A stretch of DNA of 64,000 nt from assembly GCA_025201375.1 (NCBI GenBank), contig JAIWZP010000039.1, forward strand, positions 235,138-299,137, given 5' to 3'. Below the pieces are notes generated by a model. The model had not been told where the DNA came from. It saw only the letters and a list, made by a program, of their open reading frames with translations, and did no database searches. This DNA is from Gongronella butleri. Taxonomy: Eukaryota; Mucoromycota; Mucoromycetes; Mucorales; Cunninghamellaceae. The position numbers and the translations under genes were made by a program. Each line of letters begins with the position of its first letter. The first letter of the stretch is position 1. Positions 1 to 64,000 of the stretch are shown here, in pieces.

Positions 1-1
1 T

Positions 2-2017
2 GAGCTTGCGTCCATCATGGGTGATATGTTTGACTGTCATCGCCGACGACGAAAAAGCCCGGAAAGCGACGAAAACGATCAAACCAGCAGCAACAGCAAC
101 AGCCACTTGGAATTGCGCCTCAATGACTGGTTTTTGCACCTGCCGTCGTATCTCGAATACAATTACGCGCCTGTCGCCACTCACGGTGGTGCCGCTGTCG
201 CCAGCACATCCGCACGCCACGGCCAGGGGACCAAAAAACACGCCAAAAAGGAGCAAAGCGACGCGTCCGTGGCAACATTGCAGCGATCGCCGCCGGCCAC
301 GGCAATATCGACGACCACGACCGCCGGCAATGACGATAAGGACGTGGACATGGACCAGGATGATGTTGGCGACAACCAAAAGGAAAGAAACGGCGGCGAC
401 AATGCTGGCGGCGACAATGACGATGACGACGATGATACGCACGAGGACCCGCCGGCGCCCATTGCCAAGACAATCCGGATTCTGTACCACACGACGCAGA
501 TTATTTTGTATCAATCGGGCCTCACGGCATCGGACAAGCGGACATGCCAGGCGGTGTGTCGTCGAGCAGCCGATGCCATTATCCACATTGCAGACCAAAT
601 GATGCAATACCGCGAAGAGCTCAAAGTGTACAACATTTTCTCCATGTCCATCACGCTTGCGGCGTCGATCCACCTGGACTTGACGCTCAAGCACCACCCG
701 CTATCACCGCAGCTCAAGGAACGACTCGGACGCACCATGGGTGTGCTCAAAGACGCCAATTGCTCGTATCTGTCACACACCGACTTTGGCAGACTCGTCG
801 ATCGCTACTTGACGAACCGATGCAAATTGACGCTCACCGACGACTTTCGGTCGCGCACGCAGCGCGGGTTTGCCAATATCATTCGCGAACGCGCGCGACA
901 GCCCACGTCGACGCCATCGGCTTCGGATGCACAACATCATCCTCATTCGCAACAATTGCAACAGCAGCAGCAACAGCATCAACAACAGCAGCAACAATTG
1001 CAACAGCACCATCAGCATCAGCATCAGCAGCAGGCATTATTGCGGTCGCCATGGTCCCAGCAACACCAACATCACCACCATTCACCGCATGAGGCCATGG
1101 CCAGTCCACACCATCCATCGTCGTTGCACGCGTCCAATCACGTGCTTGCTGCTGCGGCAACTTCGCCATCATCAGGCATGCCCATGTCGTCGCCGTCGTC
1201 GTCGTCATCGCCGTCGTCGGTGCCTGCATCGGCTGCTGCATTACTTGCAACCCCATCGCCCATCCCGCCTTCCATGATTTTCCCATACTTGTCGCGTGCA
1301 ACGAGCAATTTCATGCACAACGCGTTCCCACCCGCGCCCTATCAGCCACAACCACAGCCAGGCCCCGCGTCGCCGTCTTTGCTCGCCTCACCACACGAAA
1401 CGACGCACCATCACCAACACAACAATGACACATTAAATGCAGCGTCCATCAATGTGGCCGCGGACCAGGCCTTCCTTGCCGCCAACGCGACAGCGGCCAT
1501 GCCAATGCACATCATTGCGCAGCCCTCGGATTTGGACGGGTTATTGAATGACAGTATGACCGAGCTGATCTTCAGCGGCTACGAGCAAGCCACGGCCCTC
1601 TTTGACAACCTGAACGCGTCGACCAATGCCTCGTACACCACCCTCATGGATACCACCACCACGCCTACCCAACAAACCAAGGAAGAGCAGCATCCGCAGC
1701 AGCAGCAACCGCAATCATCGCCCACGCAGCAGCAGCAGCAGCCATCGTCGTCGGTGCCCTCGTCATCCGCCTCGTCGGCGTCGTCTGTGTCCTCTTCTTT
1801 TGCATTGCCCAATAACACCTCCACGCCCACATACACAACCCCCTCTTCTCAGCAGCATCCTCATCCTCATCCGCATCCTCAACAACAAGCATCCCCTTCT
1901 ACGCACCCTCCCATCGCATCCGCCTCGCCAAGCCCGACATCCCCACCACCGCCCGCGGCACAACTTCCAAAAGATGAGACTATCCGCCTCGTCGACCCTA
2001 GCTCTTATTACATTTGA
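2..2017 (+). CDS. Fungal-specific transcription factor, C-terminal part (5' truncated)
   Basis: The reading frame is open from the window edge to a TGA at 2015-2017, so the 5' end with any DNA-binding domain lies outside the window. The first ATG in the frame, at 17, is probably internal. The segment encoded at about 460-830 is helical and contains the C-x3-C-R-x-A-A-D pattern, followed by a 'sithlaasiHLdL'-like stretch and an 'L-x-T-M-x-x-L' stretch. This is the usual ending of the middle homology region (Fungal_trans) of Zn2Cys6 regulators such as XlnR. The acidic stretch at about 330-450 and the long Gln/His/Ser/Pro-rich tail resemble activation regions. The role is therefore probably a nuclear gene regulator; its targets cannot be told. 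No Cys6 cluster is visible, so the class is an inference. Confidence 0.7.
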   Translation, partial: ELASIMGDMFDCHRRRRKSPESDENDQTSSNSNSHLELRLNDWFLHLPSYLEYNYAPVATHGGAAVASTSARHGQGTKKHAKKEQSDASVATLQRSPPATAISTTTTAGNDDKDVDMDQDDVGDNQKERNGGDNAGGDNDDDDDDTHEDPPAPIAKTIRILYHTTQIILYQSGLTASDKRTCQAVCRRAADAIIHIADQMMQYREELKVYNIFSMSITLAASIHLDLTLKHHPLSPQLKERLGRTMGVLKDANCSYLSHTDFGRLVDRYLTNRCKLTLTDDFRSRTQRGFANIIRERARQPTSTPSASDAQHHPHSQQLQQQQQQHQQQQQQLQQHHQHQHQQQALLRSPWSQQHQHHHHSPHEAMASPHHPSSLHASNHVLAAAATSPSSGMPMSSPSSSSSPSSVPASAAALLATPSPIPPSMIFPYLSRATSNFMHNAFPPAPYQPQPQPGPASPSLLASPHETTHHHQHNNDTLNAASINVAADQAFLAANATAAMPMHIIAQPSDLDGLLNDSMTELIFSGYEQATALFDNLNASTNASYTTLMDTTTTPTQQTKEEQHPQQQQPQSSPTQQQQQPSSSVPSSSASSASSVSSSFALPNNTSTPTYTTPSSQQHPHPHPHPQQQASPSTHPPIASASPSPTSPPPPAAQLPKDETIRLVDPSSYYI

Positions 2018-2022
2018 ATAAA
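2017..2022 (+). terminator. Poly(A) signal AATAAA overlapping the stop codon
   Basis: The TGA stop of the upstream reading frame shares its last A with an AATAAA hexamer. No other good hexamer follows within 100 bases, so the 3' UTR is probably very short. Confidence 0.5.
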
Positions 2023-2772
2023 GACACCTTGTATTGATACTTTTTTTTTTGGACCCGTGGCCTTGGGTTATTTTTTGATTGCAGCATGTTCTTGTGCACG
2101 GCTATGATATCCGTGCCGTCCATTGCAGCCCGCAGCAGTGCACCGTCGTGACGCTTAAAAAACATGTGATAGAAGCAGATCAAGAAGAAAGCAATCGCAA
2201 CTTTTATTTTTTCTTGCACGTTCTTTATGATACCGCCATCAACATCTTTTGTCTGCACGGGCAATGAATGCGACAAAAGTAAACGAATGAAGCTTGATGG
2301 AGAGGTCCTTGGACGGCATTGGCAAGAGTTTCGAAGTAGCCAGAGACAAAAATGCTGGAAAAAATGCACTGGTCGTCTCACGACGCTGATATTGTGATGC
2401 TACAAGCAAGTACTGTATTACCTATACTGCCTCTCACCTTCTTTCTATTACGGAGATTGCTGCAAGTATGCGTCCTGTCCTCTACTGTATGATATCTGTC
2501 TGGGAAAAATCGGCCTGCCGCCAGCGTCCGAGAAAATGCACAAAAGCACAATGATGATGTTCTACTGTATTTTTGATCCGTTTTGTCGGATTTTACATCA
2601 CAAAGGCATTAATCAATCGTCGTGCTTGATGAACAACTGTCCATTTTTAATCTCAATGGATAGATGAACCTGACGCGCGCTGTCAATTTTACGTATGATA
2701 TACGGTGTATGTACCTGACACGCACAGCGCGGCACTACCGTACACTGCTGCATGAAAAAGCACACATACAAT
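2023..2772. other. AT-rich intergenic stretch, start of repeat island 1
   Basis: No credible coding frame is seen. From about 2440 the sequence begins to resemble stretches at about 38.1 kb and 58.4-58.9 kb that sit upstream of the other copies of dispersed repeat R, so the repeat unit may start here. TACTGTA-type heptamers appear, for example near 2412 and 2563. Confidence 0.5.
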
Positions 2773-3540
2773 TGCCTATTAAAACCAAGAGCATGTTTTT
2801 CAGACTTTGGCGGCCCGCTGTGCTTCCAGAAATTTTTTTACAGTCTACTTGCCCACCATTGAAAAATGCGTTACGACATCAACTACGGCCCAGGGCGCAG
2901 GACGGGCTCGCCCGAATATTTTTGCACTCGAAAATGCCAAAAAGGTCAGATTTGGCTTATTTTGCATTCATCTCGCCATCTGCATGGTCGATCCCGCTCA
3001 AAAACAGCTGCATCGAACACAGCGCAAAATTTGCAACAAAAAAGCTTAAACCCCCAAAGCGCTACGAGCCTACGACCACTTTTGAAAAATTCAGGGGTCA
3101 CTCAGGGGTCACATATTTCAATCTCAGAAAATGCCAAATTTGGGAAAATTCGAACTCCGAGTGATCAATGCATCCCAAACAGGTAGTTCCGACAATTTGC
3201 TATCGGCAGACAAAATGGCAAATTGCCTCAACTTTAGAAAAAAGCCCAAAGAGTGGCGCATGAACAGCGATCGACTGAGAAAAAGTGCCTACTTTGGTCA
3301 AGATTTTTTTTTTGCAAAAATTTAAGGTTTGACACTTCCAAATATGAAGGTGCGTGGATTGCATGGAATTTTTATTTTTACTATACTGTATTTTTTTTTT
3401 ACTCGGTGTGTGGTGGTGGTGGTGGGCTGCTGCCTGCCCAAGCAAATGACTGGTGTAAAATTTTCAAACTTAAGCCAGCGCCGCGCTGCAAGAAGTCATC
3501 CCATTAGATGCTTTGCCCCCACCTGTTTATTATCAAATCT
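2773..3540 (+). repeat. Dispersed repeat R, copy 1
   Basis: This roughly 0.75 kb block matches 38285-39086 and 58985-59642 in the same orientation with frequent substitutions. Shared landmarks are the 'TTTTTCAGACTTTG' start, an 11-bp TCAGGGGTCAC tandem (two units here, 3091-3112), and the 'GATCGACTGAGA' segment near 3270. It codes for no recognisable protein. After about 3505 it continues into sequence that in copy 2 lies beyond the foldback element, so copy 1 serves as an empty-site reference. The family is not identified; it could be a non-autonomous element or a decayed fragment of a larger one. Confidence 0.75.
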
Positions 3541-5970
3541 GGGATAAAAATTACAGGTCAACTTGACCGTTGTCGAGAAAAGAAATCGCCATTACGTAAA
3601 TACCTATCTTGGTGGTGAAAAAGTGGTGGATTTTTCTTCTACGAGGAGTTTACAGTAGTACTGTAGTGGCCATCGACCATCGGTGAAGAAATTGGTTCCA
3701 TTCGATAGAGATTTGATAGCCGCTTTATACAACGGGTTAAAAATGCCATGAGTTTTTCTTTTCGCTGTTGTCAACAAGAAAATACTGGAATTTAAAAATT
3801 TAAATCATCAAAAAATGTTTGATCGGATTTTGCAAGTGTATCATACATCATACTCTGTAATACTGCACAAATGTTTACCGTGCGGCGTATGTACAGTAGT
3901 ACTGTATGCATCATCGCCTAGCTAGGATTATTTTCTGTTCATAATAAATCGAGAATTGGGCAATCGCATTGGCACTTTGAGTGCACTTGGCTTCTTCGCT
4001 CGCATTTGCGATTCTTTGACACAGAAGTTATTCTTAGGGGTAATTGATGATTTTAAATACTGTAAACCGCATGGTGAAGTCTGAAATGCATGTCAGATTG
4101 CTGGATTTTGAGCACTTAAGCGATTTGCGCCGATTTTTTTTCGCACTGTCTTTGAAGTTTGCTCTAATACAAGTGCTGCTTTAAAAATCGCTCAATTCGT
4201 AATAATTCTGTCCACGTAGCCACCAGATGATGTAAAATTTGATTTAGAATCGAATAAAGTTGTCACACGACGGTGTCCGTTAACTTAAACAAATTTCGAG
4301 ATTTACTGTAATAATAATCGTCGCACTTTACGAGAATTTACGCGATTATTTTGGCGCACTTCACCATCATGCATGTACTGTACTGGCACATGATGATGTT
4401 GATGACATTAGGCTTATGATACAGTAGATAATACTGTATTACAGTAATAGCGAGCGAGCATCGTCCGTCCTCGTCGTCCTCGTCGTCTTGACATTATTAC
4501 AGTATCGTCAACAGTGGCAGATTGGTCCAGGTACACGCACGCTATCATCATAGTGTCTTCTGCAGTGGGTGAGAAATGTTGTCCCGTGCTTGGTCCAATA
4601 TCATACAGTAATGGCGACTGATGATATCGTATCGAGCCGAACACTCCTTGTGGTGGTGGCGAATACTGTACATTCCAGATTCGTGACCCAATTGTCAAGC
4701 AATTCTTTCTGGCCATAATCCTTTGTATCATCATAATACAGTATCCAAGAGGCACACCACCTTCTTGATATGAGATACTGCAGCCGCCGCACAGTAGAGT
4801 AGTCTTGGTTGTTGAGTATGATACGATGATGAGGAGGGGCTTTTTTGTGGCTCGCGGTGGGGGGCGTCGAGTACAGTAGTACTGTAATGAGTCCCGTACA
4901 TGCTGCTGCTGCGCTTCCCGCCGCTGCTTCGACGGTGCAAAGCATTATCGTACTGTACAGAGCAATGGTCATTGGCAAGGATGGCTCCTCCAGAGAACAG
5001 GTCTACTCGTGTATCAATGATTTTCTTCTGTAGTTCAAAAGTCGAGAATCGGACAGCAGCTGAGTTATTTTTTATTTTGATATGGTTTTTTAATCTCTTG
5101 ATTGCTGCTGGACGCCCAGCAGGAACGCACTGAGATGACTTATTAATGCGATGACCCTGGATGTACAGTACAATACGTACAGTACAGTACAGTACCGTAC
5201 AACAGTACAGTAAAATTTGATTTAGAATTGAATGGTGGTGTTACTTTCGAGCCAAGCTCGTTTATTTATTAGTAAAAACACTGTGCTTGTTTTGTTGACA
5301 CGACGTACAGTATCATAATCGCACTTTTTTTTGCCGCCACTAAATTAAATTTCAAAATCGCGTACGTAAAGTTCGGTTACAGTATAATACGTAATGTCGA
5401 AGAAATTTTATTAAGTTAACGAAGAACATCTTGTGAGAACCGTACAGTATTCGATTCTAAATTAAATTTTACATCGTTTTAGTGGACAGAGTTGCAAATT
5501 AAGTCGATTTTGAGGCTCTTGCAGTAGAACAAACCGCAAAAATTGGAAAATATCGCAGCAAAGTCGGCAAGTGCTCAAAACCCAGCAATTTGACATGCAT
5601 TTCAAACTTCACCACGCGACTTAGAATAGTAAAATAATTAACCCTACTGTAGTACGTGTGTCAAAGCATCAGAAAAGCAAGGCCAAGTGCAATCAAAAAG
5701 CCAATTGGATTGCCCAATTCTTGACTTAAGTCCACAAATATATCATAGTTTAGGTAGGCTCGTAGGCATCATGCATTATTTGTCCCCCCTCTTTCTATTA
5801 AGTAAATCTGCAATAAAAATCGGGAGTCAATCGAGTAGTTTTCGAGAAAATGGTGATCAAAGTCAATTTTTTAAAAAAAACTTACATTTTCTCAAGCAGT
5901 TTTGGTCATACAGCAGTGAAGAAACTGGATTCATTCGACAAGGAATCAAATTCTGCATCTTTTGTTAGAG
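3541..5970. repeat. Repeat island 1: diverged inverted pair plus direct repeat
   Basis: No coding frame is convincing. About 3890-4355 matches about 5330-5790 in inverted orientation (shared landmarks GAGAATTGGGCAAT near 3950 and its reverse complement near 5705; CGTTAACTTAA near 4278 and its complement near 5415). About 3510-3730 is also directly repeated at about 5765-5960 (shared GTGAAGAAA-TGG-TTCATTCGA-like stretch near 3685 and 5920). The central part, about 4360-5330, is rich in TACTGTA/TACAGTA heptamers. It may be a decayed foldback transposon or two nested ones; the terminal repeats are too diverged to place exact ends. Confidence 0.6.
5164..5212. repeat. TA-phased pentamer array (scar-like)
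   Basis: TA dinucleotides occur at 5164, 5169, 5174, 5178, 5183, 5188, 5193, 5198, 5206 and 5211, mostly 5 bp apart. The spacers are CAG, CAA, CAG and CCG, matching possible three-base excision scars of TA-flanked transposons. One 4-bp and one 8-bp interval suggest later mutation. Confidence 0.7.
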
Positions 5971-6313
5971 CAGCCATTTGTGATTTGCCTTGTCTGTTGG
6001 CGAACAAATATCGGTTGAATCTTTAAACTTTTCAATCGGGAGCTGCAAATGTGCCAAAAGTCGCGCATCGGTTTTGTTGGGCTGGAACATAACACTCGTG
6101 CGCGTTGACTTCTGTGACCTGGCGCAGCTGGTGCCATTTCTGGCTCATCACAACCCGGAGAAACAAAGCGCGCAGAAGAATTCAGCGATGATCACCGGGC
6201 GCGCGCTTTGCATTGAGGGAGAGCCGAGATTTCGCATCAATTCCAATATAAGTACCTTTTTTTTTGTTGGATGATTTTCGTGTTTTTCTTCTTCAATTCT
6301 TTTTTTTTGTACA

Positions 6314-6864
6314 ATGGAACAGAAAATTCACATGCGCTTTCTTGTCAAGACTCGATAATTAAATGGCATTCGACAGGCGATTCATGGCTCCCCCGTCCAA
6401 GTGGATATCCGGCTCCCGGTCGGGCGGAATCCAGGTGATTCAAACGACACCATGTAGACTTTGTTCGGCGATGTCTGGAGCATTGCTCGTACGGCAACGA
6501 TTATCTTCGCGTCCAGCCGAAATCAGCAGCTCCAGGAACAACAGGTACGACAGGTTACGTACCATGAAAAGCATCCCAAATGTTCATTTTTTTATTATTA
6601 GACGCGCAGAAAATTCGCAATGGAATTCTTGTCTCATCCAATATGGCTAACATCCTTGTCGGCCGCGTGGCCAGCCATATGTCTTCTTTGTACGATATTT
6701 CGATTTCCCACCATTGCCGATTGATCCTCCACGACGAGCAACTTCCCGAGTCCAACTTTCGCGTTTTGTCAATCGTTGTCACAAACGAGGACGCCGATCA
6801 TTTGCTCAATATGGAGCGCACAACACTAGTCATCGCGCAGATCATGGCTGGTCATTTGGATTAG
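6314..6864 (+). CDS. Candidate small multi-exon gene, function unknown
   Basis: This is a weak model. The last exon begins at 6610 after a CAG acceptor and encodes about 84 residues ending in a TAG at 6862-6864. It joins in frame to an exon ending at 6544 ('...NQQLQEQQ' then 'KIRNGILVSS...'). That exon opens after a TAG acceptor ending at 6457. A short first exon could start at the ATG at 6314 and leave by a GTCAAG donor at 6344. The predicted product is about 120 residues, mixed alpha/beta, with no motif I recognise. Support comes from splice-site consistency and an AATAAA at 6894. The start exon in particular is uncertain. Confidence 0.3.
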
Positions 6865-6893
6865 TGTACAAGTTCTCTTCTCTTTGGACCATC

Positions 6894-6899
6894 AATAAA
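6894..6899 (+). terminator. AATAAA poly(A) signal
   Basis: The hexamer lies 30 bases after the stop of the candidate small gene, a normal distance for a fungal poly(A) signal. Confidence 0.35.
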
Positions 6900-7266
6900 A
6901 AAAGCAAGTGAACAAGGCCCCATTTTTTACCAGCGATCGTCCCACGCCAGCAGTGATTTTCTAGCACGGCGCACTTTTTCCTAATAATAAGACGAGCCAT
7001 TCTTACCCATGAGGATGCACTGCGCGTAATGTATCATTCAACACCCTTTTTTTTTTTTTTACCTAAAACAATCACGACGATGCAAAATCAAAAAGCGTGA
7101 ATCACACCATGAGACAACACGGTGGCCGACTAGGACAATTGGCATGAACACACGCGACTTTCAAGGGAGGCGTGGCCCCGGACGTGTCGCCAAATCTAGA
7201 AGAAATGCGAAATTGTGACAAGATCACATTTCCAAGAGACCCGCAAGATGAAAATGGGAACAATGA

Positions 7267-7303
<37 letters not shown>

Positions 7304-8845
7304 GCTCGAGCGGGCTCAAAAGGGACATGGGTCTCTTTTTTTGTGTGTGTGTGTGTGTGTGTGAACGAACAAATAGTCTCATCCATTTCTGATTCATTTC
7401 GATGTGCCTTTCGTAGCCGGCAGTGACCCGACGGCGACCCCCCAAAAAAACAAGACAATAATTTGGCACTTGCATTGGTTTTATTTGTGTTCATGTGTCT
7501 TTCTTTCTGTTCTCGGTTGTGCAGCTTCAGCCTGATCCAATAACAACTTGGGCTCGCCAAGGCCAAAATTGGATATTAATATGAAAATGTCGATTTTCTC
7601 GTCAACGGCCCGATCGATCCCCGGTTTTAATTCGTTTCTGAAAAGGTGTATGCTAAGTTATTCAACTGTAAAAACTTCAAGGAGCAACGATCACTCGATG
7701 ACGTGCTGTGCCAATTTGGAGAAATCGCGATTTTTCACCGATTTTCCAACGTGTAGAGTCGGCCTTTTCCAAGGTTCAGATTTAGGTCCTCAAATCGCCG
7801 TGCCATTCACATCCTAGATAAACACGACTTGTTTATCAACGAAATGAGCGTAAAAACGAGGGGTTCATCACTTGGTTTTGGCGAATAACGCGCTTACATG
7901 CGTTTTTGATCAAGTTTTCCGCCCAAGGCCAACTCGACGAGGTGTGGCTGTTTCGCCTCGAAACTTGAATCATCAGAAAGAGCGCGCTCTGCTGCATCTA
8001 TAGATGCTGGTGATCTGTAAAAACAAACGAATTCTGCCAAAACAGACGCCAAATAAAATTGAGCTCGTTTTCCGTCATTTTGGATGGGCGATGGTCTGCG
8101 GCACAGTGGTGGTAGCTGCCCATTGACCTCATTAAATTCACGCACCTGGGGCGTTTCTAGATCGTGGATGTATTAGCGCGGCGTTGTGGCGCGTTCTTGC
8201 CGTGATATTCGCATTGAAAGTTTAACCTAAAATCGCACGTGTCGCGCCAGCGTGCAGAAGGAACGCGTTCGTGTTTTGTGTTTTTCGTGGTTTCCCCATG
8301 GGTATTGTTTCTTGTGCAAGTTTGGTGGAATTCTGGAGACCCATTTTTCAACTTTTGGTTTTGGGTGCCTGCCACGATTTATTTCGTGCTCGTATTTTAC
8401 AGGTGGAATGCGCGTCCGTCGGGCCAAACTCAGCGCAGACGAAATGAAGCTCTGGCGCGCCTCTTGCTAACGGCGCAAGTTGTGGCACGCCCAAGGATAG
8501 TAATTTCGCGCGTTCGATCCGGAAATGATGAAATTTCGATCTTCTCGAATTTTTTCGATGAATTTCTGATGGATGCGTGCTTTTTTTTTCGTGATGGCGA
8601 TGATGAAACAGAGTGACACACTGTCAGTGGGGGCACTCACACGCGAAGCGCCCTAAATCCGACGCACCACCAAGATGCATTTTTTTACGCGCTCTGCATG
8701 ACGCGTCGTCTCTGTGTTTCTCTCTTTTCTCCTTCCACCTATGCCATTGCGACCTTGTGCGTCCATCTTTACAGTACGTGATGCAAGCCCGCGATCCATT
8801 GCGTGGGCGTTTTAATGGATGAAAAAGGTGGTACAAGTGATGGAT
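6900..8845. other. Intergenic region with homopolymer and GT repeats
   Basis: No gene is supported. It holds an A tract of about 30 bases from 7269, a short (GT)n stretch at about 7342-7362, and several short open frames without recognisable domains or splice support, including one at 8239-8616. Confidence 0.5.
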
Positions 8846-9572
8846 CTATACAATGTGTGATTCGTCGGGCAGGTAGGTCTTTTGTGGGTAAGCGGCGACG
8901 GTGGGGGGCATGGCGTACGCGCCGCTGGTGTTTGTGTTTGTGTAGGTTGGACTGGGGACGGCGTAGCTGCTGTTGTTGGCGCTGGGCGACATGCCATAGG
9001 CCTGTTGGCTGAGGCTGGGCGTGGCGGGCGGCGCCGAGGGCGACGATGCGTAGTGCGACGCGGCACCGAGACTGCTGACACCGATGATGTTCTCAAATGT
9101 GCTGAATTGCATGTTGCTTGGGGCATCGATGCTTGGCATAAAGTGGCACACTACATACCCGACGCCAATCACAATGTCAAACACGCCGCACACAATCGAC
9201 AATGTCAAATAGTTGAGCATGATGCAGCCCACGCCAATGTACAGCAAGCCTCGGCCCAAAAACGAGAACAAAAACGAGGCGAGCTTGGTCACCGGTCGCG
9301 GCAACTTGAATTCGAACAAAATCACAATCAGGCCAAACAATCTAGCAAAAGAGCAACATTGTCAGCTTGACACACACGCTCCCAGGCCCCTTTTTGACCA
9401 TGAGAGAGAGAGACACTTACATGCAAAAGATGGCAAGAATAAAGTTGGGAAAGCCTGATGAAACGGAGAATCACAAAAAAAGAAATGGGATTGAGCCTGG
9501 ATTCTCTGTGACAGGTTGGACGTGCCTTGCGCATGTGCCACGCGCCGCCAATGGCCCAAAACACAGAACAAA

Positions 9573-9604
<32 letters not shown>

Positions 9605-9696
9605 CCTCCACTGATGATCAGTGACACGCCACCGACAATCATAAACGCGGCAGCAATGATATTTACGATGCGGAAGATCAGGCTTGTATTGACCAT
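8846..9696 (-). CDS. TVP15: COPI-associated / TVP15-like Golgi membrane protein
   Basis: Three exons (9606-9696, 9421-9454, 8846-9341) join in frame to give 206 residues. The middle exon is only 34 nt. The product has four predicted membrane segments: one starts near residue 8 (FRIVNIIAAAFMIVGG), two follow around 'NFILAIFCILFGLIVILFEF' and 'FLFSFLGRGLLYIGVG', and a last one follows. The 'LFEF...FLFSFLGRGLLYI' core is typical of the COPI_assoc/TVP15 family, which sits in late Golgi vesicles. The cytoplasmic tail is rich in Ser, Pro, Tyr and Asn. It starts at the first ATG of the exon carrying the first membrane segment. The first intron carries a long T tract near 9577-9603. Family assignment is firm; the detailed role is inferred from yeast. 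Confidence 0.85.
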
Positions 9697-10464
9697 TGTA
9701 TATGTAAAAGTGAGTCTAAAATTATTAGGGGATTGGGGGGACGAAGCAAATGAGAAAAGAAAAAGGGAAAAAGGAGCAAGGAGCAAGGGGATGTTTCTTT
9801 GAGCGATGGAAAAAGAAAAATAGAAAAAAAAAAGACCGCAGTGGTGCGTCGTGTGCGTGTGTAACAGCCACACATCTCCGGCACTGGGTTTTTGTTGCTG
9901 TGCACCCTTTTTTCCGGGTCACACACATCAATTTCGCCCCTTGCTCTCATAATCAATTCGCAATGACCAAGTCAAACGAACAAGGCAATTGGCAATGTGG
10001 CCATTCTGAGAATATGCGTGTACAAGGATGAAAAAAGACGAAAAAAAAAGAAAAAGAAAAAAGAGCATCGTGGCTTGTGTCGCAAAATGGCATGATGTGC
10101 CGATAAACGGGGCAAGTCTTGGCGCTTCTTTCTTTTCTGTCAAAATGTCCCTTGACTGTGGGTCTGACCGCACAGGGCGTGAGTGGGGAGGGGGGAGGCA
10201 ACGCACAATGGGCCTCGTCGGCCGCCAGCGGGGGCCATAATAATGGCACGCATTTTTTTTCTTTACAATGCAATGGGTCCAAAAGGCCACCACTCGGCAC
10301 ACGCACGCGTCAGCAATGAAAAAAAAAAAAAAAACTCCCGGCCTTGACCCATTGGAGCCAATTGTTCTGCTGTTTTTTACAATTTTCTTTTTCATTTCCT
10401 CCCCTTTTTCCACCCGTTACGTGTTTTGCTCCACGTACAACTATCCACGTTTTCACGACCCGCC
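9697..10464. other. Divergent intergenic region
   Basis: It separates TVP15 (-) from the small membrane protein gene (+). Pyrimidine- and purine-rich runs are common, and a 15-base A run lies near 10319. No other gene is supported. Confidence 0.5.
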
Positions 10465-10725
10465 ATGGCCCTCGTACGTTATCTCAAATCAAGGCATCAG
10501 ATGCAGGATGAGGAAAAGGCGACAATCAGCACGTCGTCGGATGAAGGCGAACACAAAGGCACGACGCGATGCATGTGTGGGCTCAAGATCCTTGCATTGA
10601 TGGCTGTTGTGGCGCTTGTGGTCATTGCGGCGGTGCTGCCCAATCTACCCAAGGAAGAAAATAGCATGGGCATCATCCCCGGTCTCGACCACACCGAGGA
10701 GGTCGTTGCCGCCGTCGCAGAGTAG
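10465..10725 (+). CDS. Small single-pass membrane protein, unknown function
   Basis: An 86-residue intronless frame starts at an ATG in the context CCGCCATGG, which is a good initiation site; an earlier in-frame ATG at 10426 is less well placed. The N-terminal part is charged and hydrophilic (about residues 1-36, with a run of Ser and Glu) and includes two Cys (MCGL region). One membrane helix follows (about residues 37-58, LALMAVVALVVIAAVLP). The C-terminus is short and acidic. This fits a type II or tail-like small membrane protein. I do not recognise a family. A pyrimidine-rich leader lies directly upstream, as for several genes here. Confidence 0.5.
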   Translation: MALVRYLKSRHQMQDEEKATISTSSDEGEHKGTTRCMCGLKILALMAVVALVVIAAVLPNLPKEENSMGIIPGLDHTEEVVAAVAE

Positions 10726-11620
10726 ATGAAAAAAAAAGTGAGCATCCCACGAAAATGAACAAAAAAATGACCGAAGGTTGTCCTGTCGCGCCGCCAATTG
10801 CCTTGTTTTAATGGCGAAGCGAGGACGCGCAGACCAAAAAAAAAAAAAAAGTGTGCAACATCATCCATTTTGTCGCATTCTTTCCCTCCTCCCCTCTCAT
10901 CATCGTCATATACCCCGTCAAATAAAGCAGAAAAGCGTGTTCCCAAGGGAAAGCAAAAAGGAGAGGCACAGAGGCACAGAAGCGCAGGGTCATGCAAGGT
11001 GGCAAGGAGGCAGAAAGGCATTATTTAAAGGCGTCCAGTAAAAAGAACCGACCCATTGGAGTGTGTGTGGCTGTCATTTGATGGAGTGAGAGCATGTGAT
11101 GCAGGGGGGAGGCAAGGGAAAGCGATAAAAAAAGGAGGGGCGGGGTGGAAAAAAAAGGGGAGAGGAAGATTTTTTTACGCCTCTTGCAACGAGCCCCTAT
11201 GAACGAGGCCACGATGGACGTGTTTTTGCGATTGATTGGCCAAGGGCAAACGTGGATCGTGATCGCAGCATGAGACGACACCCCCTCCCAGCGTGCGGCG
11301 CGGTGCACACGCGTGAACAATGCGAGCCACGCGGGTCCGTGACCCATTTTTTCATTTTTTTTTTAAAGCGGCTTTATATCTTTTTTTTTTTTTTTTTTTT
11401 GCTGAGCAGGGGCTCTGCAAGCAGGGCGGCGGGCGGGGCGTGGACTAAAAGGAGAAGTTGGTGTGTGATGGGGCAACGGCGTGCATTGGGCGCACTTTTT
11501 GGGTGGAGAGCGGGCCTGGTTTGAGTTTGAATTGCGCAAAAAAAAAAAGCCAGCCAATTTTCGATTTCTCTCTTTTTTCCTTTTTCTTTTTCCACTTTCT
11601 TCTCCTTTCCAAGCAAGACC
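10726..11620. other. Intergenic region
   Basis: No gene is supported. It has A runs near 10835, a T run near 11380-11400 and a pyrimidine-rich stretch at 11565-11610 just before the phosphate-transporter start, probably its core promoter and leader. Confidence 0.5.
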
Positions 11621-14453
11621 ATGAAGTTCTCGCACCAGATACAGTTCAACGCTGTACCTGACTGGGCCGAGTACTACCTGCCGTAAGCACCAATTCCGCG
11701 AAATTAGCGACAAAAAGGCTATAAAAAAAGTCGGAAAGAGAGCCAATTGAAGCGCTGACGCTTTTTCTTTATCTTTTTCTTTATCTTTTTTAGGTATTCC
11801 AATCTCAAAAAGCTCATATATACCATTGAAAAGGACCAAGTGCAGTATGGTCTGGAAGATATTGAGCGTGGACCGTCTGACGAGCGAACGGCACTGATTG
11901 GCAGCCGCGACGAGGCGCACAATGCTCGGTTTACAGAGGCGCTGGACAAGGCGCTGGAGAAGATTGTCAAGTTTTACAGCAAAAAGGAGGCGGAGCTGTA
12001 TGAGGAATTGGACCGTCTTTTGATGGATTACGAGGCGCTTGATCCTTCACAAGCGCCACGACCGGCGAGCCCATTGACGCTGACATCGTCGTCGCGGCCC
12101 GAGGAGACGACATTCTTGCAACCGCAGCCGTCGACGAGCGGGTCGACGTTCCCTCGGCGCGAATTGCTCGCGGATGTGGCATCGTATGACATGCCGCCCA
12201 ACATTGTGACGCAAAATATGGCCGAGACGGACCCTGAGCAAGACGAACACATGGAAGGTGGGCATCCGCAAGCGTTTTTGGAGTTGCGCAAGCGGACGAT
12301 CAATTTGTTTGTCTTGCTTTCCGAGCTAAAGTCGTTTGTCGCGCTGAATTTGACGGCGTATTCCAAGATTTTGAAGAAATACGACAAGATCACCGGCAGC
12401 AATCTGAAGCGGTATTATTTGGCGACGTTTGTGCAGCAAGCGTATCCGTTCAAGACGGCGACAAAGACGCGACTGAACGAGCGGATCCAAGAAACCGAAA
12501 GGGGCTATGCGCTTTTGACGACACAGGGCCAATTGGACCAAGCGATTGACGAGCTCAAGACGCATCTGCGTGAACATATTGTGTGGGAGCGCAACACGGT
12601 CTGGCGCGACATGGTTGGGCAGGAACGCAAGATCCAGAGCGTCGGGGTCAGTGAGATCAAGCCATTGGTGCTCCGCACGCCTTGTGGCGCCTTTGTCTTT
12701 GATCGTGATCAATTGACCTCTGGCCTATTCCTCCTGGCCTCCGTCTTGATCTTTTACTCGCTGCTGCACCTCAATCTGTTTGATCATGTGGAACAGAATC
12801 GCTGCTTTGCTATTTTGGTCTTTGCCTCACTCTTGTGGGCCGGCGAGGTAACGTCCATCATGCATGATGACACACATCAAACAATAACAAAAAAGGGGGA
12901 GGAGGAGGAAAAACAGAGCGCCCACGGGCCGTGTGTTCCGTGTGATTCTTTTCCAATGCCCAAATCTCATCTTTTTTTTTTTTTTGAACTTTTAGGTGAT
13001 GCCCCTGTTTGTCACGGCGCTACTCGTGCCCTTTTTGGTGATCACGCTGCGCGTGATGCGTTCGGATGACGGCACGCGTCTATCTGCGCCCGACGCGACG
13101 AAACGCGTGTTTTCGGCCATGTTTTCGCCCGTGATCATGTTGCTGCTCGGCGGGTTCGCCATTGCTGGCGCTCTCAGCAAGTTTGGCATTGCCAAATCCA
13201 TGGCCACGTTTGTGCTGTCAAAGGCCGGCACGCGGCCCAATCGTGTGTTGCTCGTCAACATGCTCGTTGCCACCATTGCTAGCATGTGGATCAGCAACGT
13301 GGCCGCGCCTGTCCTCTGCTTTTCCTTGATTCAGGTACACACCCAGAGAGATAGAGAGAGAAAAAAAAAGGAAAAACGTGGAAACATGCTTCGATGACTC
13401 ACCATCAACCATCTTTCTCTCTCTCTCTCTTTTTATTTTTTTTAGCCAATCCTGCGCACGCTGCCAGTGGACTCTCGATTTGCACCGTGCTTGATTCTGG
13501 GCATTGCGTTGGCGTCAAATTTGGGCGGGATGGCGTCACCAATCTCATCGCCCCAGAATGTGATTGCGATTCAAAACATGTCGCCGCCGCCATCATGGCT
13601 CCAATGGTTCCTTGTGTCGATCCCGCTGTGCTTGGTGGGCAATGGGTTGATTTGGCTGTTTTTGCTGTGGAGCTACGCGCCCGAGAAGCAGACGACGCAT
13701 ATCCACCCGATCCGCGCGTCGCCTGAGCCGGTCAATTGGACGCAAGTCTACATTTGCGTGGTGACCGTCGTGACCATTGCGCTGTGGTGCCTGGCGCACA
13801 CGTACGAGGACATTTTTGGCGACATGGGCGTCATTGCGCTTCTGCCGCTCATTGCGTTCTTCGGCACGGGGCTGCTGACAAAGGACGACTTTAACAACTT
13901 TTTGTGGAATGTCATCATGCTCGCCATGGGCGGCATCGCCTTGGGCAAGGCTGTCGAGAGCTCGGGCCTCTTGCACACCATTGCAGAGCATATCGAACAC
14001 TTTGTCGAGGGCTATTCCGCTTTCAAGGTGCTTTTGGTCTTTAGCTTCCTCGTGCTTGTCATTGCCACTTTTATCAGCCACACCGTCGCCGCCCTCATCA
14101 TCCTCCCCATCGTCGCCGAGGTCGGCAATCGCATGGACGTCCCCCAGGCCAATCTGCTTGTCTTGGTAAAAAGCTCAAAAAAAAAAAATAATGGGGAAAA
14201 AAGCACGTTTTCTGATCTTTTTTTTTTTTCTTCCTTTTAATGCTAAAAGGGAGCCGCATTCGTCTGCTCGTGCGCCATGGGCCTCGCCGTGTCCGGGTTC
14301 CCCAACATGAATGCCATTGCCCAGGAAAACGAGCTGGGCAAGCCGTACCTCAGCAGCAAGGACTTTATCCGCAATGGCATTCCGTCCAGCATCATGGCCA
14401 CGGCCTGCGTCACCACCATTGGCTACTTGCTGATGCGTCTCGTCGGTTTTTAA
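11621..14453 (+). CDS. SPX-domain SLC13-type phosphate transporter (PHO87/PHO90/PHO91-like)
   Basis: Five exons (11621-11682, 11794-12847, 12996-13334, 13446-14165, 14250-14453) join in frame to 792 residues. The protein begins MKFSHQIQFNAVPDWAEYYLPYSNLKKLIY, the hallmark SPX start with a lysine-rich helix that binds inositol pyrophosphates. SPX continues to about residue 290. The rest is a membrane domain of the SLC13/CitMHS permease type, with conserved stretches such as 'SNVAAPVL', 'NLGGMASPISSPQN' and a C-terminal 'GLAVSGFPNMNAI'. It should import phosphate at the plasma membrane (PHO87/90) or export it from the vacuole (PHO91). The sequence alone does not separate the three, so no symbol is given. 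Length is slightly below yeast members (about 880-920). Confidence 0.92.
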
Positions 14454-15935
14454 GGAAATACCCCCTCTCAATTCTTTTTGACTCTTAATCAATAGTCGTG
14501 TTTTTACAAATTTTTAGACATGCACGGCTATTGTGACTTTTTTTTTTATCTATTTTCAATTCATCTTCATGCAATACAAATCCTCCCCCTTTTTTTTCTG
14601 TCATTGACACACACACACCTGTGCATCACGTGCCAAGGCTGCACAAAAGACGCGTCTAGACGCGTCCAAATACAAAATTGGGCGCTTTGGAGCCATTGGA
14701 GAGAGCGGGGGCGCAGCCTTGTAACGATTGAACCTGTGATCGACGCGCGGATGGGAGGGAGGGAAAAAAAAGGGGGGAGTCAACCATCACATGTGCACGC
14801 GATTTCTCTCGATGGTGGCGTCGCTTAGTTTTGAAGGTTGCCGATTTGCCTGGGAGCCGATTTGCCCTGTTTTTCCTTTTTCTTATTTTTTTTTTTTTTT
14901 TTTTTGCTCAGCGCGCGCCCGGCTGTTTCACGGGCCCCCCACGGTTCAATGTGCACGGGCCGCATTCAATCCATTGCTATTGGACAAGCCTTGAGCAGAA
15001 CATTGGCCTGGTCTTTGGTGCAAAACGCGAAAAAATCACGAGAAAACAAGCAAAGCGAGCGACGTGGTCGATTTTGTGACAAGAGAGAGGGTGTGATTGC
15101 CAACGCGCGCACAACCCGCCACGTTGACGTGTCGTGCCAAATGAGGTGCTTGGGTGGTGCGCGCCACCATGGCAGCCAATCACAAAAATGTCGCATTTTT
15201 GTGATCTCCCCATGGTTCATGGGCCATGGGCGGAGCCTCCGTCTACAGGATTGTGCGACACAAACCTTGACCAACCTTGTTTTTTTTTTATTCCGCGACC
15301 AAATTGGTTGTTTTTGGTTGTTTGATGCCAACATGTGCCTTTTTGCTTTTGCGCCGCTCCATGGCTCATTTCTACGGGATGATGGCCAATTCCACGCGTT
15401 ATCGTCTCCCGAAAGGCAAGCAGTGAGACATGGCCACCGGCAAAAGAGCCCAATGGGGCTTGACAAATGCTGAAATTTTTGCTCTTTTTTACGATTTGTG
15501 GGCGGCGAGGACCAATGGGCGGCCGTGTGGTCTCTTTTTGCTGGTTTTCTACGACTTGCTTTGTCTCTGCCGTTGACGTCAGGTTTGATCGATCGAGCAA
15601 AAGGGCAAGCATTGAGGAAAGGGGACTTTTATCAGATGACAGGGGCTTTTCGCACGAACACACCGAGGCGCCACGTCGCAAAAGGTCGCCGTGAATGATC
15701 ATCCGAGTGGGGGCAGGGTCATTGAGAAGGAATTGATGCAAAAACCAAGGCAAAAGCTCAGCCTGTTTCTAGCCGTTACGTAAAAACACGAGCCGTGTGG
15801 ACTTGCTGCTTGGATATAAGATGCGCCGCGTTTCCCGCCCGTCCCTACCCTTCGTGCATAAAAAAAATAAAATAAAACCATTAGTCTGTGTGGCCCGACA
15901 TCCCCTTTTTTGATATTGTGGCTGTCGTCCATGCA

Positions 15936-16009
<74 letters not shown>

Positions 16010-16509
16010 CCTGCGGATCGACAAATATGGCTTTCCATCATTCTTGGCTTGTTTGATTGTGCAACGCCGAATTGGCCAACATAAAAAAAAGAGCAAAAAC
16101 ACACACATGCGCGCCAGTGTGGATGTCATGAGTTCATCGCTTTTTGCCCATCCAAACAAAATCACACCCCCTCATCGACGTCATTACCTGATTTTTTTAA
16201 ATGTTTCCACGAGTGTGCGCGTATCACTTGCTTTTTTATCCCAGAGCAAGAGTTCGTGTTGCTAGAAAAATGGACCATTCTAAAGGCATCCAGCGGCCCA
16301 AAAAAGCTCGATTTTAGCGGAAAACGACCTCTCAAAGAGAGGGTGACTTGTTTTTAATTCAAAAAACTATATACAAAATCATACGGATTGGAAGGGGACG
16401 GGGAGGGGGACGGATTAGACAATAATACGGGGGTTGGGAGGAACGGGGACTGTACAAATGAGAAGAAAAAAAAAGGAACGGAAAGGGCCTTTTACAGCTT
16501 TGCAATGGC
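14454..16509. other. Intergenic region between convergent genes, with a T71 tract
   Basis: No gene is supported. Open frames such as the one at 14838-15473 lack family resemblance and run through low-complexity sequence. The main feature is an uninterrupted run of about 71 T at 15939-16009. Confidence 0.5.
15939..16009. repeat. Poly(T) tract, about 71 bases
   Basis: It is the longest homopolymer in the window. No retroelement body or target-site duplication is visible beside it, so a poly(A) tail of an inserted retrocopy is not shown. Its length in the assembly may be inexact. Confidence 0.9.
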
Positions 16510-18004
16510 TTAGTAGAGTGCGTGCTGAGGGGCCATGGTCTCGATTTCCTCGTCATCGGATGCCGAGTAGATGCTTGACGCGGTGGACGAGGGACAGGCG
16601 GACGACGACGAGGCGGGGAAGCCTGCAAAGGGGTCCATGAATTGGTCACCGACGCGGAAATCGCCTGGGTGGACGAGGCAGCCTGGGCAAGTGCATGTAT
16701 TGCCGCAATAGCAAGTGACGATGCGTGTGCGCAATTGATCTTGCAATGGGTGATGCGTCGTGGCGGAAAGCGGGGCAATGGTAATGATAACCGACTCGCC
16801 CATACCAACTTGGCCATTTTGGCACATGGAAGCCGACGACTCGAGCATGGTGCCGCAGCAACCCGATTGTTGTTGTTGTTGTTGTTGCTGAGGTTGCTGA
16901 GGCTGCTGAGGCTGCTGAGGTTGTTGGGCAGGTGCCATGGAACTCGAGGCCGCGTACATTGGGCTGCTTGTATTGTTCGAAAGGAGCATTGCATTGACCT
17001 GGGCGGTGTCGATGGCCAAGGGAGTCTGTTGTTGCTGGTCAAACGAAGGCGACGATGTGCCATCGATGATCATGGCATCCAGTGCGGCGGCAGCGGCCGA
17101 AGGACCATACAACGAGGCCGGCGAGGCCATTTCTACGCCATCCATCTTGAAATCTGCATCTTCCAACTTGAATTCCTGGTCAATGGGTCGAAAGACATTG
17201 TCGAGAATCGCAGACAAGTCGGCTTCCTCGGTGGGCGGCGCGACAGCAAGAGCCGAGGACGATGGAAGGTCCAGGATGGACATGAGGGTGTCATCGGCAT
17301 GCTTTTCGACCGCCATGAAGCCATTGGCGGCGACCGTGGGCGATGCCGACGACGACGACGACGATGTGGTGTTGGAAGACGACGTAGAAGGCGCCAGTGC
17401 ATGGTGCTGGACAGCAGAAGGATGCGGCGATGCCGGGCGCTTCGTCTTTGTCGTGGATTTCTTGCGTGGTGGGCGTGGTTGGCCATCAAGAAAACGCTGC
17501 GTACTGGATTTATGGAAAATCAGGCCCAAATTGCCTTGATCGTCGTTTGGTTCTGGGAACAGGTTGGACTCGGGCGGCTGCGTGATGACGGCCCATGAAT
17601 ACGACGATGGCGGCGTCATCACCTTTGGCGGACCAACCTTGGCGCCATGGTGCTCATGCGAAGCATCTGAGCAGCTGCAGGATGCATCCTTGTCTTGCTC
17701 TTCCATTTGATGCAGCCACACGGGCATCTGCTCCTTGTTCGACTTGTGCGTGCAGGAACATTTTGCGTGCACTTGCTTTGTCTTGCGCAAATCACGACAC
17801 ACAGTGCATTGGCTGATGGGACGGCCCTTTTTGCGGATCTCAAACAATGGACGATCCACATGGTTGCAGTTGGACGAACGATGACCCTGAAAAAGACACT
17901 TTCCAATGAGCAAATGGCAAATGGATCGAAATTTTTTTTTTATCTTTTTTTTTCCTTACCTTGATGCACGTCGCACATGCATATTTGATGCCTTTGAACA
18001 ACAT
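16510..18004 (-). CDS. Copper-fist transcription factor (MAC1/CUF1/GRISEA-like)
   Basis: Two exons (17960-18004 and 16510-17886) encode 473 residues. The copper-fist domain spans residues 1-40: MLFKGIKYACATC, then GHRSSNCNH, giving the C-x2-C-x8-C-x-H zinc site, followed by the minor-groove motif KKGRP. The intron falls exactly after residue 15, inside the zinc site. A second Cys cluster follows (CTVCR; CSC at about 52-54). Near the C-terminus is a CYCGNTCTCPGC motif, the Cys-rich copper-sensing type seen in MAC1/CUF1 regulators that activate copper-uptake genes when copper is low. The middle is Gln/Ser-rich. Family is certain; whether it activates uptake or detoxification is inferred from the C-terminal cluster. 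Confidence 0.93.
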
Positions 18005-18466
18005 GATGGAGGATTTCAAACAACGGGGAGTGATAAAATAAAGAGAAAAGGGGGAGGGAGAGAGGGGTGGAAGGGGAGGATTTCAAGACAAAGGGGCGGG
18101 TGGGTGGACAGAGAGAAATTGGGTGCTAGTAAAACGAAATCAGATAGCGGCTTGGGCCAACAAGAAGAATAACAGAGTCGATTGCGAGTTTGAAACGAAC
18201 AGATTAAACATACCAAGGTGGAGGGGGGAAAAGGGCTAAAGCAAAAAGGTATTATACACAAAAAGGGGGGAAAAAAAGTGAAAAGAAAGAGAAAAAGAGA
18301 AAAAAAAAAAAAGGGGAGGGGCGGGAGAAGGGAATTATTATTTACAGCGAATGGAAGAGAGATCAACCCACAAATCAAAAAAAAGGGAATAAAAGAGTGG
18401 AAAAAGGGAAAAAGGGCAAAGCAAGGATGGGTCTTTTTTATATGAGGTCCGCCAAAGGCACGGCGA

Positions 18467-18502
<36 letters not shown>

Positions 18503-21500
18503 AAAAATCAAAAATCTCCCTTGGCCTTTTGCATATCCAGCGAGAAAAAAAAAAATAAATTTTCTGTGATGAACCCTAAATAAAAAAAAGGGGGAGACAG
18601 AGGGACAAAGTTGCTGGGTGGCCATGTTCGAGGGCAAAAATCGCTCAACTGTCGATGCAATGGCGATTTCAGCGCAGCAGTCCCAAGCCCGCTCGCTGGT
18701 GTTGTGTGCGTGTGTGTGCGCGCGTGTGTGCGCCCAGCACTGGGAGCGACAACTCGGGGCCCTCGACCACATCTCACCTAACCTAGGAGAAATATCATGT
18801 GCTCCCTCCTTTTTTTTTTTATTTTTAAAAAAAAGCCTGCTTGGGGCTCCCTTCCCCTCGCCCCTCCAGCTCTCGCCTCCTGCCGCTTTGAAATAAGTCG
18901 TTGGATTTTTTTTATATTGTTGGCCGTGTCTCTTTTTTTTTTTTTCCCTGTGTCTGTTTCTATTTTTTTTGTCGTCTCCTCACATTTCACACGCACAAGC
19001 ACGCCAACCCCCATGATGTGCGCCGCGCGCGCGCCCATCCCCCATGGCTTGAGCCAGCCGCGTCGCGCGCGGCACAACCAGGCCCATAAAATGTCACTGT
19101 GTCACCACAACGTCGTCCCGTTGACTCAAACCCTTTATTTTGTGCTTTTTGGCCAGGCTCTATCCTGTTTTGGCATTTTTTGGATGATTTACACAAATGA
19201 CGTCGTGGGGGACGCGGCCACTGGCAGCCAATTGCCAAGCTTGTTTCACTCTTTTGCAATTTTTTTTTTGGGTTGGAGCGGCGCCAAATTCCCAATATTT
19301 TTTTTTCTTTTGCCAAAGGATCGACCACATTGATTTCAGCGGCGATTTGACCGAGAGCCATGCAATGGCATTAATGGCGCGTGGCACAACCCGCAACAGC
19401 TTTCTCCAAGACATGAGGCTGTCGATCCAACCCTTTTTTTTTTTTTTTCAAAATGGCAGAAATCAAAGATTTTCATGAGATGGTCACTTTTCTCCCCCGG
19501 GTTCACGGCCAGCCACGCTTTCCCCTCCCCCAAATGAATCCTTTTGGAAGTTTCTTTGAAGAAGATGAAATAAAAAAATTCATCCCAACCTCCGATTGCT
19601 TCCCACAATTCAAAAGTCAGGCGCTGCTTATTGCATCTGGGTTGGCTTGGCACGGCGCCATTTCCGCTCAAATTCAAACCCTGGGCGATTGCTGGCCTTG
19701 TGCTCGTGACAATGACATTAACATTCGCCGCGACCCACGCGTCATACCCAAAGAACAACAAAAAAAAGAGAAGATTCGCTGACGATGGAAAAAGCCCTTA
19801 CAGCTCATGGCCATTGTCGGATAGTAGCTTCCCTATAATCTTTCTGTTATCGTTCCAAAAAGAAAAAAAAATGAAAAAAATGGATGCTTTGTTGGGCTTT
19901 TTCTGCATCACGCTCAAAAATTGAACAAATGAAGCAAAAAACGCGCATGCCCTCTGCCAATCGTGGTCGCCAAAAGTCCCCGCAAAGGTGGCCTGCTCGA
20001 TGCACGTTGCAGTGACACGTTCAGCATGACGGTCAAGCCAAGCCACGACACCCCGACGCGTCAAAGTTGCTAATTTTATACACAAAAGGAGGGTTTCATG
20101 CATCTTCCGCGCGGCCCAATGGCTCGGAATGACTTACCCATCAAATGCGTGCCTCGGTGTGGCCCTAGTCAAGCCAACACATGGCGTGAAAAGCTCTTTT
20201 GATGTGGACGCGTTTCTCTTTTTTACATCTTTCGTGATCGTTTTTCGTGATGCGACCGCGTTGAGCATCTTTCCACTTGTATTTTTTTTTACCATTTGGT
20301 CCATGCCGAGTCGAGAGCATGGGTGTGGGCGCGTTTTCAGGGCACGGGTATGATCCGCTTGCAAATTGGCTTCATAAAAGACCCGTTTCGGCTTTCCAAG
20401 CGGCGCCACGGTCTTTTGAAAGCTCATGCATGGTCCCTGAAGGCATTAAGCACCAATTGCAGAAAATTTTTCCCTTCCGAACAGGCCCTTGCGTGGGTGT
20501 TTGCCATGTGTACGTCGCGAGAAAATCGCAATGGATCAAATCCGCCATTTTTTGCAGGGGTGCATCCAGGACCCTGAAAATGACAAAACCAAGGTGCTCC
20601 AATTGCTTTGCCATTTTGACCCGTGCCGGAGCACAGCACGAGACGAGCAATCAGGGTCTCAGCGACAGGGGTTGACTTGATCGTTCAGTCGTAAACCGCA
20701 AAAGATTGAAAAAAACATCTTATTTTCGCCCCAAGACCAACTTTGTGAAAAACGCATCCAGTACCCCCAAACCGGTCCCGGCAGCTAGAGAACGATGAAA
20801 CGCGTCTTTTGCTCAATGTCGCATGAAGAGGTTCATGGCAGCGTGTCGAGAATTTCTCGCCACCGTCTGAGCCAAGTTTCCAAGTTGAAACCGTGGTGGT
20901 ACGCGCCACAGGCAAGGTCGATGCTCCCTAGGCTGGTGTCTTTTATGCACGTTTGACATGGCTACGCGATGGACGTGTCGGCACGGCTTCATCGCGCGTT
21001 CTCACCGTTTACAATGTGTTTGAAATAAAACCTTCCAAGGCGCGTGGCTGCGGATTGGGCTAGTTGACCTTGGTCCTTTTTGTCACACTTGGCGCTCTTT
21101 TCGATCGGGTCTACATCGTGGGCAAGTTTGGTGGAAATCCGTGGACCTGGATTTCGGATGTCGCGACGCGCCCTCATTTTCGCGAATTTTGGCCGTGCGC
21201 GTCCATCTCGCCAAAATCCGCGCTTTCAGCCGCGAAACTAGGCTCATTTGACGCTTCTCGTCTCGCACTTTTTGATGAACGTGGTTTTGGACCACGCGAA
21301 GTCTGGGGATGGCATGCAATCGACGAAAAAGAGGTTTTACAGCAAGTGTCACACATACATGGCAAGATTGCCTGACGACGACGCGTCAGAGAGCATCCTA
21401 GAGCATGGCGCGGAAGGGCGGGCGCTGGAAAAAAAGGCATTGAAACGTTGCCAGAGGAGGAGACCACCCACTCGTTTTGCATCGATTGTTTTTTTTATCT

Positions 21501-21669
21501 GCAATTTCTGTATTTTATTAAAGGGAATGAGTTGCGTGTTCGAGAAGAGCATGGTTATGTGTGGAGGAGGCAAATGCACACCGATGAATCAAGGAGAAGG
21601 GGAGATGTAATGGGGGGTTGGCGAAGATGGGGTCTAAATTGAGGCAAACGAGGGGTACAGTAGTATGGT
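18005..21669. other. Long intergenic region without a supported gene
   Basis: About 3.7 kb between two genes on the minus strand. It includes a T run of about 30 at 18471-18500, purine-rich blocks at 18040-18420 and an alternating GT/GC stretch near 18700-18730. Several open frames of 80-140 codons exist on both strands but none shows a domain, splice pattern or poly(A) context I would defend. No RNA gene was recognised. Confidence 0.45.
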
Positions 21670-22806
21670 TCACATTGACATCTTTTCGCGGCTGGCGAGC
21701 TTGTCTTCTGACCAGTCCATTGTCTCTAATTCCTGCTGTACAACCTGATGTTGGCGGTGCAAGCGCTCCATGGTGGTCTGTTCCGGGAGGTCGCAATACG
21801 CTAAAACACGAAAATAAAAAAAAAGCCGGTTGGAGACCCATTGAGCTGACTTGGCCGGCAGGATGGACGCGTCGTTTTTGTTTCATTTTTTACCTAGGAC
21901 GACGCGATTGACCTCGTCTGCGAGCTTTCGTCTGCGGTCTTGTGAGAGTAGATGGGCCTGATTTGACTTTTCGGGGTCATTGTAGGCGATGAGTGAGGCG
22001 ACCTCTGTGATCATTTCCTGGTAATCCTTGTGGATGGGTTTGAGGTGCTGGCGCGCGTACTGGATGGCGTCGACCTCGCTTGCAGACCGCACAATTTCGA
22101 TGAATTGCTGGCACCGCAGCTTAAACATCACTTTGCATGCACGCGCCTTGTCGGACCCTGGCGCGTGATTGTGGTCCGTGTCTTCTAAAATGCCAGAAAA
22201 TCGCAGCCGGATCAGGTCAAATGCCTTTGGTATGTCGCCTCGATAGATCGCATCGTACAAGTCTTTTAAAAGAAAAAAAAAAAAAAGGGTGAATTCGCTA
22301 CTCGTGGTGGCACGATCGATCGGATGTCCCTCAATTGCCCCGCTCCCCTTTTTTTTCTCACTCTCACTCTCTCTCCATACCTTTTCGTGCATCCAACATG
22401 TGCCATGCATTGTCGGCCTTCTTGCCCAGCACTAGGACGTTTTTTTGGAAAAAAAAGAAAAAGAGAAAAAAAAGCCCGAGATAAAGCGTACGTCACGCGC
22501 GAGTGCGGCGCGGGGAGCACACCGTTTGTGCGTCTTTTTTGGTTAAGGATGCAAGGGGTCTTTTTTACCTTGGCCGTTGGTATGTGTGTCTGTTGAAATG
22601 GCATTTTGCTGATCTAAAAGGTGCCAAATACGGGGGTGAGTCATAAAAGGGTGGTGTTTGCAAGTGCCGGTTTTGCCTTGATGGTCCTGTTCGGCGGGTA
22701 ACTTGCGAGTTTCCTGCAGAAACGCGCGTGCGGTGTCCTTGTAGCAGCTGTGGACGAGGTATTCCATGATAATATCACGGCACTTTGTATTGAGTGTGGC
22801 GTCCAT
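21670..22806 (-). CDS. LisH-CTLH-CRA domain protein (RanBPM/GID8 superfamily)
   Basis: Exons 22677-22806, 22569-22613, 22381-22431, 21894-22262 and 21670-21800 join in frame to 241 residues. Residues about 5-35 form a LisH motif (IIMEYLVHSCYKDTARAFLQE). The CTLH part follows around 'ARKDLYDAIYRGDIPKAFDLI', and the CRA part runs from 'FKLRCQQFIEIVRS' through 'ASLIAYNDPEKS' to 'YCDLPEQTTMERLHRQ'. Such proteins scaffold the CTLH/GID ubiquitin ligase or Ran-binding complexes. It has no SPRY or RING domain, so it resembles GID8 or the C-terminal half of RanBPM. The first intron would use a GC donor; because it is 63 nt and stop-free, an unspliced form adding 21 residues is also possible. Confidence 0.85.
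22614..22676 (-). other. Probable GC-AG intron
   Basis: On the minus strand the boundary reads CAAG|GCAAAA and ends CTTTTAG|AT, with a TGACTCAC branch-like site upstream of the acceptor. It is in frame and stop-free, so retention cannot be excluded. Two further GC-AG introns occur in this window. Confidence 0.55.
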
Positions 22807-24123
22807 AGCTGCAAAAGCGTAAAAAGAAAGAAAAGAAAAGAACAAAAAAACAGGTACAGAGAAAACCAAAAGAGAGAAACAAAAAAAAAGGCGCCGGTCT
22901 GTTCGTCGTTTTCATGAAAAAAGAAAAATGGCACAAAGCTGCGCTTCCTCCGCCTGGCGGGGCCTCCATACCCAATCAGAGCCTTGAGCGGCTCACCTGA
23001 CACGATCACAGCCGCGCTCAGGTGTCCGGCCACGCCCTCCTCTCTCTCAAAAAGCGCCAATTCATCAAAAAAAAAAAGCAAGCGCGCTCAAAACGCGTGT
23101 CTTTATCGTTTTGTCCTAGGTGTGAATTACGTGGGGCATGGCACGTCTGCGAGAAACATTGGGATAAAAAAGGGAAGAAAGCAACACAACCAAGTGCGCG
23201 TGCAAATATATAAAAAAAAGAGGAAAACAAAGAGAAATCCGCCAAAACTTCTCAATTGAGGCGATCTTGACGCCGCGTTGCTCGGCATGTTTGCACGGTC
23301 AAAACAAGAATTGGGGCAAAGCAAGGGCTTGCTCGAGTCCATCTGGCCACGCACAATGACGGGAAGCAGGAGAGGTGCCATCAGTATGTTTTCGCATCAT
23401 CAATTGCGAACAACACGATTTTCTTTTTTTGTTCCCATGGGTGCCGACCAGATCCGGCCGGCAAGCAGCTTTTTGGCCATTCAGATAAGCACTCGTGTGG
23501 ATCCCAATGGGCAGTCCATGTGGCCACAAGTGATACGTCATCTCATGCCAGGAAAAAATAAAAAAGCACAGAATCAAGCTCGCATTCTTTTGTGTAGCCG
23601 CGCCCATGGGTTGCCCATGGTCTCGCGTGGGGCAAGCCCCGCACTCAGGCTGCGTGCCCAAAAAAAAAAAAAAAAAAAAGCAAAAAAATAGGCAATAAAT
23701 GAACGCGCTCACGCCCGCTGCTCCAGGTTTATGCCAGGCAACACAAGAGTGACATTTTGAACGCGGACGGGTAAAGCGATCATGAGCAATGAGACGCCTT
23801 CCTCCCCCATGCGTCACGAAAAAAAAATCAAAAATGCAACGGATGATCCATCGGCTCCGGCTTCCATTCTTTTGGTCTGCCCCTCTTTTTTTTCATGCGT
23901 TTTGCGTTTTTACGGCGCGTGAAAGTTAGCTCTTGTTGAATAATTTATATCATGGGCACTGTGTCACCTCCTCAATTGGATTTCACAAGCTCAAATGTTC
24001 ATTGTTTCTTTGGAACACTCTTTTTTTATTTCTCTTTTTTCTCTTTTTCTTTAATTTTTCGGCTCTGTCGGCGTCCTTGACTCCTCCCCATTCCTTTTTC
24101 AAAAAGACATAGAAAAAACGACA
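22807..24123. other. Divergent intergenic region
   Basis: It lies between the LisH protein gene (-) and the desaturase gene (+). No gene is supported; the open frame at 23278-23691 ends in a lysine run made by an A tract. Pyrimidine-rich sequence at 24010-24060 probably belongs to the desaturase promoter. Confidence 0.5.
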
Positions 24124-25032
24124 ATGGACACACGTAAAAAGCGGCGCAATGACCACATTTTTGCTTTATTCGATTGCATTTACCCTTTTTTATTTTTATT
24201 TTTTTACACAGCGATGGAAGAGCCCTATCTGATCTACATTGATGGCAAGATATACGACGTGACGGATTTTCATCACGAGCATCCAGGGGGCGCCAAGGTG
24301 TTGCTGACGCAGGTGGGCAAAGATGCATCAGGTAATTTTTACGAGGAAAAAAAAAAGGCCAATGCGAGCTTGCAGGTGCTAAAATAAGGCCTGGAAAGGA
24401 GATAATGGACGGGCTGAGGGCGGGAAGACACTGGCGCAAATTCAGGGGGACAAAAAAAAAAAAAGGAACATGACATAGCGCTGCAGTCTAATTGAACCTT
24501 CTTTTTTTTATCTTTTTATCTGTTTTTTGCAGATGTTTTCCGCGCGATGCACCCTGAATCCGCGTTTGAGACGCTTGCGAATTACTATGTTGGCGACGTT
24601 GGCGCGGCCCAAGCGATTGGGAACGAGAAGCATGCGTTTGAGGCGGAGATGCGCGCACTACGGCGATCGCTGGAAGATCGCGGGTATTTCCATGCGAATC
24701 CGTTGTATTACGTGGGCAAGGTAGCATGCACTCTGCTGCTTTTGGTGCCGTCGTGCACACTCGTCTATTATTATGGCCAAACATCGACGGTGGCCGTCGT
24801 AGCCGCTGCTCTGATCATGGGGCTCTTTTGGCAGCAGTGCGGCTGGCTCGCACATGACTTTGGCCACCACCAGGTCTTTGAAGATCGCTTTTGGAACGAT
24901 GTCTTGCTCGTCTTTCTTGGCGACCTTTGCCAGGGCTTTTCTCTGTCGTGGTAAAAAAAAAAAGAAAAAAAGAAAAAACGAAAAAAAGAAAAAAAATCGC
25001 AAATATGGAGGAATTGAGCGTTTCTCATTCAT

Positions 25033-25071
<39 letters not shown>

Positions 25072-26209
25072 TGGAAGAACAAGCACAATACGCATCATGC
25101 GAGCACCAACATCAACGGGCATGACCCCGACATTGCGACTGCGCCTGCGCTTTTATGGGACGAGTTCTCGTCGGCGTATTTTTACAATTCGTTGCAGGAT
25201 GGCGACGGTGGCAAGGATGTGACGTCGTGGCTGGCACGGTACGTGCTTCCTTACCAGACGCGGTATTATGTATTTCTCTTGTCGCTTGCGCGCCTGTCTT
25301 GGGCGCGGCAATCGCTTGTCTATGTGTGGAGCATTGGATCGATCAACCGCTCCAAGGCATTGCGCGGCTTTGAGGGCGCGTGCCTGGTGCTGCACTGGAC
25401 ATTGTTCACAGCCATGCTATTTGCCTGGATCGGCGACGCGTTCCATCGCATCTTGTTCCTTGTTCTCAGTCAAACCACCGCCGGGTATCTGATCTCCGTC
25501 GTCTTTGCCCTTAATCACAATGGCATGCCCATCATCACACAGAGCGATGCCCAAAACATGGGCTTTTATGAGATCCAGGCCATCACCGGCCGTGACGTCC
25601 AGTCTGGCCCCATTGGCGGATGGATCATGGGTGGATTGCATTATCAAATCGAGCATCACGTAAGCCACACTCCCCCCTTCCCCCCTTTTTTTTCAACACA
25701 TCATATCCTCTGAAACGCGTGAATTGGAAGTGCGCCTTCCCTTTCCCCCTAAAACGGCATCCATGGAACGCGATTTACATTTGGTATTTTTGTTTTGGGC
25801 GCGCCTGCTGCATAAAACGCGTCAATTGAGCGCGTTTCTCCCCTCTCAAAGGGCGCATTGGACTTTGAGACGCGTGATTTGAGCATGTCGACACTCTATG
25901 AGCGCGTTTTTTTCCTAGATACACGTGTTTTATGCGCATTTCTCCCTTTTGACACGCTTGGTGATCTTGTTTTCGCTCATTTTTTTCTCCTCTCTATTTT
26001 TTTTTGAATTATTGCAGCTGTTCCCGACGCTGCCTAGACACCGCCTTGGCGAGATTCAGCCACTTGTAGAGGCCATTTGTAAAAAGCACAATGTGAACTA
26101 CTGCAAGACGTCGTTTTACCAAGGCACCCTAGACGTGTGGCAGTCGCTGCAGTCAGCCGAAAAGGTGGCTAAGCGCATGGTCAGCAAGACCTGGGGTACG
26201 CACCATTGA
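24124..26209 (+). CDS. Cytochrome b5-fused front-end fatty acid desaturase (delta-6 type)
   Basis: Exons 24124-24133, 24212-24331, 24533-24950, 25071-25659 and 26018-26209 join in frame to 442 residues, close to the 457 of Mortierella alpina delta-6 desaturase. An N-terminal cytochrome b5 domain carries the haem motif HPGG (about residue 31). The three histidine boxes are HDFGHH, HNTHH and QIEHH; the Gln in the last box marks front-end desaturases. Long stretches such as 'GLFWQQCGWLAHDF' and 'CQGFS-SWW' follow the fungal delta-6 enzymes. It should insert a double bond at carbon 6 of linoleoyl chains in the ER, giving gamma-linolenic acid. Delta-8 specificity is the main alternative. The first exon is only 10 nt. 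Confidence 0.92.
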
Positions 26210-26225
26210 ATAACAAAATGGATGG

Positions 26226-26231
26226 AATAAA
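26226..26231 (+). terminator. AATAAA poly(A) signal of the desaturase gene
   Basis: The hexamer lies 17 bases beyond the desaturase stop codon. The next gene ends at 26506 on the other strand, so the two genes converge with under 300 bases between stops. Confidence 0.5.
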
Positions 26232-26505
26232 TATGAATTTAATAATTAAATTAAAAAAAAGAGAGCGAGAGAAGCAAGAGAAAGAAACATAGCTATTCAT
26301 TCAAACATGAGAGAGATGGCGGGGGAGGGGAAAGGGAGGGACAAGTGGATGCGGAGAATCTCCGCGCGAGCGGGGGAAAAGAAACGAAAATAAATAGACG
26401 AAAGTGAAGAAAAAGAGGAGAAAAATGCGCGGAATGGCAGGGAGGGGATGACGAAACAGGGAGAGGGTGGGGGAAGATGCGGGAAAGAAGGAGGACAATG
26501 GTCAT

Positions 26506-27879
26506 CTATTGCTGTACTGGGCGGAAACTTGTGAAAAAAAAAGAAAAAAAAAACGCGCATGAGCAAAATTGCACGAAATAAAAAAAAATATCAGGCACGT
26601 CGTGAGCTCGACTTACTAATTGGATGGAATGATGCCAACGGTGCCGTCCATCTTTCGTGCCTGCCACCAATTGCCCTTTCGGTCAATCACCTCCATGACT
26701 TCATTCTTTTCAAAGCTGAGCTCGTTTGGGTCCTGAGGATTGGCTTGATCTACAAGGTGGAAAAGATGAGAAAAGATGCATGTTTTTTTGAGGGGATATT
26801 ACAGGCATGGATGGCCTCGACGCGGTCCTTTTGATCGATGTTTGCGCTTTGTGGCGGCTTTGACGTTGTTCCGGCGGAGGAAGGTGGGTAAGGTGCAACG
26901 TCGACGTGTGTTGGCTGTTGCTGCGCGGGGCTGGGGTGGACAATGGCGTGTTGTTGTGCGGGGATGTGCGACGAAGTGGCGGACGGCGGCACGAGCACCT
27001 GGCTAAAGTCCTGGAGCCCGTCGGCATTTTCAATGTGCAGCTTTTCATTGTAGAAATGGGGCTCGACGATGCTGCTGAGTGCGGACGTGTCGTCCTGTGC
27101 AAAATGGCCGAGGTAGCTGCGTGGCTCGCTGCCAAGCACGAGCACCCAAATGTATTGCACAATCACAAGGCCAATGTAGCCCGCCACGTACGAATTGGCC
27201 GCCACGCGGTTCAATTGCGCCCCTTTGGAGTATTGCAACACGTAATCGATCTGAATCGTCACAAGTGGGATGCTGATGCCTAAAAATGTGAGCATCTGAC
27301 CACGCAAAAAAAGCAAAAAAAAAAAAAAAAAAAAAAAAGGAGGTGGAGAGCACAAGTGAGAAGTAAGGGGGGACATAGAGAGGGGAGATGGGAAAGCAGG
27401 GCGTGACAATGGGTCAGGGAGGTTGCGTGTAGTCCATTTGGGCGCGGGTCGCGGGGGAAAAAAAAGAAAAAAGAAAAAAAAGGCGATAAAAATGAGCAAA
27501 GAGGTTGGAACGCGTCATTTTCATCAAAAAAAAGGCATAGTTTCTTACCGCCATTCGATATTGTGCGAGCGTGCCACGCATAAAGACCATGATGTGGCCT
27601 AAAAGCACAATGGCTTCATAGGCAATGATCCACCATGCACCCTGTAGCACCTTTAGTGCGACTGCACCGGCAAGGGCGACGAGCAGTGACACCTAAAAAA
27701 GCAGAAGAAAAAGAAAAAAAAAAAAAAAGGAGACGCGTTCAGGGGGGCTCGCTGGACCCAAAAATCCCATCCTTTTTTGCGCCCCAATAATTTTCCTAAA
27801 GGCTTACGACGGCAAGCAGTGTTGTAGCAATAAGAAAAGGATTGTGCGACAGCTTGCTTTTATCAGTAGCGAGGACCAT
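26506..27879 (-). CDS. SHO1: SHO1-type osmosensor (four membrane spans plus SH3)
   Basis: Exons 27808-27879, 27549-27692, 26803-27295, 26617-26749 and 26506-26527 join in frame to 287 residues. The N-terminal half has four membrane helices. A Pro/Gln/Ser-rich linker follows, then a C-terminal SH3 domain with the diagnostic signs 'NELSFEKNEVMEV', 'GNWWQARKMDGTVGIIPSNY'. This order is that of yeast SHO1, which links turgor and polarity signals at the plasma membrane to the MAPKKK/PBS2 branch of the HOG pathway; SH3 binds the Pro motif of PBS2. The last exon is just 22 nt and adds six residues after the SH3 Tyr. The model starts at the only ATG in exon 1. Confidence 0.92.
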
Positions 27880-28357
27880 GGCTAATGTGTGAATTGAATG
27901 CGGAAAAGAAAAAGAATGAAAGGAAAAAAAAAAAAAAAAAAGGAACGACTGGGGCAAGGATAAAAATAAAAGGGAAGGAATGGGGCTCAAATCACAATTG
28001 AAAGGAAAGGAAAGGGTTCGAGCTGACTATGCCAACAGAGCGCTGGGATGGCGGATTTTAAGAGGAAACAAGTAAAAATGAAGAAAAAGAGATGAAAGAG
28101 AAAAGAAAAAGGCCAAAGCAATTTCAAAAATGGAGATGAGGGCGTTGAAAAAAAAAAAAGTTGCTGGCAATTGCGCCCTTTTTTGCATAAGAAATCGGCG
28201 TGGGGGCCACAATTGGGCTTTTCTTTGCTCCTTTTTTTTTTTTTTTGTTTGAAACCTTCCTCTAGGCTTTATTTCTTTATTTTATTGCTTCTTGACTCGG
28301 TTTATTGCGCTTCTCCTTGCCTCCCAACGACCCGCACGACGCACGACACACACACCA
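27880..28357. promoter_or_regulatory. Divergent promoter region of SHO1 and UFL1
   Basis: The 478 bases between two divergently transcribed genes must hold both promoters. On the UFL1 side there is a T run (28231-28244) and pyrimidine-rich sequence up to the ATG. No clear TATA box or operator was recognised, and no extra UFL1 exon is visible. Confidence 0.45.
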
Positions 28358-31185
28358 ATGGCTTCGCACGACCTCCCTGAAGATCTATTTCTCAAGTTCA
28401 TGGAGCAGGGCATAGCCAAGGGACTCCTTCCCGAGTGTGTGCCCACCATCCAGCGCGACGCTTATTTGTCGCGCTCCTATATCGAGCGTGCTTGCGCGCG
28501 CACCCTGCAGCAGGAAGGCACGGCCCAATTTTTGGCGCGATTGGACATGAATTAAGCTCACTGACGCGCTTCTTTATTTTTTTTTTAGGTCGCGCGTCGA
28601 TTGCGCAGCTGGCACAGACATTGCACATCCAGCCAGACGCCTTGCTGCCCATGGTGCCAGACTTTGAAAGAAAGAACAATTGGACACTTGTCGGCGACAC
28701 GTTGCTCACACGGTAAGCTTGGCAATGGGCATGAATAATGCTGAAAATGACCCTTTTTTAGCGTGTACCAGGAAGATCTCAAGCGCACCACACTCAAACA
28801 GCTCGACACCGACGGCTACATCACACTGCTCCACGTTACGAGCCAGGCCAGCTTGCCACATCGCTTTATCCAGGAATTGGTAACGTCCATGCCGTCGACG
28901 CGACGCGTTTTTTTTTTTGAAATTCCATTTTTTTTCATTTAGTTTCAAGATCTTGCATCAACCCATGCTTGCTATGACGAGCTGCCGGACATGTACTTTT
29001 GCAAGCGGTATACCGAGGACCTCGAAAAGCAAATTTGGGACGCATTGAGCGCGGTCACCACGTAAAACCTGTCAAAATAGGGAAAAACGCGAGCAATTGG
29101 ATTCTTACTCTCGGTTATTTTTAGCCCCTTGACCATGTCGACATGGATCAAGACCTTGGATGCGCAGCAGGACCTCGTTTATGGTAAGCAATCGCTTAGA
29201 ATGAGCTGATTTGACCTTTTTTCGCAAATGACAGTGCTACTCTCGCAAATGACGAAGCGACCCGATTTGCCTGGCGTGTTGCGCGGCCGCCGTGAACGCG
29301 CAATCTATATACCAAATACGTTCCGTGATCATCAATTGGCAATGATTGATTCATTACTGCAGGCGAGCAATTATATTGGTAAAGGAGGTCGCAATTGCCC
29401 ATCCCCCCTTGATTGCGCGTCAATTGGGGGGGGACCAAAATTGATTGTTTGAACCCCTTTTTCATTTTTTTTTTAGAGTACGACACGGTGCAGCACCATT
29501 ATGCATGGACGGCGCCACGCGAGCTGCTGCAGAAGCGGCACGCGGATCTTGTGCTTTTGACGTCATGCGCCGTGACGCCTGCGCTTATCCAAGCGCTTGA
29601 GGACGCATTGATGCAGCTGGACACCTGGGTCGAGACACGGTCGTTGCTGCCATCAGCCATTGCAGCGCCGGATGTGCTCACACTCGTGGATGCCGCGCTC
29701 CAGCGGGTCAACAAGGCTGCAAAGAAGGGCACCCTCGTGTCTTTTGGCCAGCACGTCGCGTCCACGTCGTTTCTCCAGTCAATCGTTGATGCTGCACAGC
29801 CATTCATCGTGCAGTGCGCCCAAACAGAGCTTGCAAACGAAAAACGCACGCACAGCGCCAAGCCAAAGAAGGGCCAAGGCATTGACGCCAAATTCAGCGC
29901 CCAAGAGGTAACGTTTGACGCCTGAAAAAAAAAATAGGAGGTGATGACGAAATTTCGGTTTTTAATCTTTTTTTTTATCTTTTTATTTTGTTTAGATTCA
30001 AGTTTACATCGAACAGCAGCATCAATTGCCATCGGTGCTTGCTGAACAAGTAGCGGCCAAGATCAAGCGGCCGATGAACGACCGCCTGGCGGACGCGGTC
30101 AAGTCGATTTACGTACAGACCCCGCTGGCGGATGTCAGCAACCAAGAAAAAAGCACAAACAAGTGGGTGCAGCAGCAGGCTGCGCATCTTTTGTCGCTAT
30201 TGACCAAGCAGCGGCGCACACTCATCTACGACCACAAGGCACTTGCCTTGTTGGATGGTAAAAATAGAAAAAAATTCAAGGGGAAAGCGCCCAATTGACC
30301 CCCTTTCTCCTTTTGTTGCGTATTAGACGCGTCGGTGCGCAAGAGCATGGAGAAATACATGGTGCGGCAGCTCGGCGTCGACTTTTTATTTTATCTTGTG
30401 CTGCTTGTGACGTCGTGGCATGCGGCCGACCAGGCGGAATTGCTGAATTTGACGGGTTTGCGCAGTGTTGATGTGGAGCGGCCGGACAAGGTGGCGGACG
30501 TGCAAAAGAAGGAGGTCATTGCCGCTCTCGTGTGCAGCGAGACCACGTACAAGGAGCCATTGGCGCGCCTGCTGGATGCCATGACCACCGGAAAGGTAAA
30601 TTATCTCAAAAAAAAAAGCATTTTTTCGGGTGCTGACGCCCTTGTTTTTTTGTTTTTACAGAAATTGGGCGAGTTCCAAGCGTATCTGTACGCGGACACG
30701 AGCAACAGCAACCCATTGATCGAACGACTAGGATGGAGCGCACCCACGGAAAGCGATCTCACGTATGAAATTGAAAAAAAGACAGCGGGCGACAGAAATC
30801 AGGCCCCATCTCACAAGCACACGCTTTTTTTTTTTTTTTTGTATTTCGTAGGGAGGCTCGGGAAGAATTGATTCGCACGCTGCAGCAGCAATTGACGTCC
30901 ACGACGGCGTCGGCGGCCACAGCACCGTTGATTTTGCATTTGACAACGTTGGCGCTTTTCCAAGACGTGTATGCGATGCCGCTCAATGTGTCTGGCAAGT
31001 TTGTGCCTGCTGTGCTCAAACAACTGAGTTCCAGGCTGGACGCGGCCATGGTCGAATTGCTGTCCAGCACGCAAGATGCCATTCTTGCGCAACAAAAGGA
31101 AAAGACGACCACCGCGGCCATTGACACTGAGCTCGTTAAGCAAGTGCGGCAAATTGGCATTGAAACTTGTAAAAAGCAACAATAA
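28358..31185 (+). CDS. UFL1: UFL1 homologue, E3 ligase of the UFM1 pathway
   Basis: Eleven exons join in frame to 705 residues: 28358-28517, 28589-28712, 28762-28879, 28943-29061, 29125-29183, 29235-29378, 29477-29907, 29996-30257, 30327-30595, 30662-30759 and 30852-31185. The order of motifs follows animal and plant UFL1: 'YLSRSYIERACARTLQQEG', then 'SIAQLAQTLHI', a 'GRRERAIYIPN' segment, 'YIEYDTVQHHYAWTAPRELLQKR', and the long helical C-terminal part. UFL1 has no RING or Cys; it scaffolds transfer of UFM1, chiefly to ribosomal protein uL24 at the ER. The N-terminus is about 90 residues shorter than in human, which would remove the part that pairs with UFBP1. The first intron uses a GC donor. 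The call rests on recalled family sequence. Confidence 0.8.
28518..28588 (+). other. GC-AG intron in UFL1
   Basis: The boundary reads GAAG|GCACGG and ends TTTTTAG|GT. No GT donor exists nearby that keeps both frame and family alignment. This supports the non-canonical donor. Confidence 0.7.
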
Positions 31186-31186
31186 A
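31181..31186 (+). terminator. AATAAA overlapping the UFL1 stop codon
   Basis: The TAA stop is embedded in AATAAA, as in the first gene of the window, so the UFL1 3' UTR is likely very short. The neighbouring gene ends 264 bases away on the other strand. Confidence 0.45.
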
Positions 31187-31449
31187 AAAGTCCACGGACA
31201 CAAATTTGGCATGAATGTAGCGCGTAAAAAAAAATAACAAAAATGGTAAAAATGGTAAAAAAAAAAAAAATGAAATGGCTCCGCGATGCGGCAGTTTGTT
31301 TATTGATAATGAGTGATAAAGATGAGAAAATGGGTCTGGGGTGACGATGCAACAGCTACAGGTGAAGGGGGGGGGTAAAATTCATGAAAAGAGAAAAGAA
31401 AAAAACGAAAAAAACGAAAAAAAAAAGAAAGCAGGCTACGTGTTTTTTT

Positions 31450-33859
31450 TTACACGCTGTTTCGTCGTCCACGTTTGCCTTTGACCTCCTTGCCGAGCCA
31501 TTTGCCCTGCTGGTCGTCGAGGCTGGTGACGCGGCCCGATGCGTAGCCTGCTCTGCGCCATTTTGCAACGACTTCCGAGCCGATTTGATAGCCGAGGCCC
31601 TTGATGTCGTTGAACTTGTCGAATTCAAGTGTGCCCCATTGCTGGACGGGCAATTTTACATAGAGCGTGCCATTGATGCGTTTTGCCTCCTCGAGCTTTG
31701 CGACACTGCTGACGTACGTGAGTCTGCTCTGGATGTCTGCAATGCTTGGGATATTGTAGGTGCGCAGCGGGTTGAATGAGTGCAAGAGGGCCCACCATCC
31801 GCTGATCGAGTCGCCATAATGCACGGGGCTCGTGTCGTCCTCGGACGCGACGTCGACGGCAATAACAATGTCGGCGCCCATATTTTTTGCCACGGACACG
31901 GGCAGATTGTCCATGTAGCCGCCATCGACGAGCATGTTGCCATTGTCGCAGATGGGCGGCATGTAGCCTGAGAGCGACATGGACGCGCGAATGTACCGCC
32001 ACGCGTAGCCCGTGGTGTGGACGTCCATGCGCGAAAATGTGATATTCGTCGTCACTGCGAAATACGGCAGCCAGAAATCCTCGATTTGACTGTCGCCCAG
32101 GCATTTCCAGATGGCACGATTGAATTCGTGGCCCGTGAACCACGCCGTCACCGGGTATGTCAAATCCATCAGCTGGCGCCAGATGCTAGACACGCGTCCG
32201 GCAAACAATTTGGAGCGTGCAATTGTCGACACCAAATCCATGTCACGCGCATACAGCCCGCCTACAAAGCTGCCAATGCTCGTGCCACCCACAATGTCGA
32301 TTGGGATCCCAGCCTCCTCAAGCGCCTGGATCACACCAATATGGCTGATGCCGCGCGCACCGCCGCCACCCAGCACCAATGCCACTGATTTGCCACAAAG
32401 GCGTCGCGCGAGTCTATAAAAAAGAGAGAATGAGAGAGAATGAGGTTCCATTCGTTGTGTTTTTGTTTGTTTTTGCGTGTTTTCATTTTTTTTCTCGAAA
32501 ATCACCTGGCAAAGTCATTGCGCGACAGGGTGTCGACGCTGGTAAGTTCTGATCCGCGTTTCTTGTTGTCCAAGAGTCGCCCAAAGGTGGGCATGACCGA
32601 TGAATACTTTTCCAATTGATCCTTTGCCTTATTGAGCATGAGCAATGAGCGATTTGTCATTTTTCGGCCTTGTGTTGCGAGCCATGGCGGGCGCGACAGG
32701 CGACCGTGCCCAAACGACGTGCTGTGCGGCTTGAGCGTCATGAAAATGTGGTGGTGTGCTTGGATCCAAAGGCGATTCTATAAAAAAAAATGAGAAATCG
32801 TCCTTTTTTTTGCCATTTTTTTCATTTTTTTTTCCGCACCTTGAGCCAATTGACGGTGGAGCCTGGGATGCAGGAGCGTTCGCGGTGGAGAAGGACCAAT
32901 TCCTTGCGTGCAGTTGTTTTCATATTGATCATGAAGCGCTCGTACTCGCCAATGGAGGGATCCTCGTCGCCGAGGCCGACGAGCAGGATACAGTCTGCCT
33001 GGCGGATGCATGTGCGTGTCCATTGCGAGCTGACGCCGCTGTCGGCCAAATAGAGCACGATGCGCGCTTTTTCCTCTTGCTCGGCGAGCCAGGACGCGAT
33101 CTTGAGCTTGCCCATGCGCGAGAATGCATGTTTGCCCATGACGGCCGTGATGGTGGCACTTGTCAGCAGGGTGCACGACGCGCCGACCGAGTGCATGAGC
33201 GCGCTCTTCAGGTTGGTAGCGAAATCCGTGAGTGGGACCATGGAATTGACGGGCAGAATGCCAATTGTCTTGAGATTCACATTGTTGTGGCCATACAGCT
33301 CGCTGTTTGCCGTGATGGGCAGCGACGCCGGGATCGTCTCAAAGTCGCCCGGCACAGACATGGTCGCGGTGGCGCCTTGGCCCGGCGCGCTCTTGTTCAT
33401 GAGCAATTGCAGCGACCGGTAGGCAACCATGCGCGAGATCTGCAGCGTCACCTCCGGGTGGCGCAGCGATAGCGCATTGAACAGCGTCTTTGGCATCCTC
33501 GCCAACTCTGAGTCGCGGATCGCGTGCAGCGTCGATGTCGTCAGCGCACCGGCTATTGAAAAAAAAAGAGAAAAAAAAGGCGAAAAAGGTGCGAAAAATC
33601 GAAAAAAGTGAGTCTTGGGGGCCCGCGCTCTTTTTCTTACTCTTTCCATGACAACTTACTAAGGACCTCCAGCTCACCGACGCTCTCGCCATGGCCGAAT
33701 TCACCAAGAATTTCGAGATTGCCCTCCTTTTTTTCCTTGATGGTGCGCAGACGCCCGTGAAGCACCATGTAAATGGACTCACTTGGCTGGCCCTCACGAC
33801 TGATGATCTGACCGGCATTGACTTGCATCCATTCCAGCGACAGATCAATATGCAGCACT

Positions 33860-33890
<31 letters not shown>

Positions 33891-36800
33891 AATGCGTGCT
33901 TTTTTTTTTTTTTTTTTGTTTGTTTCGTTTGGCGTACACAATGGGCTGAGGGAGTCGACAAGTTGTTTTGCGAGTTTCATGAGGATGGAGGGGTTCTTGT
34001 CGACGACGCGGTCGAGGGTCTTTTTAGGCAAAAAGCCGACATAAGTGTCTGTCTTTGCGCGGATCTCGACAAAGCTTGGATGGCCAGTGAGCGCGTCGAG
34101 GTAGCCGACGAGTCCACCGGGACTGACGCGGAAATGCGGCTTTTTGATCCGGCGTTTGCGGCCGCCCATGGCGCCCTGGCGGATCGATTGGTGACCGGCG
34201 GGCGCCTCGGACGCGACGGTCTTTTCTGGCGTGTTGGCGGTCGATTTGGACCAAAACGAGGCAGTGGGCTGTTGTTGCTGCTGCAGTGCAGCGGCCGACG
34301 CGGCCACACCGGATGTGGTGGGCGACGAGGCAAGTGCAATGTCTGTTGCCATGCTGGAAGAGACCTTCCCAAGGCTCGAGCTGCGATTTCGTCGTTTCTT
34401 TTTCTTGTGTCGTTGGTCGTGCGGCGGCGGACTGGTGTCTTCTTGTTGAAGGATGGGTGTATTGCCCTCCTCGCCCTCGGCAGGCGTCATGCTGACCTCC
34501 AGCAGACCATCAATGACGAAAAACAGGCCATGGATGTGTTCACGTTCGCGCACAAGGGTGGCGCCGCGCGGAAAGTACAGGATCATGGTCTCGTCGGGCG
34601 AAATGCATTGCGCAGCAAGACGATGCTCGGTCGTTACTGAGTCCGGGCCAGAGTGTACCGACGAAATCACCGAAACCGAGTCCATGTCGTCGTCATAAGG
34701 CGATTTCCATCCATCCAAGGGCGGCGACGTTGCGGACGCGCCAGCTGACGTTGACGAATGCAGGGTCGCGCTCGCGGAATGCGTGAACAAATCCATGGGC
34801 ATGTATTTCGACGAATACAACGTGTCGGACGAGCCATCCCATGACGGTGCTTGCTGCGACGAGGACACCGTGGACCTGCGAATGGATGAGGTCGATGACA
34901 ATGGCCCGTGAGCAGCTGGGGTTGGTGGCGGCGGACGCAGCAGCGAAGACGCGGCCGCGTGTGGGGTCGATGGCGATGGCGCGTCCAAATCTGGCATTTG
35001 GATGCCAAGGGCTCGCGAGAAACATTTGGTGATGGACGTGCGCAGCATGCGATCATCGTCCACCGTGTAATCATTGTCGTTGCCTGTCACTTTGGCATTG
35101 TAGTGTTGCTGTCGCTGGTGCCTCTGCCGGAGATCCGAGGACGTCGACCCCGAAAGCGGCTGCACTGGCGCCATGGACGCCGGCGATGGCGACGACAATG
35201 TGACCGGTGCGGCCAGGGAAAGATGATGTTGGTGCTGATGGTGGATTGACGGCGATTCAATGATGTTCATGGCCTGGATCACATGATTCGGGCCTGTTTT
35301 GAGCGCGGATTGCGTCGCGGCGGCCCTGGTCACGGCCGATGCATTGGTATTCTTGCCATTGTCGTGGCTAAACTTGTTGCGCAGGCGGTCCAAGGCGTCT
35401 GCAGGGAAATCCGCGTCGGGCAGGACCCAAAAGGGCGCGTCGCTGTGCACACTAACCGATTCATTCGCGACTTTTTCCAGATGCAGCAATTCGGCCGTCA
35501 GGCCAAGGTACCGGTGGCTCGTCATGAGTGTCACACGCTGGAATCGCGTCACAATCACCTGCACAATGTGCGCCGCCGCCTTTGGGAACTTTTGCGTCAG
35601 CTTGTGAAAGGCTTCTTCGGGAATCACCGCCAAAGTCGTGTCCACCGTCGCCCGTGCAATAATGTTGGGGTGCACCGACCGGTATTGGCGTCGTGTCAGA
35701 TGAGCACTGCCCACACCAGGATCAATGGGACTCTGCATCTTGGGATGCACTATTGATTCATCCGGCAACACGTGCGCCTCCATCGCCTCGGCCGCAATAC
35801 CCGCCGCGGAAGTGTACAAAGGATCCAATTCATACGAGATCCCCGTCGCGTCTAATATTTTGAGAAAAAAAATGCAACATTAAGAAAAAAAATCGCAAAT
35901 CGTCGTTTTTACAACCTTTTTTTTTTTTTTGTGTACCTTTGGTGGAAGCGCGATGTTTGGGGGACATGGATGCGTTGGGCGTGGCGCCTCCGGACGACGA
36001 GGCGTGACGATGGCGCAGCTGGCTGGCAGCTGCCACGGTGCTTGGCTCGACAACATCGGAATTGCCGGCAACGGATGAATTGCTGGACGTCACGTCGTGC
36101 TCAAGGTTGGGAAACACGTGGCGCCATTCTTCGACCGAGGCTGTGCGTTGCATGTTGGGGCTCAGGACCGGGACGGCGTGCTGTGACGACCGCGACGCGA
36201 TTTTTTGCCGCATCGACGACTTTTTCCGAGCCTTGGCCTTTTGCTCGCTGCGGTAAAACGACTCGCGGAAGATGGAAAGGATCGTGAACAGGCTGGACAG
36301 CGTGCCGCCCTGGCCCACTTCGTTGATAAGCGTATAATCTTTGAATTTGTCGGCCGGTCGACGACGTGGACGATGTGGATGGCCGCCCGCCCACTTTTGC
36401 CGGCGTTGATGTTGATGCGGGTGCGCGCGTGGGCTTGCGCTCGCCGTGCTCTCTCCATTGCTGCTGCTGCTGCCGCTGTTGCTGTTGCTGCAGTCATCAT
36501 CGTCAGAAAAGCCAGAAAAGTCATCGTCGTCGGACCAATGGAGCGCATCATTGTCGTCATTGTCGTCGGACTCGTCGTCTGGGTGGAGCGGCTCATTGTC
36601 TGGTTTGACAAACATTTGCACGTGGCCGTCCACGACAATATAAAACGAGCGCTCTTGCTCGGGGGTCCGGAACAACGTGTCACCTGCCAGGAGCTTCTTG
36701 GTTTGGAGATGCCGGGCCAATTCATGAAACACGGGTTCTTCTAGATACCCAAAAATCTTGATGCTGGACAGAAACGCAGACAGGAACTCGTCCGGGTAGT

Positions 36801-37182
36801 TTTTGATGTTTGCCTTAAAGTAACCCGTGTCCTCGCCCGAATCTGGGTGCAGATCAAACGACGACGCTTGCTTTCCCGGGCTCTGCGATTTGAGCCGCGA
36901 GTATTTTGTCAGGAACCGGTAGCGCACCACGAGATACGTCCCCACAAGCACAAGCGCCACGCAAATCACCAATGACGAGAAATTCAGGTGCACCGTGAAC
37001 GACCACGTCAAAATGCGGTAAAATGACAGTGGCACCGTGATGGTTGTAAAGTGCGCGAGTCGTAAAAGAAGCGACGGTACAAGTCCGAGCCATGTCGGCG
37101 ACGCGCCACTGGCGTCGTCCACGTCTGGCGCCACTGGCCCCGCAAACACTTGCGTCATGTTGTCAATGGTATCTGCCTCCAT
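31450..37182 (-). CDS. NTE1: NTE1 lysophospholipase / neuropathy-target-esterase homologue
   Basis: Six exons (35937-37182, 33938-35851, 33660-33857, 32840-33552, 32506-32777, 31450-32413) join in frame to 1768 residues. Yeast NTE1 has 1679. Two membrane segments lie near residues 32-58 and 67-90. Three cyclic-nucleotide-binding-like regions follow, the third around 'VNAGQIISREGQPSESIYMVLHGRLR'. The C-terminal patatin domain shows the oxyanion loop GGGGARG, the nucleophile motif GTSIG and the DGG motif with the catalytic Asp (VDGGYMDN). The enzyme deacylates phosphatidylcholine in the ER to glycerophosphocholine. Ser/Gln/Asp-rich insertions between the domains explain the extra length. The open frame upstream of the ATG is a pyrimidine-rich leader, not a signal peptide. 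Confidence 0.95.
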
Positions 37183-38284
37183 AGAAATGAGCAAAAAGGA
37201 GAGACGGAGGGGGAAACAAAGACACAAAGAAAAAGAAATGCAAGAGGAAAGAGTGAAAAAAAAAGACGGAAAGAAAAGGAACAGTAAAAAAAAAAAAAAA
37301 AAAGAAAAGTAAAAAAAAAAAGAGCCGCACAAAATAGCTCTTGCGGAGCTGCGCACCGCATCCGCCTATTTTTTTGGAATTGAAACCCTTTGACATCATC
37401 TGTGCGACACAAAATGCCGTCCGAAAGAAGTATTATTGCTTCTCCGTCTCTCGCCGACAGCTCCATGTGAGTCTGTGCGGATTGAATTGGACCAGAACCT
37501 TCTACTTTTTTTTTTGATTTACTCCTTTTGCCAAAGAAACAAAATTGCTCAGGCACCAAACCTGAAACGAAAAATTGCTTGACGTTCGAGAGGACAGAAT
37601 GCGTGTCGTTGGGAGCAAAGCCCGCAAGACGCTATCATATACAAAAAGAGCATTTTTATTTTTTTTTATCGGCTGTAACAGCAAAATGTCGAATTGTGGG
37701 CTCCTTCTTGCCAACACATGCTTGACAACCCACATCATCCACTGTGATCCCGAGCAATCGCTTGATGTGTCTTACTGTAGCCGCATGTGCAGCACCACTT
37801 GAACCAGACAGAGAAAAACATCATTTTTGCGCGTTTTGCTTGCATTTTGCCGTCTTTTGTATGATACCTTTTCTACCGGGCCATGTCTTTGGAAGCGCAG
37901 GAGGGAACGCCATCCGTAGATGACGCCATCAACGCATCAAGCGCATTCTACTGTACTCCATTCGTTTTACATCTGTATGATGATATGATATTTGAAAAAA
38001 TCAGTCCACCAATGCCCTACTGTACGTACCGTATCCCCTATGATACAGTATCATAAAAATTAAAAACTGCACATAGGCACGATTCTCATTCGTTTTGGAA
38101 TTTTGCACACTCTGATACGTAATAAAGCGTTTGATCCGTCCATGCATGTTTCAATTGCAATGGACAGAAACCGACGCATGCTACTGTACTGTAGCTGCTA
38201 GGTACAGTATCATTTCAATGTCTGAAGAAGCATCGCAGATCGCACTACACTGCACCAAAAAATGACAAAAAAAGCGCACACGCT
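37183..38284. other. NTE1 5' flank and start of repeat island 2
   Basis: The first 300 bases are the NTE1 leader and promoter, with A runs near 37287-37320. From about 37.5 kb no gene is supported. From about 37900 TA-phased heptamers become frequent and the sequence begins to resemble that before the other R copies. Confidence 0.5.
38039..38055. repeat. TA-phased pentamer array (mixed units)
   Basis: TA occurs at 38039, 38044, 38049 and 38054 with spacers TGA, CAG and TCA. The mixing of two scar types in strict 5-bp phase is unlike ordinary microsatellite slippage. Confidence 0.75.
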
Positions 38285-39086
38285 TACCTTTTAAAAACCA
38301 AGTTCATGTTTTTCAGACTTTGCCGGCCTGCTGTGCTTCCAGAAATTTTTTACAGCCTGCTCGCTAATGAAAAATGCGTCACGCACAAACTACTGTACGG
38401 CCCAGTGTTCAAGAGATCAACACAAACCCTTCCGATTTTTTTGGACTCGAAAATGCTAAAAACTTCCTATCATACTGTATTTGTATTAAATTTTGCATTC
38501 ATCTTTCGTTCTGTCCATCTGCATGATCAAACACGCTCAAAAATAGCTGCATCGCATTCAACTCAAAATTTGCAACAAAAAAGCTTAAACTCCCAAAGCG
38601 CTACGACCACTTTTGAAAAATTCAGGGGTCAGCGGGTCACTCAGGGGTCACACATTTCAATCTCAGAAAATGACAAATTTGGGAAATTTCGAACTCCGAG
38701 TGATCAATGCATCCCAAACAGGTAACTCCGACCATTTGCTATTGGCTGACAAAGCGGCAAGTCGCCTCAAAGTAAGAAAAAAAGCTTAAAGAGTGACGCA
38801 TGAACGGCGATCGACTGAGAGAAATGCCTACTTTGGGCAAGATTTTTTTGCAAAAATTTTAGGTTTGACGCTTCCAAATTAAGGTGCGTAAATTGCATGG
38901 AATTTTTTTTCTTTCATATTTTTTTTTTGATATTTTTTTTGCACATTTTTGTGCGCTGAGTGGGCTGCAGCCTGGTGAAATGACCGATGATGCAAAAAGT
39001 TCAAAGCTTCAAAGTTCAAACGCAAGCTACTGTACCGGTATGATATGATATGATAGAACTGTAGCGTGCTGCAAGTCATCCTACTG
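38285..39086 (+). repeat. Dispersed repeat R, copy 2
   Basis: It matches copy 1 from its 'TTTTTCAGACTTTG' start to the 'CTGCAAG-GTCATCC' end. It is followed at once by the foldback element at 39089, and the R sequence resumes beyond it after 41714. Relative to copies 1 and 3 it carries an extra CTGTA at a TA at 38391. The 11-bp TCAGGGGTCAC tandem at about 38620-38652 is irregular here. Confidence 0.75.
39028..39055. repeat. TA-phased pentamer array
   Basis: TA occurs at 39028, 39033, 39039, 39044, 39049 and 39054. The spacers are CTG, a four-base CCGG, then TGA three times. Confidence 0.7.
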
Positions 39087-39208
39087 TACAGTGCCCTACC
39101 AAAAAAAAACTTCACCCCCTGGCTACTGTATTTTTTAGCAATGCTGAAGTCAAGTTAATCGCTTTAATCTCTTCTGTATTGATCAGAAATGACCCCAATA
39201 ATGACATA

Positions 39209-40838
39209 CCGTGGCTCTCAAAAGTGATCCAAATTTTGGAAATCTCACACAAATGTTATATGTTCTCATTCAATAATGATCGGATAAAAACAGTATTTAC
39301 ACTATTAGATAGCCCTATTTGAATTCTATAATGTGTTAAAATTTCAATTTGATATGTTCGATATTGATCGAGCTACAGCGCGTAATAAAATTGGAGTCAA
39401 TTGGATCACTTTTGCCGCCCACGTGCCTGAAATTGCTCCTGCCTGATCGGGGTTTTGGAGCAGGTTGTTTTTTCTTTTTTTTTTTTTTCTTTCTAGGCAC
39501 ACTTTCCTTGTCTTCTTTGTTGGAGTCACTTTCTACTCTTCATTACCGTCGAATCACTAGCTCATTACCGGCATTCCAGCAATGGGCAAAGTAACTACTG
39601 ATCAGAGAAACAGCATTCTCAAGCACGTTCAGGACGGGCTCTCTATCCGCCAAATTATGCGGAAGACTGGTGCTAGCTATGGTGCAGTCCAAAGACTACG
39701 CGTTTCCAAACCGTTGGTTGCAAAAGTGGGGACAATGGGACGTCCATCTCTTCTCAACGATCGCATGAAGAAGTATTGCGTGCGTGCCATCACCAAGTTT
39801 GGTCTGGAAAATGCGGTGGAAGTCAAGAACAAGCTACAGGAGGACCACGGTATTGTTGTCAGTACTCATACTGTTCGTAGAGCACTGCAGGAAGCAGGGC
39901 TAGTTGCCTTTGTGAAGCCAAAAAAACCTCTCATCAGTGAAGTCAACCGAATTCGACGCTTAAACTGGGCTCGCATGCATCAGCACTGGACCATCGAAGA
40001 CTGGAAACGTGTTATTTGGTCAGACGAAGTGAAAATCAACCGGTATGGCTCGGATGGAAAGAACTATGCCTGGAAGCGGCCCCAAGAAAACATTCAACCG
40101 CGTCATGTTCAACAAACCGTGAAGCATGGTGGTGGTAATGTAATGGTTTGGAGCTGCATCACCTGGGAGGGTGTTGGGTATATCACAAAGATAGACACTA
40201 CGATGGATAAGCACCTCTACTTGGACATCCTAAAGGAAGATTTGTGGGCGTCTATTCGTGAAAAGGAGTTCGATCCTGCGCGCGTCATATTTCAACAGGA
40301 TAATGACCCCAAGCATAAGTCACATTTAGTGCAAGACTGGTTGGCGGAACAGCCGTTTACAGTCATGGAGTGGCCCGCGCAGTCTCCTGATCTTAACCCA
40401 ATTGAAAACATGTGGGCCTTGCTCAAGCAAAAGCTTTTTCGATACGAGACTGTACCCAAAGGCATGAATGAACTTTGGGAGCGTGTAGTGCACGTCTGGT
40501 ACAACGACATTCCTAAAGAAATGGTTCGTAAGTACATTGAGTCCATGCCTGACAGGTGCAAAGCAGTTATTAAGGCGAACGGTCGTTGGACGAAATATTA
40601 AATAAAAAAATAAAAAAAAAGTAGCGACGCGTCAAAAGTGATCCAAATAACTCCGATTTTATTACGCGCTGTAGCTCAATCAATATTGAACATATCAAAT
40701 TGAAATTTTAACACATTATAGAATTCAAATAGGGCTATCTAATAGTATAAATAGCGTTTTTATCCGATCATTATTGAATGAGAACAAACAAAATTTGTGT
40801 GAGATTCCCAAAATTTGGATCACTTTTGAGAGCCACGG
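39209..40838 (+). mobile_element. Complete Tc1-like transposon (Tc1-A) with long TIRs
   Basis: The 1630-bp element begins CCGTGGCTCTC and ends with its complement, flanked by TA at 39207-39208 and 40839-40840. Terminal inverted repeats cover about 39209-39424 and 40633-40838. A 14-bp motif (CAAAAGTGATCCAA or near) occurs at the outer and inner end of each TIR, in opposite orientation, so four candidate transposase sites frame the element. The transposase frame is intact. It is inserted in the left arm of the foldback element. Confidence 0.92.
39582..40601 (+). CDS. Tc1/mariner transposase, intact (DD34E)
   Basis: An uninterrupted 339-residue frame. The N-terminal paired-like helix-turn-helix domains cover about residues 1-110 ('GLSIRQIMRKTGASYGAVQRL'). 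The catalytic core follows with D in 'VIWSDEVK', D in 'FQQDNDPKH' and E in 'SPDLNPIENMW'. I count 34 residues between the second D and E, the Tc1 spacing. The size is normal for Tc1-like transposases (about 340). It has no introns, frameshifts or stops, so the element could still be active or recently so. It would bind the TIRs and cut and paste at TA. Confidence 0.95.
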   Translation: MGKVTTDQRNSILKHVQDGLSIRQIMRKTGASYGAVQRLRVSKPLVAKVGTMGRPSLLNDRMKKYCVRAITKFGLENAVEVKNKLQEDHGIVVSTHTVRRALQEAGLVAFVKPKKPLISEVNRIRRLNWARMHQHWTIEDWKRVIWSDEVKINRYGSDGKNYAWKRPQENIQPRHVQQTVKHGGGNVMVWSCITWEGVGYITKIDTTMDKHLYLDILKEDLWASIREKEFDPARVIFQQDNDPKHKSHLVQDWLAEQPFTVMEWPAQSPDLNPIENMWALLKQKLFRYETVPKGMNELWERVVHVWYNDIPKEMVRKYIESMPDRCKAVIKANGRWTKY

Positions 40839-41766
40839 TAAAATTTTGTAGGAACAATGGTTTAAAAGTATAAAAACGAGTCTAGAATTATGAAGTAGCT
40901 ATATCAAGCGGATTTTGAAATAGACCAAAAAAGGGTACCTGACGCGTCACGCGACGCGACGCGTACTCACGCGTATACAATGGTCTGTGAAGATGAATTG
41001 ACATTATAAACACCATCTCAAAATTTTTCTGCAATGAATGTGATACAGTAGTATCCGATTGTATTCTGTAAACCAATTTCATGGTACATGAATCACATCA
41101 GAACTGTGACCGATATTGTAAATCCGCACTGTGACGCGTCTGGAATAGCGATTTTCATCTCTGGAACGTAATTTTAACCATTTTGTTGGATTGAAACCAC
41201 TGTGATTATTTAATTTGAAGAGCTAGAATAGCCTGTTATCGGTTGGTTGTGATTTTATTAAAAGCTTAGATCATGTTAGGGAAATCTCAGCTTATGACTC
41301 GTCTGACGCATCACAGTGCGGATTTACAAAATCGGTCACAGCTCATCTGATGTGATTCATGTACCATGAAATTGGTTTACAAAGTACAATCGGATACTAT
41401 CACATTCATTGCAGAAAAATTTGGAGATGGTGTTTATAATGTCAATTCATCCCCACAGACCATTGTATACGCGTGAGTACGCGTCGCGTCGCGTGACGCG
41501 TCAGGTACCCCTTTTTTAATCTATTTCAAAATCCGCTTGCTATAGCTACTTCATAATTTTAAAATCGTTTTTAGACCTTTAAACCATTGTTCCTACAAAG
41601 TTTTATGTCGTTGGAGTCATTTCTGATCAATACAGAAGAGATTAACGTGATTAACTTGACAGCCACTTTGCAAAAAATTGCCAGGGGGGTAGCTTTTTTT
41701 TGGTAGGGCACTGTACAGTGTTAGGTGCTTTGCTCCCTGTTTGTTTGTGACAAACTGCAATACGTA

Positions 41767-41987
41767 CAGTAGAATGCCGCTATATCGGCAGCCTCTACAG
41801 TACTGTACTGTACTGTACAATATATCGGTTTTGACCTTAGAACGGCGCAATTTCAGATTTCATTTGATGACTTCAAGCGCTATGATAGACACTGTTTCGT
41901 ATATCGGCATTTGGCTGGTGAACCCTACAACGGCAGGCAAAATAAATTTTTGATTTTGAAAATGCCGATATAGAGGCATTCTACCCG
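41767..41987. mobile_element. Small TA-flanked MITE with 23-bp TIRs
   Basis: The left end, CAGTAGAATGCC-CTATATCGGCA, is matched by its near-complement at 41961-41985. TA flanks both ends (41765-41766 and 41988-41989). At about 221 bp it has no coding capacity. The terminus looks like those of pogo/Tigger-type elements, which is an inference. It carries a perfect five-unit TA-phased array inside (41796-41822). Confidence 0.7.
41796..41822. repeat. TA-phased pentamer array inside the MITE
   Basis: TA at 41796, 41801, 41806, 41811, 41816 and 41821, perfectly 5 bp apart, with spacers CAG, CTG, CTG, CTG and CAA. Confidence 0.8.
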
Positions 41988-42279
41988 TAAAAAAATTAAA
42001 AATTGGGCGTCGATATGATAGGGGGTCGACTACTACTAAATACTGTAAATCATATGATACTGTTACTGTAGACTGTTACAGTTCTATCGAGCAAATCGCT
42101 ATTCAAGCAAGAAAAAATTATGTATGATTTATCATATCGAGAAAAACTGTTTTCTTCTCTGTCAGTTTTGACTAGATCATCGCGGCGAAATTTGTTTTAC
42201 TGTACGTATTCGGCGGAGATGATTTACCGGTAGCAGCTGCATTCATATCAACAACAGACGTTAAAAGAAGCACCGTGGG

Positions 42280-42296
42280 TACAGTACTGTACAGTA
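42280..42296. repeat. TA-phased pentamer array
   Basis: TA at 42280, 42285, 42290 and 42295, with spacers CAG, CTG and CAG. Confidence 0.75.
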
Positions 42297-42499
42297 CTTG
42301 CTTTTTTTCCAGTTGTCGAGAAAAGTGGGTCTACGTAAAAATTACAGTAATTCAATGTTTGACCGACTTTTGCAAGCGTGCAAAAAAGTTTGTCCATCAT
42401 CATCAGGCGAGCAAACAATCCGAAAACGACACCGAGCCTCCGAGCGTGTCTCTTTGCTTGATTCGATTGATGTCATCATTTTCACCGCGATCCACAAGA

Positions 42500-42521
42500 T
42501 ACAGTATGATACTGTATCATA
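42500..42521. repeat. TA-phased pentamer array (mixed units)
   Basis: TA at 42500, 42505, 42510, 42515 and 42520, with spacers CAG, TGA, CTG and TCA, alternating two scar classes in perfect phase. Confidence 0.8.
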
Positions 42522-42938
42522 TTTTGTGATGACCCTCCTGTGCCAAATTTGCGAAAATACAATAATGGTGCTTTGGATTCATCTGACAACGACTCCACTG
42601 ATGATCACTGTTCACTCTTCACTGATTTTTGATATTTTATTTGAACGCCATGTTGAAAAAGACGCGAGACGCGACAAAATGGCTCAGCGCAAGGAGCACT
42701 GGAGATTATCCAACCATATTATGTTCTAATGTTTAAGACTGGATTTTTAAAAATATGCATTTTTTTGGGGGGTCTCACTTCTGTAATATCGTGGACGAGT
42801 TCATTTTGCGACGACACGCGCGGGGCGCGTCAAAGGCGGCGTTTCAAATGTAATGCCTTGGGCCTGCTCGCTGCCCGTTCAGGTGTTTCGCTTTCTGTTT
42901 TTTTTTTTTCTTGCAGTTTTCCTTGTTTTCTTGCAGTC

Positions 42939-45639
42939 ATGCAGCGATCCAGCACGGCACGCGCCAGAAACGGCATTTATGGCGCACCTCCACCCGCGCC
43001 TCCTCGTGATGACTACAATGACTTCCCCGAGCTGCGAGGTAAATACATGTCATACGCATTTGAAAGACAAATTCTTCCCTGACTCTTCTTTGCATCAAGG
43101 TGTTATGACGGATATTCACAACGGCTGGGACTTTATGCTAAAGGACGACGTACGTTTTCGCGCAAATTGATGCCCTGAGGGCCGCATGGCGCTAAAACTA
43201 TGATGCTTTCTAGTCAGATCCCCATTGACCATCTCTTTTTCTCTCTCATCCGCTTAGTTCGACCCTGTCACGCTCGCGCTCGCCTTGATGGACGATAGCT
43301 CCGTGGGCAAGAGCCGCGATTACCACGAGTTCCAGCGCATTTTACACGACCTCGACGACGTCCTGCACGTCATTGTCCAAGGTAGGCGTCTAATGGCTGG
43401 TTGCGCGCATTGAATACGCATCTCATCCTTCCTTTTTTTTTTTCCCCTTGGCATTGCAGATTATTACAAGGGCTTCAACAATTCCATTGGTACATTCGGC
43501 GGCGTGCTGCAGAACATCAATGGTAAGCAAGAAAACAGCAAAAAAGGAGTATTGGGAGCGGTAATTGGAGAGAGGAAAAATGGGGCATTGATGGTAAAAT
43601 GAGGCATCTCAAACCTTTCATCATTTAGACTCGCGAGATCGCGTCAAACAGATGAAAACCAGCTTGAAGCAATGCAAGAACGAGCTCCTTGAGAATCGCA
43701 CGGATCTGTGGAACATGTGGTCCAAGACGCAGCAGCACAAGGAGATGCTCAGTCTGCTGGAGTCGATGTAAGATCATATATATCGACGCGACAAGGTGCG
43801 ACACGATATGGCCATTGATCACGGCTCTCGCTTTTCTTTTTTTTTTTTTTTTTTTGTAGAGACGAGATCAAAAACACCCCCGAGAAGCTTGTGACGTTGA
43901 CGAGCGACAAGCACGTATTGACGGCTGCGAGATTGCTGATGACCACAATCAAAACCGTCGACAGCCCGGACATGAAGAAGATTGGGGCCTTGGACGACCT
44001 GCGCATCACGCTCTCGACGGAGAAAAACGTACGAAAATAGCTGCAGACGCCAGCAATGCATGCGCAAAATCTCAAAATCTCAATTTTTTTCTCTTTTCAT
44101 GCAGAGTCTCTATGATTTGTTGCTGGAAGAGTTGCACAATCATCTGTACCTCAAGAGCCCCTACTGTGAGAACCTCTGGAGCGATTATGTCCCTGGTCAG
44201 CAAGACTGTAAGAATCCACGCAATGGATGAGATTGGCCCATACCAATCCTGCCTATTTTTTTTTTTTTTTTACGCGCTAGTGCCCGAATCCATTGTCAAG
44301 CCAAGGTCATTTGAGGAGGACAACGGCGCGCAAGCCAAGGACATGCTCTCCATGGAAGAAAATGAAGTGGTAAGGTGAAAAAAAGGCGCGACAATACTTA
44401 GTAATCTCATTTTTCGCCATTTTTCGCTTGTGATTCCAAGCTTGCTGAAGATGTGGACAAGAACCCAGAGACGGACTCATATTACTACATGGAGATCATC
44501 CTCGAGGCACTGGCGGTGCTGGGCCAGGTGCCCGAAGCTTTGCTGGTAAGCACCGATTTTCCCCTTTTGCCCGCTTTTGCTGCATGTCACTCATTTTTTC
44601 TCGCCATTTCTTGGTAGACTGTGCAAGAGCGCCTGCAATTGGAGATGCACTCGTTGTTTGAAAAGACGATCAAGCAAGTGGAAGCAAGGTAAGTGAATTT
44701 TTGGTAGGAATTGAGCGAAAATGGGTGTTTATTCGCTTTTTTTTGAACACGCAAGACACTCGATGCAAGGTGCCTACAAAGGCTCTGACCAGAGCAAGAC
44801 GGACGACGAGATCGACATTTATTGCTTGGACAAGGCCAACAGCGACGAGCGCAACGAAATCCTCAAGGACCTGCTTTGGACGTTGTATTCCAAGGTGGAA
44901 GCCGTGTTGCGCGGCTACCGCTTCATTGAGACGTGTGCTCATCGCACCAAGAAGGTGAGACGCGCCCAATTGAACAAAAAGTGCACGCGCTTATTCCCAT
45001 TTTTTTGTCTCTAATATAGCGCCTGGCCAAAAATGGCACGTAGACGACGCGTCGCGTCCTACTGGTCAATTACACGCTAGACTGACGCGTCTTTTCTCCC
45101 CCTTTAGGTGACGAGTACCAGTTTAAGATTTATCACTTTCACGAAATCTGGCGACCAGTGCAGACGGAGGTGAGTTTTGCTCGTTTTTTATTTTATTTTC
45201 TGCGTTCTGACTCTGATGGCTCGTATTGTAGATCCGCGCACTGTTGCAAGATTACCTGACGACCCAGGAGCGGCGTACGGCGCAGCAGTCGGCAATGGCA
45301 GCGTCCATGGATCCCAACCAGTCCAAAAAGCAGAATTTATTCCGTCTCACAGATGCTGACGGCAACAAACAGGTCGATTCGTCGTACCAGGCGATCCAGG
45401 ACATGCTCTACAACAACTATCGCAAGATGGTGCCAGAGCTGACCGCAGTCAATGAATTGGTTTCTGGCTCTGTCATGCATTCCAACATCATTGATAAATA
45501 TTCGACGAACATGCTTTTGCGCGGCAGCTACAAGCTCCTTGTCAAGCCCGACCCTTACAATGTCAGCGTCCTGCTCAAACCCACCATGGTCTTTTTGGAT
45601 CGCCTGCGCCAGGTGTTCCCCAACTAGTAATCAACAAAT

Positions 45640-45674
<35 letters not shown>

Positions 45675-47665
45675 AGGGCGCGTTTTGCTCACCAAAGACA
45701 ATCTCTTATCGATTTTTTTTTGTCTCATCCAGCGATGACCAGAACGAAGAAGGATTTGGCAACTTTTTGGACGATTTTGCCATCAATGTTTTCTTACCAC
45801 AGATTGAGGAGAAGGTGATGCAATTGATCCAGTCGGCGACGTCGGGCCTGGATGCCTTCCAAGATGCCCGCCAGTACAAGAATTACTCGAAATACCCCAT
45901 TGTCAAGGTAAGCGCGATAAAAAAAAAAGGCATTGAACTTGAAACGCGGGTTTGCTTACTCGCGGCATTTCTTCTCTTTTTTTTTTTTTTTTTGCTTTTG
46001 CAGAGCGCGGTGGCACTGATCTCTGTCGTGCAAAGCCTATGTCGCACGATGCACTCGATGCCCTTCCACACTGATGAATATATCCGCATGATCGAGGTGG
46101 TGCTGCTCAAGTACTACGAGAAATGCTACCAGCGCTTCTACGCCACTGTGTCGCGTGGCAATGCGTATAACAGCTCCGCGCGTGACCAGCATGGTGTCGA
46201 CACCAACATCAGCTCCAGCGGTGACTGGGCCCAGGATGAGAGTCTCGTCGGATTGCTTGCGCAAAACCCCTTTTTCAATGACGACACGGTAAAAAAATTA
46301 TATAACAATAATAATGATGGCATACTCACGCGCTTTTTTTTTCTCACGGGGATTTTCAGAAAGCAGACGATGAGTTTGTGCGAGCTTTAAATCAAGCGGT
46401 AAGCTTTATTGCCATGCAAAAACATCAAAGGCAAGAAAAGAGTGCAATTTGCTGATTTTTTTGTGTTGCGCTCCCAGGAAATCACCATGGAATTCAAACT
46501 CAAGAATGAGACGCATGCCGACCGCCAGATGGAGGCGGATGAGCTTATCTTTGATCAAAACAAGCTGATTTTCCTTGGTCGACTATATCACAGCTTGGTA
46601 GGCGAGCCTTTTCGTTGACCAATTCTTTTTTTTCTGACGCGCTCTTTTCTTTTTTTAGAAATGGTTCGTGCGTGAGATCTGGGAGCTTCGCACAGCGCAC
46701 AAGAGCACGTCCAGCGGCAGCCCTGAACCCGAGTCGTATGAGGCTGTCAATTCAAAGCGCTGGTCACGGTCTGAAAAGCGCTTGTCCATGACGGACCTCA
46801 GTGAAAATGCGACACTGCCCATGCGCGGCGAGTCTGCCAGGTAAACGCGCGTATAAATGTAACCTTGACGCCGGCTCATTGACATGTTTATACTATTTGT
46901 AGACGCTTCGACACGCTGTTAACGACGTACCAGCAATTAGCCGAGACCTGCCTCTTCACCCTGCGCCTGGAGATTCGCTGCCATACGCTGTACTATCTGC
47001 AAATGGTCATCCGCGAGGTAAATTAGGACAAGGAAAACGAAAAGACGCGTCAATTGACGCGTTTTGCTGGTTTTTTTTCCTTTCAGGGCAATTATCATCT
47101 TGAAGACGAGTCGTACGAACCGGATCCTTTTGTTATCACGCTGAATGCCGACCTGATGGACATTGATGACTCGATCAACGCGTCGTTGCCGCGCAAGGAC
47201 AATGTGTAAGCAACGCGACATGAATTTGCGCCGTGCCTAATAGCCGATTGACGCGTCTTTCTCGTTTTTTCATGTAGCTTCTGCTTTGACGGTCTGCCCG
47301 CTCTGATGGTGCACATTTTGATCACGGAAGCCAGCTTCATCAAACGCATGAACCGACACGGCGCGCAAAAGATGATTCGCAACATTTTGGCGCTACAGCA
47401 AAACTTGACAAATTTTGTGCCGCCGAGCCAGAGCGCCGTCATGGAGCGTGCGCGCCGCTACTACCAGTTGTTCAACTATGGCACGGAGAATCTGATCAAG
47501 AGCATCCGCGACAATGGCCCCGCTTTCACGTTTGACGAGTACCATGTGATCCTTGCACTCATCAACAATGCCAATGACGAGGAGGGCAACCCAGACGAGG
47601 CCGCCGCGTCCTCTAGTGACTGGTTCATGAAGCTCGACGAAGTCATGGCCGAATACGAAAACTAG
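42939..47665 (+). CDS. SEC8: SEC8, exocyst subunit (EXOC4 homologue)
   Basis: About 22 short exons join in frame from the ATG at 42939 to a TAG at 47663-47665. The N-terminal third carries the Sec8 coiled-coil region: 'CKNELLENRTDLWNMWSKTQQHKEMLSLLESIDEIKNTPEKL' is the conserved block in which human EXOC4 has its 'LWLEGIEHKHVLNLLDEI'. Next comes 'DLLLEELHNHLYLKS'. The C-terminal part has the family pattern 'LRLEIRCHTLYYL', 'MIRNILALQQNLTNF' and 'ARRYYQLFNYG'. SEC8 acts in the octameric exocyst that tethers secretory vesicles at growth sites. One intron (45036-45107) has a GC donor. Some internal exon edges are my reading of splice sites by eye. Confidence 0.92.
45036..45107 (+). other. GC-AG intron in SEC8
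   Basis: The boundary reads AATG|GCACGT and ends CCTTTAG|GT. Using the nearby GT at 45040 gives a premature stop; the GC donor keeps the frame (AKN then GDEYQFKIYHF). Confidence 0.65.
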
Positions 47666-47853
47666 TTTTAGAAATATGGCCTCCATTGGAGCGCTTTTTT
47701 TATAATTCTTTGATTTTTCAAATTTAATATGATGTGTTTGACGAAAAAAAAAAGGGGAAAAGCAACACAAGGCGTGCACGGAAAGAAGCAAGGGGGGGAT
47801 CAAGAGGGCGCCATGGCAGGGAATAAAGGAAAATAAAGGGAAAACGCGCTTTT

Positions 47854-48842
47854 CTAGTCGCGTTGCATGGCATTGAGGATCTGCAGGATGCGGAGGAACA
47901 GGTTGATCATGTCCATGTACAGGCTCACCGAGGCCATGATATAGTCTTCAGGAGAGTAGCGGTTGAAAATCAAATACGTGTCAAGCAAAATGTAGCCGCT
48001 GAAGATGATGACGCCACCAATGGCCAAGGCCAATTGGAATCCCTCTGAGAATGGAATGAAGATTTGCACAAAACCAGCCAGCACCAGGATTGAAAGACCC
48101 GCGAACAGGAACGGCATCATGCCAGAGAAATCCCATTTGGATTGCAGGGTAAAGAGCGTCAAACCGAAAAACACACCAAACGTGATGATCAATGCTTGAA
48201 GCACAATGGTTTGATCATAAAAGGTCACTGGAAAAACAAAAAACAAAAAAATAAACGGGTGTCAGGGCCCAATGCGCGGCGGAGAAACAAGGCGCGTGGC
48301 CAAAACCTTACCCACTGTGCCGACCAGATGACCCTCGAGCAAGGTGAACAGGGCAAGCAAGTAATAATTCAATGGCGCCGAGCGCGCCTTCCACATCAAA
48401 GCAAACAAAACGCCAAGCGATCCAAAGCAAGACACAAAGAGCATCCAAGGGCTGAGGGGGAAAAACAATAAAAAAAAAAAAAAGCGTGAGTGAGCGCCCA
48501 ATTCCTCGTTTTTTTCTCTGTTTCAATTACTTTGACTGGACCCACGACTTGACGGACAAGTTGTACATATAGATAGCAGACATGACAATGGTGCTCATAA
48601 CCTGCACGGTGAGAATTGAGTACACCTTGCGCACAAATTCTATGAAAAAGCGAAAAATGAGCCGATTTGCCAGCAAAAAAAGGAGGGCAAGACCACTTAC
48701 GCAAGCGAATCTCCATACTGCTGTTGATGACGGTCTCCTTGAACATATCGTCTTCCTCGTGCTCTTCACCGCCAAAGAGTGGCTGACGAGACTCGCTCTC
48801 ATAAGCTGGAGGTGGAGCTGGATATTGCTGGTATGTCGACAT
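47854..48842 (-). CDS. BXI1: BAX-inhibitor/LFG family membrane protein
   Basis: Four exons from the ATG at 48842 to the stop at 47854-47856. A short Pro/Tyr-rich N-terminus (including PPAY, a PPxY motif) is followed by 'SSMEIRLQFVRKVYSILTVQ' and seven membrane helices. The TMBIM/LFG signatures are clear: 'LNYYLLALFTLLEGHLVGTV', 'LTLFTLQSKWDFSGM', 'FSGYILLDTYLIF' and the C-terminal 'SLYMDMINLFLRILQIL'. Yeast BXI1 sits in ER, vacuole and mitochondrial membranes, and affects calcium signalling, unfolded-protein response and cell death. The gene converges with SEC8, with 188 bases between stops. The first ATG in the family-like exon was used. Confidence 0.93.
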
Positions 48843-49918
48843 ATTGACGATACTGTAAAAAAAAAAAGTGAGAATGGGAAAAGAAAAGAGGAATCTACAA
48901 GGAGCGACCAAGAATTCCGCATTTCTTGGCCGACAAATTCAAGCGCTGTTGATTGGTGGAGCCATGATGCCGTGCTGCGCTCACCTTTGCTTGGCCAATT
49001 GCTAGAATATGCCAGGCTGTGTCATGTGCCCGCCCTGAAATTCTTTGGTCTCTCTTGCCCAAGCGATCCACTCATTTTCGTTCCAATTGCGTTTTGAACA
49101 GCCAGTTTTCATTGAGAAGGGGCTCTTTTGTTGCAAGTGGCAAGCCGTCGTCTTACTTTCCCCCCCCCGTAACAACAGTCAAACAGTGTCAACTGACGCC
49201 CGCAGTAGGGTGATCACACAACAAGGGCATTCTTTTTGCTCTTTCTCGGCGATCCAAGTGCAATTGCTCCCATTTTTTTTCCTTTTAAAACACGAGACAA
49301 TAAAAAAAGAGGGTGAGAGCGACTGACAGAGATGGAGGGTCCTGTCCCCTTGCCCTTGATCTGTCCCTTGATGCGGATGTCCTGAAATTATAAAAAAAAA
49401 CAAGCCATTTCCCTTGTTTCAACACATGGCCTTGCCATTGGGCCGAAAAGATGCGCATACAATAATGCAGCGCGTCATGCATGCCCTCCATCTGCGCAGC
49501 ATCAACGCGTCACCCAATCCTCCCCTTATTTCTTCCCCAATTGGTTGCCGCGGGTTGCAGCTCAAGCGTCGCGCGCAGGCAAAATCGATGCAAGCAAGAG
49601 AAATGAGATCATGCAAGGTACAAATCTGTTGCTCGAATTGCGCTTTAGCAGCCATGTGAGACGAGAGCGCGCGCGCGCAATTCCATGAGATGAAATCAGG
49701 GATGCGCGCTTTTTTTTTTTTTTTGATGTGTCATCGCGCCCTAATCTCCCAAAGTCCAGCTCGCTTGCTCTTGTCCCTTCCTCTCCCACAACCTCGCTCC
49801 TCCCCCCCTCCCCGTCCCCTCTTCCTCGCTTCTCCTTCTCTCCCTCTCTCCCCTTTGCTGAACCATCCTTCTCTTGGGTGCTTTGATTGGCATCAATGGG
49901 TGTCATCGTGTGCTCTCC

Positions 49919-49953
<35 letters not shown>

Positions 49954-50098
49954 AGAGCCAGACCAATATTCTCGTCTCAGCTCGCCCTTCCTCCCTATCC
50001 ACCATTGATTGAAAGAGAACAAGATTGCGTCTGCATCTCAATTCTCTTTCTTTTTCTTGATTTTTTATTATTTTAACTTGTAATTTACGCTTAAAGGC
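48843..50098. other. Divergent intergenic region
   Basis: It lies between BXI1 (-) and the BOI-like gene (+). No gene is supported. It has a T run of about 30 at 49921-49950 and a CT-rich block at 49760-49860, probably promoter sequence of the downstream gene. Confidence 0.5.
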
Positions 50099-52139
50099 AT
50101 GGAAGTCGTCTACGTGATCCATCCCTTCATTGCCGAGAACGAAGATGAAATCAGCTTGAATGTCGGCGATCCTGTTGTGGTCGTCGAGCGTGATGATGAC
50201 TTCAATGACGGCTGGTGGCAGGTAAACAAAAAAAAAAACTGGAAAAGGCTAAAATTGGCCAAGGAGAGACTTGGATAGGCAACGGCAAGGGATCAAGAGC
50301 GCTCAATTCTTTTTTTTTTTTTTTTTTTTTTTTTTTTACGCGACAGGGTCGCAATGTACAGGGCGATGAGGGCCTTTTCCCGGTCAATTACACCTCGGCG
50401 GAGCAGGACGACGAGTTTGACACGCTGACACAAGGCGACGAGACCGAGGACGCTGAGGACGGCGAAATAATCGATGAGGATGCACTGTCCGAGGATCAAG
50501 GATACACGGACGAGTATGACGAGTCCGATGGGCGGTCGTCTTGCCTGTCATCATCAAAACTCAGCCGCGCGTCGTCAATTTCGCAGCCCGTGTCGACACC
50601 ATCCGCATCAACAATGACATATCCCAAAGATGTAGGCTCCATGTACTCGGTGGTGTCGAGTAGGCAGGACAATGAGCCGGTGATGCCTCCCATCTTGTCT
50701 CCTAACATCACATTTGCGTCAAAAAACCTCCAAAAAGCTGTCCGTGCCACGCTTTTGTCTACCACATTAAGCCCAACTCCCCCGGAACAATGGGATGCCC
50801 AGCAGGTAGCTGATTGGCTGCATCAAATGGGATTCGACACCGTCGTTCAGCAATTTGTGGGTAAGAAAAGGGGACAAAAAAAGAGAGAGTGAGATGCAGG
50901 CCTCCACCTACCTCCTTTTTTTTTTATTTTGACATCCGCCCAACTCATTGACCTCCTTAATTCTTTGATCTTGTACCATTTAGACCAAGAAATCACAGGA
51001 GACATCCTGCTAGAACTCTCATTGCAATCATTGAAAGAGTTTGATATTAGCACTTTTGGCAAACGTTTCAAGATTCACAGTGCTATCCTTGCCTTGAGGG
51101 AGGAGATCTTACGCCAGGACCCATTTTATCTCGTTCCATCCAAGTCATGCTTAAGCACAACTGAGGTATGCACCAAATTTGCTGAAAGCGACGTGTCAAT
51201 GGCTCCCTTTCTCCGCTTTTTTTTTTTTTTTTTTTTTTTTTTGGACTCCTCTCTTGATGACACGCGGCTGATGCCATTTTTTTCTCCTTAGGATTACCAT
51301 TGGATGATCACAGGAGAAGGTCAGCCACCCAACAAGTATTCATATTTGCGGCACCCGTCGTCATTTGATGACGAGCGATCCGAAGATGACAGCTTGTCCA
51401 ATGGATTTAAACAGGGTGTGCCAGAGGATCTGATGCATCCATCGCTCGAAAATGGCAAGCCGCATGGCATTTTGCGTGTGCTGCCCTATAGCGACAATTC
51501 ACATCTTATGGAATCCGTCGATGATCATGTCACACCAGACATGGAAGGCTGGCTTTATAAGCAAGGCGACAAGTACAAGACCTGGAACAAGCGCTGGTTC
51601 GTTTTGAAGGGCTTTAACCTATTCTATTTCAAGAGCCCAAAGGTAAAAAAGCAGACAAAAAAACAAAACACGAAAAAAAAAAAAACGCGACGGAAAGGCT
51701 GATGCGTCTTTTTTACTTTATTTTTTTTGTGATTTAGGACGTACGCATGAAAGGCATCATCAATTTGAGGGGCTACCGGATCATCTGCGACGAGACAATT
51801 GCGGTTGGCCACTACAGTTTCAAGGCGCAACACGATCGCGAGCGAACTTTCTTCTTTTATGCGGACACGGACCTGAGCATGAAGGCATGGGTGCAGGCAC
51901 TGATCAAAGCGACGATCTCGCGCGACTTTACTTCGCCTGTCGTCAGCTCCAGCACGATCCCCACCGTGCCTTTGGACATTGCCAAGCGCATGAATCCGCG
52001 TCCACCGTCCACGCTCCTCTACATCAACAAAAAGGACCAAATGCCCTGCGTCACCATGTCGTCGCCACCACAATTGATCTCCAGCATCACCGAGGACACC
52101 ATCCTGCCTGTCCTGCCTGCTGTCATTCAAGAATCTTAA
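50099..52139 (+). CDS. BOI1/BOI2-like polarity protein (SH3-SAM-PH)
   Basis: Exons 50099-50221, 50347-50860, 50984-51165, 51292-51642 and 51738-52139 join in frame to 523 residues. Residues 1-60 are an SH3 domain (WW at about 39-40, 'GLFPVNYT' at its end). A Ser/Asp-rich linker leads to a SAM domain at about 195-265 ('WDAQQVADWLHQMGF' to 'FKIHSAILALREEI'). A PH domain at about 360-460 opens with 'MEGWLYKQGDKYKTWNKRWFVLKG' and ends with 'WVQALIKA'. This order matches BOI1/BOI2 and fission yeast Pob1, which bind Cdc42/Bem1 partners and phosphoinositides at growth sites and help the exocyst and formin. It is shorter than yeast BOI proteins (about 980-1040), nearer Pob1. Confidence 0.92.
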
Positions 52140-53742
52140 GCTTTTTAAGCCAAATGTCATTTTCCTTCCTTCTAACAGGCAATTCTGTTCCTGGTTTTTT
52201 TTTTTTATTCCGCCCCGATTTTATTTTTTACTACCACTTTTCTGCCGTATGTCTTACATTTCACCTTGACTATTTGTGCCCAAATACACTGCTATTCCTT
52301 TTACAACGAATTCATCCCTGTTTTGGGTAATTTGCTTCGGATGAGCCTTGTGGTGACACGTTCTAGCTAGGCTTTATTGGGCAAGTGTCCGGCTAACACG
52401 CGCACGACGCGTCTCGAGCCATCTTTTAAAACAAAAAATCAACACCGCACGATGGTTTGCACTTTTCTTTCTTGCTAGCGATATTTGACCACACAATTGA
52501 GGCACGTGCTGACGCGCCATTTTGCGACAAAAACGCGAAGAACATTCTGCTGTATGCTTGAGGAGTGCAATTTTGGCCGTGTCCAAGGCACTTGTCAATG
52601 GGTGAAACGCTTTCGGTGATTTTTTTATCCGCGATGATTGGGTTCTCGCAGCTAGAGAGGCACATCGCGTGAGCTAATCAAAAAAGAAAGTCAATGGGGC
52701 GGCGAAACTCGCATACAACGCGTCCTGCGCTACTGTAGAACGAAAAAAAAAAAAGACTTGCCTCGTTTTTGTATTTTTACGTCCTTAATGGTCGAAATAT
52801 AGTCATTTTCATTGAAGAAAGCGAGTCACGGTGGGCCTACCATCAATGCTACCAGGATGCAACGGTCGTGGGGATCAATGCGTTTTCCGGTGCCTGGCTA
52901 TGAGTTTCTAAACCCATTTTCCCCGTCAACACGTGCGATTCTTTTTTTCTTTTTCTTTATTTTTGCTAGTGACACACGCACCGAAAGGTGCGGCAGTGCG
53001 CGCTTACTCATTTTGCGGCAAGCATTGCAAGTCCCATGTGGCAATTGAGCGGGGTGAGGATGCCAAAAGTATGGTAACGACACTGCCCCGGCCATTGCTG
53101 AGCAATCAAACTTGCATTGCGGCACTGCACGCGATCATTCGATGTCGGGCGCGATGAAATTATGTGTGGCTGATCCTTTCTGTCCAATTGCCTCTTTAAG
53201 GCACGTGTAACGTCGGTGTAAAAAGTAAAATAATGCTCTAACCATCGGCAGTGAGGGCGCAGGCCAACCTTAATTTGCAAGGCGAATGTGCATCGTGTTT
53301 CTCGACTTTCTTTTTTGTCATCCGGTCTGGACGAGCGGCGAGCAATTGCATTGCTCGCTGAACAGACGTATTACACGCCCGTTTCCGTTTACATAGTGTG
53401 ACGAGCGGCTTTTTTTCACATCCAGGGTGCCCAATGGCCATGCCGTTGTGTCGGACCTCGGTATTCGACTCGTCATTTTTTGTACAAAAGGAAGTTTGCC
53501 ATGATCGTCGTACAGAAAGCCACTCCGATGTGCACCTTTTCTCGCTTGCCCTCTCATCCAGGGGGTCTTCTGGGTAACGCAATCAATGATTTTCATTTAT
53601 TTTGGGCCCCTTCATTTTGTGATTCTTTGGTACTGGCGTTTCTTCCTCTTTCTTTCTTGTTTTTTTTCCTCGGATTTTCTCTTTTCTTGTTTTTCCCTTC
53701 TCTTTTCTTTCTTTTGCTCAAAGAGCCTTTTAATTGAGAAAC
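52140..53742. other. Intergenic region between co-directional genes
   Basis: No gene is supported. Several short open frames occur on both strands without domains. The last 110 bases are pyrimidine-rich leader of the kelch gene. Confidence 0.5.
53640..53728 (+). promoter_or_regulatory. Pyrimidine-rich leader before the kelch gene
   Basis: A nearly pure C/T stretch ends 14 bases before the ATG at 53743. Similar CT-rich leaders precede the phosphate transporter and desaturase genes; such blocks often mark transcription starts in filamentous fungi. Confidence 0.4.
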
Positions 53743-55981
53743 ATGAAGATCGCATCCGCCTTTGCGTTGCTGAATATTGCCGGTTTAGCGGCTGCCATCA
53801 CGCCCGCGGCGCGTTTTCGTCTTGGTAAGGCACGGTCACTCAAAAAAAAAAAAGATTTTATAATTAAGGGGAAGCCAGGTGGCCTTGCCCAGCCCCGAAT
53901 CCAATTTGAGTTGATTGACGACGCGTTGCCCCTTCTCATCTGCTCGATTTCCCACAGGCTGTGCCATTCTACAAGACACCATCTATTGTTATGGCGGCGG
54001 TCAATACGTTGCCGGCGCATCCAGCTTTAATCACGCCCTCAGCGATCATCTTATGATGCCGCTCACCGCCGACTTCAAGGTGGCCAATGCCCAATCCAAT
54101 TGGACAAACGTCCCCGCGCCAAAGAACTATATCACCGAGCCCAATTACGCGTTTGCCATGACCGCTGTGTCAAAGACACAATACGTGATCCAGGGCGGTG
54201 CAGGCTACAATGACGGCAAGACCATGCTCAAGAACAAGACCGTGCTCTACGATGCGCCCAGCAACACATGGCAAGCCATTGCCACCGCGTTTAATCAAAC
54301 GTTAGTCCGCAAAAAAAAAAAAAAAAAAGGGAAAAATAGCGTGTGCGACCATCCAACTTAAACCTTTTTTTTCGAATTTTAAAGCATGGGCTCCTCGTTG
54401 AACGTGGATCAGAACAACAACACATACCTGTTTGGCGGCGAGTGGTAAGTGAAACGCGTGTAATTCATCGCGTCAAACGTTTTTTTTTCGATTTTTTCTG
54501 ATTTTAATGCGACAATATCGCTTTATTCTTGATTTGCCAGGATCTACACTTACTCTGATTCCGACAATTTCATGACAATGAATCTTGGTGTACGTTTATT
54601 TTTTTTTTCCCTAGTGCAATGAGTTTTAACACGATTTTTGCGCTTTTTGAATAATTTAGAGCCTTCAATGGATCAGTACAGCGCCAACCAACTCCATCAC
54701 GTTCCTGCAGGACCACGCTTCGGACATCGATGCCCAGGGCATTATTTATTACGTGGGCGGCAAGACTTCATCCACGGATTTTGCCACCATGACCTCCATC
54801 ACCACTTACAACACAGTCAACAACCAGTGGGGCTCCATTCCCATCTCTGGCACCGTGCCCTCCATCCGCAATTTGCATACGTTTACCTACAGTGAGTCGC
54901 AATTGCCCCGTGGCAATTGATTTAAAAGGTCCTCTGGTGGCTCATTTTTTTAATTTTTCTTCCCTAGTGCCCAAGGCAAACAAGTTTGTTCTCTTTGGCG
55001 GCAAGCAAGGTCTTGCTGGTATGCAATTAAAAAAAATCGATTGATGTTTCTGTTGGTATCTCTAACACGTGTTGCATTCATTTTCTTTTTACAGAAAATC
55101 CCAAATCCATCACCGACATTTGTTACACCTTTGATCCGGTCTCCAAGGCCTACACGGCGCAAAACGTGCCCACGCTTGGCTCAGGCTCGCGCTATGGTCA
55201 CGCTGCTGTCTATTACATGGATATGTAATTGCGATTTTGCCATGTTTTTGCTTCAAAGACTGACATTTTTCACATTTTACTAGGTACCTGTTTATCATCT
55301 TTGGCGCCGACGGCTCGCAACCCAATTTGAATTCGTTCGCCATCCTCGACACGACCAGCTGGAACTGGGTTGACACGTACAGCGCCAGTGGCAACCCCAC
55401 TTTGATCAGCAACGGCAATGGCGGCAGCTCGGGCAACGGCAATTCTGGCAACTCTGGCAGCTCCAATGACTCTTCCTCTGGCGGCATCGGCAGCGGTGCC
55501 ATTGCTGGCATTGTTATTGCGGTGGTCGCGGTGGTAATGGCTGCCTTTTATTTTATTTATCTTAGTTACGCGCCGATCTATCGCAATCACGGGCTGATTT
55601 TTCTTTTTCCTTCATTTGTAGGGTGCCATTGCTGGTGGCGCATTCTTCTTCATTCGCCGCCGCAACAACCAGCGCCAGCAAAAACACCACTCGCAGTCGA
55701 GCCAAAACCAATTCACAATGGACCCGACGCCTCCCAATTATTTCACGTCTGAGACACAGCATTTCATGATGAACTACAATGGCCAAAACAACAGCAACCG
55801 CACGCCCGATCCTGCTTTCTTTCCCGATGGCTCATCGACCACGTCCGCCCCAACCTACACGTCTGCGTCGTCGCCCTTGGTCACATCGCCAAGCACGCTT
55901 GTTGGCAAACCCGATATTTCCACTATTGACGAGAAGTCACCGTCTAGCTTCACGCCTACAAAGCCCCACGGAATGCAATAA
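53743..55981 (+). CDS. Secreted-side kelch-repeat protein with one membrane span
   Basis: About nine exons join in frame. Residues 1-19 are a signal peptide (MKIASAFALLNIAGLAAA). The ectodomain has kelch-type blades: 'YCYGGGQYV', 'YVIQGGAGYNDGK', 'YLFGGEW', 'IIYYVGGKTSS', 'FVLFGGKQG' and 'YLFIIFGADGSQ'. A Gly/Asn/Ser-rich stalk then leads to a membrane helix (GAIAGIVIAVVAV then GAIAGGAFFFI) and a basic stop-transfer RRRNNQRQ. The tail of about 100 residues includes PPNY, a PPxY motif. Such kelch membrane proteins are common in Mucoromycota but their role is not known to me; a cell-surface sensor or adhesion role is only a guess. The final intron splits the membrane helix. Confidence 0.8.
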
Positions 55982-56399
55982 AAGAAAAAGCATCGGGGGG
56001 ATCGTGGCCAATTGGACAAAAAAGAACCAAATGGCCGGAACCTAGTAATTGCCTTCATCTTCATTCCCAATTTTGGGGTTCAAACCAACAACAAATCCTT
56101 CACACAACTATGTAATAATAAAAAAAAAATTGAAACACATGCTTGTGTGGCGACCTTGCGTCCCTGTGTAATGCATGCCTCACGATTTTCATCTGTTTCA
56201 AAGCCCAGTGTGACACCCCAATTCGCCAGCTTGGGTGCTTGGGACACCAAAGCGCCAAAGCAGCAACACAGGAACAAAGCAGCGGAACCTCAAAAAAGGG
56301 ATCCGAGCGTGGCACCGGGTAAAAATAGGGACGCCCATGGCCATTTTTTATGTTTCTCTTCTTTTGCCTTTTTCTTTTATCTCTCTGACACTACATGCC
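55982..56399. other. Intergenic region between kelch gene and SSH4
   Basis: About 420 bases. There is an A run near 56122. No further gene is seen; it should hold the kelch 3' end and the SSH4 promoter. Confidence 0.5.
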
Positions 56400-58190
56400 A
56401 TGGTGGACTACTACGTTGTCGTCATTATTGGCATTGCGGTGCTGCTGCTGCTCGCTGCGGCCACCTATTTGGTGCCAAAATACATATTTGGCAAAAATGA
56501 GCAGCTAAGGCAGGTTTCGCAAGAAACGGCCGTCGAACTCAACCTGCTCCAGCGCTTCCACAGCGAGAAGGAGCTCAGGCTGGTGCAAGGTATATGCAAG
56601 AGAGGAAGGGGAAGGTGTAATTCAATGAAAAAGCAGCATTAACAAGATTTTGGATGATTTTTTGACAATAGATTGGCAAGAACGACACGACCCTGCGACC
56701 GATATTGCGATTGCGGACCAGCCAGGGACACCCGGGACTGATTGGGCGTTTGTCGAAGCGGCGCCTGAGTACACAACGTCGGCAATGCATAGTTTGACGC
56801 ATCTGCAAATGTCGACGCACCCGTCCTTGCGACCAACGCCTGTGATGATTACGAATGGCAACACCGTCGTCTTTCCGCCAGGTCCGCGCGCCTGTTGTGT
56901 CACCTCGAACCTCGTTTTGCCCACAAACCGCTCCATTCTCTACTGGGAGGCCCTTGTTGTCAGCATGACTGATCTCTTGGCATTCGGCTTGGTGACGCGG
57001 CCTTACCCACATTGGCGACTCCCTGGTAAGGGATCTGCGCAGCACAAAGCGAGTGGCACTGTGGCAGTGGCAATAACAGTGCCCCTGATCCGCTGACAAA
57101 ACTCTTTTTTTTTTTGTAAAAAGGCTGGCACAAGCATTCCGTTGCATATCATTTGAATGGGCGGCTCTATACTAGCGACCCATTGAATTGCGATCGCTAC
57201 GGCCCAGTCATCCGACAAGGCGACGTCGTGGGCATTGGCTATATGACACGAACAGGCACCGTCTTTTTCACAAAAAATGGCCGGGTAAGCTTTTATGCAC
57301 CAATCAGCGCGTACTCCGCTGATCCCCGACCCGCAGCACCTTCTTATATTTCTGACAATCCGCGTTTTTTTTTTCTTAGTACCTGGGCAAAGCGCTCACG
57401 GAATTCAGCTTTCCAGTGTATCCATGTATCGGCTCAGTCGGTGCAGCCAAGATTGAGGTCAATTTTGGCCTCCAAGGTAGGATGACGGAGGAAATCGCAA
57501 CACCACGGTGTGCTGACCTTATTGTTGCCCGTTATAGATTTCCAATTTGACAAAGGTACAACTGTCGAAAAAGGCGAAACAGCGATGAAACAGAGTTTTT
57601 ATTAAATTTTTGGTTTTTTTATAGCAAATGAATGGCGAGCTGGCCTGAGTTGCGTGGAAGACGACACGCGTTTGCCGCCGCCGACCTACGGTGCGCACGT
57701 GCGCGACTCGTTGCTGGAAGAAACTCAGATTCAGGACCAATTAGCGCAGATGCGCGCTTTAGACGAGGAGCATCGGGCAGAACGCGATGACGGCTCGTCC
57801 TCCTTGCCACCCTTGCGCGTGGCTGCAACATACGCCTCTTCCATCTCATCCACGCGGTTGCCAACACCGACTGATCCACTGCTGCCGCCCTCTTCGTCCT
57901 CACGATCAGCATCTCCATCGCCACCATCCGAGCAAGTCCCACCATCAGATTTTACATCAACTTTGCCACAATATTCGCCACCGTCTCCATCGGCAGCGGC
58001 ATCCTCCGAGCATGGGCCTCCTCTCGCATCTCCTGATTCGCCGTCACGACCATCCTCAATACTCGATCCACCACTACACGACGTAGAATCGGCGTCCTTC
58101 ACTGCACCGCCTTCCCATCCACCACCTTCCACGGTGCCGTCAAGTCACAGCACCGATGCCACATCAACAACACCCAGTCCGCTGGCATGA
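56400..58190 (+). CDS. SSH4: SSH4/EAR1-like ubiquitin-ligase adaptor (TM-SPRY-PPxY)
   Basis: Exons 56400-56589, 56672-57025, 57124-57284, 57380-57476, 57538-57555 and 57625-58190 join in frame to 461 residues; the fifth is only 18 nt. Residues 4-28 form a membrane anchor (YYVVVIIGIAVLLLLAAATYLV). A SPRY domain covers about 95-245, including 'ILYWEALVV', 'GWHKHSVAYHLNGRLY', 'DVVGIGYMTRTGTVFFTKNG' and 'YPCIGSVGAAKIEVNFG'. Right after it is PPPTYG, a PPxY motif for the WW domains of RSP5. The tail is Ser/Pro-rich. The yeast proteins sit on vacuole and endosome membranes and bring cargo to RSP5 for ubiquitylation and sorting. All three hallmarks are present and in the right order. Confidence 0.92.
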
Positions 58191-58984
58191 TTCTATTGTA
58201 ATTATATGTATTTGCACTCTTTATTTTGCCTACATTGCTGTAAATGTTATTATTGTATGATATGATATACACAACAACATCGATTTTTTTCGCTCTTTTT
58301 TTTTTTTACTGTACCTATTTGCGCTGCAAGCTTTCATCAATTGCGGACAGCCAAGGTGAGTTGTCAGGAATGCAAATTTATTTTTTTGTCGTGAGATTAC
58401 GAGAATTATGCTAACTTCAGACGATAGCTTGCTCACCTGTAACTAACAGGCAGTGCCTAAGCCATGAGAAAATGCGCAAAAGCACGATGATGCGTACTGA
58501 ATTTATGAATTTGGGAAAAAAATACAAGAGTACAGTATGATACAGTACACACAAATGCAGTGGTGCTTGATCCGTCCATGTTTGTCTCTGTTGTGGACAC
58601 AATAACCTGCCGAGTGCTGACGCGAGATGCCATTTCAGTGCTTCATGCAGCAGAGCGTTTCCGCGCTACAGTTGTATGATACACTGCTGCCTGTCCACCA
58701 TACTGTATTCACAAATCTTGCTTGAGCTTCCGCAAGCAGCGAGAAAAAAATCAGTCAGCGTCTCAGCAAGAAGTACTCGAGAAAGTGCACAAAAAAAGTA
58801 TGACTTTCATTCGTTTTCGATTATTTTTGCACACAAATAGGTAAAGCGTTTGATATGCCCATGTTTCAAACTTTCAATCTCAGTGAACAGAAACTGACGC
58901 GCACCATCGTTGTTTCGATGTTGGAAGCAGCATTGCGCGGCGCTGCACAAACACGTACTGTACTACTGACGTACACATTTACGT
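58191..58984. other. Start of repeat island 3
   Basis: No gene is supported. Sequence from about 58440 resembles the stretches that precede R copies 1 and 2. A perfect TA-phased array lies at 58531-58547. Confidence 0.5.
58531..58547. repeat. TA-phased pentamer array (mixed units)
   Basis: TA at 58531, 58536, 58541 and 58546 with spacers CAG, TGA and CAG. Confidence 0.75.
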
Positions 58985-59617
58985 ACCTTTTAAAAATCAA
59001 AGAACGCGTTTTTCAGACTTTGCCGGCCAGCTGTGCTTCCAGAAATTTTTTACAGCCTGTTCGCCTGCCAATGAAACCTGTGCCACGGCATACTGTAATT
59101 AAACTACGACCCAGTGCTCAAGACAAACCCACCCGATTTTTTTTGAACTCGAAAATGCCAAAAACTTCAGATTTTTACAAGTTTGCATCCATCTCGCCGT
59201 CTGCATAGTTGTCTCAGCTCAAAAATAGCCGCATCGTGTTCAGCGCAAAATTTGCAACAAAAAAGCTTAAAGCCCCAAAGCGCTACGACCACTTTTGAAA
59301 AATTCAGGGGTCACTCAGGGGTCACTCAGGGGTCACACATTTCAGTCTCAGAAAATGCCTAATTTGCATTTTTTCGAACTCCGAGTGATCAATGCATCCC
59401 AAACAGGTAACTCCGACAATTTGCTACTGGTTGACAAAATGGCAAATCGCCCAAACAAAATAAAGAAAAAAGCAAGCCCAAAGAGTGACGCATGAACGGC
59501 GATCGACTGAGAAAATTGGCTATCATACTGTACTTTGATCAAGATTTTTTTTGCAAAAATTTAAGGTTTGAAACTACTTCCAAATTAAGGTGCGTGAATT
59601 GCATGGAATTTTTTTTG
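58985..59617 (+). repeat. Dispersed repeat R, copy 3
   Basis: It matches copies 1 and 2 in the same orientation. It has three units of the 11-bp TCAGGGGTCAC tandem (59305-59336). At 59521-59532 a single TA of copies 1 and 2 is replaced by TA-TCA-TA-CTG-TA. The copy runs directly into a TA-phased array and a transposon at 59645. Confidence 0.75.
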
Positions 59618-59644
59618 TACTGTACTGTACAGTACTGTACTGTA
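59618..59644. repeat. TA-phased pentamer array ending in a transposon
   Basis: TA at 59618, 59623, 59628, 59633, 59638 and 59643, perfectly spaced. Spacers are CTG, CTG, CAG, CTG and CTG. The last TA is the target site of the Tc1-like element that begins CAGTGACC. Confidence 0.85.
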
Positions 59645-60994
59645 CAGTGACCGGACAAAAAAAGGTCCGCCCTGACGTTTTTTGGGCACCGCAGCCATTT
59701 TGACCAATTTACAGTATAAAACTGACTCCCAGGCGCCGCTCGCCGGGCCTTTTCTTTTTTTTTCTGCGAAAACATGGTCCTCTCAACCACCCAGAAGGCA
59801 CAACTCGTCGCACTTCGCAACAACGGTTGTACGGTTGCTGATCTGGCTTGTCAATTCAGCGTGTCTGAACGATCTGTCAGAAGAGTAGTGAAGAAATTTG
59901 CAGATCGCGGCTACTATGGCCGCAAAGAGGGCTCAGGGCGCCAAAAAGCACTTTCAGACGCAGACCTACGACGCTTGCGACGCCTTGTAGTCAATGAACG
60001 ACGTGCGACACTTGACCAGATTCGCGACATGTCTGAAATGCATGTGTCGAGTCGCACCATTCTTCGACGTCGTCTGCATGAAATGGGCATAAAAAACTCG
60101 CGTATTTGCAAGAGGAAACCCTTCGTTTCAACTGCACAGGCAGCAAAACGACTCGCTTTTGCTAGGAAACACGCAGCGTGGACGGTGGACAAGTGGAAAA
60201 AGGTGCTATTTACCGATGAGTCCTCGTTCGAAATCGGCAAGAACTCTCGCCGTGTCCGTGCCTGGCGCACAGCCGCCGAAGCAGACCACCCGGACACTCT
60301 TGTCCCCACTTTCAAGAGCGGGCGTACGTCGCAAATGGTTTGGGGTGGTATCCAGCACGGAAAGAAGAAGGAGCTCGCACTTTTCGAGAAGCATGGGCCC
60401 AATGACCGCAGCACAAGGTCGACTGCGGAAGATTATGTGCGCGTCGTGTATGAGGGACCTTTGAAGAGGTTTTTTGGGCGCAAAAGGACCATCATACTCA
60501 TGGAAGATGGCGCCATGATTCACAGAGCAAATGTGTCAAAGCAATGGATTGCAAAAAAAAAGATTAAGAAGATGGAATGGCGGCCCGCAAGCTCACCGGA
60601 CCTCAATCCAATCGAAAATCTTTGGAAAAAGATGAAGGCGCACGTTCAAGATCGATTTCACGAGGGAATGGAGTTGGAGGAGTTTCGTGAGGTTCTAAAG
60701 GAGGTGTGGAACGACTTTGAGCCTAGCGACTGGAACAAGCTCATTGAGTCGATGCCCAGAAGGATAAAGGCAGTGATCAAGAGCAAAGGCAAGCCCACCC
60801 CACCCGCTGGTGACCTTCCCCTGTCGCCCGACCTCTGCTCTGTTTTTTGTATGAATTATTAAGTATGTATTAATAAAGAATCTTCATGTGAAATTTGAGA
60901 GATCCAATTGCAATACTCGATGAGAAACGCGTAAAAAAGAAATGACGCGTAAAAAATTAAAGTTAGGGCGGACCTTTTTTTTGTCCGGTCACTG
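59645..60994 (+). mobile_element. Complete Tc1-like transposon (Tc1-B) with short TIRs
   Basis: The element begins CAGTGACCGGAC and ends GTCCGGTCACTG, with TIRs of about 29-30 bp that include an A/T run and GGTCCGCCCT. TA flanks the left end (59643-59644). On the right the terminus is followed by ACTCACTG and then TA at 61003-61004, so the true right end may be 8 bases further or the flank has changed. The transposase frame is intact. Total about 1350 bp. Confidence 0.88.
59774..60862 (+). CDS. Tc1/mariner transposase, intact (second family)
   Basis: A 362-residue frame without introns or stops. The N-terminal HTH region ('GCTVADLACQFSVSERSVRRVVKKF') is followed by a second HTH and a basic linker. 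The catalytic triad is D in 'LFTDESSF', D in 'LMEDGAMIH' and E in 'SPDLNPIENLW'. I count 35 residues between the second D and E, one more than usual, because of an extra residue in 'WRPASSPD'. It differs throughout from the Tc1-A transposase, so two separate families are present. It would cut and paste its own element at TA. Confidence 0.95.
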   Translation: MVLSTTQKAQLVALRNNGCTVADLACQFSVSERSVRRVVKKFADRGYYGRKEGSGRQKALSDADLRRLRRLVVNERRATLDQIRDMSEMHVSSRTILRRRLHEMGIKNSRICKRKPFVSTAQAAKRLAFARKHAAWTVDKWKKVLFTDESSFEIGKNSRRVRAWRTAAEADHPDTLVPTFKSGRTSQMVWGGIQHGKKKELALFEKHGPNDRSTRSTAEDYVRVVYEGPLKRFFGRKRTIILMEDGAMIHRANVSKQWIAKKKIKKMEWRPASSPDLNPIENLWKKMKAHVQDRFHEGMELEEFREVLKEVWNDFEPSDWNKLIESMPRRIKAVIKSKGKPTPPAGDLPLSPDLCSVFCMNY

Positions 60995-62048
60995 ACTCAC
61001 TGTACAGTTCTAGGTATGTTGTACTGTAGGTATAGCTTATGTACCGGTATTTGCTGCTTGTTGCAGAGTAGCGTGATCTCCTCATTACAGTATTTAGGTA
61101 AAAATCACAATGGACACAACATCATCCAAATGTGAAAGAGAATGTGGCTGCGATGATTACAGTACTCTACAGTAAGTTACTGTAGACGCGCTGGTCGTGT
61201 ATGGACTTGTACAGTATGTACTGTATGTGTTTCACAAGTTGCTTGTCTGATACAGTAAAAAGAAAAAAAAAGAAAAGAAGAAGCAAACGCGATGATGCAT
61301 GCAAATCGCGACGTGCATTCTCAGTGCCGCATCCCTGGATTCAAATCCAGATGGCCGGCGGGCACATACCGTATCATACAGTAATACCTAGTCGTCCGGC
61401 TACGATAATAATCAAGCCCCGCTCACACAAAGGCTGCTATCGTCGCCAGGTCTTTACGTTTTATCATACAACAGTAATCGCGATTTTACCAGAAGATACG
61501 TACGTACCTAAAATCATACTGTACATGAAAAAAGGAGGATATGATTTATGCAAGTAATCCAGAGATGTTGGTTCCGTAGCATGAATAATGCACATGGGCG
61601 CGTAAAGACGCGTATGATACGGTATGGCCAAGTGGGGCATTGTGTGATCACAAGCAAGTAACTGAGATTTTTCTCATTTTATTCTTTCTCAGGCTTGCAC
61701 GTGCCCAGATCCTGGTCAATGCAATCTCTGATCATACAGTACATAGCAAATGAGGCATCTTAGCAAGGGTGCGTACAAGAGAGCAAAAAATGAGGGAAAA
61801 GATATCCTTTCATATATGATATGGTAAAATCGCGATTATCATATGTACAGTGAAGGTATGTGCCAAAAGTTTAAGCTCAGTGACAAATGTGTCACCGGCC
61901 TGTCTGTCACTGAATGTCACCGATGGCAAATACCTTTTTTGGCTGCATGTTGCTGCGGGGATCTAAAACGATGATATAAAAAAGGGGGTAAAAAGGGGAT
62001 CAATTCCACCCTTTGCCTTTTTTTTGTTTGCAAAAAATCCTCTTTATT
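60995..62048. other. AT-rich intergenic part of repeat island 3
   Basis: No gene is supported. TACTGTA, TACAGTA, TATGATA and TACGGTA heptamers are scattered throughout. From about 61880 the sequence is likely the 5' flank of the Crypton gene. Confidence 0.5.
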
Positions 62049-64000
62049 ATGCCCCCTACACGAAATCGATCTGCATCACGTGTGATTGCTAGCAGCAGCA
62101 CATCTGCTGCTCATGATAGAAACACGGAGCGTGGCAAAGAAGTTGTGCGCCAGACAATGAATACTTTCACCCAAGAAGTGAGACCAGCAAACACGCATGC
62201 TAGCTATAAAACAAAACAAGAGAAATTCAGTGTAAGCCATGAATAGCTGCGCAGCGAGGACAATTGCAGTAAAAGAGCGTATTTGAGGCCTAATTGAATG
62301 TTTTGTATAGAAATTCTGTGCCGAAAGACAATATGTTGATGGTCCAGCAGTCACGGAGGAAAAGATCTTGGTGTATCTGGAGGATGTCGTGTCTCGCCGT
62401 GGCCACCAACACAAAAAACGCGAAGATGGCATGCCTTGCGATTTATCCTTCGAATCGTATTCAATGGAGGTGAAGGCGCTGATTGATTTGCATTCCACGC
62501 AAGTCATTGACAGAATCGCTGAACCTGGGAAGATTCGAGGCACGGCATTGCAAGCCTGGTTGAAGAACAAGCGCATTGCGGAGCACAAACGCAAGCGAGA
62601 AGAGTATGTGGATCGTGGTGCGCATTCTGCCCAAGACGGCTACTCTGCTGAACAGCTTGTGCAAGTCTCGATGTTCTTGTTTGGCCAAAAAAAAGAGATC
62701 TCTCTCAGGGATCGTGCTTGGTTTCTGCTCCAGCATATGATGCTGTTGCGAAGCGAAAGCTCGCGCGACATTGATTTGGCGGATCTTTGCAAGGTGGTCT
62801 TCCCTGATGAAGGATTCAGCGAATGTCCTGCGTTGGTGGTTCGTCTCGACCATGGAAAAACTAACAAGTTCGGCAAGGTTGAGTTCGGTGGCGCCATCCG
62901 ACACAAGGACCACCGTGTGTGTGCGTTTGGTGCCCTTGCACAGTACTTTTTTTATCGATGGCACATCTCAGGCGAAGAATTTCCAAATTTTGAGAAGAAC
63001 GCGACTTGGTTCGATGTCAAGGCATTCAAGAATGGCCACCCGGAAAATGCAATGACCTATCGAACGCAGCTTAGGGCTGTGAATCGCGTGTTTGAGGCCT
63101 TGAACATTCGCATTTCCAAGAAAACACATTCTGGCCGTGGAAGTGGTGCCCAATTGGCGGAAATCGATGGTGCGACGGAAGAAGACCTGCGCCGCCACGG
63201 TCGTTGGGAAACTGGAAGCATGGAAAAGTGCTACCTGCTTGCTCTCCCTCGCAAATCCATTCGCATCATCAATGGTTTTTCCTCGGAAAAGGGATTTTAC
63301 TGGCTGCCCCGAGCAAATTTGGACCCCCCCGAGTCGCTGCAAAAGAAAATCTTTCCGCAAGTTGAAGAATGGCTCAACAAGGTCACGCACAAACTCGATG
63401 GAACAGAATATTCCATTTGCGCGGAAGCGTTTCTCAACCTTCTGGCGACAATGCGCCGCGTGTTTCTGCAAGATTCCGTGCTGCACCGCGTTGACCACCC
63501 TGACCATCCCTTGTTTTGGCACGATGTTTTCAGCGACCCTGAATTCATCACATTTGAGCAACAATTGCTTTCTGCCATCAACACAGCGGAAGAACCTCAA
63601 GACCTTCTTGTTCGCCGAGCCTTGCCCGTGGTCAGCGAGCAATTGCAGAACTTGAGCAACAAAATCGACAGCAACCAAGCGATTATTAGGAGCATGATAT
63701 CTCAGCAGCAAGCGACAACGAGTGCTGATTCTGCTCAGATCGCCAGTGTTCAGCAAGATGTCGGTGTTGTCAAAAATCACCTGGAACACCTGAAATTAGC
63801 CTGCGCGTACTTTGTGAATCCTCACAGCGCAACAATGGTTCCCAATGCAGGTGCTCCAAGCAACAACAATGGCCAAGACCATGCAGCCACAACATCTACC
63901 TATCGCCTTGATAGAAATGTGCAAAGCTTGGCCGATCTGGTGAAGGAATGGTTTGATGGACTTCCGCCAAGCAAGCCATCCGTGGTTAGTTTGAATGCCG
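62049..64000 (+). mobile_element. Crypton-type tyrosine recombinase gene (3' truncated by window)
   Basis: Exon 1 (62049-62231) joins in frame by a GT-AG intron to exon 2 from 62311, which stays open to the window end, giving at least 624 residues. A helical N-terminal domain precedes the recombinase core. The core has R in 'MMLLRSESSRDIDLADL', H-x-x-R in 'THSGRGSGAQLAE' and the presumed nucleophile Tyr in 'GRWETGSMEKCYLLALP'. The last residues 'SLADLVKEWFDGLPPSKPSV' look like the start of a GCR1_C DNA-binding domain, typical for fungal Cryptons. Databases often label such proteins as Ndc10/centromere-binding. The ends of the element cannot be seen here. It could also be a domesticated gene. 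Confidence 0.8.

Follow-up and report, generated by a model that had tools for sequence, protein, structure and literature searches.

Excision scars of Tc1/mariner-type elements as a probable source of TA-phased pentanucleotide arrays in the genome of Gongronella butleri

The locus and its transposable elements

The window analysed here, i.e., the whole stretch of 64,000 nucleotides, is part of contig C44 of a genome comprising 33.0 Mb in 110 contigs, and its features are compiled in Table 1. It holds 199 TA-5-TA pairs as compared to 81-119 pairs for all other spacings from 2 to 15, and in 85 of these 199 pairs the spacer is CAG or CTG, the expectation being 1.9. A sequence-only reading of the window had claimed that TA recurs every five bases with CTG or CAG in between to the left of a Tc1-like element beginning with CAG, and that the last TA of this array is the target site of the element; both statements are confirmed, the excess of TA-5-TA pairs being far above chance. 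With respect to their distribution, two of the window's 125 TA-NNN-TA units, hereafter called scars, are found in the seven 4-kb bins between 8 and 36 kb, and the bins at 0-8, 36-44 and 56-64 kb contain 14 to 28 scars each. Several open frames with domains lie between 8 and 36 kb. The copper-fist domain, which is fungal, is also matched within the window (E = 1.2e-11).

Table 1. Arrays, scars and transposable elements located in the window
Feature	Position	Strand	Sequence or tips	Basis
TA-phased array of five 5-bp units (CTG, CTG, CAG, CTG, CTG)	59618-59644		TACTGTACTGTACAGTACTGTACTGTA	sequence
Left target-site TA of element A, the last TA of the array	59643-59644			sequence
Target-site TA at the right end of element A; CAG follows	61003-61004
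Element A, Tc1-like	59645-61002	+	CAGTGACCGG
Transposase of element A, open 362-codon frame with DDE_3 and HTH_Tnp_Tc3_2	59774-60862	+
Two-unit scar, a 10-bp insertion relative to other copies of repeat R	59521-59532		TATCATACTGTA
Single scar within element A, missing in A copies L029 and L031	59710-59716		TACAGTA
Scar in copy 1 of repeat R	3384-3390		TACTGTA
Family C element including both target-site TAs	39087-41715		CAGTGCCCTACC
Family B element including both target-site TAs, open frame at 39561-40601	39207-40840	+	CCGTGGCTCTC
Scar in one arm of an inverted repeat, the other arm having a plain TA	41044-41050		TACAGTA
Further TA-phased array (CAG, CTG, CTG, CTG, CAA)	41796-41822

Element A has terminal inverted repeats consisting of CAGTGACCGGACAAAAAAA and its complement, its right end exceeding the left one by 8 bp (an extra ACTCACTG). 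Its transposase matches DDE_3 (E = 2.2e-15) and HTH_Tnp_Tc3_2 (E = 9.5e-11), both above the Pfam cut-offs, and the distance from the second D to the E is 35 residues, with the residues picked by motif. Family A, which has the tip CAG, comprises 12 near-full-length copies, and TA flanks both ends in the window copy as well as in the 11 further ones. Element A thus combines the TA target-site duplication, the terminal inverted repeats and the DDE transposase with a Tc-type helix-turn-helix domain by which Tc1/mariner elements are recognised. At locus L047 (contig C28), a copy of family A adjoins the end of another element of the same type, and one TA is common to both.

Three further families were delimited. 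Family B (tip CCG) is represented by 11 copies with 99-100% identity, and its window copy sits at a scar-free TA, nested inside the family C element. Family C (tip CAG, with CAGTA variants) yields at least 40 matches to a 120-base end piece; in the window, CTG precedes its target-site duplications and CAG follows them. Some of the family C ends, including L123, L127, L129 and L133, have tips reading CAG-TA-CCC or CAG-TA-CCG-TA-CC, and it may be speculated that such tips are made of scar units and, equally speculatively, that a family C element might acquire a scar when the cut lands at the next TA outward. Family D (L054, L055 and L138) has the tip CCG. In addition, a pogo-like locus (L139) with the tip CAG, but no CNG at its left, has a stop codon inside the transposase match.

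Copy 1 of repeat R carries one scar and copy 2 has none near 38895-38935, as had been stated. However, the order derived from this, leading from copy 2 via copy 1 to copy 3 with its five units and element, is weak, as single positions cannot be confidently aligned in this T-rich tract. Repeat R offers sites that can be compared better, one of which, the two-unit scar at 59521-59532, falls within the interval 59518-59650 to which the sequence-only reading refers. A continuation of repeat R to the right of element A was not found when the R tail was compared to positions 60991-64000 by blastn, which returned only short minus-strand pieces.

Five-base gains at TA in paralogous copies

Forty of the 997 candidate copies of repeat R were scored, and the sample, made up of 39 copies outside the window and the three window copies, comprises 42. 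Relative to the consensus there are 40 insertions of 5 bp, as compared to 22 of 4 bp and 10 of 6 bp. Of the 5-bp insertions 17 lie in TA register and the remaining 23 out of it, and all 17 carry one of the six spacers CAG/CTG, TCA/TGA and CCG/CGG; likewise, three of the 13 insertions of 10 bp are in TA register, and all three consist of two units of these six spacers. At one position of R, the copies have a plain TA, CGG, CTG, TCA, TCA followed by CTG, or a long array. Within the window, two paralogous comparisons reveal a clean gain at TA, namely 41044-41050 compared to the other arm and 59710-59716 compared to two other copies of element A. A TA is hence found replaced by TA-CAG-TA or TA-CTG-TA, i.e., by a footprint of the Sleeping Beauty type, and from the matching tips of resident elements (see below) we infer that excision is the probable source of these gains. 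In the raw gap lengths of all pairwise repeat alignments there is no peak at five (217, 93 and 54 gaps of 4, 5 and 6 bp, respectively), so that the signal is visible only with better alignments.

Two other lengths peak among the insertions in repeat R (L056-L094 plus the three copies of the window): 78 insertions measure 3 bp, 40 of them being exact tandem duplications, and 16 measure 8 bp, 12 of them being near-tandem duplications. They resemble what other DNA transposons would leave behind if these make target duplications of 3 and 8 bp, the latter presumably hAT-like. Moreover, TACCGGTA is present in L093 and L077 (at R positions 236 and 565), a 6-bp gain of the form TA-CCGG-TA, which might represent another type of scar, with a four-base spacer; CCGG is among the commonest four-base TA spacers, with six occurrences in the sample.

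Spacer classes and the tips of resident elements

Spacer enrichment was determined in the window and 200 kb of contig C1, with expectations from a second-order Markov model. Among the 32 spacer classes, CAG/CTG ranks highest (209 vs 7.3 expected, 28.8-fold), followed by TCA/TGA (86 vs 11.7, 7.4-fold) and CCG/CGG (22 vs 8.1, 2.7-fold). All three are of the form X-N-X', which would be expected because two 3-nt overhangs of identical tips pair in their outer bases and mismatch in the central one; for CAG overhangs, by our own derivation, the mismatch would be A against A. The eight symmetric X-N-X' classes jointly outrank the other 24 (p = 0.002), although two members of the eight show no enrichment in the same sample (GAC/GTC and GCC/GGC). 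Together with the insertions of one or two units at TA between paralogous copies, the form of the spacers supports the claim that the 5-bp units are excision scars.

In the entire 33 Mb, TACWGTA occurs 16,213 times and TATSATA 9,529 times, chance copies included, as compared to 6,355 and 1,031 occurrences of the respective reversed patterns, which as controls are other words. Of all 7-mers occurring 40 times or more in the sample, TACTGTA and TACAGTA show the strongest enrichment, and TACTGTACAGTA is palindromic. Both facts would also fit a functional motif under selection, e.g., a palindrome bound by a protein, which the elements just target. However, exact 5-bp insertions at TA between repeat copies, with differing spacers at one place, and the near-lack of scars between 8 and 36 kb (2 of 125), where several open frames bear domains, speak against such a motif, and we regard this explanation as extremely improbable.

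The expectation that spacers correspond to the tips of resident elements holds for two of the three enriched classes, CAG and CCG, but not for TCA/TGA. An element with TGA/TCA tips was found neither by scanning the window, 200 kb of C1 and the element loci for TA-flanked inverted repeats nor by genome-wide searches with the Pfam models DDE_3, DDE_1 and HTH_Tnp_Tc3_2, part of whose loci were inspected. The TCA/TGA class is therefore without a known source. The loci L049-L053, L137 and L140-L142 yielded no convincing inverted repeat flanked by TA. A candidate TGA/TCA element of 87 bp in C1 was discarded, as it has no clear relatives in the DNA examined.

Order of units within arrays

In 346,369 bases, partly selected around elements, neighbouring CWG units agree in 59 cases and differ in 56, and the corresponding numbers are 31 and 28 at lag 2 and 16 and 14 at lag 3. 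In the window and C1 alone, 17 neighbouring units are the same and 20 different, and genome-wide 733 of 1613 neighbouring CWG pairs are the same, slightly under half (p = 0.0003). The orientation of the units is thus random, in support of what mismatch repair predicts and of what had been claimed for the central A or T. The small genome-wide excess of mixed pairs is the opposite of slippage.

These counts bear directly on the possibility that the arrays are ordinary pentanucleotide microsatellites grown by replication slippage or unequal crossing-over. One run, in which a single unit of one orientation is followed by eight of the other, does look slipped. Slippage copies units unchanged, yet identical neighbours are hardly commoner than differing ones, be it at lags 1 to 3 or genome-wide, and the unchanged copying of neighbours that marks slippage microsatellites is not seen. 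Also, the first units occur at TAs without any earlier repeat. Slippage is therefore disfavoured by the unit order, and as a general explanation of the arrays we consider it very improbable.

Elements residing within arrays

The surroundings of the family A copies were counted by eye from their printed flanks. The three bases before the target-site duplication are CNG in all 12 copies (CWG in 11 and CGG in one; in one copy the left CNG belongs to an adjacent element end), and the three bases after it are CWG in every copy. At the left, 10 of the 12 copies have a full TACNG unit, and at the right 11 have a full CWGTA, with CWG on both sides being found at only 53 of the 8106 TAs in the sample. 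Both flanks of family A copies hence lie inside the repeat, as in microsatellite-targeting elements, whereas none of the 11 family B copies lies between CNG and CWG (CNG at the left in 1/11, at the right in 0/11; in one copy an additional base changes the left end). The difference between A and B is significant (p = 1.5e-6, Fisher's exact test, run with 12/12 vs 0/10). Among 10 family C copies from the matches listed and the window copy, CNG is found at the left in nine of 11 and at the right in all 10 with a resolved right end, and in family D CNG flanks are present at all three loci with resolved ends. The location of elements inside arrays thus applies to families A, C and D but not to B.

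The simplest reading of these 12 out of 12 is that families A, C and D seek arrays rather than build them. Alternatively, copies might land at a plain TA and build their own nest of scars by leaving and re-entering repeatedly in the vicinity, which would equally give every A copy CNG on both flanks, as observed. However, CWG pairs (1613) far outnumber the 12 near-full-length A copies, and at some flanks other spacer classes or altered units adjoin A. Neither observation is decisive, and we hold self-built nests to be unlikely.

Growth of arrays

The sequence-only reading had further inferred that arrays grow by rounds of insertion into a scar and excision, each adding 5 bp. For CWG scars, the TA at the right end begins another scar in 51 of 209 cases (0.244), as compared to 208 of 841 nearby TAs (0.247), and for CCG/CGG scars in 2 of 22 (0.091), as compared to 17 of 88 (0.193). 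TCA/TGA scars are followed by a further scar in 25 of 86 cases (0.291) vs 64 of 345 nearby TAs (0.186), all rates being compared as raw proportions. A general preference for scarred TAs was therefore rejected, being absent for CWG and CCG/CGG scars and weakly present for TCA/TGA. As CWG scars attract no extra hits in general, scar-rich regions account for the first step.

A feedback becomes apparent from two units onwards. There are 172, 15, 12, 6 and 3 CWG-only runs with at least 1, 2, 3, 4 and 5 units, respectively, so that the step from one to two units is rare (15/172) and the step from two to three usual (12/15). Under a passive model that lets all TAs, those created by scars included, be hit with the same likelihood within windows of 100 or 200 bp, about 29 runs would be expected to reach two units and 8.1 (100 bp) or 6.8 (200 bp) to reach three, and the 12 observed runs of at least three units were attained in 3.75% and 1.25% of 400 simulations, respectively. 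By comparing the run counts with this model it follows that growth is slow from one to two units and fast afterwards. The pattern is weaker for all six spacers together, with 42 and 22 runs of at least two and three units as compared to about 51 and 16-17 expected.

Genome-wide, 1613 of 16,213 CWG units are succeeded by another (0.10), and there are 205 alternating triples (last TA optional) vs 880 alternating pairs; if the order is random, the rate from two to three units in either orientation can be estimated at 0.4-0.5, in rough agreement with the jump at two. Uneven local rates may explain part of this jump, which rests on 15 runs, and since slippage likewise requires two units to start, the jump alone does not discriminate between slippage and repeated visits. 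With two units there is for the first time a TA with CNG on both sides, i.e., the address of families A, C and D, and a jump at this point is what the entry of A-like elements between two scars would produce.

Proposed origin of the arrays

In the scenario that we propose, an element of the Tc1/mariner type would enter at a TA, which is thereby duplicated, and its later exit would leave three tip bases between the two TAs as a TA-NNN-TA scar. The two overhangs of 3 nt would mismatch in the centre and be repaired there either way, probably giving rise to CAG or CTG, to CCG or CGG and, by the same logic, to TGA or TCA. A repeat visit at the TA of an existing scar would then add 5 bp per round, so that an array results. 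First and second scars would stem from hits at TAs in scar-rich regions, with no preference for CWG scars, and once CNG units flank a TA at its left and right it would become a preferred entry site of families A, C and D, so that runs of two or more units lengthen faster.

At the sequence level, this scenario is supported by the 5-bp gains at TA, the spacer classes, the random order of units, the residence of A, C and D in arrays and the jump at two units. It is opposed by the failure to find a TGA/TCA element in the scans described, the merely local hit rate at CWG scars, the 23 five-base insertions out of TA register, the raw gap lengths without a peak at five, the two X-N-X' classes lacking enrichment and the slight genome-wide departure of the orientation from 50%. 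Excision scars and arrays from repeated visits are well supported, and to the whole account, including the preference of A, C and D for arrays, we assign a probability of roughly 0.75. More tentatively, and with somewhat less than even odds in our estimation, a group of transposons might home to its own exit scars, with CNG-TA-CWG as the target and each visit adding one unit and one target, such that scars nucleate by chance and arrays reinforce themselves.

Known systems and significance

The canonical excision footprint of Sleeping Beauty is described as TAC(A/T)GTA (PMC3432063, PMC4378557) and its overhangs as 3 nt long (PMC7827188), and the system found here has in common with it the TA target, the 3-nt overhang and the CAG or CTG between two TAs. 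However, as far as the Sleeping Beauty footprints are covered in the cited parts of these sources, they are single ones, each resulting from one excision event in mice or cell culture, whereas the genome studied here, a natural one, has chains, at least two spacer classes and sites by the thousands. In intron 4 of the Triticeae beta-amylase gene, a Stowaway element is described as having re-inserted at an old footprint (PMC1925063), which likewise implies that elements came and went repeatedly at a single TA, one of them adjoining an earlier footprint. In the part of that report considered here, this case differs in concerning one locus with irregular footprints and without 5-bp arrays. The microsatellite-targeting MITEs of pineapple, located in (TA)n (PMC8449440), are similar in having a short tandem repeat on both flanks, but are Mutator-like, and in the abstract the repeat is not described as the elements' own scars. 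Targeting of TA by a fungal and a bacterial relative is also on record, as judged from excerpts of the sources (PMC2836289, PMC2170065). Among the open-licence literature matches listed, there was no description of scar chains as a source of microsatellites or of a transposon group residing in them, which is weak evidence of absence.

Chains of scars would constitute a route to microsatellites without slippage, for which the X-N-X' classes, the random orientation and the jump at two units provide a test at the level of the sequence. Past excision would also become countable, as 16,213 TACWGTA and 9,529 TATSATA, chance included, can be set against at least 74 stretches matching DDE_3. If families A, C and D do seek arrays, these elements would make their own safe harbour, and should the homing reading be true, they would build their own landing sites, with a class of mixed-orientation microsatellites as the by-product.
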